From the NCBI GenBank assembly GCA_021806295.1, contig JAJZXS010000028.1, forward strand, positions 1-43,095: DNA of 43,095 nucleotides, read 5' to 3'. A program made the translations under genes and the position numbers. The DNA comes from Thermoplasmata archaeon (GTDB lineage: Archaea; Thermoplasmatota; Thermoplasmata; Thermoplasmatales; Thermoplasmataceae). The notes under the pieces are model-generated. The model was not told the origin of the DNA. It searched no databases and saw nothing but the letters and a program-made list of their open reading frames with translations. Shown here piece after piece: positions 1 through 43,095 of the stretch (position 1 is the first letter of the stretch; each line of letters starts with the position of its first letter).

Positions 1-1500
1 GGAGCACTCAGTGCATCATTTGAGTCTAAATATACCGGCAGGCTATCTGCATGCATGGGTACCTCCGGGCCGGGGTCCATTCACCTCCTGAATGGCCTTT
101 ATGATGCCAAATTGCAGCATGTCCCTGTTATAGCACTAACAGGCCAGATAGAGACAGACCTCCTGGGACACGAGTACTTCCAGGAAGTGGACCTGGTAAA
201 ACTCTTCGACGACGTGTCGGTATTCAACGCCAGGATAGTGAATCCGGATAATGCCCAGTTTCTTGTATGGAAGGCATGCAGAGAGGCAATCACTAAGGGA
301 GGCGTAGGGCATATAGATATGCCTGTTGATATTCTTAAGAAGGAATGCAGGGAGGAAGAATTATCCTACTACATAAATCCTGTTTCATACAACCCTGATG
401 GTATTGAGGAGGCAGAGAAATTGATTAATTCCAGCACCAGGCCACTAATATTCATCGGCGGTGGCGCCAGGCCATACTCAGAGGAAATCAACAAATTTGC
501 AGAAAAAATAGGTGCTCCGGTTGTGTACTCGCTGAATGGGAAGGGGACCTTGCCGGATAGCGATGAAAAGGTCATGGGCGGAATCGGGCTGCTGGGAACC
601 AAGCCATCAGTTAAGGCCATAAACAATTCTGACCTGATTATATTCCTCGGAACGGTCTTTCCATACACGGCGTTCCTGAAAAAGGTGAAGAACATACAGG
701 TTAATAACAGGATAGAAGACCTAAACAGAATTATGAAGGCCGATTACTCTTATTTGTGCGACATAAAATATTTCCTTGATAAAGTAAACGTCCAGGCAAA
801 GGAAGAGAAATATTATTCTAAAATGAAGGATGAAAGGGAAAAATGGTCCAAGGACATGCAGAAAAAGGTATCTGACATGAGAAAGCCCCTGAGGGCGGAG
901 GTGGTTGCAGATGCCATATCCCGGCGTTTAAAGGATGATGATATCATAATAGGCGATACCGGCAACGTCACTTTATGGGTTAACCGTTTTATAGAGGCAA
1001 AGCGCAACAATAGATTCTTCTTCTCATCATGGCTGGGCACCATGGGCGCTGGAATCCCGGGATCAATAGGCCTTGCCATGGCCTCCGGGAAGACAGTGTA
1101 CGGAATAATCGGTGACGGCAGTTTTGCCATGACATCAATGGAGATCATAACAGCAATGAAATACCGGCTGCCTGTGAAACTGGTTGTTTTTGATAATAAT
1201 ATTCTCGGGATGATCAAGCTTGAGGAAGAAGTCATGGGGTATCCAGAATACGGTGTTGATCTGTACAATCCCGATTTTTCCAGGCTAGCAGAAGCGTCAG
1301 GGGCTACAGGCATTAGACTGGAAAACCCGGAGGACCTGGAAAGTAAAATGGATGAATTCTTTGTTTCAAAGGGACCAACAGTGCTTGATGTTATAACAGA
1401 GACAGACGAAACTCCAATGCCACCCAAGCTCGAATTTAATGTAGCGGCGAAATACATAACTTCAATACTCAGGGAGAAGCTTGAGCCAAGAGATGACTGA
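1..1500 (+). CDS. ThDP-dependent pyruvate oxidase-like enzyme, 3' part (5' end outside window)
   Basis: The reading frame is open from base 1, so the gene starts upstream; about 499 codons are visible. The first residues (GRLSACMGTSGPGSIHLLNG) match the conserved pyrimidine-domain segment of the acetolactate synthase/pyruvate oxidase family. A central Rossmann-like domain follows. The C-terminal domain has the ThDP/Mg motif GDGSF with a downstream DNN. The segment after it (NILGMIKLEEEVMGYPEYG, then YNPDFSRLAEASG and MPPKLEF) resembles PoxB-type pyruvate oxidases more than anabolic acetolactate synthases. The membrane-binding tail of bacterial PoxB is absent. The likely reaction is decarboxylation of pyruvate or another 2-oxoacid. 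The catalytic N-terminal Glu lies outside the window, so substrate and electron acceptor cannot be settled. No regulatory subunit gene follows, which argues against acetolactate synthase. Confidence 0.85.
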   Translation, partial: GALSASFESKYTGRLSACMGTSGPGSIHLLNGLYDAKLQHVPVIALTGQIETDLLGHEYFQEVDLVKLFDDVSVFNARIVNPDNAQFLVWKACREAITKGGVGHIDMPVDILKKECREEELSYYINPVSYNPDGIEEAEKLINSSTRPLIFIGGGARPYSEEINKFAEKIGAPVVYSLNGKGTLPDSDEKVMGGIGLLGTKPSVKAINNSDLIIFLGTVFPYTAFLKKVKNIQVNNRIEDLNRIMKADYSYLCDIKYFLDKVNVQAKEEKYYSKMKDEREKWSKDMQKKVSDMRKPLRAEVVADAISRRLKDDDIIIGDTGNVTLWVNRFIEAKRNNRFFFSSWLGTMGAGIPGSIGLAMASGKTVYGIIGDGSFAMTSMEIITAMKYRLPVKLVVFDNNILGMIKLEEEVMGYPEYGVDLYNPDFSRLAEASGATGIRLENPEDLESKMDEFFVSKGPTVLDVITETDETPMPPKLEFNVAAKYITSILREKLEPRDD

Positions 1501-1552
1501 GTTTTCATTATAATTCTCATTATAATAATGTTATTTTTGAGCCGTGGCGTAG

Positions 1553-1561
1553 TTTAATATA
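1553..1561 (+). promoter_or_regulatory. TATA box of hutH
   Basis: TTTAATATA ends 21 nt before the hutH ATG at 1583, the spacing expected for a leaderless archaeal transcript. The upstream stretch also holds three copies of ATTATAAT (1507, 1519, 1571). Confidence 0.6.
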
Positions 1562-1582
1562 TTATCTGGCATTATAATTATC

Positions 1583-3091
1583 ATGATTTACATTGATGGA
1601 AACAGCCTTAGCATAGAGGATGTAATTGCAGTTGTTGACAAGGGCGAAAAGGCAGGAATAGCAGATTCTGCCATGGAACAAATAAGGAAATCCAAGAAAT
1701 CCCTGATGAAAATACTTGAATCAGGAAAGCCCGTATATGGTGTAAATACTGGTTTCGGGTCACTTTTAAACGTAAATGTGGAAAAAAATAACACGGTACA
1801 GCTTCAGATAAACCTGATCAGGAGCCATTCTGCCGGGACCGGAGATCCACTGGATGAAAGAACCGTAAAGTCGATAATGCTTGTAAGGGCAAACACGCTG
1901 GTAAAGGGATATTCCGGGGTATCAGAGGATTTAATCAGCTTCCTTCTTTTCATGATAAATGAAAATATAATTCCGGTTGTCCCACGATACGGTTCTGTTG
2001 GTGCCAGTGGCGATCTGGCCCCGCTTGCACATATAGGCCTCGCAGTAATGGGAGAGGGAGATGTATTCTACAGGGGAAAAAGAATGAATTCGGCTGAGGT
2101 GTTCAGGAATCTGGGGAAAAAGCCATACAGTTATGCCGAGAAGGAGGGTGTTGCACTGATAAATGGAACCTCTGTTATCTGCGGCATACTGGCGCTGGAA
2201 GTCAAAAAATCGGAGAGATTAATAAATGAAGCTCTTGGATCATTTGCACTCGCCTTTGAAGGGCTTTCTGGCACAGACAGGGCATTCACGGAATGGGCAC
2301 TTGCATCCAGGCCACATGAGGGGCAGCAGCTTATTGGAATGGCATTGAGAAAACTCTTCCATGGTAGCGCCATAGTTGAAAATGCAAGGAAAACAAAGGT
2401 GCAGGATGCATACTCACTCCGGTGCACCCCGCAGGTATATGGTGCAGTTTGGGACACAGTAGAATATGTCAGAAAAGTACTATCCACAGAAATAAATTCT
2501 GCAACAGATAATCCGCTGCTTATGGGAGATGAGTATATTTCCACCGGCAATTTTCATGGAGAGCCCGTTGCAATGGCATCTGACTTTCTTGCAATAGCCA
2601 TGACAGATTTTGGGAATATGGTTGAAAGGCGCCTTGCCCGTATCGTGGAGACAAATCTCAGCGGGCTTCCGCCCTTCCTTGTCAGTGATTACGGCTTAAA
2701 TTCCGGATACATGATACCACAGTACACTGCAGCAGCACTGTGCAATGTGAACAAAACACTGGCACATCCAAATTCAGCGGATACCATACCCACATCGGCA
2801 AATCAGGAGGACCATGTGAGCATGGGCACAAATGCAGCACTGAAGCTGGTGGAAATCAATAAAAATGTTGAAACCATAATCGCAATAGAATACCTGTTGG
2901 GTGCACAGGCACTGGAATTCAGGAAATTTGAACCCTCAAAGGCCACAATGGAAATTTATAGCAAAATAAGGGCAATAGTCAAGCCACTGGATCGTGACCG
3001 CCCCTCAACAGGTGATATAAATGCAATATGCAGCATGATGGAAACAGAATCCTTCAGAAATTTTATAATGGAAAAGACAGGGTTCCATTAA
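1583..3091 (+). CDS. hutH: Histidine ammonia-lyase
   Basis: This cytoplasmic enzyme converts L-histidine to urocanate and ammonia, the first step of histidine degradation. The 502-residue length is normal for the family. The MIO-forming triad Ala-Ser-Gly sits at residues 141-143 inside GSVGASGDLAPLAH, and the catalytic Tyr lies in VYGVNTGFG (about residue 52). Later family blocks are also visible (the QDAYSLRC-like segment as VQDAYSLRC, NFHGEP, and SANQEDHVSMG). The ATG is preceded by a well-placed TATA box, so the start is firm. ftcD follows 42 bp downstream with its own TATA-like box; hutU is about 6 kb away on the other strand. Confidence 0.97.
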   Translation: MIYIDGNSLSIEDVIAVVDKGEKAGIADSAMEQIRKSKKSLMKILESGKPVYGVNTGFGSLLNVNVEKNNTVQLQINLIRSHSAGTGDPLDERTVKSIMLVRANTLVKGYSGVSEDLISFLLFMINENIIPVVPRYGSVGASGDLAPLAHIGLAVMGEGDVFYRGKRMNSAEVFRNLGKKPYSYAEKEGVALINGTSVICGILALEVKKSERLINEALGSFALAFEGLSGTDRAFTEWALASRPHEGQQLIGMALRKLFHGSAIVENARKTKVQDAYSLRCTPQVYGAVWDTVEYVRKVLSTEINSATDNPLLMGDEYISTGNFHGEPVAMASDFLAIAMTDFGNMVERRLARIVETNLSGLPPFLVSDYGLNSGYMIPQYTAAALCNVNKTLAHPNSADTIPTSANQEDHVSMGTNAALKLVEINKNVETIIAIEYLLGAQALEFRKFEPSKATMEIYSKIRAIVKPLDRDRPSTGDINAICSMMETESFRNFIMEKTGFH

Positions 3092-3104
3092 GGTTTTGCT
3101 ATAA

Positions 3105-3112
3105 TTTAATAT
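3105..3112 (+). promoter_or_regulatory. TATA box of ftcD
   Basis: TTTAATAT lies 22-29 nt upstream of the ATG at 3134, within the 42-bp hutH-ftcD gap. This suggests ftcD can be transcribed separately as a leaderless message. Confidence 0.45.
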
Positions 3113-3133
3113 TACTCTTTATTATAAATCTGC

Positions 3134-4030
3134 ATGAAGCTAGTTGAAATGGTTCCGAATTTCAGTGATGGAAGAAATAGGAGTATCATAGCCCTTCTGG
3201 AAAATGCGGTAAGGGAAACGCGAGACGCTAAATTACTGGACACAGAAATGGATTACGACCACAACAGAAGTGTTATCACCGTTGTTGTAACCCTTGAAAA
3301 TGCTGCGGAACTGGCATACAGGCTTATAGAAATAGCGGCAGAAAATATAGATATGGGCGTGCATGCCGGGATCCATCCCAGGTTCGGTGCCACAGATGTA
3401 ATGCCATTTATTCCACTGGAAGACACCACAATGGACGAATGTGTAAAAGTATCACATGAGGTGGGAAAACGTGTGGGAGAAAAACTGGGCGTCCCTGTTT
3501 TCATGTATGCAAATTCTGCACTAACCCCTGAAAGGAGGAGCCTTGAAAATATACGAAATAAAAGTTTTCAGATTGAACAGCTCAGGGAAACCATCGGTTC
3601 CGGAAGATATATACCTGACTACGGCCCTTCCAGTGTTGGCAGGGCTGGGGCCACCATTATGGGTGCCCGGGACATTCTCATAGCGTGGAACATATACCTG
3701 AACACGGATAACATTCATGTGGGGAGAAGGATTGCATCAGCCATCAGGGGCAGGGACGGAGGCTTTGCATACGTAAAATCACTGGCACTTTTCATACAGG
3801 AGAAGAACGTGGTGCAGATTTCAATGAATCTGGTGAATTACAGAAAAAATCCACTGTACCGCATCTTCGAGGCTGTCAGGGCCGAGGCAGCAAGATACGG
3901 AGTGTCCATAGCAGGATCTGAATTCATAGGAATGGTGCCGGTAGACGCACTGGTTGAATCCTTCAACTATTATATGATGTCCGATCTTAAAAATAATAAT
4001 ATATTAAATTTCCACCAGGGAAAAATTTGA
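3134..4030 (+). CDS. ftcD: Glutamate formimidoyltransferase (formiminotransferase domain only)
   Basis: The enzyme transfers the formimino group of N-formimino-L-glutamate to tetrahydrofolate and releases glutamate, the last step of one histidine-degradation route. At 298 residues it covers the formiminotransferase N- and C-subdomains. Visible motifs are VPNFSDGRN at the N-terminus, DYDHNRSVITV around residues 38-48, and MGVHAGIHPRFGATDVMPFI, which contains the conserved catalytic His region. The cyclodeaminase domain of the bifunctional animal enzyme is missing, so the cyclodeaminase must be a separate gene or the product is handled differently. The gene follows hutH on the same strand, which supports the assignment. 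Confidence 0.93.
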   Translation: MKLVEMVPNFSDGRNRSIIALLENAVRETRDAKLLDTEMDYDHNRSVITVVVTLENAAELAYRLIEIAAENIDMGVHAGIHPRFGATDVMPFIPLEDTTMDECVKVSHEVGKRVGEKLGVPVFMYANSALTPERRSLENIRNKSFQIEQLRETIGSGRYIPDYGPSSVGRAGATIMGARDILIAWNIYLNTDNIHVGRRIASAIRGRDGGFAYVKSLALFIQEKNVVQISMNLVNYRKNPLYRIFEAVRAEAARYGVSIAGSEFIGMVPVDALVESFNYYMMSDLKNNNILNFHQGKI

Positions 4031-4036
4031 TTTTAT

Positions 4037-4981
4037 TTATTCTTTCATGTATTCCCTGACCGCAGAGATCAGCATGTTGTTCTCTTCTGCAGTCCCTATT
4101 GTAATCCTGGACCTGTCCTTTACAAGCGGGAGTTTTCTTATGTGTATCCCTTTCCCGGCAAGGTAGTCATAAAGATCCTTTTTCAGCATGAGGAAATTTG
4201 TATCACTATTGTAGGCTATTCCATCCAATTCACCATACACCCTCTTTCTCTCGCCAACTATATAATTTATCTTTTCCTCTATAAGGTGGTAGTTTTCAAT
4301 CATAATCTCTGCAAGCTTTGCAGACAGTATGTTCATGTAAAAGGGTGCCTGCAATTTTTTCAACCCTGCCATGAGGTCACGGTTTGCCATTCCATAACCC
4401 ACACGCATTCCGGCCAGGCTGAACGCCTTGGAGAACGTTCTTAGAATTATGAGATTATCATATTTCTTTATCAGGTCTGTGTAATCCTCTCCTGAAAATT
4501 CATAATAGGCATTATCCAGAACTGTTGTTACACCGGATTCCAGGACAGTTTTGATGCTGTCCATGCCGATAAGGTTCCCGGTGGGATTGTTCGGGGAGCA
4601 TATAACAACCAGTTTTGCATCCCTGTGCTTTATAATTTCTTGGGCATTCAATGAAAAATCATCGTTCAATGGAACGTCAATTGCACTGTGCCCATAATTG
4701 GTTGCATAGAATGAATACATTTCAAAGGTCGGAGAGCTTATTACAATATCGCCACCGGCTCTCTTTATAAGTATATCAAGAAGCTCGTCACTGCCATTTG
4801 ATGCTATTATTCTCTCCGGGCCTAGTCCGGTGAACCTTCCAAGGCCCTCAATGAGTGATGGCAGCCCCTTTTCCGGATACCTGTTGAAATCTGCATTTTT
4901 CACATAATCTATGAATTTCTCTTTTATGGCATCCGGTATGTTGAATGGATTCTCGTTTTTATCCAGGTATATTTCTCTCAT
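4037..4981 (-). CDS. hisC: Histidinol-phosphate aminotransferase family protein
   Basis: A PLP-dependent class I/II aminotransferase of 314 residues, slightly short for HisC. It shows the N-terminal DKNENPF motif, YPEKGLPSL, SNGSDELLD, NNPTG (131-135), and the Schiff-base Lys185 in RTFSKAFSLAGMRVGYG. Family knowledge: HisC converts histidinol phosphate to imidazole-acetol phosphate, and archaeal relatives can also act on aromatic amino acids. Its position between ftcD and a LysX-like gene, without other his biosynthesis genes, leaves the true substrate open. It ends 6 bp from the ftcD stop (convergent). A TATA-like TTTAATAATTA lies about 25 nt before its ATG, in the 29-bp gap after the LysX-like gene. 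Confidence 0.85.
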   Translation of the reverse strand: MREIYLDKNENPFNIPDAIKEKFIDYVKNADFNRYPEKGLPSLIEGLGRFTGLGPERIIASNGSDELLDILIKRAGGDIVISSPTFEMYSFYATNYGHSAIDVPLNDDFSLNAQEIIKHRDAKLVVICSPNNPTGNLIGMDSIKTVLESGVTTVLDNAYYEFSGEDYTDLIKKYDNLIILRTFSKAFSLAGMRVGYGMANRDLMAGLKKLQAPFYMNILSAKLAEIMIENYHLIEEKINYIVGERKRVYGELDGIAYNSDTNFLMLKKDLYDYLAGKGIHIRKLPLVKDRSRITIGTAEENNMLISAVREYMKE

Positions 4982-5010
4982 AAGCTGATATTTTAAGATA
5001 ATTATTAAAC

Positions 5011-5835
5011 TTAATCCAGTGTTTTCAGGTATTCAGCAATGTCTCTTATTATGGCATTCCCGTAGACCTTTGATGCACCCTTGAATTCAACCCTTGAATT
5101 TACCTCATGGACAGTAATCCCCGATTCGGATTCCATGGCATCTATTCCTATTATCCCCGGCCCGAAAAGATCAGAAACTTTCATGATAATTTCAGATTCC
5201 TCCTTTCCGAGAACTGCTTTTTCAACCCTGCCACCCAGGTAAAGGTTGGTTTTCCACCCATCCCCGGAATATCTGTATATGGACGCTGAGATTTTTCCTC
5301 CAACCATTATTACCCTTATGTCCCTTGGCGGCCTTTTAACAAATCGCTGAATATAATAGGAATTTTCCGCAACCATGTCATTCATGGAAAATACTGTTTC
5401 GGCCATATTTTCATCCCTGATGAGGGAAATCATCCTGCCCCAGCTTCCCGTGGCCGGCTTGAACACAACGGGATACCCCATCTCACCGGCCACATCCATG
5501 GCGCTGTCATGGGAAAATGACATTACGGTATCAGGAGTATCGATTCCATTCCTGTAAAGAAATGATGTTGTAAATGCCTTGTTTCCGGCAATGTTGAATG
5601 TATTGAATGAATTTACGGTTTCTATTCCGTGGGACTCCAGTATATATGAGTAATACATTGACCTTTTTGCACTCATGCATCTTATTACTGCCGGGCCAGT
5701 GATATCAATATCTCCTGTCAGGTTCAGTGGATGGTCCTTTGCATTTATGAGGTTGAGTTTTATTCCTTGTCCCTGAAGTTCCTTAATTATCTGCTTTTCC
5801 TCCCAGGCGATGGAATCGTAAATGAAATTGAGCAT
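5011..5835 (-). CDS. lysX: RimK/LysX-type ATP-grasp ligase
   Basis: A 274-residue ATP-grasp protein of the RimK/LysX/ArgX group. ATP-grasp hallmarks are GYPVVFKPATGSWGRMISLI (the ATP-binding lysine and flexible loop), the RDIRVIMVGGK strand, and a metal-binding C-terminus in which HEVNSRVEFKG matches the VN-x-x-x-EFK motif of LysX and ArgX. Known members ligate alpha-aminoadipate or glutamate to the C-terminal Glu of the carrier protein LysW. No LysW-like gene with the EDWGE tail is in the window, so lysine versus arginine biosynthesis (or another ligation) cannot be decided. It probably precedes hisC in one transcription unit with a 29-bp gap. A TATA-like element about 27 nt upstream of the ATG supports the start. 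Confidence 0.8.
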   Translation of the reverse strand: MLNFIYDSIAWEEKQIIKELQGQGIKLNLINAKDHPLNLTGDIDITGPAVIRCMSAKRSMYYSYILESHGIETVNSFNTFNIAGNKAFTTSFLYRNGIDTPDTVMSFSHDSAMDVAGEMGYPVVFKPATGSWGRMISLIRDENMAETVFSMNDMVAENSYYIQRFVKRPPRDIRVIMVGGKISASIYRYSGDGWKTNLYLGGRVEKAVLGKEESEIIMKVSDLFGPGIIGIDAMESESGITVHEVNSRVEFKGASKVYGNAIIRDIAEYLKTLD

Positions 5836-5957
5836 AAGCCATTAATTTTTTTGCATTATTAAATATTTATCGTATAAAATATAATATTATCCAAAATATG
5901 TGTAATATTGTTTTAATAAATATTAAAATTAATATTATCTGTTATAAAATACTATTA

Positions 5958-6401
5958 TTAGTTCAGCTTATCAGATATGCATTTTACTGTTCTCTCAATG
6001 TTCTGTTTTGAAATTTCATCCACCTTGTTTTTTCCCATAATTTTTACTATGAGGCCAAAGTCAAAGGAGCTCTTCCAGTGAAGAACAGTGTTTCCATTAT
6101 CGACTGTATAGGCAATCTCTATTGAAAATTTTACTTTAGACCCGGCTATTCTCCCCGTTCCCTGGATGTTCAGATCCTCATCCCCGGGCAGATAGGTGAA
6201 AGTCATCTTCCCTGTGACAGTATTCATTGCAGAAATTCCCGCAGCTGATATGTCAAGTTTGAGCTTGCATTTTATTTCATTTCCCTCTATTTCAAAGTCA
6301 TATATCCCGGGCAGGCACGGCGTAATATTTTCTATCCTCGAAAGAAAGCCCCTTACATTATCCAGGCCGCTTTTAACAGGTATTTCCCCACTGTATTCCA
6401 T
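5958..6401 (-). CDS. CoxG-like SRPBCC-fold protein
   Basis: A 147-residue protein starting at the internal ATG that gives MEYSGEIPVKSG. This start leaves a 1-nt gap after the stop of the dehydrogenase gene and has GGTGA about 5 nt upstream, inside that gene; the longer frame would begin within the dehydrogenase. Its pattern (a start strand, a helix with DNVRGFLSRIENITPCLPG, then a series of beta strands with GKMTFTYLP, GTGRIAG and LHWKSSFDFG, and a C-terminal helix) fits the CO-dehydrogenase-subunit-G (CoxG) branch of the SRPBCC superfamily. CoxG members bind hydrophobic ligands or quinones, or anchor oxidoreductases to the membrane. Coupling to a flavin dehydrogenase suggests an accessory role there (inference). 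Confidence 0.7.
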   Translation of the reverse strand: MEYSGEIPVKSGLDNVRGFLSRIENITPCLPGIYDFEIEGNEIKCKLKLDISAAGISAMNTVTGKMTFTYLPGDEDLNIQGTGRIAGSKVKFSIEIAYTVDNGNTVLHWKSSFDFGLIVKIMGKNKVDEISKQNIERTVKCISDKLN

Positions 6402-6402
6402 T

Positions 6403-7659
6403 TCATTCACCGGCCCTGATGGCCTCATTGAAAATAAAGGCGCTCTCAATCTGGTTCAGATATCCGTAGTCCATGCTATTTCCGTATGAACTTATATAAT
6501 TCATGAATCCCATATTCACCTGGTTTTTGTATTTATCCATGAACCTGTCGAAGGTGTCGTTCAGCACAATTTTCGATGTATCCATAGACTTTGATCCGGT
6601 AATTTCAGATAGCTTCTGTGAAATGGCCTGCCCCATCAGCCTGGATGTTGTAAACTTCCCGCCTATTATGCTGAAAACGTTGTCCATATTCCTGTATATC
6701 TTAAAATCCCTGCTGGACCTTGAACCCTCCTCCCTGACCAGCGGCCTCATGGAGCTGTACAGCTTTTTATATCTATGGGCCGTAAGTGAGGGAACCATCT
6801 GGGCCACTTCAGAAAGCATTGTATCCAGATCCTCCGGGTCAATATCATTGTTTTCAACATCATCTGAAATTATTGCAACCGTTCCGGCTACCGACATGCT
6901 CCCATAGGGAAGCAGTATGTCACCGTCAGAAGGGTCTCTCATTCTGTTAAGTATAGAGTTGGAGAACAGATGGTCGAAAGATGCCATGTAGCCCAGTGTG
7001 GGCATTACCTCAAAATCCTTAATGCCGAAGGATTCTAGAAGGTGCCCGGACCATGGCCCTGTTGTGTTTATTACGTAATCAAATTTCTCGCTGAATGTTT
7101 TATTCCTGCTGGTATACTTCAGCGATTCTATGGAATTGCCGTTTTTATCTCCCCCTGTTATCTCGGTTTTGAACTTCAGGTTAACCCCCAGCATCTTTGC
7201 CTCAACTGCAACTGCAGTTGCAAATGGATGTGCATAAATTACCTTGTCGGGGACGTGCAATGCCCTGGCAAGATTTTTGTTTATTTCCGGCTCCACATCC
7301 AGCATCTCCTTCACAGTCAATTCATCAGTTGGTATGCCGTTTTCCCTGTTTTTCGCTATCAACCTATCGCCGTATTCGGCCTCCTCATCGTTCAGGGCCA
7401 GGTAATATCCGCCGGTATTTTTAATGAAGCTTGACGCAGTTGCTGAAAGAAGTTTATTTTCCTGTATGCATTCCTTTGCTGACTGGCTGTCATTCACAGA
7501 ATACCTCGATCCGCTGTGAAGCATCCCATGAAATTTTCCAGAGGTTCCAGATATAATGTAATCCCTGTCAAATAGAGTCACATTATAGCCATCCAGTGCG
7601 AGATTCAGAGCAGAGAACAAGCCGGTTATGCCGGCACCTATAACGCCTATTTTTTCCAT
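6403..7659 (-). CDS. glpA: GlpA-like FAD-dependent glycerol-3-phosphate dehydrogenase
   Basis: A 418-residue DAO-fold flavoenzyme. The dinucleotide-binding motif GVIGAGITGLFSALNLALDG opens the protein. The segment GTSGKFHGMLHSGSRYSVND, followed by SAKECIQEN, is the diagnostic GlpA/GlpD block, and PLVREEGSRSSRDFKIY resembles its C-terminal substrate region. It should oxidise sn-glycerol 3-phosphate to dihydroxyacetone phosphate and pass electrons to a membrane acceptor. The C-terminal [2Fe-2S]/BFD-like domain of bacterial GlpA is missing. It forms a two-gene unit with the CoxG-like gene and is divergent from an MFS carrier gene 156 bp away. No glpK, glpB or glpC is in the window. Confidence 0.85.
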   Translation of the reverse strand: MEKIGVIGAGITGLFSALNLALDGYNVTLFDRDYIISGTSGKFHGMLHSGSRYSVNDSQSAKECIQENKLLSATASSFIKNTGGYYLALNDEEAEYGDRLIAKNRENGIPTDELTVKEMLDVEPEINKNLARALHVPDKVIYAHPFATAVAVEAKMLGVNLKFKTEITGGDKNGNSIESLKYTSRNKTFSEKFDYVINTTGPWSGHLLESFGIKDFEVMPTLGYMASFDHLFSNSILNRMRDPSDGDILLPYGSMSVAGTVAIISDDVENNDIDPEDLDTMLSEVAQMVPSLTAHRYKKLYSSMRPLVREEGSRSSRDFKIYRNMDNVFSIIGGKFTTSRLMGQAISQKLSEITGSKSMDTSKIVLNDTFDRFMDKYKNQVNMGFMNYISSYGNSMDYGYLNQIESAFIFNEAIRAGE

Positions 7660-7821
7660 GGGAAGTTTATTTTACTGTCATATATATTTTTATGTGGCAA
7701 TTCAAATAACAGCAACAAACCTCTTTTTTGGGAAAATTCGATTTTAAAGATAAATTTATATGAACTATATATAAATCTATAGATACTTTAATAGGTTAAT
7801 TTTGTTTACTGGAATGTGAAA

Positions 7822-9000
7822 ATGGAAAATTCCGTTAACAAAACAACCATCCTCTCATCATTTGGCATGTTTCTTGATGGCTACCAGCTAACTGTTATTG
7901 CATTTGCTGTAATTCTCATACAGAATTACATACCCCTGAGTTCCCTGGAATATGGGCTTATTATAGCATCAGTAATCATAGGTGCAATAATAGGAACGAT
8001 AATGGTAGGCTATATAAGTGACCTTTTCGGCAGGAGAAGGATATATCTTTCCACCCTTATATTTTTCATAATATTTGATCTTATTTCTGTATTCTCAGTA
8101 AATTTTATAATGCTCTTTATTTCAAGGGTTTTTCTCGGGATAGTTCTTGGGGCAGAGTATCCTGTAGCCAATTCATATATAGCAGAGGTGACGCCGGATG
8201 AAAAAAGGGGATTTTACCTTGCAATGGCAACTGTATTTTTCAGCATAGGCTCAATCAGCAGCGCCATTGTGGCCATATTCATGTTTCCATTGGGAAACCT
8301 CGGGTGGAGGCTTATGCTGGCCCTGGCTGTCATTCCTGCAATTATAGTTGAATTCATGAGATTTTCCCTTCCAGAATCAAAGATGTGGGAGCAGAAAAAG
8401 GAGAAGACAAAATTCTTTCAAATGTTCTCAAAAAAATATTATAAAAATATTGTTATTGCAGCACTTATATGGTTTCTTTATGACATAGTTGCCTACGGGC
8501 TTTCCTTGACCCTTCCAACAATACTGAAACTTGGGCATTTTGTAACCAACGTTGACAATGCCATAGTTACAACATTCTTCCTTATTATCGGCATAATATC
8601 AGGAATATTTGTGATGATGAAGGTGGATAAATATGGAAGAAAGGGAATACAGATAACGGGATTTATTTTTATGGCCGCACTGTTCCTTGTCCTTCCCCAC
8701 TTTTATTATCTGGCCGGAATTATCACCATTGTATCATTCCTTGAATTATTCAATGCATTCGACGGGGCAACAGTGGGAATCATACCTGCCGAGGTTACTG
8801 TAACAGAATTCAGGGGTACTTCATACGGTTTTTCATCAATGATGGGCAAAATAGGCGCAGTAATAGGTGTAATAGCAATGTCCTTGCTTATACATGGCAA
8901 AAATTATTTCAACGCATACTACTTCCTGGCCGCCATAATGGCTGTTGCAATACTGCTTACTCTATTACTTCCAGAAACGAAAAAAATAGTTTTAAAATGA
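7822..9000 (+). CDS. MFS transporter, sugar/organic-acid porter type
   Basis: A 12-TM major facilitator of about 392 residues. The N-terminus GMFLDGYQL is typical of the sugar-porter and aromatic-acid/H+ symporter branches. The loop 2-3 motif is GYISDLFGRRR. Also visible are RVFLGIVLGAEYPV with EVTPDEKRG (TM4-5), FSLPESKMWE after TM6, and the terminal PETK motif. An in-frame GTG at 7816 precedes the ATG. I prefer the ATG because MENSVNK is a typical start; a TTTAATA at 7788 would place the transcript start within a few bases of either codon. The substrate is not deducible: the divergent glpA suggests glycerol phosphate, and the convergent hutU 7 bp away suggests a histidine-related substrate. 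Confidence 0.85.
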   Translation: MENSVNKTTILSSFGMFLDGYQLTVIAFAVILIQNYIPLSSLEYGLIIASVIIGAIIGTIMVGYISDLFGRRRIYLSTLIFFIIFDLISVFSVNFIMLFISRVFLGIVLGAEYPVANSYIAEVTPDEKRGFYLAMATVFFSIGSISSAIVAIFMFPLGNLGWRLMLALAVIPAIIVEFMRFSLPESKMWEQKKEKTKFFQMFSKKYYKNIVIAALIWFLYDIVAYGLSLTLPTILKLGHFVTNVDNAIVTTFFLIIGIISGIFVMMKVDKYGRKGIQITGFIFMAALFLVLPHFYYLAGIITIVSFLELFNAFDGATVGIIPAEVTVTEFRGTSYGFSSMMGKIGAVIGVIAMSLLIHGKNYFNAYYFLAAIMAVAILLTLLLPETKKIVLK

Positions 9001-9006
9001 TTAAAA

Positions 9007-10665
9007 TTATTTGCTGAAGTAAGGGCTTTTGAATTTCGGGCCTTTCCTGATTATTTCTCTGGACGATTCGTATCCTGCATCAGCGTGCCTGATAACTCCG
9101 ATTCCGGGGTCAGTATTCAGCACACGCTTGATTCTTTCTGCAGCATCGTCGGTTCCATCTGCAATTATTACAAATCCTGAATGTATGGCATTTCCTATTC
9201 CTGTTCCTCCACCGTGGTGCACTGAAACCCATGATGCACCGGACACAGCATTCAAAAGGGCATTGAGTATGGGCCAGTCTGCTATGGCATCACTGCCATC
9301 CTTCATCGCCTCTGTTTCCCTGTATGGAGATGCCACAGACCCAGTATCATGATGATCCCTTCCTATTGCAACAGGCGCTTCCAGCTCACCGCTTCGTACC
9401 ATATCATTTATCATCAATCCTATCTTTTCTCTCTCACCATAGGAAGCATAGCATATTCTTGCAGGCAATCCCTGGAAGTGCACGTACTCCTTGGCCAGCT
9501 TTATCCAGTCAGTAAGATGTTTGTCCTCAATGTTTTTTATTATAGCATCATCTATTTTCCTTATATCCTCGGGATTGCCTGAAAGGGCAAGCCACCTGAA
9601 CGGGCCAGACCCAACTGCAAAGAGGTCTCTTATATAGGCAGGGACGTATCCAAGTATGTCGAAAGCATTTTCCAGGCCACCCTCTTTTGCCCTGGTTCTT
9701 ATATCATTTCCGTAGTCAAATACTGACGATCCCTTTGACTGGAAATATAGCATGCATTTTACCTGTTTTACTATGGTTTCATAAACCTTCCTTTTGAATT
9801 CCTCCGGATGTTCCTCACGGAATTTCTGGAAGTTTTCTATGGTATAGCCCTCAGGAACATAGCCAAGATTTATGTCATGGGCCGCAGTTTGATCTGAAAC
9901 TATATCAGGTACAATACCTCTATCCTGCAATTCCTGGTAAACTGTTGCAGCATTTCCCAGTACGGCAATTGATACAGGATTTCCGGATTTCAATGCCTCA
10001 TCTTTCATTTTAAGGGCTTCATCAAGGCTTTCGGCGTATTTATCCAGGTATTTATCCCTTAATCTTCTGTTTATTTTCTCCTTATCTACCTCAACTATTA
10101 TGCTGGTCGCGCCATTTATTTTCGCTGCTAATGGCTGTGCACCACCCATCTCTCCCAAGCCTGCTGATAAAAACCACTTGCCCTTTAGATTATCGGCATG
10201 GTATACCTTTTTTGCCAGTGCATATAGTGTTTCGTATGTTCCCTGAAGTACACCCTGCGTGCCTATATAAACCCAGGAACCTGCCGTCATCTGACCGAAC
10301 ATAGTAAGCCCTCTGGCCTCAAGATCCCAGAAAACATTATCAGTTGCCCAGTGCGGGACTATCTGTGCATTTACTATGAGCACCCTGGGCGCTTCCTTTG
10401 TCGTCCTGAAAATACCAACAGGCTTCCCTGACTGTACCAGCAATGTTTCATCGTTTTCCAGTGATTTAAGTGATTCTATAATTTTATCATAGGCTTCCCA
10501 GTTTCTTGCCGCCTTTCCTTTTCCACCATAAACTATCAGGTTATCCGGGTCTTTTGCCACCATGGGGTCAAGATTATTCATTATCAGCCGCAGTGCTCCT
10601 TCCTGGGACCAGCCCCTAGTATTCAATTTATTTCCATGTGGTGCATGTATCTCTCTTTTTACCAT
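9007..10665 (-). CDS. hutU: Urocanate hydratase
   Basis: A full-length urocanase (552 residues) converting urocanate to 4-imidazolone-5-propionate with tightly bound NAD as electrophile. Characteristic segments are [12 protein letters not shown], the NAD-binding [50 protein letters not shown] (containing the conserved active-site Cys), [19 protein letters not shown], and [19 protein letters not shown]. The ATG has a TATA box about 25 nt upstream. The next enzyme, imidazolonepropionase (hutI), is not in the window. The gene is separated from hutH and ftcD by unrelated genes and runs opposite to them. Confidence 0.97.
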
Positions 10666-10686
10666 ATTAATATAAAAACAGAGGAA

Positions 10687-10694
10687 TATTTAAA
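10687..10694 (-). promoter_or_regulatory. TATA box of hutU
   Basis: On the minus strand TTTAAATA is centred about 25 nt before the hutU ATG, so the mRNA is probably leaderless. The remaining 180 bp up to 10876 hold no recognisable gene. Confidence 0.6.
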
Positions 10695-10846
10695 TTTTAT
10701 TTTATGCCAGGTATTTTATTAAAGCATGTGGCATAGAAATTCTCAATTTGCATACATAGTAAAATTTGTGGGCTGAAAATTATCCAATATTTGAGATGCC
10801 TGCCATGCATATTATTTGCATATCCTTTTAAAATCAACGCACTTTC

Positions 10847-10868
10847 TAAGATAAAATTTATTATCTTA
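10847..10868. promoter_or_regulatory. Inverted repeat over the promoter of the zinc-ribbon gene
   Basis: TAAGATAA and its exact reverse complement TTATCTTA are separated by 6 nt (AATTTA). The element overlaps the likely TATA box (AAATTTATTA, 10855-10864) of the gene starting at 10883/10886. A bound dimeric regulator here would block TBP access. The arms are AT-rich, so chance is possible. Confidence 0.4.
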
Positions 10869-10876
10869 TATATTAT

Positions 10877-11509
10877 ATGTATATGATGCCGATATATGAA
10901 AATGATGAGCATGAATTCTTAAGCTCAAAAGCTAAAAAAATTGAGAATAATAACTATATTAAAGGACTGCTCTTTCTGACAGATAAAAGGATTATATTTG
11001 AAAAAAAGGGGCAGAAATCCTTCTTCCGGGCTTCCCCCGCAGAACTCGATATTAATTTATTTCTATATAATGTGGAGAATGCAAATTATGCAAAGCCCGC
11101 ATTCCCGATTTTTACCAGGCAGGTGTTAAGCATAGAATATTACAGTGATTCTAAGAAATTAAGTCGTGTAGATTTTGCTGTAAAAAAATCAAAATCATGG
11201 GTCGATCAGATTACCAGGCTGGCAACTGTGGCAAAGAGGGACGAATCCAACAGAAAGGAAAAGGAAATGCTGGAAAATAAAAAGCATGAACTGGATATGG
11301 CCCGAGCCAAGGCGCCCAGGGCTAACATAGGCATGGCCGTATTCGGGGACGACAAGAAAAAAAATCCATATGAAAATATACGTGAGAATATGGCAGAACA
11401 GAACAATAACGAAAACCTGCCAGATACTGCACAGAGATGCCCACGATGTGGTTTTCCTGTTACAGACGATATGACTTACTGCCCCAACTGCGGATACAAA
11501 CTAAAATAG
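10877..11509 (+). CDS. PH/GRAM-like domain protein with C-terminal zinc ribbon
   Basis: A 210-residue protein of unknown function. The N-terminal 80-100 residues contain LLFLTDKRIIFEKKG, the strand-turn-strand signature of bacterial/archaeal PH-like (GRAM, YokE) domains. The middle (about 115-140) is a charged helix (RDESNRKEKEMLENKKHELD). The C-terminus is a zinc ribbon with CPRCGFPVTDDMTYCPNCG. Zinc-ribbon plus PH-like fusions are usually taken as sensing or scaffold proteins at membranes or ribosomes; no specific role can be assigned. In-frame ATGs occur at 10877, 10883 and 10886. The TATA position favours 10883 or 10886 for a leaderless message. Upstream lies a dyad that may control the gene. 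Confidence 0.7.
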   Translation: MYMMPIYENDEHEFLSSKAKKIENNNYIKGLLFLTDKRIIFEKKGQKSFFRASPAELDINLFLYNVENANYAKPAFPIFTRQVLSIEYYSDSKKLSRVDFAVKKSKSWVDQITRLATVAKRDESNRKEKEMLENKKHELDMARAKAPRANIGMAVFGDDKKKNPYENIRENMAEQNNNENLPDTAQRCPRCGFPVTDDMTYCPNCGYKLK

Positions 11510-11577
11510 AAATTATTGCTTTTCTCAAGTAGCCATGGTATAAAATACAAGTTTCAAAAATATTTATAAAGTTTAAA

Positions 11578-11958
11578 TTATTTTAAATTATGGATATTGC
11601 CATCATGATCCGGTGATTCGTGGGTTGGCAATGTTATTTCCTCTAATTTCCCATGTATATAGAATTCAAGTGCTTCATTCTCATTCATATTATTTGAAAA
11701 ATATATCTTTATCTTATCTTTTAGAAAGCGAACTCCTGGAGCCCCAATTTCCGAAACTATTATTGCATCCACATTTTTTGCCAGAACTGATTTAAGCATA
11801 TGTATACCCCTGGTTGAAGTTGCCTTTAAAGCAGGGTTTTCATAACTTTCTATTAATTTGTATTTTGTATTATCAACTTCAAATATATGAATTTCTGTGC
11901 CCTCACCAGGACCGCTTATAGTGATTCCGTTCACAGGTATTCCGATTCTTGTCGTCAT
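11578..11958 (-). CDS. NifX/NifB-type dinitrogenase cofactor-like family protein
   Basis: A 126-residue protein starting at the ATG that gives MTTRIGIPVNG. The longer in-frame extension to 12051 has no family similarity, and a TTTAAA box about 25 nt before 11958 supports the shorter start. The single domain follows the dinitrogenase iron-molybdenum cofactor family (RNase H-like fold): IGIPVNG, then a strand with IHIFEVDNTKYKLIESYENP, a helix with GIHMLKSVLAKNVDAIIVSEIGAPG, and DKIKIYFSNNMNENEALEFY. Such stand-alone proteins in non-nitrogen-fixing archaea bind metal clusters and have no settled function. The C-terminal THESPDHDGNIHN could bind metal. No nif genes are nearby. Confidence 0.75.
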   Translation of the reverse strand: MTTRIGIPVNGITISGPGEGTEIHIFEVDNTKYKLIESYENPALKATSTRGIHMLKSVLAKNVDAIIVSEIGAPGVRFLKDKIKIYFSNNMNENEALEFYIHGKLEEITLPTHESPDHDGNIHNLK

Positions 11959-12022
11959 AGTAATATATTGTAATCCGGCATTTAAACTATAGCAAATATA
12001 ATGCGTAAAGATTCCTGTTACC

Positions 12023-12472
12023 ATGCTGGCAATCACCCATATAAGTTTCATCTATCTGATATCTGAACTTCCCTTTGTATCTGGAGAAATTATAGCAATG
12101 ATACCTCCATTCACAACCAAATCTGGCAGGATAGCCTACCCCTACGCAAGAAAAAGGATAAAGGAAATTGGGGCCAAGGCAGGGGTGCCGAGGTTCCATG
12201 CGCATGCTGCCAGGCATAAGTGCGCAACAATGCTTCTTTTAGGCTATCGCGGAAGCATTCCGGTTGACATCAGGCAGGTGCAAATCCATTTGGGACATTC
12301 GAGCCTGGCAACCACTAGGAGGTACACCCACATCACCAGCGAGGAAGTGGCACATTCCATAAAAGACGTATACAACAGTGTTTTCAGGCGAGGGCAAAAA
12401 ACTGAAAATGGAACAGGGGGTTCAAAAATGTTTGTACCCGCACCTGCACCCGATGGGGCTGACCGGATTTGA
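12023..12472 (+). pseudogene. Tyrosine recombinase (integrase) C-terminal remnant
   Basis: From about 12100 the frame encodes the C-terminal part of an XerD/phage-type integrase: TTKSGRIAYPYARKR, then the box II HAHAARHKCATMLLL (His-x-x-Arg-His), then HLGHSSLATTRRYTHI with the nucleophilic Tyr. The SAM-like N-terminal domain and the box I Arg are missing. The residues before 12100 look like non-coding read-through of the neighbouring promoter region. The frame runs without a stop into the 3' end of the tRNA-Ile gene, so the natural C-terminus is also lost or recombined. An integrase fragment abutting a tRNA 3' end is the usual scar of tRNA-targeted integration. Confidence 0.75.
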
Positions 12473-12528
12473 ACCGGTGACCTCCCGGTTATCAGCCGGG
12501 TGCTCCAACCAAGCTAAGCTACAACCCC
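12455..12528 (-). tRNA. tRNA-Ile (anticodon GAT)
   Basis: The minus strand folds into a complete cloverleaf: acceptor GGGGTTG/CAGCCCC (one U-G pair), anticodon arm CCCGG-CTGATAA-CCGGG with anticodon GAT, and T arm ACCGG-TTCAAAT-CCGGT. The length is 74 nt without CCA and there is no intron. Its 3' end touches the integrase remnant; ttuA ends 36 bp upstream of its 5' end on the same strand. Confidence 0.95.
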
Positions 12529-12550
12529 GTAAGACCCCTATTGTTAGAAA

Positions 12551-12560
12551 TTTAATAAAT
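12551..12560 (-). promoter_or_regulatory. TATA box of tRNA-Ile
   Basis: On the minus strand ATTTATTAAA sits about 25 nt before the first tRNA base. It overlaps the short gap and the first bases next to the ttuA stop codon. Confidence 0.5.
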
Positions 12561-12564
12561 ATTT

Positions 12565-13500
12565 CTATGTTGCCCGTTCAAGATTTCTTATGCTTTCCAT
12601 GTCTTCGCACACTTCACATATCTCACCGGGGGTAGGCGCACCACATATTTTGCACTTATTAAGAATTATACTTTCACTGCTTATGTTATTCTTTATCGCG
12701 GGCCTTGTCTCATCAAAAAATTTTACTATAGCAAATTTGGTTCCAGGCGTCTCCCTTTCCAGTTTATCTATAATGTCCCTGAATGTATTTCTCTGTGCCA
12801 TGCTATAATAAGGGCACCAGCTGGAATCAAAGTCTATGCCACTGAGCAGGGCATAAAGAACAACCTCCTTCTCGGGTATTTTTCTCAGTGGCAATATTCT
12901 GGGAACAAGTCCATCACGGACATAGGAATGGGGGGCCATCCTTGCATACCTTGAAACATCTCCCTTTGCAACGTTCATTAGTATTGACTGTGAATAATCA
13001 TCCAGGTTAATTCCCAGTGCGACGTAATCTGAATTCGAATATTCAGATATCTTATTCATGAGCTGCCTTCTCATTGGCCCGCAGTGAGAACAGGATATTG
13101 TTTTTTTGTCTATTTTCATTATTTCATCTAAAGTATAACCATAATTTTCCTTATACGATATTACATCATGCTTTATTCCCAGGTTTTTGCAAAGTTTTTC
13201 CGCCTTCTGCAGCCCGGTGCTCCTGTAACCCTCTATCCCCTCATCAACAGTAAAGGCTGTTATCTCAAGGTTTCTCCTGTTAGATAGAATCTTATTGATC
13301 AGGTATAATGTCACAGAGCTATCCTTTCCCCCGGATATTGCAACGGAAATTTTCATGTTTTTTCTGGAAAAATTTACCTGGCTCCTTATTTCCCGTTTAA
13401 CTCTTTTTTCCACGTATTCCATGAAGTGTTTTTTGCATAGAGATGAACCGTTATATTTCACCTCATAGACGGCCTGGGCACCACATATAGAACATTCCAT
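12565..13500 (-). CDS. ttuA: TtuA/NcsA-type tRNA 2-thiouridine synthetase
   Basis: A 311-residue PP-loop protein that adenylates and thiolates tRNA uridines (U54 in TtuA, U34 in NcsA-type members). Domain order: an N-terminal zinc finger (C3, C6, C22, H25), PP-loop SGGKDS at 56-61, cluster/catalytic cysteines C137 and C140 in SCSHCGPMRR plus C229, then a C-terminal zinc ribbon (C283, C286, C295, C298). The 89-residue spacing from C140 to C229 matches the [4Fe-4S]-binding cysteines described for bacterial TtuA. The usual GHNLDDEAQ block reads GINLDDYSQ here, a substitution in a normally conserved motif. The gene sits just upstream of tRNA-Ile on the same strand. Confidence 0.9.
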   Translation of the reverse strand: MECSICGAQAVYEVKYNGSSLCKKHFMEYVEKRVKREIRSQVNFSRKNMKISVAISGGKDSSVTLYLINKILSNRRNLEITAFTVDEGIEGYRSTGLQKAEKLCKNLGIKHDVISYKENYGYTLDEIMKIDKKTISCSHCGPMRRQLMNKISEYSNSDYVALGINLDDYSQSILMNVAKGDVSRYARMAPHSYVRDGLVPRILPLRKIPEKEVVLYALLSGIDFDSSWCPYYSMAQRNTFRDIIDKLERETPGTKFAIVKFFDETRPAIKNNISSESIILNKCKICGAPTPGEICEVCEDMESIRNLERAT

Positions 13501-13568
13501 TGTTTTATAATGGCTTAAAAGTATTAATAGTATATTGATTATATTTTTATCAAAAAGTGGCGGTACTA

Positions 13569-13576
13569 TTTAATAA
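13569..13576 (+). promoter_or_regulatory. TATA box of the sugar-nucleotidyltransferase gene
   Basis: TTTAATAA lies 21-28 nt upstream of the ATG at 13597, so the message is probably leaderless. Confidence 0.55.
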
Positions 13577-13596
13577 AACAATTGTAATAACCCTCT

Positions 13597-14319
13597 ATGG
13601 ATGCACTTATTACCGCTGCTGGACTTGGAACCCGGGCAAATCTTCCAAGGGGCATGAGAAAGGAAATGCTTCCACTGTACGCAGTGAGAAATGGGAAAAT
13701 TGTGCTAAGGCCGGTGCTGGACTGCATAATGCATAATCTTTCAGATTCTGGTGTCAGAAAATTTTTCGTAGTTCTTGATCACCGCGACCTTCATACAGCC
13801 GATTATCTGTCCACATTGAGGATGAAGACCGAGTTTATATACCAGAAAAAGCCGGAAGGCTATGGAAAGGCTGTATCTCTGGCCAGGGACTATATTAAGG
13901 GTGATTTCATTCTCAATGCCGGGGACGGCATAATTATTGATACCTCGAAAATCAAAAAAATAATAAAACTATATAAAAAAACAGGCAACAGCGTTCTGAC
14001 CGTAATGTCGGTTCTAAATCCTGAAAAATACGGTGTGGCGTATATTAACACCAGGAACGTTACCAGCGTGGTTGAAAAGCCAGCGAATCCTGAATCCAAC
14101 TATGCAATGGCGGCATTCTATGTTTTCAGGCGCGATGTCCTTGATCTGGTGCGTGGGCCTGAACTTACACCTGCAATAAATAGATTTATAGCAAAAGGCA
14201 ACACTGTTGAATATTTCAAAATCAGAAAGGATGACTGGATAAGCATAGGCAACAGCGATAATTATTACCGATTGCTGGAGAGGACATATAAATTCTGCAA
14301 AAAATCTATCTCCAGTTAG
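13597..14319 (+). CDS. Sugar-1-phosphate nucleotidyltransferase (GalU/RmlA family)
   Basis: A 240-residue nucleotidyltransferase. The pyrophosphorylase signature is at the N-terminus: ALITAAGLGTR, then GMRKEMLPLY, where the Lys binds the sugar phosphate. A central NAGDGIIID (about residues 107-115) supplies the Mg-binding Asp, followed by VTSVVEKP, the usual sugar-binding E-K-P motif. It most likely makes UDP- or dTDP-glucose from glucose 1-phosphate. Its 3' end overlaps that of the SqdB homologue by 14 bp (convergent), so it may supply that enzyme with UDP-glucose (inference). It is shorter than bacterial GalU (about 300) and lacks the left-handed beta-helix of long RmlA-like proteins. Confidence 0.85.
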   Translation: MDALITAAGLGTRANLPRGMRKEMLPLYAVRNGKIVLRPVLDCIMHNLSDSGVRKFFVVLDHRDLHTADYLSTLRMKTEFIYQKKPEGYGKAVSLARDYIKGDFILNAGDGIIIDTSKIKKIIKLYKKTGNSVLTVMSVLNPEKYGVAYINTRNVTSVVEKPANPESNYAMAAFYVFRRDVLDLVRGPELTPAINRFIAKGNTVEYFKIRKDDWISIGNSDNYYRLLERTYKFCKKSISS

Positions 14320-15445
14320 TTGCAGGTTTTATGACATTTTTAAGGCTGTATACTGTATTCATATTTCTCCTGACATCCCTTATCATTACAGGGACCTCAT
14401 CGTCCAGGGACCTCTGGCGTTTGTAACCTATTTTCCGGAGATTCTCATTAACCGGGTTATAATAATGGTCCTCCATCTCAACCCTTGGGTTTTGTACATG
14501 ATCTATGCCGATATCCCTGTTGTATAGAGATTTATACTGATTTTTTACAGTTTCTGCAAGGTAGTTCAGTGGATAATATTCATCGAACTGGTTATAAACC
14601 CTGTATTCTCTTTCAGGCGGATGATCAATGATCAAATTGAGGCATTCAACGCTATCTTCCAGAGACAGGAATGCACGCTTCTGGTTTCCTTTCCCGTACA
14701 CTGTAAGCGGATATCCTATAACTGCCTGGGAAATGAACCTGTTCAATACTGTTCCGTAAACCTGGTCTATATCAAATCTTGTAAATAGCTTATACTTTGA
14801 AATTTCTGGGGTTCTGGTTCCGTATACTACGCCCTGCATTACATCACTGACATTCATATTCCATATCCTTTCTGCAAGCATCAGGCTATATGTATCGAAT
14901 ATCTTTGACAGATGGTACCATGACTGCCCCATCCTCGGAAATGGAAGATTGTCAGACCTTCCATTGTAACTTACGTTGAGAAATCCCTCCGGTATATCTA
15001 TGTTAGGAGTGCCGTACTCACCCATGGAACCGAGTTTTACAATATGTATATCCTTATTAAGGTCCTTTACGGCATATATGATGTTCATGGTACTTTCAAT
15101 ATTCTTATCCAGTGTCTCAATCGCAGTTTTCAGTGAGATCATGGAATACGGTGCAGACCTCTGCTCTGCCAGATGAACAATAGCATCCGGCTTTGAATCC
15201 CTTATAATATCGTAAACAAATTTGGAATTGCTTACATCTCCCCTATAAAATTGAATCGCATTATTCAGTTTTTTATTTCTGGTTGAAAATGAATTAATTT
15301 TAATTGCCGATTTGGAACCTACCTTCCGTACCCTGTTTCTGGTATAGAAGTTGTCAGCGCCAGCAACTTCATATCCTCTATCCAGCAGGCGAAGCGCCAG
15401 TGGAAAACCTATGTATCCGTCTATTCCCAGAATAAGTACCTTCAT
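14306..15445 (-). CDS. sqdB: UDP-sulfoquinovose synthase homologue (SQD1/SqdB/Agl3 family)
   Basis: A 379-residue extended short-chain dehydrogenase. Numbering from the preferred ATG (15445): NAD motif GIDGYIG (7-13), then HLAEQRSAPYSMI (91-103), KLGSMGEYGTPNIDIPEG (137-154), SWYHLSK with Y177 and K181, QGVVYGTRTPE, and YGKGNQKRAFL. These are nearly block-for-block the plant SQD1 motifs. The catalytic Thr of SQD1 (KLGTMGEYG) is Ser140 here. Family knowledge: UDP-glucose plus sulfite gives UDP-sulfoquinovose; in Sulfolobus, Agl3 supplies it for N-glycans. An ATG at 15460 is in frame, but a TATA-like ATATATTATTT about 25 nt before 15445 favours the shorter form. Confidence 0.92.
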   Translation of the reverse strand: MKVLILGIDGYIGFPLALRLLDRGYEVAGADNFYTRNRVRKVGSKSAIKINSFSTRNKKLNNAIQFYRGDVSNSKFVYDIIRDSKPDAIVHLAEQRSAPYSMISLKTAIETLDKNIESTMNIIYAVKDLNKDIHIVKLGSMGEYGTPNIDIPEGFLNVSYNGRSDNLPFPRMGQSWYHLSKIFDTYSLMLAERIWNMNVSDVMQGVVYGTRTPEISKYKLFTRFDIDQVYGTVLNRFISQAVIGYPLTVYGKGNQKRAFLSLEDSVECLNLIIDHPPEREYRVYNQFDEYYPLNYLAETVKNQYKSLYNRDIGIDHVQNPRVEMEDHYYNPVNENLRKIGYKRQRSLDDEVPVMIRDVRRNMNTVYSLKNVIKPATNWR

Positions 15446-15550
15446 TGAGATGCCATACAAAAATAATATATGATTTTTTCCATTATTTGAACAAGTGCCA
15501 TGTGCTATCTATAAGTTTTATAATATGCCCTGCCTGATAAAAAAATTCAA

Positions 15551-15560
15551 TTTATATACA
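15551..15560 (+). promoter_or_regulatory. TATA box of the MarC-family gene
   Basis: TTTATATACA begins 28 nt before the ATG at 15579. This decides for 15579 over the in-frame TTG at 15564. Confidence 0.55.
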
Positions 15561-15578
15561 TAATTGCCATACTGTAGC

Positions 15579-16181
15579 ATGACGTTTATTACAGATTTCC
15601 TCAAGGTTTTCATGCCACTGCTGGTGGTCATAGACCCCTTTGGAAGTCTGGCAATATTCGTTGGTATGGCCGGGTCATTTAACAGGGATACCAGAAGGAC
15701 CATATCCAAGGATGCTGTGCTTTATGCAGGTATTATAATAATCCTGTTCGCACTTGTCGGTGATATTATAATTGCGTTTTTCGGCATATCAATAGAAGCC
15801 CTGGAGATAGCCGGCGGTATTATATTACTCTTAATGGGAATCGAAATGGTCAGGCAGGGCGCCAAGCCAGACACATCAGTGGAGAATACAAAAAACATGG
15901 GCATAGTTCCATTTGCAACACCACTTCTGGCAGGGCCCGGGGCTATTTCCCTTGTAATTATACTGATGAAAGGCAGTTTTGAAACAAGAGTTCTTACAAT
16001 AGTATCGGTACTGCTCGTACTGGCAATTGTTTACATATTTTTCATATACTCATCAAAAATTCTTACACTTCTTGGGGACAAAGTCATGACCGCAATTACC
16101 AGAATTTTCGGGCTTCTGGTTGCAGGTTTTGCAATACAGTACTTCCTTGATGCACTGGTTGCCCTTAGCGTGATAAAATAA
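15579..16181 (+). CDS. MarC family integral membrane protein
   Basis: A 200-residue protein with six predicted membrane segments. Family motifs are VVIDPFGSLAIFVGM near the N-terminus and VPFATPLLAGPGAISLVI in the middle, at the start of the second half of the inverted-repeat fold; a short polar loop (about 95-110) separates the halves. MarC/UPF0056 proteins are widely conserved and presumed transporters, but the substrate is unknown. The former link to multiple antibiotic resistance is not supported by experiment. The start was chosen from TATA spacing and because MTFITDFLKVF begins directly with the first TM helix. Confidence 0.88.
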   Translation: MTFITDFLKVFMPLLVVIDPFGSLAIFVGMAGSFNRDTRRTISKDAVLYAGIIIILFALVGDIIIAFFGISIEALEIAGGIILLLMGIEMVRQGAKPDTSVENTKNMGIVPFATPLLAGPGAISLVIILMKGSFETRVLTIVSVLLVLAIVYIFFIYSSKILTLLGDKVMTAITRIFGLLVAGFAIQYFLDALVALSVIK

Positions 16182-16230
16182 GAAGAATTTTAACAAATAT
16201 ATTTTTTAAGTATTTGTATATACAATAGCA

Positions 16231-16866
16231 ATGTTCAAGGATCTTTACAATAACCTCTTCGATCATTACGACGACCTCCAATGGTGGCCCTCGGAATCAG
16301 ACGATGAAACGGTAATAGGATGCATACTCACACAGAACACATCATGGAAAAACGTTGAAAAAGCAATAGAAACAATGAAAAAATCCGATGTAATTACCCT
16401 GAATGATGTAAGAACTTTGCCTGTTGATAAATTGAGGGAACTGATCCGGAGTTCAGGTTTTTTTAATCAGAAAAGCATATATTTAAAGGAAATTTCAAAT
16501 GAAATTATCAATAATTACGGTTCACTATCGAATATGAAGGGGCGGAATATAAAAGAAATCGAGGATTTTATATCCGGTATTAAGGGCGTTGGAAATGAGA
16601 CAAAGGAATCCATTATGCTGTATGCACTCAACTACCCTGTATTTGTGGTGGATGCATATACATTCAGGTTTCTTGAAAGGTATTACGGATTAAAATTTAC
16701 AAGAAAGGAAATACGTAAAATCACAGAAGAGGAATTCCCTGATGTAAATTCATTGAAAAATTTTCACGGAATGCTTGTCAATCTTGGAAAAGATTTCTGC
16801 AGAAAACAGCCTTTATGCAATTCCTGCTTTCTGAGAAATTCTTGCAAAACAGGAAAAAAATTATAA
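16231..16866 (+). CDS. Endonuclease III-like HhH-GPD DNA glycosylase
   Basis: A 211-residue base-excision repair glycosylase. The helix-hairpin-helix reads ISGIKGVGNETKESIM (about 113-128), followed by the catalytic-Asp segment FVVDAYTFRFLERYYG. The C-terminus has a four-cysteine [4Fe-4S] loop, C-x5-C-x2-C-x5-C (CRKQPLCNSCFLRNSC). EndoIII itself has x6 in the first spacing; x5 is seen in related MagIII/MIG-type proteins. The Lys of bifunctional EndoIII (usually GVGxKTA) is replaced by GVGNETK, suggesting a monofunctional glycosylase (inference). It overlaps the following convergent gene by 6 bp. Confidence 0.88.
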   Translation: MFKDLYNNLFDHYDDLQWWPSESDDETVIGCILTQNTSWKNVEKAIETMKKSDVITLNDVRTLPVDKLRELIRSSGFFNQKSIYLKEISNEIINNYGSLSNMKGRNIKEIEDFISGIKGVGNETKESIMLYALNYPVFVVDAYTFRFLERYYGLKFTRKEIRKITEEEFPDVNSLKNFHGMLVNLGKDFCRKQPLCNSCFLRNSCKTGKKL

Positions 16867-17358
16867 AATGCCGGTATTATTATCAGTGTATTCTCTATAT
16901 TTTTCATAGGTTTTTATAGATTCGCCTATAATCAGGCCAAGGGTTACCGCAAGAAGTGCATCTACGGTAAATAATGCCAGGGTATTATCCGGGTATATAA
17001 ATTCAAGCCCAACTCTCAGCATGAATGCCACTGCCCAGAATATGGTAATGTATGGCGACCTCTTATAAAATATCATTCCATTTTTATCAAAGAACGTTAC
17101 CTGCTGCCCGTATACGATCCCCGGAACCGTACCGGCAAAAATCAATAAAAGTATAATTAGAATATATTCCATGTTCCCCTCAAATTCCGCCATGAAGAAT
17201 ATAAGAAGAAATGAATAAATAATGGGCGTTGTAAATAATCTGAATGTTTTAAACTGCCTTCCCTGGAGCCCGAATTTTAATCTCCGGTATATGACGCGGG
17301 CTAATATCAGTAAAATAACTATAAAAATGAACGCGTTGGAAGTGTTTACAGCTATCAC
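16861..17358 (-). CDS. CcdC/DUF1453-like membrane protein
   Basis: A 165-residue protein with about five hydrophobic segments (residues 8-24, 44-60, 64-82, 103-118, 127-145). The segment GMIFYKRSPYITIFWAVAF matches the YKRSP-x-x-x-x-W signature of the CcdC-like family. An N-terminal RLFTTPIIY corresponds to the usual R-P-x-hydrophobic strand. Function is unknown; the bacterial CcdC name comes from a cytochrome c biogenesis locus. The start is a GTG with a TATA-like element (TTTATATAT) about 25 nt upstream. It is divergent from the carotenoid-type gene, with 78 bp between. Confidence 0.65.
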   Translation of the reverse strand: MIAVNTSNAFIFIVILLILARVIYRRLKFGLQGRQFKTFRLFTTPIIYSFLLIFFMAEFEGNMEYILIILLLIFAGTVPGIVYGQQVTFFDKNGMIFYKRSPYITIFWAVAFMLRVGLEFIYPDNTLALFTVDALLAVTLGLIIGESIKTYEKYREYTDNNTGIL

Positions 17359-17436
17359 GGCAAGTTATAATTTCTGCATATATAAATATAATTTAGCAGG
17401 GGCAAACATATAGTAACCGAGAATAATCTATGATTA

Positions 17437-18174
17437 ATGAATCTGGAATGGAAGATTGCCTATGGATACGTAATATTCGGTTCCATCATGCTGGTAATAT
17501 ATCTTTTCACACATAATTATGAGCTTTCTGTTGCAGCTGAAATAGTTTTTATACCATTTTATTTTTTCCATTCAATAAGGCTCAAAGGCATAAAATATAC
17601 TGCCATTTTTTTCTCTGTATCATATTCCTTATCATTTATTATGGAAATTATCGGAGTTCATACAGGAATACCATTTGGAAAATATTCCTATTCCCACATT
17701 CTGGGTCCTGAGATTTTATCGGTTCCTGTTGCGGTGCCATTTCTATGGTCTTCCCTCCTCTACTTTTCCTCACTGGCTACCAGGGGGCGTATCCTGATTC
17801 CTGCACTCCTGCTCACAGCTCTAGACCTATCCTTTGATCCAAGATTTTCCATGCATCTCTGGCACTGGGCAATTCCCGGAATCTATTTCGGAGTTCCGGT
17901 GACAAATTTCATTGGATGGTTTATTACATCAGTTTTAATTTATTCTATACTTTATTTTTTGATAAAAAATGAAGATAGCACTGATATTAATGGATTAATA
18001 TTTTACGCCGTGCTCGGATTCTTTCAGTGCGTGGAAGATGTTGTTGTAGGCCTATACCTTCCTGCAATCATCTCCACCATAATTTTTGCCTCAATATTTA
18101 TTTCCGGGTACCTAACATGGTATAATAAAAACAATAAAACCCCATACTCTCTGAATTTTCCCGACAACAAATAG
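17437..18174 (+). CDS. Carotenoid biosynthesis membrane protein (CruF/DUF422 type)
   Basis: A 245-residue protein with about seven membrane helices. The core motif is visible: FIMEIIGVHTGIPFGKYSYSHILGP (split around residues 67-91), then VPVAVPFLWSSLLY, then ALDLSFDPRFSMHLWHW, with conserved acidic and His residues in the membrane. Known members are bacterioruberin-type or gamma-carotene 1',2'-hydratases acting on carotenoid end groups. Other carotenoid genes (crtB, crtI) are absent from the window, so the exact substrate is open. The ATG at 17437 lies about 27 nt after a weak CATATAGT box. Confidence 0.8.
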   Translation: MNLEWKIAYGYVIFGSIMLVIYLFTHNYELSVAAEIVFIPFYFFHSIRLKGIKYTAIFFSVSYSLSFIMEIIGVHTGIPFGKYSYSHILGPEILSVPVAVPFLWSSLLYFSSLATRGRILIPALLLTALDLSFDPRFSMHLWHWAIPGIYFGVPVTNFIGWFITSVLIYSILYFLIKNEDSTDINGLIFYAVLGFFQCVEDVVVGLYLPAIISTIIFASIFISGYLTWYNKNNKTPYSLNFPDNK

Positions 18175-18204
18175 TTATATAATAATATAATATAATGAAT
18201 TTGA

Positions 18205-18438
18205 ATGTTCAAGGTTAAACTTACCCTGAAAAAAGCAGAGTATTTGAAATATCTGGAGGCAATAAAGCCGGAGGTTACTGAAACCTTTGGAAGATCCACG
18301 GTTAGCCTGGAAGAGGATGACCTGAATATCTATATAATTATAGAAGCACCCGATCCCTCATCATTGAGGGCCAGTATCTCTTCAATTACCAGGGTATTGA
18401 ACGTAACAAAAAAAATAATGGAGGAAAATGTATGGTAG
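18205..18438 (+). CDS. pcc1: KEOPS complex Pcc1-like subunit
   Basis: A 77-residue protein with a beta-alpha-beta-beta-alpha pattern and the Pcc1 signature ATIEAPD-like in IIIEAPDPSSLRASISSITR. Pcc1 dimers form the core of KEOPS, which makes t6A37 in ANN-decoding tRNAs; both tRNAs in this window (Ile GAU, Arg UCU) carry A37 and would be targets. The stop codon overlaps the start of the prefoldin beta gene by 7 nt. This Pcc1-prefoldin pairing is common in archaea and supports both assignments. AT-rich TATA-like sequence lies at 18178-18197. Confidence 0.85.
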   Translation: MFKVKLTLKKAEYLKYLEAIKPEVTETFGRSTVSLEEDDLNIYIIIEAPDPSSLRASISSITRVLNVTKKIMEENVW

Positions 18439-18815
18439 AACCTAATTTAAATGCGTATTTGCAGAACCAGATAAAGCAGGCACAGGATATGCAGGCACAG
18501 ATAGAGCAGATAGCCAGCCAGAGATACCAGCTGGACATGAAGGTAAAAGAACTTGAAAAAACATTGAAGGAACTCAACGGCATAGGAAAGGATGTGCCTG
18601 TATACAAGAACGTTGGTCCTGTTATTTACAAGATTGATGATAAGGAAAAATTGGTCTCTGACCTGGATGAGCAGCGCGAGCTTAGCCAGATGAGATTAAA
18701 AACACTGGAGAACCAGCAGAAGTCACTTGAAGAGAAATACAAGGAACTGGAACAGACAATACAGAAAAGATATGAAGAATCAACCAGATCACAGAATAAT
18801 CAGGGAATAAATTAA
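18432..18815 (+). CDS. pfdB: Prefoldin subunit beta
   Basis: A 127-residue protein with two coiled-coil arms (about 8-55 and 78-120) flanking a beta-hairpin region (KDVPVYKNVGPVIYKIDDKEKLV), the layout of prefoldin beta. The segment VYKNVGPVIYK is the family's most conserved block. Four beta and two alpha subunits form a hexamer that delivers unfolded proteins to the thermosome. Translation starts inside the pcc1 gene (ATG overlaps its last codons), so the two are probably coupled. It ends 4 bp from the convergent ribL gene. Confidence 0.93.
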   Translation: MVEPNLNAYLQNQIKQAQDMQAQIEQIASQRYQLDMKVKELEKTLKELNGIGKDVPVYKNVGPVIYKIDDKEKLVSDLDEQRELSQMRLKTLENQQKSLEEKYKELEQTIQKRYEESTRSQNNQGIN

Positions 18816-18819
18816 TTTC

Positions 18820-19239
18820 TCACATAGTTTCTAAAATTTTCTTTCTTATCTTTGATGAACTGTTGATTATGCCTTTATATGGGGATACCCTTTTTACCTT
18901 TGTGTTAAGTCCCATTTTCCTGCATTCATTTTCTATATAGGAATCATCGAATTTCTGATCATAGCCAAGTGTAATTATATCAGGTTTCTGCTCGGCAACC
19001 GTCTGGAATATGTTGTCATTGCTATGGCCTACAACAGCTTCATCAACAACCCTGAGCTCAGACACCATCTGCGCCCGCTCCCTTTCATTGAAAACAAGGT
19101 CTTTGCCATGCTTCTGGGCGTAATAATCCGATGCTATAATAACCACGAGATAGTCGCCAAATGATTTTGATTCCTTTAAATAATGTATATGACCCAAATG
19201 CAAAATATCAAAAACTCCGGATGCCATCACCTTTATCAT
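18820..19239 (-). CDS. ribL: FAD synthetase, archaeal RibL type (cytidylyltransferase family)
   Basis: A 139-residue nucleotidyltransferase starting at MIKVMASGVFDILHLGHIHYL. The longer frame to 19305 adds 22 unrelated residues, so the ATG at 19239 is preferred. The HxGH motif is HLGH, and ERAQMVSELRVVDEAVVGH is the usual second block. The C-terminal INSSSKIRKKI corresponds to the ISSTxIR nucleotide-binding motif. The archaeal RibL adenylates FMN to FAD. The closely related glycerol-3-phosphate cytidylyltransferase family cannot be strictly excluded, but the length and HIHYL sequence favour RibL. FAD is needed by the GlpA-like enzyme in this window. Confidence 0.85.
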   Translation of the reverse strand: MIKVMASGVFDILHLGHIHYLKESKSFGDYLVVIIASDYYAQKHGKDLVFNERERAQMVSELRVVDEAVVGHSNDNIFQTVAEQKPDIITLGYDQKFDDSYIENECRKMGLNTKVKRVSPYKGIINSSSKIRKKILETM

Positions 19240-19335
19240 TGATAAGTTAAATACTTTGACTTTTATAAATAATTCGATAGTTAATACTGATATTAACCAA
19301 TGCATGATTTATATTTTTTATAAATTTAGTTATTG

Positions 19336-20832
19336 TTAAGCATCTATGCATTCAGAAACCAAATATTTTTCAATAAATTCTCTTGCCCTGCCGGTAAAGT
19401 CATCCTTTATCACATCTATGTATTCGCAGTCTAAATATTCGTTGCTTTCTATCTCTTTCACAGCCTCTTCATAACTTGAATATACGCCCTTTGCCACTGA
19501 TTTCAACAGTGAAAATACATCATTAAAATCATCCGCGTGATCAAAATCCAGAAACTTATAAACCATGGTCTTCTCTGAATTTTCAACAAGCTGGCAGAAT
19601 AATAATATTATATTATACTCCTCTCCAGAATCTACCACAATTTTTGCATATTTCATAGATTTTTCATAGTCCTTGCCGTACAGATAAGACCTAAAATACT
19701 GGTAATTCTTTTCAGTATCATCACCAGATTTATATGAATCGAGGTATGTCAGTGCAATATCTGGCCTTCCTGTATTGTTTAACTGTGTGGCACACAGTAA
19801 CTTTGCGTCTTCGCTTTTATATTCATTGAATAATTTCTCTGCGGCCTTAAGTGCGTTATCATAATCTTCAAGGGAACTGTAAGCAAGGTATAACAGCATG
19901 ATGATTCCCTCATCTTCCTTCCCGAATTTCTTTATTTCTTCTACCAGAAATTCATATTCATGGTTTTTCATAAGAAAATTGAACCATAGTTTATAAGCAT
20001 CAATATCACCGTTCCTGAGTATTTTATTATAAACGCTGTAGGCTTCCTCCTCTTTTCCCTCAGAAATTAAAATATCTGCCAGCAAATCGTAAAATTGGAT
20101 GGCCTCCGGATAAAGTTCAATAAAACGCCTGTGTATTTTCTCCCCCGCTTCACTCAATCCAGCCAGCTTCAGGAAATCATTCAGTGCATATAAGTATCTA
20201 AACTCTGCAGTATTTGCAAATGCCTGTGTGGTGGTTTCTATGTATTTATCTGGTTCATCCTCGAACATGTATATTGATAGCATCGTATTATAAGCATCCT
20301 CATTCTCATTATCATACTTTATGGCCAGCTTTGCCTCTGACAGTGCTTTCATTTCCTGATCTTCGTAAAGATAAATTTCAGCAAGTTCGGAATGGGCCTC
20401 CGAATCTGTTATATTTGTTTTTAAATATCTTTCAAAAAGAGCCTTTGCCTCATCAAAACGCTGGAGTCTTTTCAGTGAAATAGCCTTTATAAAGTAAGAT
20501 TCATCACCATCTGTGCCAATCTTTATTGCCATGTCAGCATATTTTATGCTGTTTTCATAATCGCCTACTGAATAATAGCAGAAACTCTTCTGAGAATAAA
20601 TTTCGGGATTGTTTCTGTATCTACCCTCCAGAACATCAAGTTCCCTCAATGCCTCCTCATAATTGGCCATTTCAATAAGAACCTCAATTTTGTGGAGTAA
20701 ATAGTTTCCATTTAACGGTTTCATGTTGATTGCCATATTTATATATTGCAATGATTTTTCATAATCTCCAGATTCTAAGCTTTTCAATGAAAGTTCAAAA
20801 TACTCCTCATCATTTTTTTTGATTCCAAACAT
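19336..20832 (-). CDS. Tetratricopeptide-repeat protein
   Basis: A 498-residue soluble protein built almost wholly from TPR-like helical pairs. Clear units include SLESGDYEKSLQYINMAINM (about 17-36), YYSVGDYENSIKYADMAIKI and RLQRFDEAKALFERYLKTNI, and further, weaker repeats reach about residue 390. There is no signal peptide or catalytic domain. The C-terminal 80 residues are less repetitive and acidic. TPR proteins act as scaffolds; the partner is unknown. The gene is divergent from a PP-loop amidotransferase-like gene across 137 bp, with a TATA-like TATTTATAAAT about 23 nt before its ATG. Confidence 0.85.
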   Translation of the reverse strand: MFGIKKNDEEYFELSLKSLESGDYEKSLQYINMAINMKPLNGNYLLHKIEVLIEMANYEEALRELDVLEGRYRNNPEIYSQKSFCYYSVGDYENSIKYADMAIKIGTDGDESYFIKAISLKRLQRFDEAKALFERYLKTNITDSEAHSELAEIYLYEDQEMKALSEAKLAIKYDNENEDAYNTMLSIYMFEDEPDKYIETTTQAFANTAEFRYLYALNDFLKLAGLSEAGEKIHRRFIELYPEAIQFYDLLADILISEGKEEEAYSVYNKILRNGDIDAYKLWFNFLMKNHEYEFLVEEIKKFGKEDEGIIMLLYLAYSSLEDYDNALKAAEKLFNEYKSEDAKLLCATQLNNTGRPDIALTYLDSYKSGDDTEKNYQYFRSYLYGKDYEKSMKYAKIVVDSGEEYNIILLFCQLVENSEKTMVYKFLDFDHADDFNDVFSLLKSVAKGVYSSYEEAVKEIESNEYLDCEYIDVIKDDFTGRAREFIEKYLVSECIDA

Positions 20833-20939
20833 GTGCGTATATTTTACGGATTTATAAATAACATTGGAATTTTTGTATGGTAACCATTACCGTGTGTCCG
20901 GGAGTTTTTCCTGGAGTTGCCAGTGGCTATAACCTTAAG

Positions 20940-20947
20940 TTTAAATA
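20940..20947 (+). promoter_or_regulatory. TATA box of the asparagine-synthase-like gene
   Basis: TTTAAATA lies 23-30 nt upstream of the ATG at 20970, giving a leaderless transcript. Confidence 0.55.
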
Positions 20948-20969
20948 ATCAATAAGAATAATAAAACAT

Positions 20970-21698
20970 ATGCAGAATATAGTTGAAGATGTTTACGAAG
21001 AGCTAAAGGCTGCAGTTGAGAAAACTGCAAACCTGCCGTGCGCCATTGCGTATTCAGGAGGTTTAGACAGCTCTCTTCTTCTTGGGCTTTCAGGTTACAA
21101 ATACATACCATATACACTGGGATTTTCAGATTCAAGGGACATAGAAAACGCCGATGAGGCATCAATGATTCTGAATATTCACGTAAAGAAAATAATGTTG
21201 GATGATATTGACATCCAGGGTTATGCGGCACAGTTGAAGGAAATAGACCCAAAAATTACAAGGATGGAACTGGGATATGAGCTTGTCCTTTTTATACTCA
21301 TGGATTTCATACCTGAGAAATATGTTGTAACAGGGCAGGGAGCCGATGAAATATTCTATGGATACCGTAGATTTATAGATAATCCCCGCCTGAAAAATGA
21401 CACATACCTGAACAGGCTGTTCAACGTAACTATTCCACGGGAGAAGAAAATGGCAGAATATTATGGAAAGGAACTAATAACGCCATACCTTTCTTCTGGC
21501 ATTCTCAGAATGAGGCACAATATAACCAGGGATGACAATATAAATGATACGAGGAACAAGATAATTCTCCGTGAAATAGCAAAGAAAATTAATATGCCGG
21601 ATGAAATATATTCCCGTAACAAAACAGCAGCCCAGTACGGGTCAGGCATTAATAAGTTTCTTTTAAGGCAGGATGATAAAATATTTAGAAATGAATAA
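20970..21698 (+). CDS. Asparagine synthase C-domain-like PP-loop protein without glutaminase
   Basis: A 242-residue protein equal to only the synthetase half of AsnB. It has the PP-loop YSGGLDSS (28-35) and the C-terminal block TGQGADEIFYGYRRF (121-135), which in AsnB contacts AMP and aspartate; RNKTAAQYGSGIN near the end matches the terminal R-x-K-x-x-x-Q-x-G-S-G of the family. The N-terminal Cys-dependent glutaminase domain is absent and no room exists for it upstream. It may use free ammonia or another nitrogen donor, or adenylate a different substrate. mtnP follows 44 bp downstream on the same strand. Confidence 0.75.
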   Translation: MQNIVEDVYEELKAAVEKTANLPCAIAYSGGLDSSLLLGLSGYKYIPYTLGFSDSRDIENADEASMILNIHVKKIMLDDIDIQGYAAQLKEIDPKITRMELGYELVLFILMDFIPEKYVVTGQGADEIFYGYRRFIDNPRLKNDTYLNRLFNVTIPREKKMAEYYGKELITPYLSSGILRMRHNITRDDNINDTRNKIILREIAKKINMPDEIYSRNKTAAQYGSGINKFLLRQDDKIFRNE

Positions 21699-21742
21699 AT
21701 ATTATTGTGAGATATAGTAACATACAATTAATGGGATAAACA

Positions 21743-22516
21743 ATGACATACATAGGAATAATAGGAGGCAGTGGCCTTTACAGTATAATGGAAAGCAAGA
21801 AAACAATTGATGTTGAGACACCATATGGAAATCCATCTGCTCCCGTTGAAATCGGGGAGATAAATGGTGTTGAAGTTGCATTTTTGCCCAGGCACGGGAA
21901 GAAACACACTTTTCCACCCCACATGGTAAATTATAAGGCAAATATATATGCAATGCATAAACTCGGGGTTGAGCGTATTATAGGTCTGAACGCTGTTGGA
22001 TCTCTAAAGGAGGAATATCATCCCGGGGATATAGTCATACCTGATCAGTTTATAGATTTTACAAAACGCAGGGAATTAACTTATTACAATGGTCCCGATG
22101 TTTATCACATATCAATGGCGGACCCATTCTGCAGCGATATCAGTGCAAAAGCCTATGAAACCGGCAAAAAATTATCTTACCCGGTTCACAGAAGCGGTTC
22201 TTATCTATGTATAGAGGGACCCAGATTTTCAACAAGGTCTGAATCTAAAATGTTTAAAAATTTTGCGGATATAATAGGAATGACACTGGTCCCGGAAATA
22301 AATCTGGCAGCTGAATTGTCCATGTGTTATGGCATGCTTGCAACAGTTACAGATTATGATGCATGGAAGGATGAGGCAGTGGAAGCCTCAGATGTAATGC
22401 AGATTATGAAGGAAAGCGAAGAAAAAGTATCTAAAATGTTATATAATTTAGTTCCACAAATTAACGGTCAAAGGAATTGCAAATGTTCTTTGAGATTAGA
22501 AAATGCAAAAGCGTGA
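21743..22516 (+). CDS. mtnP: S-methyl-5'-thioadenosine phosphorylase
   Basis: A 257-residue member of the PNP/MTAP family cleaving methylthioadenosine to adenine and methylthioribose 1-phosphate. Motifs: GIIGGSGLY at the N-terminus (phosphate-binding), [21 protein letters not shown], the GLNAVGSL block, [13 protein letters not shown], and DYDAW, where the Asp contacts the purine base. The C-terminus carries a Cys-x-Cys (NCKC), as in thermophilic archaeal MTAPs where it helps stability. It lies 6 bp upstream of the beta-CASP nuclease gene, probably one operon. Purine nucleoside phosphorylase activity on other nucleosides is possible. Confidence 0.93.
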
Positions 22517-22522
22517 TATAAA

Positions 22523-23752
22523 ATGAAAATAAAATTTCTCGGCGGAGCCGAAGAAGTCGGAAGACTAGCAATAAAGATAGAGGATAAGCAGAGCAAGATA
22601 ATGATAGATTACGGTATAGAGCCTGAAAAGCCACCGGAATATCCAATGCCACCTGAAAAGGTGAACGATATATTCCTGACACATGCGCATCTGGACCATA
22701 CAGGTGCACTTCCAGTGTATTACCATAGCTACGAGGCAAATTTCCATGCTACGGCAATGACTGCGAACAGCATCAAGCCAATACTTATGGATTCACTGAA
22801 AATCATGAGGCTGGAGAACTATACAAAGATGTTCAATGAGGAGGATGTTGACAATCTCTTCAAGTCCATGGTCACTGCAAAGTATGAGCAGCCATTCCAG
22901 GTGGACAACCTTACGGCTATTGCACACAGTGCAGGGCACATTCCAGGATCATCAATGTGGTGGTTCCAGGATTCAAAGTCATTCATGATTACCGGAGACC
23001 TTTATACAAGGGATACAAATCTCTTATACGGGGCAAAACCTGTGAAAACAGATATACTGATCATGGAAAGCACGTATGCCGGGAGGGATCATGAAGACCG
23101 TGATGAGGTTATACAGAGGCTCAAGGACAGCATAAGGGAAACCATTGAAAACGGCGGAAGGGTAATTTTGCCCACATTTGCCATAGGGAGAACCCAGGAA
23201 ATGATCATGACTCTCAGGGATATGGATTACAGAATATATGTTGACGGAATGGGAAACCGGATATCTGGTATATACATGGATACGCCCGGATTCCTCAAGG
23301 ATCCAAAGCTATTCAGAAAATCCATGGGTCGTGTAATACAGGTAAGGAACAACAGAATGAGAAAGGAGGCAATAGAGGAAGCTGATATAATCATAACAAC
23401 ATCTGGAATGCTTGATGGCGGGCCGGTGCTGGGATATATAGACGCCTTTGCTGAAGATCCTAAATCTGCAATATTCCTAACAGGATACCAGGTTGATGGC
23501 ACAAATGGAAGGAGCCTTATTGAAAACGGAACAATACAGATTGCTGGAGCAACAATAAAACCGGCAATGAAGGTTGATTTCTTTGATCTTTCCGCACATG
23601 CAGGGCATTCCGACCTTGTAAAATTCATAAAGGGGGTCGATCCTGAAACCGTTGTATTATGCCATGGTGACCAGAGGGAAAAACTTCAGGAATCATTGCC
23701 GGAATACAAATTCATACTTCCATTCAACGGGCATGAATTTGAGGTCCAGTAG
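22523..23752 (+). CDS. Beta-CASP metallo-beta-lactamase ribonuclease (aCPSF2 type)
   Basis: A 409-residue nuclease. The metallo-beta-lactamase motif is THAHLDHTG (HAHLDH 54-59), with HSAGHIPGSS (His139) and ITGDLYTRD (Asp159) completing the zinc site. The beta-CASP insert runs from about residue 180, with ESTYAGRDH and LPTFAIGRTQE; LSAHAGHSD and VVLCHGDQ supply the late His ligands. There are no N-terminal KH domains, which separates it from the aCPSF1 termination factor and places it with aCPSF2, an archaeal endo/exoribonuclease of RNA processing and decay. It is co-directional with mtnP and ends 1 bp from the convergent DnaJ-domain gene. Confidence 0.9.
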   Translation: MKIKFLGGAEEVGRLAIKIEDKQSKIMIDYGIEPEKPPEYPMPPEKVNDIFLTHAHLDHTGALPVYYHSYEANFHATAMTANSIKPILMDSLKIMRLENYTKMFNEEDVDNLFKSMVTAKYEQPFQVDNLTAIAHSAGHIPGSSMWWFQDSKSFMITGDLYTRDTNLLYGAKPVKTDILIMESTYAGRDHEDRDEVIQRLKDSIRETIENGGRVILPTFAIGRTQEMIMTLRDMDYRIYVDGMGNRISGIYMDTPGFLKDPKLFRKSMGRVIQVRNNRMRKEAIEEADIIITTSGMLDGGPVLGYIDAFAEDPKSAIFLTGYQVDGTNGRSLIENGTIQIAGATIKPAMKVDFFDLSAHAGHSDLVKFIKGVDPETVVLCHGDQREKLQESLPEYKFILPFNGHEFEVQ

Positions 23753-23753
23753 A

Positions 23754-24464
23754 TTATCTATAATATTTTTTATATAATTTTTCATAGGCATAATTTATAT
23801 TTTTCATTTTTTCTGAATATTCCTCCTCATTTTCAGGGGTTGTAAGATCAGGATGGTATAACTTTGCCATTCTCCTGTATGCGTTTTTTATCAATTCCGG
23901 ATTATCTGTAGGGCCAATCTCCAGGATACTGAACAGGTCTTCATCATTACTCTGTTCTTCTACGGTTTTTGATTCCCTGTAATTCTCGCTGTCAATATAT
24001 TCATAGAATACATAACCTTCCCTTATGGCCATTCCATATTTTATAGCTGCATTTACCAGTGTTTCCTGCACTGCTTTCGCGGTTTTTCTCTTTAACCCCG
24101 GGTCAATGAATATGTGTGCAAATGATTTGTGCCCTTCCCTGTTATGGTAATAACACAGTATTATGCCGTTATTTATTGAATTTCCAACCCTGAATGACCA
24201 TCTGGTATCGCCGAACCTGTCGAAAACGTTCTGCCTGTAAAGGACCTTTCGCTGCAGCAGATTTCCGTTTACCGATATTTTAACAGTCTTTTTGCCACTG
24301 TTTACTATGGAATCATCTGAAATCCAGTACAGGAATATATACTGATAGACCTTCTTGCCCTGAAACCCGTACAGGTCGTTATCGAAAGAAAGCGTTCCGT
24401 TGATTTTTTCAATTTTTTCCGGTTTACCGAATTCAGAAAATGGTATATCATCTGGTACAGCCAT
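23754..24464 (-). CDS. Protein with C-terminal J domain
   Basis: A 236-residue protein. Residues 175-236 are a J domain (DLFSILEIGPTDNPELIKNA, RRMAKLYHPDLTTPENEE) with the HPD tripeptide at about 204-206, required to stimulate DnaK/Hsp70 ATPase. The N-terminal 165 residues are not recognised: several beta strands, then KSFAHIFIDPGLKRKTAKAVQETLVNAA, with no zinc-finger or Gly/Phe region. Canonical DnaJ has its J domain at the N-terminus, so this is a class III-type co-chaperone with an unknown client-binding part. There is no membrane segment. It is convergent with the nuclease gene and divergent from tRNA-Arg. Confidence 0.8.
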   Translation of the reverse strand: MAVPDDIPFSEFGKPEKIEKINGTLSFDNDLYGFQGKKVYQYIFLYWISDDSIVNSGKKTVKISVNGNLLQRKVLYRQNVFDRFGDTRWSFRVGNSINNGIILCYYHNREGHKSFAHIFIDPGLKRKTAKAVQETLVNAAIKYGMAIREGYVFYEYIDSENYRESKTVEEQSNDEDLFSILEIGPTDNPELIKNAYRRMAKLYHPDLTTPENEEEYSEKMKNINYAYEKLYKKYYR

Positions 24465-24501
24465 GGTAACCTGTCATTTGAATAAAGTATAAAAATCTGC
24501 A

Positions 24502-24515
24502 CCACCGGAGCCCGT
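24502..24515 (+). repeat. Near-copy of the tRNA-Arg 3' end
   Basis: CCACCGGAGCCCGT at this position differs by one inserted G from CCACCGAGCCCGT at 24618-24630, the last bases of tRNA-Arg plus one flanking base. It lies about 40 bp upstream of the tRNA. It could be the remnant of a duplicated tRNA or attachment site, or chance. Confidence 0.35.
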
Positions 24516-24526
24516 CATAGAAATAC

Positions 24527-24536
24527 TTATATTATA
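24527..24536 (+). promoter_or_regulatory. TATA box of tRNA-Arg
   Basis: TTATATTATA is centred about 24 nt upstream of the first tRNA base, as expected for an archaeal tRNA promoter. Confidence 0.55.
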
Positions 24537-24554
24537 TCCTAAAATATTGGAAGC

Positions 24555-24629
24555 GGGCTCGTGGCCTAGTATGGATAAGGCACCGTCCTTCTAAGTCGGT
24601 GATCGTGGGTCCAAATCCCACCGAGCCCG
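24555..24629 (+). tRNA. tRNA-Arg (anticodon TCT), with unusual bases
   Basis: The cloverleaf has acceptor GGGCTCG/CGAGCCC with discriminator G, D arm GCC/GGC, anticodon loop CTTCTAA (anticodon TCT, A37), and T stem GTGGG/CCCAC. Two features are odd. The anticodon stem CCGTC/GTCGG has a U-U opposition at 30-40 where A-U would be expected. The T loop reads TCCAAAT, so position 55, almost always U (pseudouridine), is C. The gene has a good TATA box. It may be a functional variant, a decaying duplicate, or carry sequencing errors. Confidence 0.85.
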
Positions 24630-24892
24630 TATTTGCTGAAATTAAATTGAGATTGAAACGGGCCTGTTTTTATTGTTTTGAACCAAAATAACAGATAATA
24701 ATTGATATACTAACAGTTTATCATTACTATATTCGCCATATTTCTAATTTCAGACCGATTATGAATATCCACATTTTTGATCATGTAATATGCAGATAAA
24801 AATAATAAGAAGATATGTACCTATATTTTATTCTAAGGGTAGATATGGAAACTTTTGTACAGTCCAGGATACAGAAACACCATGATCATGCC

Positions 24893-25998
24893 CTAAATTC
24901 CCAGTATATACCATGAATATGAATAATTTATATTCAATGCTATATATACAAACAGTGCCGGTGAAGCTACGGCTATAATCTTCTGCATGAAGTTGTTGAA
25001 TCCCAGTGAAAATGATGTGCCTCTGTTATTCTCCTCAATAGACAGAACAATATAATAAAGCATTGTAAGCACCGCTACTGTCAATGCCCCTATAATCCAT
25101 ATAATGCCGGTTAAAATGTAAAGATTGCCAATAAGCGGAATGGATATAAACAGCAGAGAAGTAACTACAGCAGTAGATACATAAACAAATGTCTTGTGGC
25201 TTGATATTCCGAAATATCTTCCATACAGGTAACCCCCGAATATCCCCATTATAAAGTATACTGATACTGTGACCCCTGAATCCAGCTGACTCATTATATG
25301 AGTTTTTTCTGAATAATACACGAACATCTGGCCAATAATAGTTTCAGAAAGGGCACCTATGCCAGCCGAAAATCCCAGCATCCATCTGTATTTATTCAAT
25401 ATAATTTTCCAGAAATTGACTGGCAAATCCACCTTATTACCTGTAGTTGTTTTTTCCATGGACAGGAGCATGAAAGGTATTACTGCAAGCGCCAGAGCTC
25501 CGGCAATAAACATAGAAATTCTCCATCCGGTGAAGGAATCCAGTAATATCCAACCAGTAATTCCTATTCCGGACCCTATTCCGAATAGGGCATTGTCATT
25601 CCGGTCCTTCGCGATACCATCTTTCCATCGCCTTCTTTTGACAAAATTGCCAGTGCTGGAGATGAGAACAGCGCGCTTCCTATCCCAACAGACATCCTCG
25701 AAATAAAGATCTGTGCAAAGTTTTCTGATTCGCCTGTGAGGATGGAGAATAATCCGATTATAAACAGTCCAGTTATGGCGATATACCTTGGAGAAACCCT
25801 CGAGGCAAGAATTCCACCTATAAATTGAAATGGCATTAAACCGGCAAAGAAACTGGTGGCAACAAAGCCTATTTCCAGCTCTGATAAATGGAGCTGGCTT
25901 TCTATCATGATAAAAGCGGGAGCTATGGCAAACCAGTTAATGCCATAAATTAATCTTGAGGCGTAAACCGGCAACGTAAAAAGCTCTCCCTTATCCAT
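24893..25998 (-). pseudogene. MFS transporter gene split by a frameshift
   Basis: Two frames together make one 12-TM major facilitator of about 368 residues. The 5' part (25998 to about 25620) runs from MDKGELFTLPVYASRLIYG through TM4 (MSVGIGSALFSSPALAILSKEG). The 3' part, read in another frame from about 25625, continues with RNDNALFGIGSGIGITGW and FTGWRISM, then TM6-12 to the stop at 24893. The in-frame stop at 25576-25578 ends the first part. A one-base indel near 25615-25640 (around an AAAAGAAGG run) would restore it. Either the gene is broken in this organism or the base call is wrong. Flanking regions 24630-24892 and 25999-26256 hold no other recognisable genes. Confidence 0.75.
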
Positions 25999-26256
25999 GC
26001 TTCTTTATGGAATTGCCCTTTATTATATGTTTAGTTACCATTCATATATGAGGATATTCAGGAAAAGGATAAAATTTAATGGAAAATATAGAGCTATCCG
26101 GTAAATATAATGCACATTGCCATACAGGCTATTATATTCTTTTTATAAGTTCAACTTTATTAATATGCCACTTCACCACTGTTGAATTACTGCAATCTAC
26201 ATTTTATATTTGGTACTGTGTATCCTGAATGTATATATTAGTGCTAAAGTGGGGTC

Positions 26257-26646
26257 TTATTGATTTGCCATATTCTGTAATTCATCCAGAAGCTCCTTTT
26301 CCACATGGTCCGACCATGCGATTTCCGGCACATCTACAACTATAAATATCTCAGAAATCAGAATTACTTCTATCGCTGTAACTGCAAGGTCACCAAGGAG
26401 CCTCCCGACTCCAACTTCTACCTTAATCTGCCCTGAATCCTGTGTAAATACGAATGTAAGGGCCCTGTCAGCAGCAATCAATCCCCTTAGAATACCAAAT
26501 TTCTGTGCCTGAAGTATGGCCTTGTCCTGCTGTACGTTACTCTGCACTCTCCATTTGTTATCGGTAAGATAAGTAGAAAAAGCCTTGACAAGTTCATCCA
26601 GACTCTTGGTGGTAGTTATCATTCTTTCTTTTTTGAAAATTTCCAT
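26257..26646 (-). CDS. Hypothetical protein, 129 aa
   Basis: Not recognised. The protein begins MEIFKKERMITTTKSLDELVKAF; an alternative Met is residue 9. The predicted pattern is helix, strand, strand (WRVQSNVQQDKAILQAQ), a central strand pair (ALTFVFTQDSGQIKVEVGVG), a hydrophobic stretch (about 88-105, LAVTAIEVILISEIFIVV), and a final acidic helix (DHVEKELLDELQNMA). This resembles a small alpha/beta lipid- or ligand-binding fold, but no motif supports a name. Coding character is good (normal length, no low complexity). It is divergent from the histidine phosphatase gene, with 159 bp between. Confidence 0.6.
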   Translation of the reverse strand: MEIFKKERMITTTKSLDELVKAFSTYLTDNKWRVQSNVQQDKAILQAQKFGILRGLIAADRALTFVFTQDSGQIKVEVGVGRLLGDLAVTAIEVILISEIFIVVDVPEIAWSDHVEKELLDELQNMANQ

Positions 26647-26805
26647 AGTACATCAATTGTTATGCTGTATTATACTTTTCCCTGTGCATTCCATTCAGGC
26701 AAGTATAATTACATGCTATGGATTCAACTGCAAATTAGGCCTTTATCTCCATAGATATAATGCGAATAATATACATATTTATAAAGGGCAGTTTTATCAC
26801 TATCC

Positions 26806-27405
26806 ATGAAATCATACATATTCATCAGGCATGGAGAAAGTGATATTAACGTTGCAAAACTGCTGTCTGACGATACTGAAAACAATTCTCTTACAGATCA
26901 GGGAAAGCAGCAGGTTGAAAGGACAGCCATGCAATTGAGAGGGCTTAAATTTGATGGCATAGTAAGCAGCCCGATAAAGAGAGCCTATGATACTGCAACT
27001 ATAATATCAAATTACACAGGTTTGAGCATAAAGATAGACGACCGCCTGAGGGAGGTATATCTGGGAAAGGCAAACGGCCACCACATCACTGAATTCCAGG
27101 ATGAACTGTACCCGAATTCCCACATAACCGGTGAGATGAGGGATAATCTGGGAATGGAGCCATGGGACCACCTGTGGAAACGTGTGAAGGGATGCATGGA
27201 TGATAATCGTGGAAAATACATATTCGTATCACATTCTGATCCTATCAGGGCAATAGCCTCGTACTATCTGGGATTTTCCGAGGCTGATAGTTTTGGCATG
27301 GCCATAAAAAATGCATCAATGACAGTAATAGGGAGGGAGCCACCACGGGTCCTGTGCCTGGGTGCAATAAATCTTGACGATAAAATAAGGTCTATATTCT
27401 CCTGA
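26806..27405 (+). CDS. Histidine phosphatase superfamily protein (phosphoglycerate mutase-like)
   Basis: A 199-residue phosphohydrolase. The catalytic motif IRHGES contains Arg8 and the phospho-acceptor His9. The block FDGIVSSPIKRAYDTA supplies the second Arg, LREVYLGKANG carries the proton-donor Glu, and the second His lies in FVSHSDPIRAI. Substrates in this superfamily vary (phosphoglycerate, sugar phosphates, alpha-ribazole phosphate, broad acid phosphatase) and cannot be told from sequence. A TATA-like ATATTTATAAAG precedes the ATG by about 25 nt. Confidence 0.87.
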   Translation: MKSYIFIRHGESDINVAKLLSDDTENNSLTDQGKQQVERTAMQLRGLKFDGIVSSPIKRAYDTATIISNYTGLSIKIDDRLREVYLGKANGHHITEFQDELYPNSHITGEMRDNLGMEPWDHLWKRVKGCMDDNRGKYIFVSHSDPIRAIASYYLGFSEADSFGMAIKNASMTVIGREPPRVLCLGAINLDDKIRSIFS

Positions 27406-27425
27406 CCATCATTTATTATACAACA

Positions 27426-28658
27426 TTATTTTGCAGCTGTCCGCCTTGATGACTTCTTTGTTGCCTGAATGTTCATTCTCTTCAGAAATGATCCATTTAT
27501 GGCAAAATACAGTATGCCCACCACAAAGCTGCCCAGTGCAATTATGAGCCAGAATATAGCCGTCTGATTTTCATAGTAGGATAACATATAGAGTCCGACT
27601 ATGGACCCGGAGAATGAGCCGGCACTAATGAAGAGGTTGTAAATCCCTATATATGTTCCTTTCATATTTCCCGGGGCTATTGACGTAATTATAGTCTGTG
27701 TTGTGGGTGCAACAAAATCCTCCCCAATGGTCATGATACCCATAGAAATCAGGAAATATAATATGTCCTTTGAAAACATCAATACTATAAAACCGAGGAA
27801 GTAGAAAATCATCCCGAATGACCTGAACAGGACGGGATTTGAGGATTTATTCATTACCTTGAATATGGGATACTGCAGCAGCACAACAAGTATTCCATTG
27901 AGAGAGTATATATATGCTAAATAGAGTATTGGAAGCCCCTCAAAATCAAATGCGTATAATGTCAGTGATGCACCTCTCTGCCTCAGCATGAACGCCATCA
28001 GTATGCCTATAATTATGAATACTATGAAGAACCTGTCTTTATAGGCAAGTTTTATATCTGATTTTGTAAGGTAAAGTGCCTTAGATGGAAAGTATGTTTC
28101 CCTTACATTGAAATAAAGTATGCCTATTTCTATGAAAGTGCTGATTCCGGCCAGCAGGAATATGTACTGGAATCCGTAGACAGATAGAATGGCTCCCAGT
28201 ATAGGCCCGATGGCTGCACCAGCATTTGCAAGAACCCTTATAATGGTATACCCTGATAGCCTCTGGCTCAGTGATGTAACATCAGCTATGGAAGCCTGTA
28301 TTGCCGGATACTGCAATGCATTTACTATTATGGTAGAATAAAACAGTAGAATCAGGAGAATTGCTGGCATTCTGTAGAGCACGGTGAAATACATGGCTAT
28401 GTATAGCAATCCTGCCGGTATTGGTATAAGTATCAGGAATACCCGTCTGCCTACCCTGTCAGTGAGTATGCCTGAATAATACTGGACTATGGACATTACC
28501 AGTATTGCAATGCCCAGTACTATTCCTGTTTCCAGGAATGATATATGGTATATGAATACAAAAATCAGTGGGAGAAATATAAATGTGGATACCCTGCCAG
28601 ATGCCCTTATCAGGCGCGTAATTCCTAGGTACCAGACTCTCTTATCTATGCTATCCAT
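27426..28658 (-). CDS. MFS transporter (second gene of a tandem pair)
   Basis: A 410-residue, 12-TM major facilitator. The loop 2-3 motif appears as YSGILTDRVGRRVFLI. The start is the ATG giving MDSIDKRVWYLG, which leaves a 1-nt gap after the upstream MFS stop; the longer frame would overlap that gene. The tail is basic (KKSSRRTAAK). The class resembles drug or metabolite exporters, but no substrate is evident. It is translationally coupled to the preceding MFS gene, which it resembles in length and N-terminal layout (RLIRASGRVSTFIFLPL versus SRATRSSALIFVTLALPL), suggesting an old duplication. Confidence 0.85.
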   Translation of the reverse strand: MDSIDKRVWYLGITRLIRASGRVSTFIFLPLIFVFIYHISFLETGIVLGIAILVMSIVQYYSGILTDRVGRRVFLILIPIPAGLLYIAMYFTVLYRMPAILLILLFYSTIIVNALQYPAIQASIADVTSLSQRLSGYTIIRVLANAGAAIGPILGAILSVYGFQYIFLLAGISTFIEIGILYFNVRETYFPSKALYLTKSDIKLAYKDRFFIVFIIIGILMAFMLRQRGASLTLYAFDFEGLPILYLAYIYSLNGILVVLLQYPIFKVMNKSSNPVLFRSFGMIFYFLGFIVLMFSKDILYFLISMGIMTIGEDFVAPTTQTIITSIAPGNMKGTYIGIYNLFISAGSFSGSIVGLYMLSYYENQTAIFWLIIALGSFVVGILYFAINGSFLKRMNIQATKKSSRRTAAK

Positions 28659-28659
28659 T

Positions 28660-29889
28660 TTACGCCTTTGCTTTTCCAGCCCTATCATACTTATCCGGGC
28701 GCCATGATTTTATCACGGTGTAATAAAGTACCCCGCCAATAGCCTGCAGCGAACCTCCTATTAATAGTGGGAAGGCAAAATTCAAATCCATCAGATACCC
28801 GGATGCACCACTTGTGAGCTGTGAAGCACGTCCTGATACTCCCTGTATGGCAGTTGATGTACCGTAATCCTCCTTGTCAATTCCACGAACATTTATTGCA
28901 CCCCTCATTGGCGACCCAATCCCGGCGATGCCCATCCTTCCCACGTAAATCAGCCCGGCAAGGAAGAACAGGGGTGTAAATGCAATGACAATGAAAAGTG
29001 CTCCCTGCAATACATGGGCTATGGATGCTATTTTCAGGGAATCAAACATACCGTTTATGTATTTCCCGGATACATACGACCCTATTGCTGTCACGGCATA
29101 TCCTACAGTATATACATATCCAATCATGCTTGGGTCAACATGGTATTTAAGTTCAAAGAGCAAAGGAAGTAGTGGCATTGATATCCCGATTGCAGCCGCG
29201 TTGATGCTGTTTGGTAAAATAATTCTCATAAGGAACCAGAAACTCTGTTTTTTCATAACCCTTGTTGTTTTTTTCGGCCTTCTGTATTCCTTGAGCCTGG
29301 ATAATGACACAAGGGATGCAAAGACAAGTATAAATGAAACAAAGAAAAAGGTACGGTAGAACATGATAACCCCTATTATGTTTTCTATGTACACATATAA
29401 GCTCAGGAATATGCCACCAAATATTGAAAATGCGGAGGCCGTCGCCAGTAAAAGGGAAAGCTTGCCCACCCTGTTTTTTTCAGCACCGTAATTATTTGCC
29501 ACAAAAGCTGTCATACCCGGTGAAAAGGCTCCACGCATACCGCCTGCCCCTCCGGTTATTCCCGCTATTACTGCACCGGTTCCAATGAAATATATATTTG
29601 TGGATAATGAAATCAACAGCATGCCAACAACTGGAAATATCTCTCCGAGGAATAGTATTCTGGAATATCCTATTCTGTCGCCAAGCCTTCCCAGAATAAG
29701 TGTAAGGAAGACGTTGAATAATGTTATAGGTATATAAAGAAGCCCTATGAATATGGCAGAAAAATGGAGAAAATGAAGGTAAAGAGGCAATGCCAGTGTA
29801 ACGAATATCAGGGCCGAACTTCTGGTGGCCCTTGAAATAATAAGATATTTAAACGATTTGTTTACTTCTTCAGGAGAATCAGAAAACAT
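28660..29889 (-). CDS. MFS transporter (first gene of a tandem pair)
   Basis: A 409-residue, 12-TM major facilitator beginning MFSDSPEEVNKSFKYLIISR. The loop 2-3 motif is LILGRLGDRIGYSRIL. TM4-5 contain GGAGGMRGAFSPGMTAFVA, a glycine-rich packing segment, and TM10-11 contain MRGAINVRGIDKEDYGTS. The substrate is unknown. The next gene starts 1 nt after its stop, so both transporters are probably made from one message. DedA lies 30 bp upstream on the same strand and could share the transcript. Confidence 0.85.
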   Translation of the reverse strand: MFSDSPEEVNKSFKYLIISRATRSSALIFVTLALPLYLHFLHFSAIFIGLLYIPITLFNVFLTLILGRLGDRIGYSRILFLGEIFPVVGMLLISLSTNIYFIGTGAVIAGITGGAGGMRGAFSPGMTAFVANNYGAEKNRVGKLSLLLATASAFSIFGGIFLSLYVYIENIIGVIMFYRTFFFVSFILVFASLVSLSRLKEYRRPKKTTRVMKKQSFWFLMRIILPNSINAAAIGISMPLLPLLFELKYHVDPSMIGYVYTVGYAVTAIGSYVSGKYINGMFDSLKIASIAHVLQGALFIVIAFTPLFFLAGLIYVGRMGIAGIGSPMRGAINVRGIDKEDYGTSTAIQGVSGRASQLTSGASGYLMDLNFAFPLLIGGSLQAIGGVLYYTVIKSWRPDKYDRAGKAKA

Positions 29890-29919
29890 AATAGGCTATA
29901 TTCTTTATTAGTATATTAT

Positions 29920-30669
29920 TTATTTGTTTAAAGGTATATTGCGTTTTTTTCTGGAGTTCATTACCCTTACAACCAGGTATATTATAACAACAACAAAGGC
30001 GGCTATCCCAACATAGGAGTATTCATCAAAATACTTAAGGAGCAGCTCCCAGTGAGACCCGAAAAGTATGCCCAGATAAATCAGTACAGCATTGTAAATA
30101 AAATCCCCCGTAAGAGTGTAAACGGAAAATTTTTTAAAATCCATTGTCGCTATTCCTGCGGGAATTGAAATAAACGTCCTGAATACGGGCAGGAACCTGG
30201 TTGTAAACACAGAAAGGTCTCCATATTTGCTGAACCATGCCTTTGTCCTTTCTATTGTATCGCTCTTCAGGAAGAAGTATTTGCCATAGTGTATTATGAA
30301 AGGGTCTCCACCGTACTTGCCTATGGCATAGGCAATCCAGGCACCTACAAGATCTCCCACAGACCCCGCAAGTAGCAGGATTATTACAGATGGATATGGA
30401 CCGAAAGGATCCATGAGGCCATAAAACGCAAGATAACCTGAAAAGGTCATCACAACCTCGGAGGGGATGGGCAGGAGCATACCCTCAAGTAGCATCAGGA
30501 AAAATACGCCGGCAAAGCCCAGTTTTATTATGAGGACCTCAACGAATTTTATTAAACTAACTGTAAGAGAAGTAATTACGCTCAATTCAATTAACCATAT
30601 GAAATATATATAATTAATACTTGCGGTCGATGGGAAAAATTCTTTAGCCAATTTATTATAATTACCCAT
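29920..30669 (-). CDS. DedA family membrane protein
   Basis: A protein of up to 249 residues with the DedA/SNARE-associated core: GVFFLMLLEGMLLPIPSEVV, then GSVGDLVGAWIAYAIGKYGG, then FTTRFLPVFRTFISIPAGIATM, containing the key Arg and Gly/Pro residues. Family knowledge: DedA proteins move undecaprenyl phosphate or phospholipids across the membrane and need the proton gradient. The first ATG overlaps the start of the divergent dehydrogenase gene. A TATA box (TATATATA, 30605-30612) lies inside this N-terminus, about 24 nt before an in-frame TTG at 30585. A 221-residue product starting there would fit the usual family length, so the long start is doubtful. Confidence 0.85.
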   Translation of the reverse strand: MGNYNKLAKEFFPSTASINYIYFIWLIELSVITSLTVSLIKFVEVLIIKLGFAGVFFLMLLEGMLLPIPSEVVMTFSGYLAFYGLMDPFGPYPSVIILLLAGSVGDLVGAWIAYAIGKYGGDPFIIHYGKYFFLKSDTIERTKAWFSKYGDLSVFTTRFLPVFRTFISIPAGIATMDFKKFSVYTLTGDFIYNAVLIYLGILFGSHWELLLKYFDEYSYVGIAAFVVVIIYLVVRVMNSRKKRNIPLNK

Positions 30670-31603
30670 GATGAAAATTATTGTTACCAGGCAGCTTCCC
30701 GGGAATTACCTTGATGGCCATGAGAATTTTGATATACGTATTTTCCCTGGGAATGGGGATATACGGCAGTGGATCCTTTCCAATATAGTGGACGCAGACG
30801 GCATTATAGTGACGCTTAATGAGAGAATAGACCGGGAAATAATAGACCGTGCTTCCAGATTAAGGGTGATCAGCACCTACAGTGTAGGATATGACCATAT
30901 AGATGTTGAATACGCGAAATCCAGGGGCATTACTGTGACATACACCCCAGAAGTGCTCACCGAGGCGACCGCTGACCTGATCTTCGGCATTATGCTGGCA
31001 GCTGCCAGAAACATTGTTGCAGGGGACAGCCTGATACGGCATGATGGCTGGAAATCTGGATGGAAACCAGGTTTCATGCTGGGCTCGGAAGTACACGGGA
31101 AAACACTGGGGATAATAGGCATGGGTCGCATAGGAAATGCCGTGCTGAAAAGATCCAGAGGATTTGATATGAAACCCATCTATTACAGCAGGTCCATACA
31201 CAACGTAGATGCAGAATATGTTGATCTCGATTACCTGCTTTCTGAATCAGATTTTGTGGTAATAGCCCTTGATCTCAACAGTGAAACCTTTCATTTTATG
31301 AACTATGAAAGAATATCAAAGATGAAGAAATCAGCATTTCTGATAAACGGCACAAGGGGAAAAGTGTTAAATGAGGCTGACCTTGTAAGGGCACTGGAGA
31401 ACCACATTATAAGAGGGGCGGCACTGGATGTATTCGAGAATGAACCGGTTGACAGCAGGAATCCCCTCGCATCAATGGAAAATGTTGTTATGACTCCGCA
31501 TCTGGGCAGTGCAACATATGAAACCAGGGACAGGATGGCAGAAACAGCTGTGACCAATCTTTTCAATGTGCTGAATGGAAAAAGGCCCCTGTATAAATTA
31601 TAA
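30668..31603 (+). CDS. D-isomer-specific 2-hydroxyacid dehydrogenase (glyoxylate/hydroxypyruvate reductase-like)
   Basis: A 311-residue NAD(P)-dependent dehydrogenase. The substrate domain has ISTYSVGYDHIDVEYAKSRG. The nucleotide fold has GKTLGIIGMGRIGNAVLKR. Catalytic residues lie in INGTRGKVLNE (Arg), LDVFENEPV (Glu) and MTPHLGSATYETRDRM (His). The last segment and the C-terminal NLFNVLNGKRPLY are typical of glyoxylate reductases; there is no ACT domain, so 3-phosphoglycerate dehydrogenase is less likely. Two adjacent ATGs (30668, 30671) are possible. queC follows 22 bp downstream. Confidence 0.88.
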   Translation: MMKIIVTRQLPGNYLDGHENFDIRIFPGNGDIRQWILSNIVDADGIIVTLNERIDREIIDRASRLRVISTYSVGYDHIDVEYAKSRGITVTYTPEVLTEATADLIFGIMLAAARNIVAGDSLIRHDGWKSGWKPGFMLGSEVHGKTLGIIGMGRIGNAVLKRSRGFDMKPIYYSRSIHNVDAEYVDLDYLLSESDFVVIALDLNSETFHFMNYERISKMKKSAFLINGTRGKVLNEADLVRALENHIIRGAALDVFENEPVDSRNPLASMENVVMTPHLGSATYETRDRMAETAVTNLFNVLNGKRPLYKL

Positions 31604-31625
31604 TAGTTTATAAACATAGGGAAGC

Positions 31626-32345
31626 ATGGATGGCAAAAGGGCAGTAGTTTTGATATCAGGGGGGCTTGATTCCCCCACGGTTCTTGCGTATGCACTGGAT
31701 CATGGCTACAAGGTTTTTCCATTGAGCTTTGATTATAGCCAGAGGCATGCCAGGGAGGTTCAAAGTTCTGAAAAAATATGCAGCTATTACGGCCTTGAAC
31801 TCAAGAAGATTACAATAAATCTCAGGCAGATCGGTGGTTCGGCGCTCACAGACGATATTGAAGTCCCGGAACGGGGCATCGATTCAATAGATGGAAGTGT
31901 GCCTGTTACATATGTGCCTGCGAGGAATACAATATTCATTTCACTTGCAGCGGCCTACGGTGAGGTAATAAAGGCGGGCACAATATTCATAGGTGCCAAT
32001 GCCATAGATTACTCAGGCTATCCGGATTGCAGGCCAGAGTTTTACAATGCCATGGAAAAGACACTGAACCTGGGAACGGAATACGGCATTGAAAGCGGGT
32101 TTAAGATCAACGTTCCCTTGCAGTACCTGACAAAGGCAGATATAGTAAAACTGGGGAGAAAACTGGGAGTGCCATATAGGCTTACCTGGTCATGCTATAA
32201 TGGAAGGGAGAAAGCCTGTGGCAGATGTGATTCATGCATTCTGAGGCTAAAGGGATTCATGGAGGCAGGAGATTTTGATGACATAGAATATGAGGAGTAC
32301 CCGGATTTTTATTTCCAGTACCTGAAATCCCATGGCAAACTTTGA
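31626..32345 (+). CDS. queC: 7-cyano-7-deazaguanine synthase
   Basis: A 239-residue PP-loop ATPase converting 7-carboxy-7-deazaguanine to preQ0, the precursor of archaeosine in archaeal tRNA. The PP-loop is VVLISGGLDSPT (SGGLDS 11-16), followed by FDYSQRHAREV. The zinc site is formed by C190, C198, C201 and C204 (TWSCYNGREKACGRCDSC). VPARNTIFISLAAAYGE and GANAIDYSGYPDCRPEF are further family blocks. Length and motifs are canonical. queD, queE and the archaeosine transglycosylase are not in the window. Confidence 0.96.
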   Translation: MDGKRAVVLISGGLDSPTVLAYALDHGYKVFPLSFDYSQRHAREVQSSEKICSYYGLELKKITINLRQIGGSALTDDIEVPERGIDSIDGSVPVTYVPARNTIFISLAAAYGEVIKAGTIFIGANAIDYSGYPDCRPEFYNAMEKTLNLGTEYGIESGFKINVPLQYLTKADIVKLGRKLGVPYRLTWSCYNGREKACGRCDSCILRLKGFMEAGDFDDIEYEEYPDFYFQYLKSHGKL

Positions 32346-32384
32346 ATTGAAAATATTTAATTAGCCTGAAATAATGATTATGCT

Positions 32385-33353
32385 ATGTTCCCTGTTGAAA
32401 GATTAAGAAGATACAGATTAAACGGCAATATCAGAAATATGTTCCGAGAGACCAGCATAAATCCTGATAAACTCATAATGCCTGTCTTTGTTGATGAAAC
32501 CGAGAAAAGCAAAACGGCAATCAAATCCATGCCGGGCATTTACCGGTATTCGCTTCCTGAATATGAAAAATATATAATGCATCTTGAAGAAATTGGCGTA
32601 AAAAACATTATAATTTTTGGCATACCCGCCAAAAAAGACTCATGTGGCACATCATCATACGATAGGAACGGCATAGTCCAGAGGGCAATATCATCTGCAA
32701 AGAAAAATACCTCACTGAATACCATTGCAGACCTCTGCCTCTGCGAGTATACGGATACAGGGCACTGCGGCGTAATAGAAAACGGCTATGTAAATAACGA
32801 TAAAACCCTTGAAATTTATGGCAGGGAAGCTGTAAGCTATGCTGAGGCCGGGGTTGATATGGTTGCACCCTCGGGAATGATGGATGGCCAGGTAGGCGCC
32901 ATAAGGGATGCACTGGACAAGGATGGCTTCATAAATACACTGATTATGGCATACAGCTCTAAATTTGCATCCAATCTGTACGGGCCATTCAGGGACGCGG
33001 CCGATTCAACTCCGCAATTCGGGGACAGGAAGAGCTACCAGATGGATTACCATAATGGAAATGAGGCCATGAGGGAAATAGACCTGGATATACAGGAGGG
33101 CGCAGATGTTATAATGGTAAAACCGGCATTATTCTATCTTGATATGATTTACCGGGCAAAGGAATACTATAATATGCCACTTGCAACATACATGGTAAGC
33201 GGGGAATACAGCATGATCAAGAATGCAATATCCTCCGGCCTTCTTTCTCCGGATACAGCCATGGAGGCACTGACATCACTGTTCAGGGCAGGCTCTGACT
33301 TAGTGATAACCTATTTTGCGGAGGATTATATAGCAAATCATGGTAGGCTGTGA
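32385..33353 (+). CDS. hemB: Porphobilinogen synthase (delta-aminolevulinate dehydratase)
   Basis: A 322-residue enzyme condensing two 5-aminolevulinate molecules to porphobilinogen for tetrapyrroles (here heme, e.g. for the P450 and oxidases). It is the zinc type, with C118, C120 and C128 in DLCLCEYTDTGHCG. The two active-site lysines are K193 (AYSSKFASNLYGPFRDA) and K246 (VIMVKPALFYLD). The segment VAPSGMMDGQVGAIR is invariant in the family. Its 3' end is antisense to the last 24 codons of the downstream membrane glycosyltransferase gene (71-bp overlap). No other hem genes are in the window. Confidence 0.96.
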   Translation: MFPVERLRRYRLNGNIRNMFRETSINPDKLIMPVFVDETEKSKTAIKSMPGIYRYSLPEYEKYIMHLEEIGVKNIIIFGIPAKKDSCGTSSYDRNGIVQRAISSAKKNTSLNTIADLCLCEYTDTGHCGVIENGYVNNDKTLEIYGREAVSYAEAGVDMVAPSGMMDGQVGAIRDALDKDGFINTLIMAYSSKFASNLYGPFRDAADSTPQFGDRKSYQMDYHNGNEAMREIDLDIQEGADVIMVKPALFYLDMIYRAKEYYNMPLATYMVSGEYSMIKNAISSGLLSPDTAMEALTSLFRAGSDLVITYFAEDYIANHGRL

Positions 33354-35130
33354 CATTCCAGTTGATTACCTTATATGCAGCCGAACCCTGTATAGTGCCA
33401 TTATACGCAATTAAATACAGGGTTACATTATCCGGGATTACTTCACCACGGACAGGATAAAGCATTATGGTTGATTTGCCATCATGGACAATATTTCCGG
33501 AATAATTGAATAGCAGCCCATTGTAATTTGTTTCGTTGATTATCCCCCTGAAATAGATGGTCTCCGGTGCTGCACCGGTATATGTTACGTTAACCATGAT
33601 TCCGCTGGCATTTCCGTGGTTTAAGACCATATGCACTGAATCGATCCTTACAGGATCATGTGTTGTGGAATTATAATAAGCACCTATAACCATGATAGCT
33701 ACCAAAATTGCCACTGCATAAACTGCATAACGCCTCAATGCCCTTTTATCTATCTTAAGCTTTCTTTTATAGTCAATATCCTCTATGGAGAGAACAGATA
33801 TTATGGGCCAGAATGCCACATATGTTATGAGCAGCCTGTAGTTGAATATCATAATAAACAGCGGAAAAACAAATAACGCGAATTTCAGCGTGTCATAATG
33901 CACAATGTACATTGAAAGAAGAAACAGAAATGAAATAATCAGGAGCGCCGCAAAAAAATCCGGCGGCAGGTGTATAAAGTTCAGGAATGACAGCTGTGAG
34001 GGGCCGAATCCTATTCCAATCAAACCCATGGTTTCAGACGACATTATGTCCCTGAAATACAGTACAGGAGACCTTGCAATGAAATAGCCGTTTATGGCCA
34101 TGAACAGGGCAAATGCCGAAACTGTCCATTTTACTGCCTCCTTTAATCCGCTCTCACGGTAAATCATGTAAAACATGAATGGGAACATGAATGCAGGAAA
34201 CTGCTTTGCCGATAGGGAAAGCCCAAAGAATAATCCAGAGTAAACCGGTTTTTGTCTGAGGTAGTATGAAGCCATGAGGAATACAACCCATACAAGCCCT
34301 ATGAGTGAAAATGCTGCACTGTAAAGGAATATAACATTAAGTAAAATAGAGAGCATGGCATACAGTGCTAGCTTCTTATCTCTGAATTTCAGATATACAA
34401 CTATAAACGGGATAAAGGATATTACAGATATTATTATATTTGCAAACTTTCCAGCATAGACATAGGGTATGTAGATCAGAAACGCCAGTGCCGGATACCC
34501 CTGCAATGTAATATCCTTTCCCGACATTGTTGGAGTTACGTTGAGATCGAGATTGAACGTTTTGAAATATGAAAAAACACTTTCTGTTACCGCGGGATTA
34601 TATGGATTGAATCCATGGAGAAACTTCATTGCAGAATAGAGGTCTATAAGAAATTCATCTGTGGGTTCAAAAACAAATATTACAGAAATTGCGGATACTG
34701 CTATAAGGAATGCCACTGCTATTATGATATAAACCCGCCATGCAATGGGCTCCCTATCTCTTAGGAAGTCATACATGGCAGGGTTCTTGTAAAACTCATA
34801 TGACACGAACAGTAATGATGCCGTAGCCAGCAATCCAAGCATGATTTTCATAACTGTGCCCGGTATGGCAGTTGCAATGGCCAGATCGGCAAGGAACATT
34901 GCAGAGTATAGGAATGCCTGCTGGTACAGGATGCGGAATTTTATATGCCCGTTCAAATTTGATATAACCAGTATCAGCACTGAAATCAGCAGCAGAAACG
35001 TTTCAAGAATTATGGCATATATATTCAAATATCCAAAAAGCCCGAAAGAAACAAAGGCACAGAGAATAAGAACAGTGGCAATTTCGTTTAATATTATCCG
35101 CTGAAGCCTGTCCTCCCCATCCTTTTTCAT
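33283..35130 (-). CDS. GT-C-fold membrane glycosyltransferase with sequon-rich tail
   Basis: A 615-residue protein (ATG at 35130, 1 nt after the upstream stop; an ATG at 35142 would overlap that gene). It has roughly a dozen membrane helices. The first large loop, with FVFEPTDEFLIDLYSAM and GFNPYNP, resembles the acidic catalytic loop of GT-C enzymes using polyprenyl-phosphate sugars. GLFFGLSLSAKQFPAFMFPF matches the GT87-like G-x-K-x-x-P segment. After the last helix comes a soluble tail of about 128 residues with eight N-x-S/T sequons. It probably transfers a sugar on the outer face. It forms a unit with the GtrA-type gene. The final 24 codons are antisense to hemB. Confidence 0.75.
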   Translation of the reverse strand: MKKDGEDRLQRIILNEIATVLILCAFVSFGLFGYLNIYAIILETFLLLISVLILVISNLNGHIKFRILYQQAFLYSAMFLADLAIATAIPGTVMKIMLGLLATASLLFVSYEFYKNPAMYDFLRDREPIAWRVYIIIAVAFLIAVSAISVIFVFEPTDEFLIDLYSAMKFLHGFNPYNPAVTESVFSYFKTFNLDLNVTPTMSGKDITLQGYPALAFLIYIPYVYAGKFANIIISVISFIPFIVVYLKFRDKKLALYAMLSILLNVIFLYSAAFSLIGLVWVVFLMASYYLRQKPVYSGLFFGLSLSAKQFPAFMFPFMFYMIYRESGLKEAVKWTVSAFALFMAINGYFIARSPVLYFRDIMSSETMGLIGIGFGPSQLSFLNFIHLPPDFFAALLIISFLFLLSMYIVHYDTLKFALFVFPLFIMIFNYRLLITYVAFWPIISVLSIEDIDYKRKLKIDKRALRRYAVYAVAILVAIMVIGAYYNSTTHDPVRIDSVHMVLNHGNASGIMVNVTYTGAAPETIYFRGIINETNYNGLLFNYSGNIVHDGKSTIMLYPVRGEVIPDNVTLYLIAYNGTIQGSAAYKVINWNVTAYHDLLYNPPQNRLSLSQSLP

Positions 35131-35131
35131 G

Positions 35132-35908
35132 TTACCACACAATAAGAGTAGCTGTTGTATAAGTAATTATGAATGCAACCAGTATGCCCAGAAAATCAGC
35201 CACATATATATTAGTTTTATAAAACAGCGCAGAATAGTAAACTCCCAGGTTTGCACCGAACCCGATAAGGTTAAATGCATTGTATTTTGCCAGCCTAAGA
35301 TAGAAATGCCCCCTTCCGCCGAATGTAAATTTATTGTTGAGAATAAAGTTCCAGATAATCGAAATCTCGATAGCCGGCAGGATACTTAGATCCCTGCCTA
35401 TAACACCGTGGAGCATCAGAAGTATAGCCTCATTTACAATGACGCCTGATATGCCTACAAGGACATATTTGAACATGTTTCCCCTTCTTATGGTTAGATC
35501 CAGGAAATCTCCGAATGTTATGGTGTCCCTGCATATAATGCCGGTATTCACTATATTATACTGAAAACTTCTGTTTTTTAGAAGCATGGCATTTCCGAGA
35601 ACCATATTTTTACCTGGCTCCGGTGTTAGATTTTTGGATATAAGATAGTCGTAGGCATTTCTGGAATAAACTGTACCGAATGGAAGGATTTTTCCTCTTT
35701 TAACTGACAGCGACAGCTTTATCAGAATTCCATATATGAATGTGAGCAACCCCTGTTTTCCAAAAAGTAATATAATATCATCATTTGCTGAATAGGCAGA
35801 ATTAACAATGGCATCACGCCTGTCCCCCTCTATCTTGACGTTTGACACCAATATATAATCAAAATCATCATTGTAGGTTGGCCTGCCATTGCTATATCTC
35901 TGAATCAT
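35132..35908 (-). CDS. GtrA-family protein with degenerate DPM-type glycosyltransferase domain
   Basis: A 258-residue protein. The C-terminal 120 residues are a four-helix GtrA domain: MFKYVLVGISGVIVNEAILL, then IWNFILNNKFTF, the family's conserved block. GtrA proteins flip or present polyprenyl-phosphate sugars. The N-terminal 135 residues look like the second half of a dolichol-phosphate-mannose synthase-type GT2, but decayed: where D-x-D is expected (VVMDADLQHP in active members) the sequence is ILVSNVKIEGDR, and the nucleotide-binding first half is missing. A TATA-like ATAAAAATA lies 25-30 nt before the ATG, so the short form is the native start. The following GT-C gene starts 1 nt after the stop. 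Confidence 0.75.
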   Translation of the reverse strand: MIQRYSNGRPTYNDDFDYILVSNVKIEGDRRDAIVNSAYSANDDIILLFGKQGLLTFIYGILIKLSLSVKRGKILPFGTVYSRNAYDYLISKNLTPEPGKNMVLGNAMLLKNRSFQYNIVNTGIICRDTITFGDFLDLTIRRGNMFKYVLVGISGVIVNEAILLMLHGVIGRDLSILPAIEISIIWNFILNNKFTFGGRGHFYLRLAKYNAFNLIGFGANLGVYYSALFYKTNIYVADFLGILVAFIITYTTATLIVW

Positions 35909-35990
35909 CTAGGGAGTTAATAATACAATCCTTTTTATTTTTATGGATTGAAGAAATGTTCCCTTAATTTTTCAGATGTAACATTGATAA

Positions 35991-36003
35991 GTGTAATATA
36001 CAC
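35991..36003 (+). promoter_or_regulatory. TATA region of the P450 gene with small dyad
   Basis: GTGTAATATACAC is a 5+5 inverted repeat covering the likely TATA element (TAATATAC, 35994-36001), about 25 nt upstream of the P450 ATG at 36021. The arms are short, so the operator role is speculative; the promoter call is better supported by spacing. Confidence 0.4.
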
Positions 36004-36020
36004 CCTGAGTATTTTAAAGT

Positions 36021-37172
36021 ATGTACATACCAGATTACACTGAGGAGCCATTTGAATGGTATAAAAAGATGAGGAACGAATCTCCGGTTGCCAGATCCGG
36101 AAATACAATTCACGTTTTCAGGTATAAGGACATTACATCTGTGCTATCCAATTATCGAATTTTCTCCTCCCAGTTCCGGGACCTGCTGGGAGGAGAAATG
36201 GCCGAGATGATGAACCAGAAGACAACTCCCAGCATACTTATACTGGACCCTCCTGTACATACGACCCTTAGAAATCTTGTAAGCGATGCGTTTACACCAG
36301 CAACAATAGAATCGTACCGGGAACGGGTGAGAAAAATAGCCTCCAGGCTCATTAAAAATATGAAAAACAATGAATGGCAGGATGCTGTAACAGGGCTCTC
36401 CTATCTACTTCCGATTACTGTTATATCGGAGATGCTCGGTGTGCCCCAGTCTGATTCCGATCTTTTCAGGGACTGGTCAGATAAACTCGCCACATCGCTG
36501 GGCCGGGGGCCTGATATAGAGACACAGTTTGAGATGGCGGATTATTTTTATGGAAAAATTGACAGAGAGGGAAAGAAGAATAATCTTATAAGCCGGCTTT
36601 CAAGGGTTGAGATAGATGGCAGGAAGCTCACTGACAGGGAAATAGCAGGATTTGCAATCCTGCTATTAGTCGCAGGAAATGAAACTACCACGAATCTCAT
36701 TACAAACGCGCTTTTATCAGTATATGAATCCAGAGGGGTTTACAGTGAGATGGTCGACAATCCTGATATCATACCATCCGTGGTTGAGGAAACTCTTAGA
36801 TACCGGTCTCCTGTGCAGTCAACCAGGCGTTATGCAAAGGTTGATACCGAATTAAACGGGATAGAAATCCTGAAGGATGACATACTATGCCTGTATATAG
36901 GATCGGCCAACAGGGATGAAAGCATATTTCCAGATGGAGAAATATTTAACCCCCACAGGGAGGCAAAACGGCATATAGCCTTTGGCCAGGGAATACACTT
37001 CTGCCTTGGCGCACCTCTTGCCAGAATGGAAGCCCAGATTGCACTGGAAGAGTTCTCCCGAGAGATAATATCATACGATGTAAAAATTCCCTCTCCCCGG
37101 GACCGGCTGGACAGTGATATAATGTATGGATTCAGAAAAATGCTTATAAAACCAGAATTCAGGAATATGTGA
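36021..37172 (+). CDS. Cytochrome P450
   Basis: A 383-residue soluble P450, close in size to the archaeal CYP119 and CYP231 enzymes. The heme loop is FGQGIHFCLGAPLARME with Cys328 as thiolate ligand. The I-helix oxygen-activation motif is AGNETT (218-223), the K-helix E-x-x-R is E257-R260 (EETLRYRSPVQSTRR), and the C helix contains HTTLRNLVSDAF. There is no membrane anchor. No ferredoxin or ferredoxin reductase gene is nearby, so the electron donor is unknown; in CYP119 a ferredoxin/2-oxoacid oxidoreductase route has been proposed. The substrate is unknown. An MFS gene follows 88 bp downstream. Confidence 0.96.
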   Translation: MYIPDYTEEPFEWYKKMRNESPVARSGNTIHVFRYKDITSVLSNYRIFSSQFRDLLGGEMAEMMNQKTTPSILILDPPVHTTLRNLVSDAFTPATIESYRERVRKIASRLIKNMKNNEWQDAVTGLSYLLPITVISEMLGVPQSDSDLFRDWSDKLATSLGRGPDIETQFEMADYFYGKIDREGKKNNLISRLSRVEIDGRKLTDREIAGFAILLLVAGNETTTNLITNALLSVYESRGVYSEMVDNPDIIPSVVEETLRYRSPVQSTRRYAKVDTELNGIEILKDDILCLYIGSANRDESIFPDGEIFNPHREAKRHIAFGQGIHFCLGAPLARMEAQIALEEFSREIISYDVKIPSPRDRLDSDIMYGFRKMLIKPEFRNM

Positions 37173-37233
37173 GGCATTTTAGATTATATGAATTCCAGTA
37201 TAGGCTTTTAAATTTTGCGCTACAGCCCAATGA

Positions 37234-37241
37234 CTTTATAA
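37234..37241 (+). promoter_or_regulatory. TATA box of the downstream MFS gene
   Basis: TTTATAAA lies 20-27 nt before the ATG at 37261 and overlaps the region before an in-frame GTG at 37246. This favours the ATG as a leaderless start. Confidence 0.55.
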
Positions 37242-37260
37242 AATCGTGTACTGGACCTTC

Positions 37261-38454
37261 ATGAACAAACAGGTTCCGGGCAAAAAGCTCTTTATCCTTT
37301 ACTCCGTAATATTGATTCTTATGGCAATCTCCATGAGAAGCACAAACAATATGGTGGTTACTACCGTGCCGCTCTATTCAAAATACATACTGGATTTTTC
37401 GTATATAGGGACAGCACTGGTTACCGCTATAATATACCTCGGGACAGTTCTGGCCACTTTGTTTATCAATCCTCTCATGGGGTCTGTCCTTAGAAAGAGA
37501 ATGTTCGTAGTTGCAAATTTTGTTTTAACGGCTCTTATGGTTTCATATTACTTTTCCGGCGATATCAGCGTGTTCATAATCTCATTTGTCATTGGGCTGG
37601 CATATGGAATAATCCTGCCCAATATTGTGACATCCGCTACACTGTATCCTGATAAAACAGGCAGGGAAAGGCTTCTTGCAATATACTCAGTGGGATTGAG
37701 CTTCAGCCTGGTTTTCGGCCCGAGCCTTGAGACCTACTTACTTACCATAATAAGTTACAGGACATTATTTTTATTTTTTGCACCCCTGGGCCTTATCGGC
37801 ATATTTACATCATTTTTCATGGAATTCCCTGAGAATAAAAAGGAAACACATGGTACATTTATAAGAAAGAATAAAGGATTTATCTCCTCCATATTAACGA
37901 TTACAACTTATAACGTTCCCTTTGCGGCGCTTACAGTTTTTCTTGCAATATTTGCCGAGACAAGGTTCCATGTCAGCAGCTACATGGCATATCTGCCCTT
38001 TGTTTTCTTTTTTGCTGTATCGATGTTCACAAGAATATATATTAGCATCAGACCGTTCAAAAACCTTAGGAATCCGCTTATTTTTGCTCCGGCTATCACC
38101 GTACTGGCACTTATATTATTTCCCTTCCTTCCAGATTATACGGCATTCGTGGCTGTAATGATGTTACTGGGTATACCGCACGGATCCATCTTCCCTGTAT
38201 CCACCGTGGAAATTTCAAGAGGGTCATCAATTGAGGAAAGGAATGCCGTTAATTCCTATTATTATGCCTATAATATGAGCCTCTTCATGGTAATACCATT
38301 AGTATTCGCAGCTATAATACCATACATAGGTTTTGAAAAAACATTTGCACTACTCATAATACCTGTACTTCTATCAATAATTATCATTTATAGAAAGTAC
38401 TGGCGGGACAATAATCTTCTTGGTACGCCCTTAAAATTCAAAGAAAAACTATAG
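37261..38454 (+). CDS. MFS transporter
   Basis: A 397-residue, 12-TM major facilitator starting MNKQVPGKKLF. The loop 2-3 motif is weak (NPLMGSVLRKRMFV), without the usual D-R-x-G-R-R. TM4 has GLAYGIILPNIVTSATLYPD, and the second half has GIPHGSIFPVSTVEISRG. It resembles exporters of small hydrophobic compounds, but no substrate can be named. The in-frame GTG at 37246 is a less likely start because of the TATA spacing. Its position after the P450 may mean joint handling of a compound (inference only). Confidence 0.82.
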   Translation: MNKQVPGKKLFILYSVILILMAISMRSTNNMVVTTVPLYSKYILDFSYIGTALVTAIIYLGTVLATLFINPLMGSVLRKRMFVVANFVLTALMVSYYFSGDISVFIISFVIGLAYGIILPNIVTSATLYPDKTGRERLLAIYSVGLSFSLVFGPSLETYLLTIISYRTLFLFFAPLGLIGIFTSFFMEFPENKKETHGTFIRKNKGFISSILTITTYNVPFAALTVFLAIFAETRFHVSSYMAYLPFVFFFAVSMFTRIYISIRPFKNLRNPLIFAPAITVLALILFPFLPDYTAFVAVMMLLGIPHGSIFPVSTVEISRGSSIEERNAVNSYYYAYNMSLFMVIPLVFAAIIPYIGFEKTFALLIIPVLLSIIIIYRKYWRDNNLLGTPLKFKEKL

Positions 38455-38514
38455 AGTATTATATTTACCATATGATTGTCTGGTGGTTTTTCTGGGCCGT
38501 TTGATATTTATTAA

Positions 38515-40413
38515 TTAAATTTTTCTTGGCTGTATCACTGTGAATTTATCATTCAGGTATTTTAAACTATTTTTCCCCATTTCTTTATCAAAATCATGAA
38601 TAATAGACTTTAAGCCATGTTTTTCCCCAGAAGAAAGATTTCTGTATTCATAATCAGGTATTTGATGCCCGGAATAATATTTTCTGGCATATAACTGTGC
38701 ATCTTCTGGCAACTCTCTAATTATATCGATAAAGTTTTTCTTTATCATCTTATTGTACTGGGCGTTTTCAATTATGCCTGCAATTTTAAGTGCTTTTAAC
38801 ATTCCTGCTTTGGTCAGATTCGATGGTTGCACTCCTATATTCTGGCTTTTAACCTTCCCTCTGATAAATATTTTGCCACCAAGCATGCCAGATCCGATAT
38901 ACTTTCCAAAATTTCTCCTGCTATTGGATAGGACTATAATTGTACCCCCTGCCATATATTCTCCCAGGTAATCATCGAATTTTCCATTTACAACAACACA
39001 GGGTATAGAACTTCCATATTCTCTCATCTGGATGCATGCTCTATTTCCAACATTTCCATCCACATAGATTCTTCCTCCACTCAGTGCCTGGCCCATTACA
39101 TCGCCAGCCTCCCCAAATATTTTCAGTATGCCCCCGCTCATGGAATCGCAGCAATCATCCGCCACGTTGCCCCTCACGGTTACATTATTATTCTCATTAA
39201 GGTTCATGAGGCAATTTCCTGCATTACCGTACAATGTAACATTGCGATGTTTCTCCGGAAGTGTTATGCCTATATACCTGTGACCGGCCACATTATTTAT
39301 ATGCACACTGTTATCCATGGACCTGACTATTTCACTATCGATCCCATTATACTCTATATTTCTAGCATCAATTCCCTGTTTCTCTATTTGATGTACTTTC
39401 TCTCTAGTTCTGAAATTTTCTCGTCCATATTTTATTATTCCATTTTTTACTGATGATATAAAAAACGATCCGGGTTCAAGAGTCCATATTTTCGCCTCCG
39501 GGCTTATAATCCTTATCTGGCTTTCCTCACTGGCTATGAAAATATTGTTGTTATCCTCACCGAGTATGGCGGGCCTGAGCTTCGTCCTGTCCGCCATTGC
39601 AATCATGTATATATCCTGGCCATCGTCGTAACCTATTATAAGTGTATACGGCCCATCCAGCACACATCCCCGTGTTTTATACTTAATCTCCGGGTCATCC
39701 ATATTTCCTGACATTATTTTTAATGCAGTAATGAGATCATATTCTCCTATCAGTTCCTTAAAAATATGGGCTATCACCTCACTGTCAGTACCCACAAAAC
39801 TTGTTATTCCCTTTGATTTCAGGTACTCCCTGTTGGCTCCGAATGAACTTATATCGCCATTGTGCACTATTGCAATATTAAATGTGGAAAATGGATGTGA
39901 CCAGTAAGGCAGATATCCCGGAGAATTTGTGGGCTGCCTGGTATGGGCCAGCCACATATCTGCCTCCTTTTCATTTAAAGCGTATTCCTCACCAACTGCA
40001 TCAGGATAGCCAACACCTTTGTACACGAGGAGCGATTTTCCTGCACTGTACAATCTTCCATTACTTTCATCCCAGAGTACTGCATTAACCTCATCCAGGG
40101 ACCTGCTGTCTTCAAAGGCCACATCATAACAGCAGCTTTTTATCGACCTGCCCTTTTCCATGTATGAACTATTTATTCCTATTCCGTGTTCCTGAAGCAA
40201 TGCCCGTAGTTTCTCCTCCTCATCATTGTAAAATATTTTAACCGTAAAGCTATTGGTATCGTTTAAGTTGAATGATGCGTATCCAGAACCCTTATCACTA
40301 CCGCGGTACCTTATATAATCCAGGCATTTCACTGGAATACTCCCAGAAATTTTACCGGATTCTTTTTTTCTCATTATCCCAAAAAGGCCGCAGCTTGAAG
40401 GCATGTAGTTCAT
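38515..40413 (-). CDS. Fused class II glutaminase and GXGXG domain of a glutamate-synthase-like enzyme
   Basis: A 632-residue protein. Residues 8 to about 325 are an Ntn glutaminase: nucleophile Cys8 (SSCGLFGIM, short propeptide), HTRQPTN (157-163), HNGDISSFG (184-192) and GTDSEVIAH. Residues 380 to about 525 are the right-handed beta-helix GXGXG domain of GltS (YGNAGNCLMN, RGNVADDCCDSMSGG, VDGNVGNRACIQMR). A 100-residue helical tail follows. In many archaea and in N-methylglutamate synthase these are separate subunits. The role is to release ammonia from glutamine and support its channelling to the FMN subunit encoded just upstream (4-nt ATGA overlap). An NAD(P)H subunit is not in the window. 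Confidence 0.85.
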   Translation of the reverse strand: MNYMPSSCGLFGIMRKKESGKISGSIPVKCLDYIRYRGSDKGSGYASFNLNDTNSFTVKIFYNDEEEKLRALLQEHGIGINSSYMEKGRSIKSCCYDVAFEDSRSLDEVNAVLWDESNGRLYSAGKSLLVYKGVGYPDAVGEEYALNEKEADMWLAHTRQPTNSPGYLPYWSHPFSTFNIAIVHNGDISSFGANREYLKSKGITSFVGTDSEVIAHIFKELIGEYDLITALKIMSGNMDDPEIKYKTRGCVLDGPYTLIIGYDDGQDIYMIAMADRTKLRPAILGEDNNNIFIASEESQIRIISPEAKIWTLEPGSFFISSVKNGIIKYGRENFRTREKVHQIEKQGIDARNIEYNGIDSEIVRSMDNSVHINNVAGHRYIGITLPEKHRNVTLYGNAGNCLMNLNENNNVTVRGNVADDCCDSMSGGILKIFGEAGDVMGQALSGGRIYVDGNVGNRACIQMREYGSSIPCVVVNGKFDDYLGEYMAGGTIIVLSNSRRNFGKYIGSGMLGGKIFIRGKVKSQNIGVQPSNLTKAGMLKALKIAGIIENAQYNKMIKKNFIDIIRELPEDAQLYARKYYSGHQIPDYEYRNLSSGEKHGLKSIIHDFDKEMGKNSLKYLNDKFTVIQPRKI

Positions 40414-42494
40414 GTCGATCCCGCCTCCGCTACATTTATTTTTTTTGCTATGGTATTATCAAGATTTATGGCTCTCAGTAATTCAGTATTCCCAACAATA
40501 GAATACTGCAAATTGGCTATTCCCATTGCTCCGGAAATCAGGCTAATTTCTTTTTTCATGCCTAAAAGAAAGTTAACAGCTTTTTCTCTGAGATTGCTGT
40601 AACTGTTATTCAATCCCGCTTCAAATATTTTATATGAAATTATTAAAGAGTCGCAACCAAGAGCAAGATACTTAACTATGTCCCCGGTGTTCCTGAAATG
40701 ATCAATTTCCCCTATAATGTCATAGTTTTCCCGCATACCTCTTCCTTTTAATTCATGGTCCAGCTCTGCTATACTTATTTCCATATTATCATCCTGCCTG
40801 ATAACAAAGCCATCAGCTGAATAATCATGTTCATTAACTGTGGAGTATCTGTGTTTTTTATATCTGTACACATTGCTTCCGGTTATGGAAATGCTTTTAA
40901 ATTCTTTCTGGAGCTGATCATCAACAATCATGGTTCCCGTGAACATGGCAGCCCAGGAAAGTGCATTTTTGATTTCTACATCCGCACCACTAACCTTAAT
41001 AAAAACAGGCATTGATATGTTTATTGACCCGCCACACAGGTAGAAATTAAGATTTATATCCTCTCTGTAAGGATCTATGGATGGCCTGGTAACCTGTGCA
41101 CCATCGAGTCTCAGCCAGTCAATTATCCTGGAGGGCAATTCAACGTCCGGGGGTGCATTGCTTCCCATGCTGCTTATTACAGGTTCTCCCTTAATCATAA
41201 GTTCATTAATGTATTTTTTATCCGGATAGAATGATCCCTGCTTGAAACTTAAATCTTGAGGTAATGCAGAATTAATTTCCAGTACCTTTAAGGTGTTTTC
41301 AGAAAGTCCTTCACCATATAGAATATCTCTATTTCCAACCAATTCTTTCATGTTTTTTATTCCGAGGCGGGACATCATCTTTGCTATTTCAGTTTTAAAG
41401 CCATTAACGAAATTAACCGTGTTCTGTATTCCAAAATCTAAATCTATCAATGTTCTATTATCTGCCTTGTTGGTAAGGGCTGCAGGACAGTATCCGAGGT
41501 TGCATTTACGTACCATAACGCATCCCATTGCTATCAATGCTGATGTTCCGAGGCTTACCACATCTGCCCCCAGTGCATATAGTTTCATTGCATCGGTGGA
41601 ATCAGCAACCTGTCCGGCAGCTATTATGCTGAAATTCTTTCTCAACCCTTCATTAACAAGAATATTATGCGAGGAGGCCACAGCCATTTCTATAGGTATC
41701 CCGAGGCTATCCCTTACAGTAACCGGGGCAGCTCCTGTCCCAGCCCCATGCCCATCAATAATAACCCCTGCTGCCCCGGATCTTGCTATTCCTGTTACTA
41801 TGTAGGGTATATAATTGGTTGCCGCTACCTTCACATAAACGGGTTTTCCCGACAGTATTTTTAGCGCTTCTATGCGCTGTGCAAGATCCTCTATGGAATA
41901 TATGTCATGATGTGGTGCAGGGGAAATCGCATCAATTCCCTCAGGAATTTTTCTCGCAACCGAAATATCATGGGTTACCTTGTTCCCCGGTAGATGTCCA
42001 CCTATCCCCGGTTTAGCACCCTGTCCTATCTTGATAACTATGCCCGCACCTGATTTTAACTCATTGGCACTTACCCCGAATCTGGCAGATGCCCACTGGA
42101 CAAATATTCTCTTTGTATCTGCCACCGATTTATAAAGCCCTCCCTCACCGGTTCCTGCCATGGTTCTGGTTATCTCCGCGGTTTTTGCTATAGCAATGTT
42201 CGGATTTCCACTGAGGGCGCCGTATGACATATCACCCAGATAAACAGGGACAGAGAGTTTAAATCCGGCCAGTGAACTCTCAGTAGATGTGTCAATCCCT
42301 GGAACAGTAATATGCCTATTGATTTTAAAATTAATTCTATCTAGAATTCTAAGACTCCCGGTGTTCTTCACAAAAATTCCAATATCATCAGGAGAGTATG
42401 ATAGCCTCCTTATATGATTTATTTTCTCAATGGTCCAGAAATCTCTAACATCTTTCCTTGGCAATCCTATGTATTTATTTACAATTTTATTCAT
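40410..42494 (-). CDS. FMN-binding glutamate-synthase-like subunit with duplicated, degenerate C-terminal half
   Basis: A 694-residue protein. Residues 60-400 are the GltS FMN barrel: GDMSYGALSG, GTGEGGL (114-120), KIGQGAKPGIGGHLPG (155-170), APHHDIYS, VIIDGHGAGTGAAP, and the [3Fe-4S] cysteines C325-x5-C331-x4-C336 (GCVMVRKCNLGYC). This part should make glutamate from 2-oxoglutarate and ammonia, or a related product such as N-methylglutamate. Residues 440-690 appear to be a shrunken second copy without the Fe-S cysteines (see findings). It is the first gene of a two-gene operon. A palindrome lies between the likely TATA box and the ATG. Confidence 0.87.
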   Translation of the reverse strand: MNKIVNKYIGLPRKDVRDFWTIEKINHIRRLSYSPDDIGIFVKNTGSLRILDRINFKINRHITVPGIDTSTESSLAGFKLSVPVYLGDMSYGALSGNPNIAIAKTAEITRTMAGTGEGGLYKSVADTKRIFVQWASARFGVSANELKSGAGIVIKIGQGAKPGIGGHLPGNKVTHDISVARKIPEGIDAISPAPHHDIYSIEDLAQRIEALKILSGKPVYVKVAATNYIPYIVTGIARSGAAGVIIDGHGAGTGAAPVTVRDSLGIPIEMAVASSHNILVNEGLRKNFSIIAAGQVADSTDAMKLYALGADVVSLGTSALIAMGCVMVRKCNLGYCPAALTNKADNRTLIDLDFGIQNTVNFVNGFKTEIAKMMSRLGIKNMKELVGNRDILYGEGLSENTLKVLEINSALPQDLSFKQGSFYPDKKYINELMIKGEPVISSMGSNAPPDVELPSRIIDWLRLDGAQVTRPSIDPYREDINLNFYLCGGSINISMPVFIKVSGADVEIKNALSWAAMFTGTMIVDDQLQKEFKSISITGSNVYRYKKHRYSTVNEHDYSADGFVIRQDDNMEISIAELDHELKGRGMRENYDIIGEIDHFRNTGDIVKYLALGCDSLIISYKIFEAGLNNSYSNLREKAVNFLLGMKKEISLISGAMGIANLQYSIVGNTELLRAINLDNTIAKKINVAEAGST

Positions 42495-42502
42495 AGCAGT
42501 AT

Positions 42503-42519
42503 GATAGAGATTCTCTATC
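42503..42519. promoter_or_regulatory. Palindromic operator candidate of the glutamate-synthase-like operon
   Basis: GATAGAGATTCTCTATC is a perfect 8+8 inverted repeat with one central base. It lies between a TATA-like ATTATATAT (minus strand, about 42521-42529) and the ATG at 42494, where the transcript should start. A dimeric repressor bound here would block initiation, for example in response to nitrogen status (inference). Confidence 0.55.
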
Positions 42520-42660
42520 TATATATAATTTTTTAATTAAAGGTTTTTTATTATTTTTCTGGGTAAACTATGCTTTTCAGTAATTTATTTTATTCATTTA
42601 TGTTTATCGGTTATGGATAGTTTAAATTTATACACAGCTAAAGAGATATATAACGAATAA

Positions 42661-42670
42661 TTTATATAAA
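42661..42670 (+). promoter_or_regulatory. TATA box of the 47-codon ORF
   Basis: TTTATATAAA lies 22-31 nt upstream of the ATG at 42692, the same spacing as at the established genes of this window. Confidence 0.5.
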
Positions 42671-42691
42671 TATAAAAAGGAATTAATATAA

Positions 42692-42835
42692 ATGCCTGAA
42701 AGAGTATATACAGCTGAGGAAAAATTGATAAGACCATTAAAATATACAATAAACCTGTTAATAGCTCCTCCATATTTATGGGCCCGACCGGATTTGATTA
42801 AAGTTTTAAGCGAATACTGTAATTTTAATCTTTAG
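42692..42835 (+). CDS. Small hypothetical protein, 47 aa
   Basis: An ATG-to-TAG frame of 47 codons starting MPERVYTAEEKLIRPLKYT and ending VLSEYCNFNL. It has a well-placed TATA box and would be leaderless. The N-terminal half is a charged, probably helical segment, then a short hydrophobic stretch (INLLIAPPYLW). No family is recognised. It could be a real small protein, a leader for the downstream zinc-ribbon gene (52 bp away), or the truncated start of an older gene. The support is position and spacing only. Confidence 0.4.
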   Translation: MPERVYTAEEKLIRPLKYTINLLIAPPYLWARPDLIKVLSEYCNFNL

Positions 42836-42886
42836 ATAGCAAAAGTCTTAACTTTACCGTGTTATGTTATCAGTGAGGTTATTGAA

Positions 42887-43078
42887 ATGACAAAGAAAAT
42901 CAAATGCCCAAAGTGCGGAGAAATTTTCAAGAAACCTACTTGGGGCTTGAAACCTATTGAGTACAAGGCCGGGATAAAAATGCCGGGCGGTCTTGTCGCT
43001 CTAGGCGCGATTATAACATGTCCGAAATGCGGTTTCGAAGGACCACTGAAGGAATTTGAACCTGTTGACGGGGAATGA
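42887..43078 (+). CDS. Small zinc-ribbon protein, 63 aa
   Basis: A 63-residue protein with two Cys-x-x-Cys knuckles: IKCPKCGEIF near the N-terminus and TCPKCGFEG near the C-terminus, separated by a glycine-rich hydrophobic linker (IKMPGGLVALGAIITC). Such small archaeal zinc ribbons bind zinc structurally and may contact nucleic acid or ribosomes; no role can be assigned. The tail ends FEPVDGE, not the EDWGE of LysW, so it is not the LysX carrier. Unlike most genes here it has a Shine-Dalgarno-like GAGGT about 8 nt before the ATG, suggesting a leadered message, possibly shared with the 47-codon ORF. Confidence 0.75.
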   Translation: MTKKIKCPKCGEIFKKPTWGLKPIEYKAGIKMPGGLVALGAIITCPKCGFEGPLKEFEPVDGE

Positions 43079-43095
43079 TTGTGAGTGGTAACGGA

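What the first reader, a model, noticed from the sequence alone, without database searches (positions are those of the whole stretch)
13597..15445. UDP-sulfoquinovose synthase homologue facing a UDP-sugar pyrophosphorylase
The SQD1 motifs are kept almost completely, including Y-x-x-x-K, while the catalytic Thr is Ser. Sulfosugars are known in Sulfolobus N-glycans, and 6-C-sulfo sugars have been reported in Thermoplasma glycoprotein. The convergent nucleotidyltransferase could supply UDP-glucose. This suggests a sulfonated surface glycan giving a fixed negative charge at very low pH.
Basis: partly seen in the sequence, partly recalled or inferred. Interest (0 to 1): 0.5.

Follow-up and report, generated by a model that had tools for sequence, protein, structure and literature searches.

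The report
Acidophile archaeon's sulfosugar synthase gene pair
A microbe that lives in strong acid carries the enzyme that puts a sulfonate group on a sugar, next to a sugar-activating gene that stays beside it in many relatives; the enzyme belongs to a known family, but what its partner does and which exact sugar is made are not settled.

Summary
Window 14306-15445 (-) encodes a UDP-sulfoquinovose synthase (NF041015, 581.5 bits, cut-off 575; SQD1, E 6.9e-92) of a Ferroplasma species. Ser140 replaces the SDR-triad Thr, probably without consequence: Ser sits in three separate places of the tree, and Agl3 T144A kept full activity (PMC4388408). The family is known; a T. acidophilum homologue was in that paper's phylogeny.

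New is the neighbour: a small sugar nucleotidyltransferase lies within 2 kb of the synthase in 112 of the 143 class genomes that have it, facing it in families f1/f4, co-directional in f15. This supports the proposed link. But all 35 aligned rows (32 loci) carry Ser where relatives have a metal-binding Asp, so UDP-glucose synthesis is unproven.

The sugar may be sulfofucose, the C4 epimer: T. acidophilum makes it, has one such synthase and the same pair, and no pathway is reported (PMC12421959). The acid-charge idea is untested. Cuniculiplasma divulgatum S5, whose pilin was modelled with sulfofucose, lacks the gene.

The parts
14306..15445 (-). UDP-sulfoquinovose synthase homologue (SQD1/Agl3 family), 379 aa from ATG; stop codon at 14306-14308
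13597..14319 (+). small sugar-1-phosphate nucleotidyltransferase (PF00483), 240 aa, convergent, tail overlaps the synthase by 14 bases; candidate UTP-glucose-1-phosphate uridylyltransferase of a Ser-variant subfamily
15026..15028 (-). codon of Ser140, position of SQD1 Thr145 / Agl3 Thr144
   Evidence: PMC4388408
14915..14917 (-). codon of catalytic Tyr177 (Y-x-x-x-K motif)
14903..14905 (-). codon of catalytic Lys181 (Y-x-x-x-K motif)
13924..13926 (+). codon of nucleotidyltransferase Asp110, the metal-binding Asp that is kept (metal role recalled)
   Evidence: Asp in 35 of 35 rows
14242..14244 (+). codon of nucleotidyltransferase Ser216, in place of the second metal-binding Asp (W-x-D-x-G becomes W-x-S-x-G; metal role recalled)
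   Evidence: Ser in 35 of 35 rows

Best explanation
The minus-strand gene encodes an NAD-dependent SDR enzyme that oxidises UDP-glucose at C4, removes water to a 4-keto-5,6-ene, adds sulfite at C6 and reduces C4 again, giving UDP-6-sulfo-6-deoxy-hexose (UDP-sulfoquinovose) (mechanism proposed for Agl3/SQD1; inferred here from homology and kept residues). The convergent small nucleotidyltransferase makes the UDP-glucose it uses (inferred from conserved adjacency and fold). The activated sulfosugar is then placed in a surface glycan, most likely the N-glycan that AglB transfers (inferred; an AglB homologue is present in the same genome). In Thermoplasmatales the sugar that ends up in the glycan may be the C4 epimer, sulfofucose, made by a later epimerase or by using UDP-galactose (open).
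For: Equivalog HMM above its cut-off (in a control set of 14 genomes the model rings in 13 but passes the cut-off in only 1). SQD1 chains are the only PDB sequences matched at E <= 1e-10. The residues needed in Agl3 are kept. In a quick 122-row tree (117 different sequences) the window sits in a Thermoplasmatales clade (37 rows, SH-aLRT 99) inside a 72-row clade (99) with Sulfolobales HS-7 and Thermoproteaceae homologues. Partner within 2 kb in 112 of 143 genomes: f1 51 of 56 and f4 9 of 9 convergent, f15 52 of 67 co-directional, 41-252 bp downstream by match edges; f14 0 of 7, f12 0 of 4. Only 2 NTP_transferase matches in the host assembly (96% complete), the other nearest a mannose-1-phosphate guanylyltransferase model, itself below cut-off. 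The nucleotidyltransferase model (mean pLDDT 92.3) aligns best with UDP-glucose pyrophosphorylases by VIA-align, Z 28.1. Other families keep heptose-type genes beside the synthase: a kinase cluster in f4 (3 of 3 loci read; one member scanned, HddA 120.5 bits, cut-off 600) and a GmhA-like isomerase in f14 (3 of 3 loci read, of 7 genomes; one member scanned, 189.3 bits, cut-off 209); the T. acidophilum glycan holds heptose and 6-sulfo-galactose (PMC12448462, passage). AglB homologue in the host at G000:C23, 57% identity to the query from genome G170.
Against: No assay. The NF041015 margin is small (6.5 bits), and f14 (505.1) and f12 (403.3) homologues fall below the cut-off. For the partner, Foldseek and phmmer rank RmlA chains first; in VIA-align an RmlA (27.3) is tied with the best UDP-glucose pyrophosphorylase (28.1); no curated cut-off is met; the second metal Asp is Ser in every row. 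A MarC-family gene is also a frequent neighbour (17 of 41 neighbourhoods against 27 for the partner's cluster), so nearness alone is not proof of a shared job. The genes directly beside the pair here (TtuA-like PP-loop, MarC, HhH-GPD) are not sugar genes. No PAPS reductase match in the host and in only 6 of 10 genus genomes, so the sulfite source is unknown. The known Thermoplasma sugar is the galacto epimer, not sulfoquinovose.
Confidence: 0.82

Rival explanations
1. The synthase is the committing enzyme of sulfofucose (6-deoxy-6-sulfo-D-galactose) synthesis: either it takes UDP-galactose, or its UDP-sulfoquinovose is turned over at C4 by a GalE-like epimerase coded elsewhere.
For: The host has a GalE-like SDR on G000:C29 (galE 130.6 bits, cut-off 262.3).
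Against: SQD1 and Agl3 take UDP-glucose; no recurrent neighbour cluster that I looked at is an epimerase (rare neighbours were not annotated); the active-site motifs are those of sulfoquinovose synthases; the Ferroplasma glycan is unknown to me.
Confidence: 0.4
2. The nucleotidyltransferase is not a UDP-glucose pyrophosphorylase but activates another sugar-1-phosphate of the same glycan (for example a heptose), and only shares the pathway with the synthase.
For: No curated cut-off met; RmlA chains lead the Foldseek and phmmer lists; Ser replaces the second metal Asp; heptose-type kinase or isomerase genes lie beside the synthase in f4 and f14.
Against: The one f15 member scanned scores best with galU (111.8 bits) and VIA-align is led by UDP-glucose pyrophosphorylases; the heptose guanylyltransferase model HddC scores only 23.6 bits; the host's one other NTP_transferase match looks like a mannose-1-phosphate enzyme.
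Confidence: 0.25
3. The sulfosugar goes to a membrane sulfolipid rather than to a protein glycan.
For: SQD1 serves sulfolipid in plants and bacteria (general knowledge); no gene in the window that I identified ties it to N-glycans.
Against: The tree places it with archaeal Agl3-like enzymes; [quoted passage not shown] AglB homologue present.
Confidence: 0.15

Closest known systems
Agl3, Sulfolobus acidocaldarius UDP-sulfoquinovose synthase (PMC4388408)
   Same: Residues needed in Agl3 kept by motif; same archaeal part of the tree as Sulfolobales HS-7 (Agl3 itself was not a row); that paper already placed a T. acidophilum homologue (NP_394533) with the hyperthermoacidophilic Euryarchaeota in cluster III beside Agl3 (section 5 read).
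   Different: Ser140 for Thr144; paired with a nucleotidyltransferase that the Sulfolobales and Thermoproteaceae loci examined (L129, L119, L138) do not have nearby.
SQD1, Arabidopsis (PDB 1i24)
   Same: Near full-length homology, E 6.9e-92, Y-x-x-x-K and neighbouring motifs kept.
   Different: Serves plastid sulfolipid (general knowledge); groups with actinobacterial and chloroflexi rows, away from the window.
GalU/AglF-type UTP-glucose-1-phosphate uridylyltransferases
   Same: Same Pfam family and fold, Z 28.1 to 2pa4; G-x-G-x-R, K-E and G-D motifs kept.
   Different: Shorter (240 aa), below the curated cut-offs, W-x-S-x-G instead of W-x-D-x-G in 35 of 35 rows.

Membership tests
UDP-sulfoquinovose synthase (NF041015) | score above curated equivalog cut-off (575 bits) | tested here: met
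   581.5 bits, narrow margin; T. acidophilum homologue 650.3, f4 612.7, f15 591.2, but f14 505.1 and f12 403.3 are below (one member each)
UDP-sulfoquinovose synthase (NF041015) | SDR active site Y-x-x-x-K plus His, Arg, Met needed in Agl3 | tested here: met
   H91, R96, M141, Y177, K181
UDP-sulfoquinovose synthase (NF041015) | Ser/Thr of the SDR triad | tested here: met
   Ser140; Ser in 15 of the 120 rows (of 122) in which the motif was found, in three separate places of the tree
[quoted passage not shown]
   needs an enzyme assay
UTP-glucose-1-phosphate uridylyltransferase (GalU/AglF) | score above equivalog cut-off | tested here: not met
   galU 63.3 bits against 326.8; AglF 67.9 against 400
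UTP-glucose-1-phosphate uridylyltransferase (GalU/AglF) | fold and N-terminal G-x-G-x-R ... K-E motif | tested here: met
   the fold is shared with RmlA and GlmU and so does not single out this family
UTP-glucose-1-phosphate uridylyltransferase (GalU/AglF) | two metal-binding Asp (recalled) | tested here: not met
   Asp110 kept, second is Ser216 in 35 of 35 rows
UTP-glucose-1-phosphate uridylyltransferase (GalU/AglF) | substrate UTP and glucose-1-phosphate | not testable with these tools
   needs an enzyme assay

The most novel reading that the evidence does not exclude
The synthase and its Ser-variant nucleotidyltransferase form a two-gene unit that makes UDP-sulfofucose for the N-glycans of acid-loving Thermoplasmatota, filling the missing biosynthetic route to sulfofucose; the nucleotidyltransferase is a new subfamily that works with one metal-binding Asp fewer.
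Probability: 0.3. Interest if true: 0.6.

Novelty: new member of a known kind. Interest (0 to 1): 0.42.

Why it matters
Sulfofucose has no identified biosynthetic route (PMC12421959, passage). This pair gives a short gene list, found in Thermoplasma as well as Ferroplasma, with which to test that route. It also lets genomes predict which Thermoplasmatales can carry a sulfosugar, and it casts doubt on one published glycan model.

Tried and rejected
Rejected: that Ser140 marks a changed or dead enzyme (Ser recurs, Agl3 T144A active). Rejected: that the host lacks N-glycosylation. Pfam STT3 found nothing in the host or in any of the 9 genomes of its genus searched, host included, but a search with a 1442-aa AglB-like ORF from genome G170 found a homologue in 9 of 10 genus genomes, the host included; of the 9 that Pfam missed, 8 have one. 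Not used as evidence: the missing PAPS reductase in the host assembly, since 6 of 10 genus genomes have a match. Led nowhere: active-site detail from the synthase model, because parts of residues 142-171 have pLDDT under 50; I ran no fold search with it. Neighbours were clustered and named by eye from 19 representative sequences; rare neighbours were not annotated, so an unlinked or rare epimerase or glycosyltransferase is not excluded.

Limits of the counts. Adjacency was computed from matches listed down to about E 1.7e-39; weaker ones were not listed, and contig ends cut some neighbourhoods, so 'not adjacent' counts may be too high. Gaps are between match edges, not stop codons. In one search the ORF caller found the synthase in 33 of 41 neighbourhoods; the 8 missed were read by tblastn instead. 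The 35-row nucleotidyltransferase alignment was made from 26 of 27 clustered ORFs (one of 624 aa left out by a length filter, its locus read by tblastn) plus 9 tblastn stretches; three loci (L058, L060, L070) occur twice, hence 32 loci. The tree is a quick one with SH-aLRT support only. Two rows (L119, L138) lack the motif searched for and were left out of the Ser/Thr count. (a note) gives the Ser as residue 139; the right number is 140.

Full report
What is there. Two ORFs meet tail to tail with a 14-base overlap: 13597-14319 (+), 240 aa, and 14306-15445 (-), 379 aa from ATG.

The synthase. NCBIfam NF041015 (UDP-sulfoquinovose synthase, equivalog) matches over its full length at 581.5 bits, cut-off 575. 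The margin is small, but a whole-genome control shows the cut-off is strict: 13 of 14 control genomes ring, 1 passes (the output does not say which). The only PDB sequences matched at E <= 1e-10 are Arabidopsis SQD1. Agl3 residues whose Ala mutants were inactive (His95, Arg101, Met145, Tyr182, Lys186; PMC4388408, passages) correspond by motif to H91, R96, M141, Y177 and K181.

The Ser. SQD1 Thr145 is Ser140 here. Of 122 tree rows (117 different) the motif was found in 120; 15 have Ser: the Ferroplasma-like clade (11 rows), family f14 (3 rows) and one MAG labelled actinomycete, L133. The row that branches just outside the Ferroplasma-like clade (L039) has Thr. Agl3 T144A 'fully retained activity' (PMC4388408).

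Spread. 143 of 400 class genomes have the synthase at E <= 1e-30, among them 56 of the 62 listed for the window's own family. In the tree the Thermoplasmatales rows form a clade of 37 (SH-aLRT 99) within 72 rows (99) that include Sulfolobales HS-7, Thermoproteaceae, Micrarchaeota and Parvarchaeota MAGs; Arabidopsis SQD1 lies elsewhere. T. acidophilum NP_394533 was already grouped near Agl3 in 2015 (PMC4388408, section 5 read), so the gene family in this order is not new.

The partner. I searched 400 class genomes with a profile of the nucleotidyltransferase and compared positions. Of the 143 genomes with the synthase, 112 have the partner within 2 kb: 51 of 56 (f1) and 9 of 9 (f4) facing it, 52 of 67 (f15) behind it on the same strand at 41-252 bp; 0 of 7 (f14) and 0 of 4 (f12). 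Of the 51 in f1, 42 lie within 60 bp (match edges). The partner's cluster occurs in 27 of 41 neighbourhoods read, a MarC-family gene in 17, every other neighbour near the synthase in fewer. Adjacency kept through a change of orientation points to a shared job. Among 80 named relatives (of 586 found) the partner is near in 26, all Thermoplasmatota-like rows or two DPANN MAGs (L105, L114), and in none of the bacterial, Thaumarchaeota, Bathyarchaeota, Sulfolobales or Thermoproteaceae loci.

What the partner does. Fold and motifs are those of sugar-1-phosphate nucleotidyltransferases. The model (mean pLDDT 92.3) aligns best by VIA-align with UDP-glucose pyrophosphorylases (Z 28.1, 25% identity), but an RmlA at 27.3 is tied and GlmU follows at 27.1; Foldseek and phmmer put RmlA chains first. 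The one f15 member scanned scores best with galU; the T. acidophilum member and the window's own score best with the archaeal GlmU-type model. The host assembly has only one other NTP_transferase match, closest to a mannose-1-phosphate guanylyltransferase model. UDP-glucose is therefore a likely product, not a shown one. Against it, the second metal-binding Asp (W-x-D-x-G in the aligned RmlA chain; metal role recalled) is Ser in 35 of 35 rows from 32 loci, and K-E-M-L-P reads K-E-I-F-S in T. acidophilum. This looks like a subfamily of its own.

Which sugar. T. acidophilum N-glycans contain 6-deoxy-6-C-sulfo-D-galactose (sulfofucose) and heptose (PMC12448462 and PMC12421959, passages; the original Glycobiology 2012 paper is not held). 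PMC12421959 states in its introduction that no biosynthetic pathway for sulfofucose has been identified. T. acidophilum (G082, contig 1,564,906 bp; name by recalled length) has one synthase match and the same convergent partner. The simplest reading is that this enzyme feeds sulfofucose in Thermoplasma, by way of a C4 epimerase or with UDP-galactose as substrate, and perhaps in Ferroplasma. That is inference. Heptose-type genes next to the synthase in f4 (kinase cluster in 3 of 3 loci read; one scanned, HddA model 120.5 bits, cut-off 600) and f14 (GmhA-like in 3 of 3 loci read; one scanned, 189.3 bits, cut-off 209) fit a joint glycan pathway. An earlier study of acid mine archaea reported AglB and AglD homologues, and heptose-pathway genes in one lineage (PMC3750248, passages).

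Where it goes. The host encodes an AglB homologue in an open frame of 2053 aa (G000:C23). No sulfite source was found: no PAPS reductase match in the host assembly (96% complete), a match in 6 of 10 genus genomes; other sulfite routes were not searched.

A side result. Cuniculiplasma divulgatum S5 (G067; contig 1,938,699 bp, equal to S5 in Table 1 of PMC5155288) has no synthase: nothing at E <= 1e-30, and a profile search finds only a 27-bit partial match against 636-667 bits in the five other genomes of that search. PMC12448462 modelled the T. acidophilum glycan, sulfofucose included, into the S5 pilin map because the exact glycan is not known, and reports that connectivity and chirality matched the density well (passages). 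Either the sulfo-sugar there is wrong or S5 makes it another way.

Is it in print. Searches for Ferroplasma with sulfoquinovose, Thermoplasmat* with UDP-sulfoquinovose, sulfofucose with biosynthesis and epimerase and T. acidophilum with 6-C-sulfofucose listed no paper whose title or abstract start describes the pair; most subscription papers are not in the library.

Verdict. An ordinary, well-supported member of a known enzyme family, with a conserved, unusual partner that makes an open question (how sulfofucose is made) testable.

Noticed in passing
L163 (G067 contig 1, 1,938,699 bp): Cuniculiplasma divulgatum S5 lacks the sulfosugar synthase, although its pilin was modelled with a sulfofucose-containing glycan (PMC12448462); the model or the assumed pathway needs checking.
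   Followed up: yes
window 13597-14319; L049:10363-11097 and 30 further loci: Nucleotidyltransferase subfamily with an invariant Ser in place of the second metal-binding Asp (W-x-S-x-G), in 35 of 35 aligned rows from 32 loci.
   Followed up: partly
L161:1538-5866; G000:C23:3396-9536: Very long AglB homologues (most frames about 1400 to 2130 aa); Pfam STT3 finds nothing in 9 of 9 genomes of the window's genus, of which 8 have a homologue by protein search.
   Followed up: partly
L105, L114: Parvarchaeota and Micrarchaeota MAGs carry the synthase with the nucleotidyltransferase facing it, as in Thermoplasmatales, while their synthase branches near the Sulfolobales one: possible transfer, or mis-binned contigs.
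   Followed up: no
L051-L053 and L063-L065: Heptose-type genes (HddA-like kinase, GmhA-like isomerase) lie directly beside the synthase in two other families.
   Followed up: partly
window 12023-12528: A tyrosine-recombinase-like fragment (12023-12472, +; identity by eye, not searched) runs into the tRNA-Ile gene at 12454-12528 (-), which looks like an integration scar.
   Followed up: no
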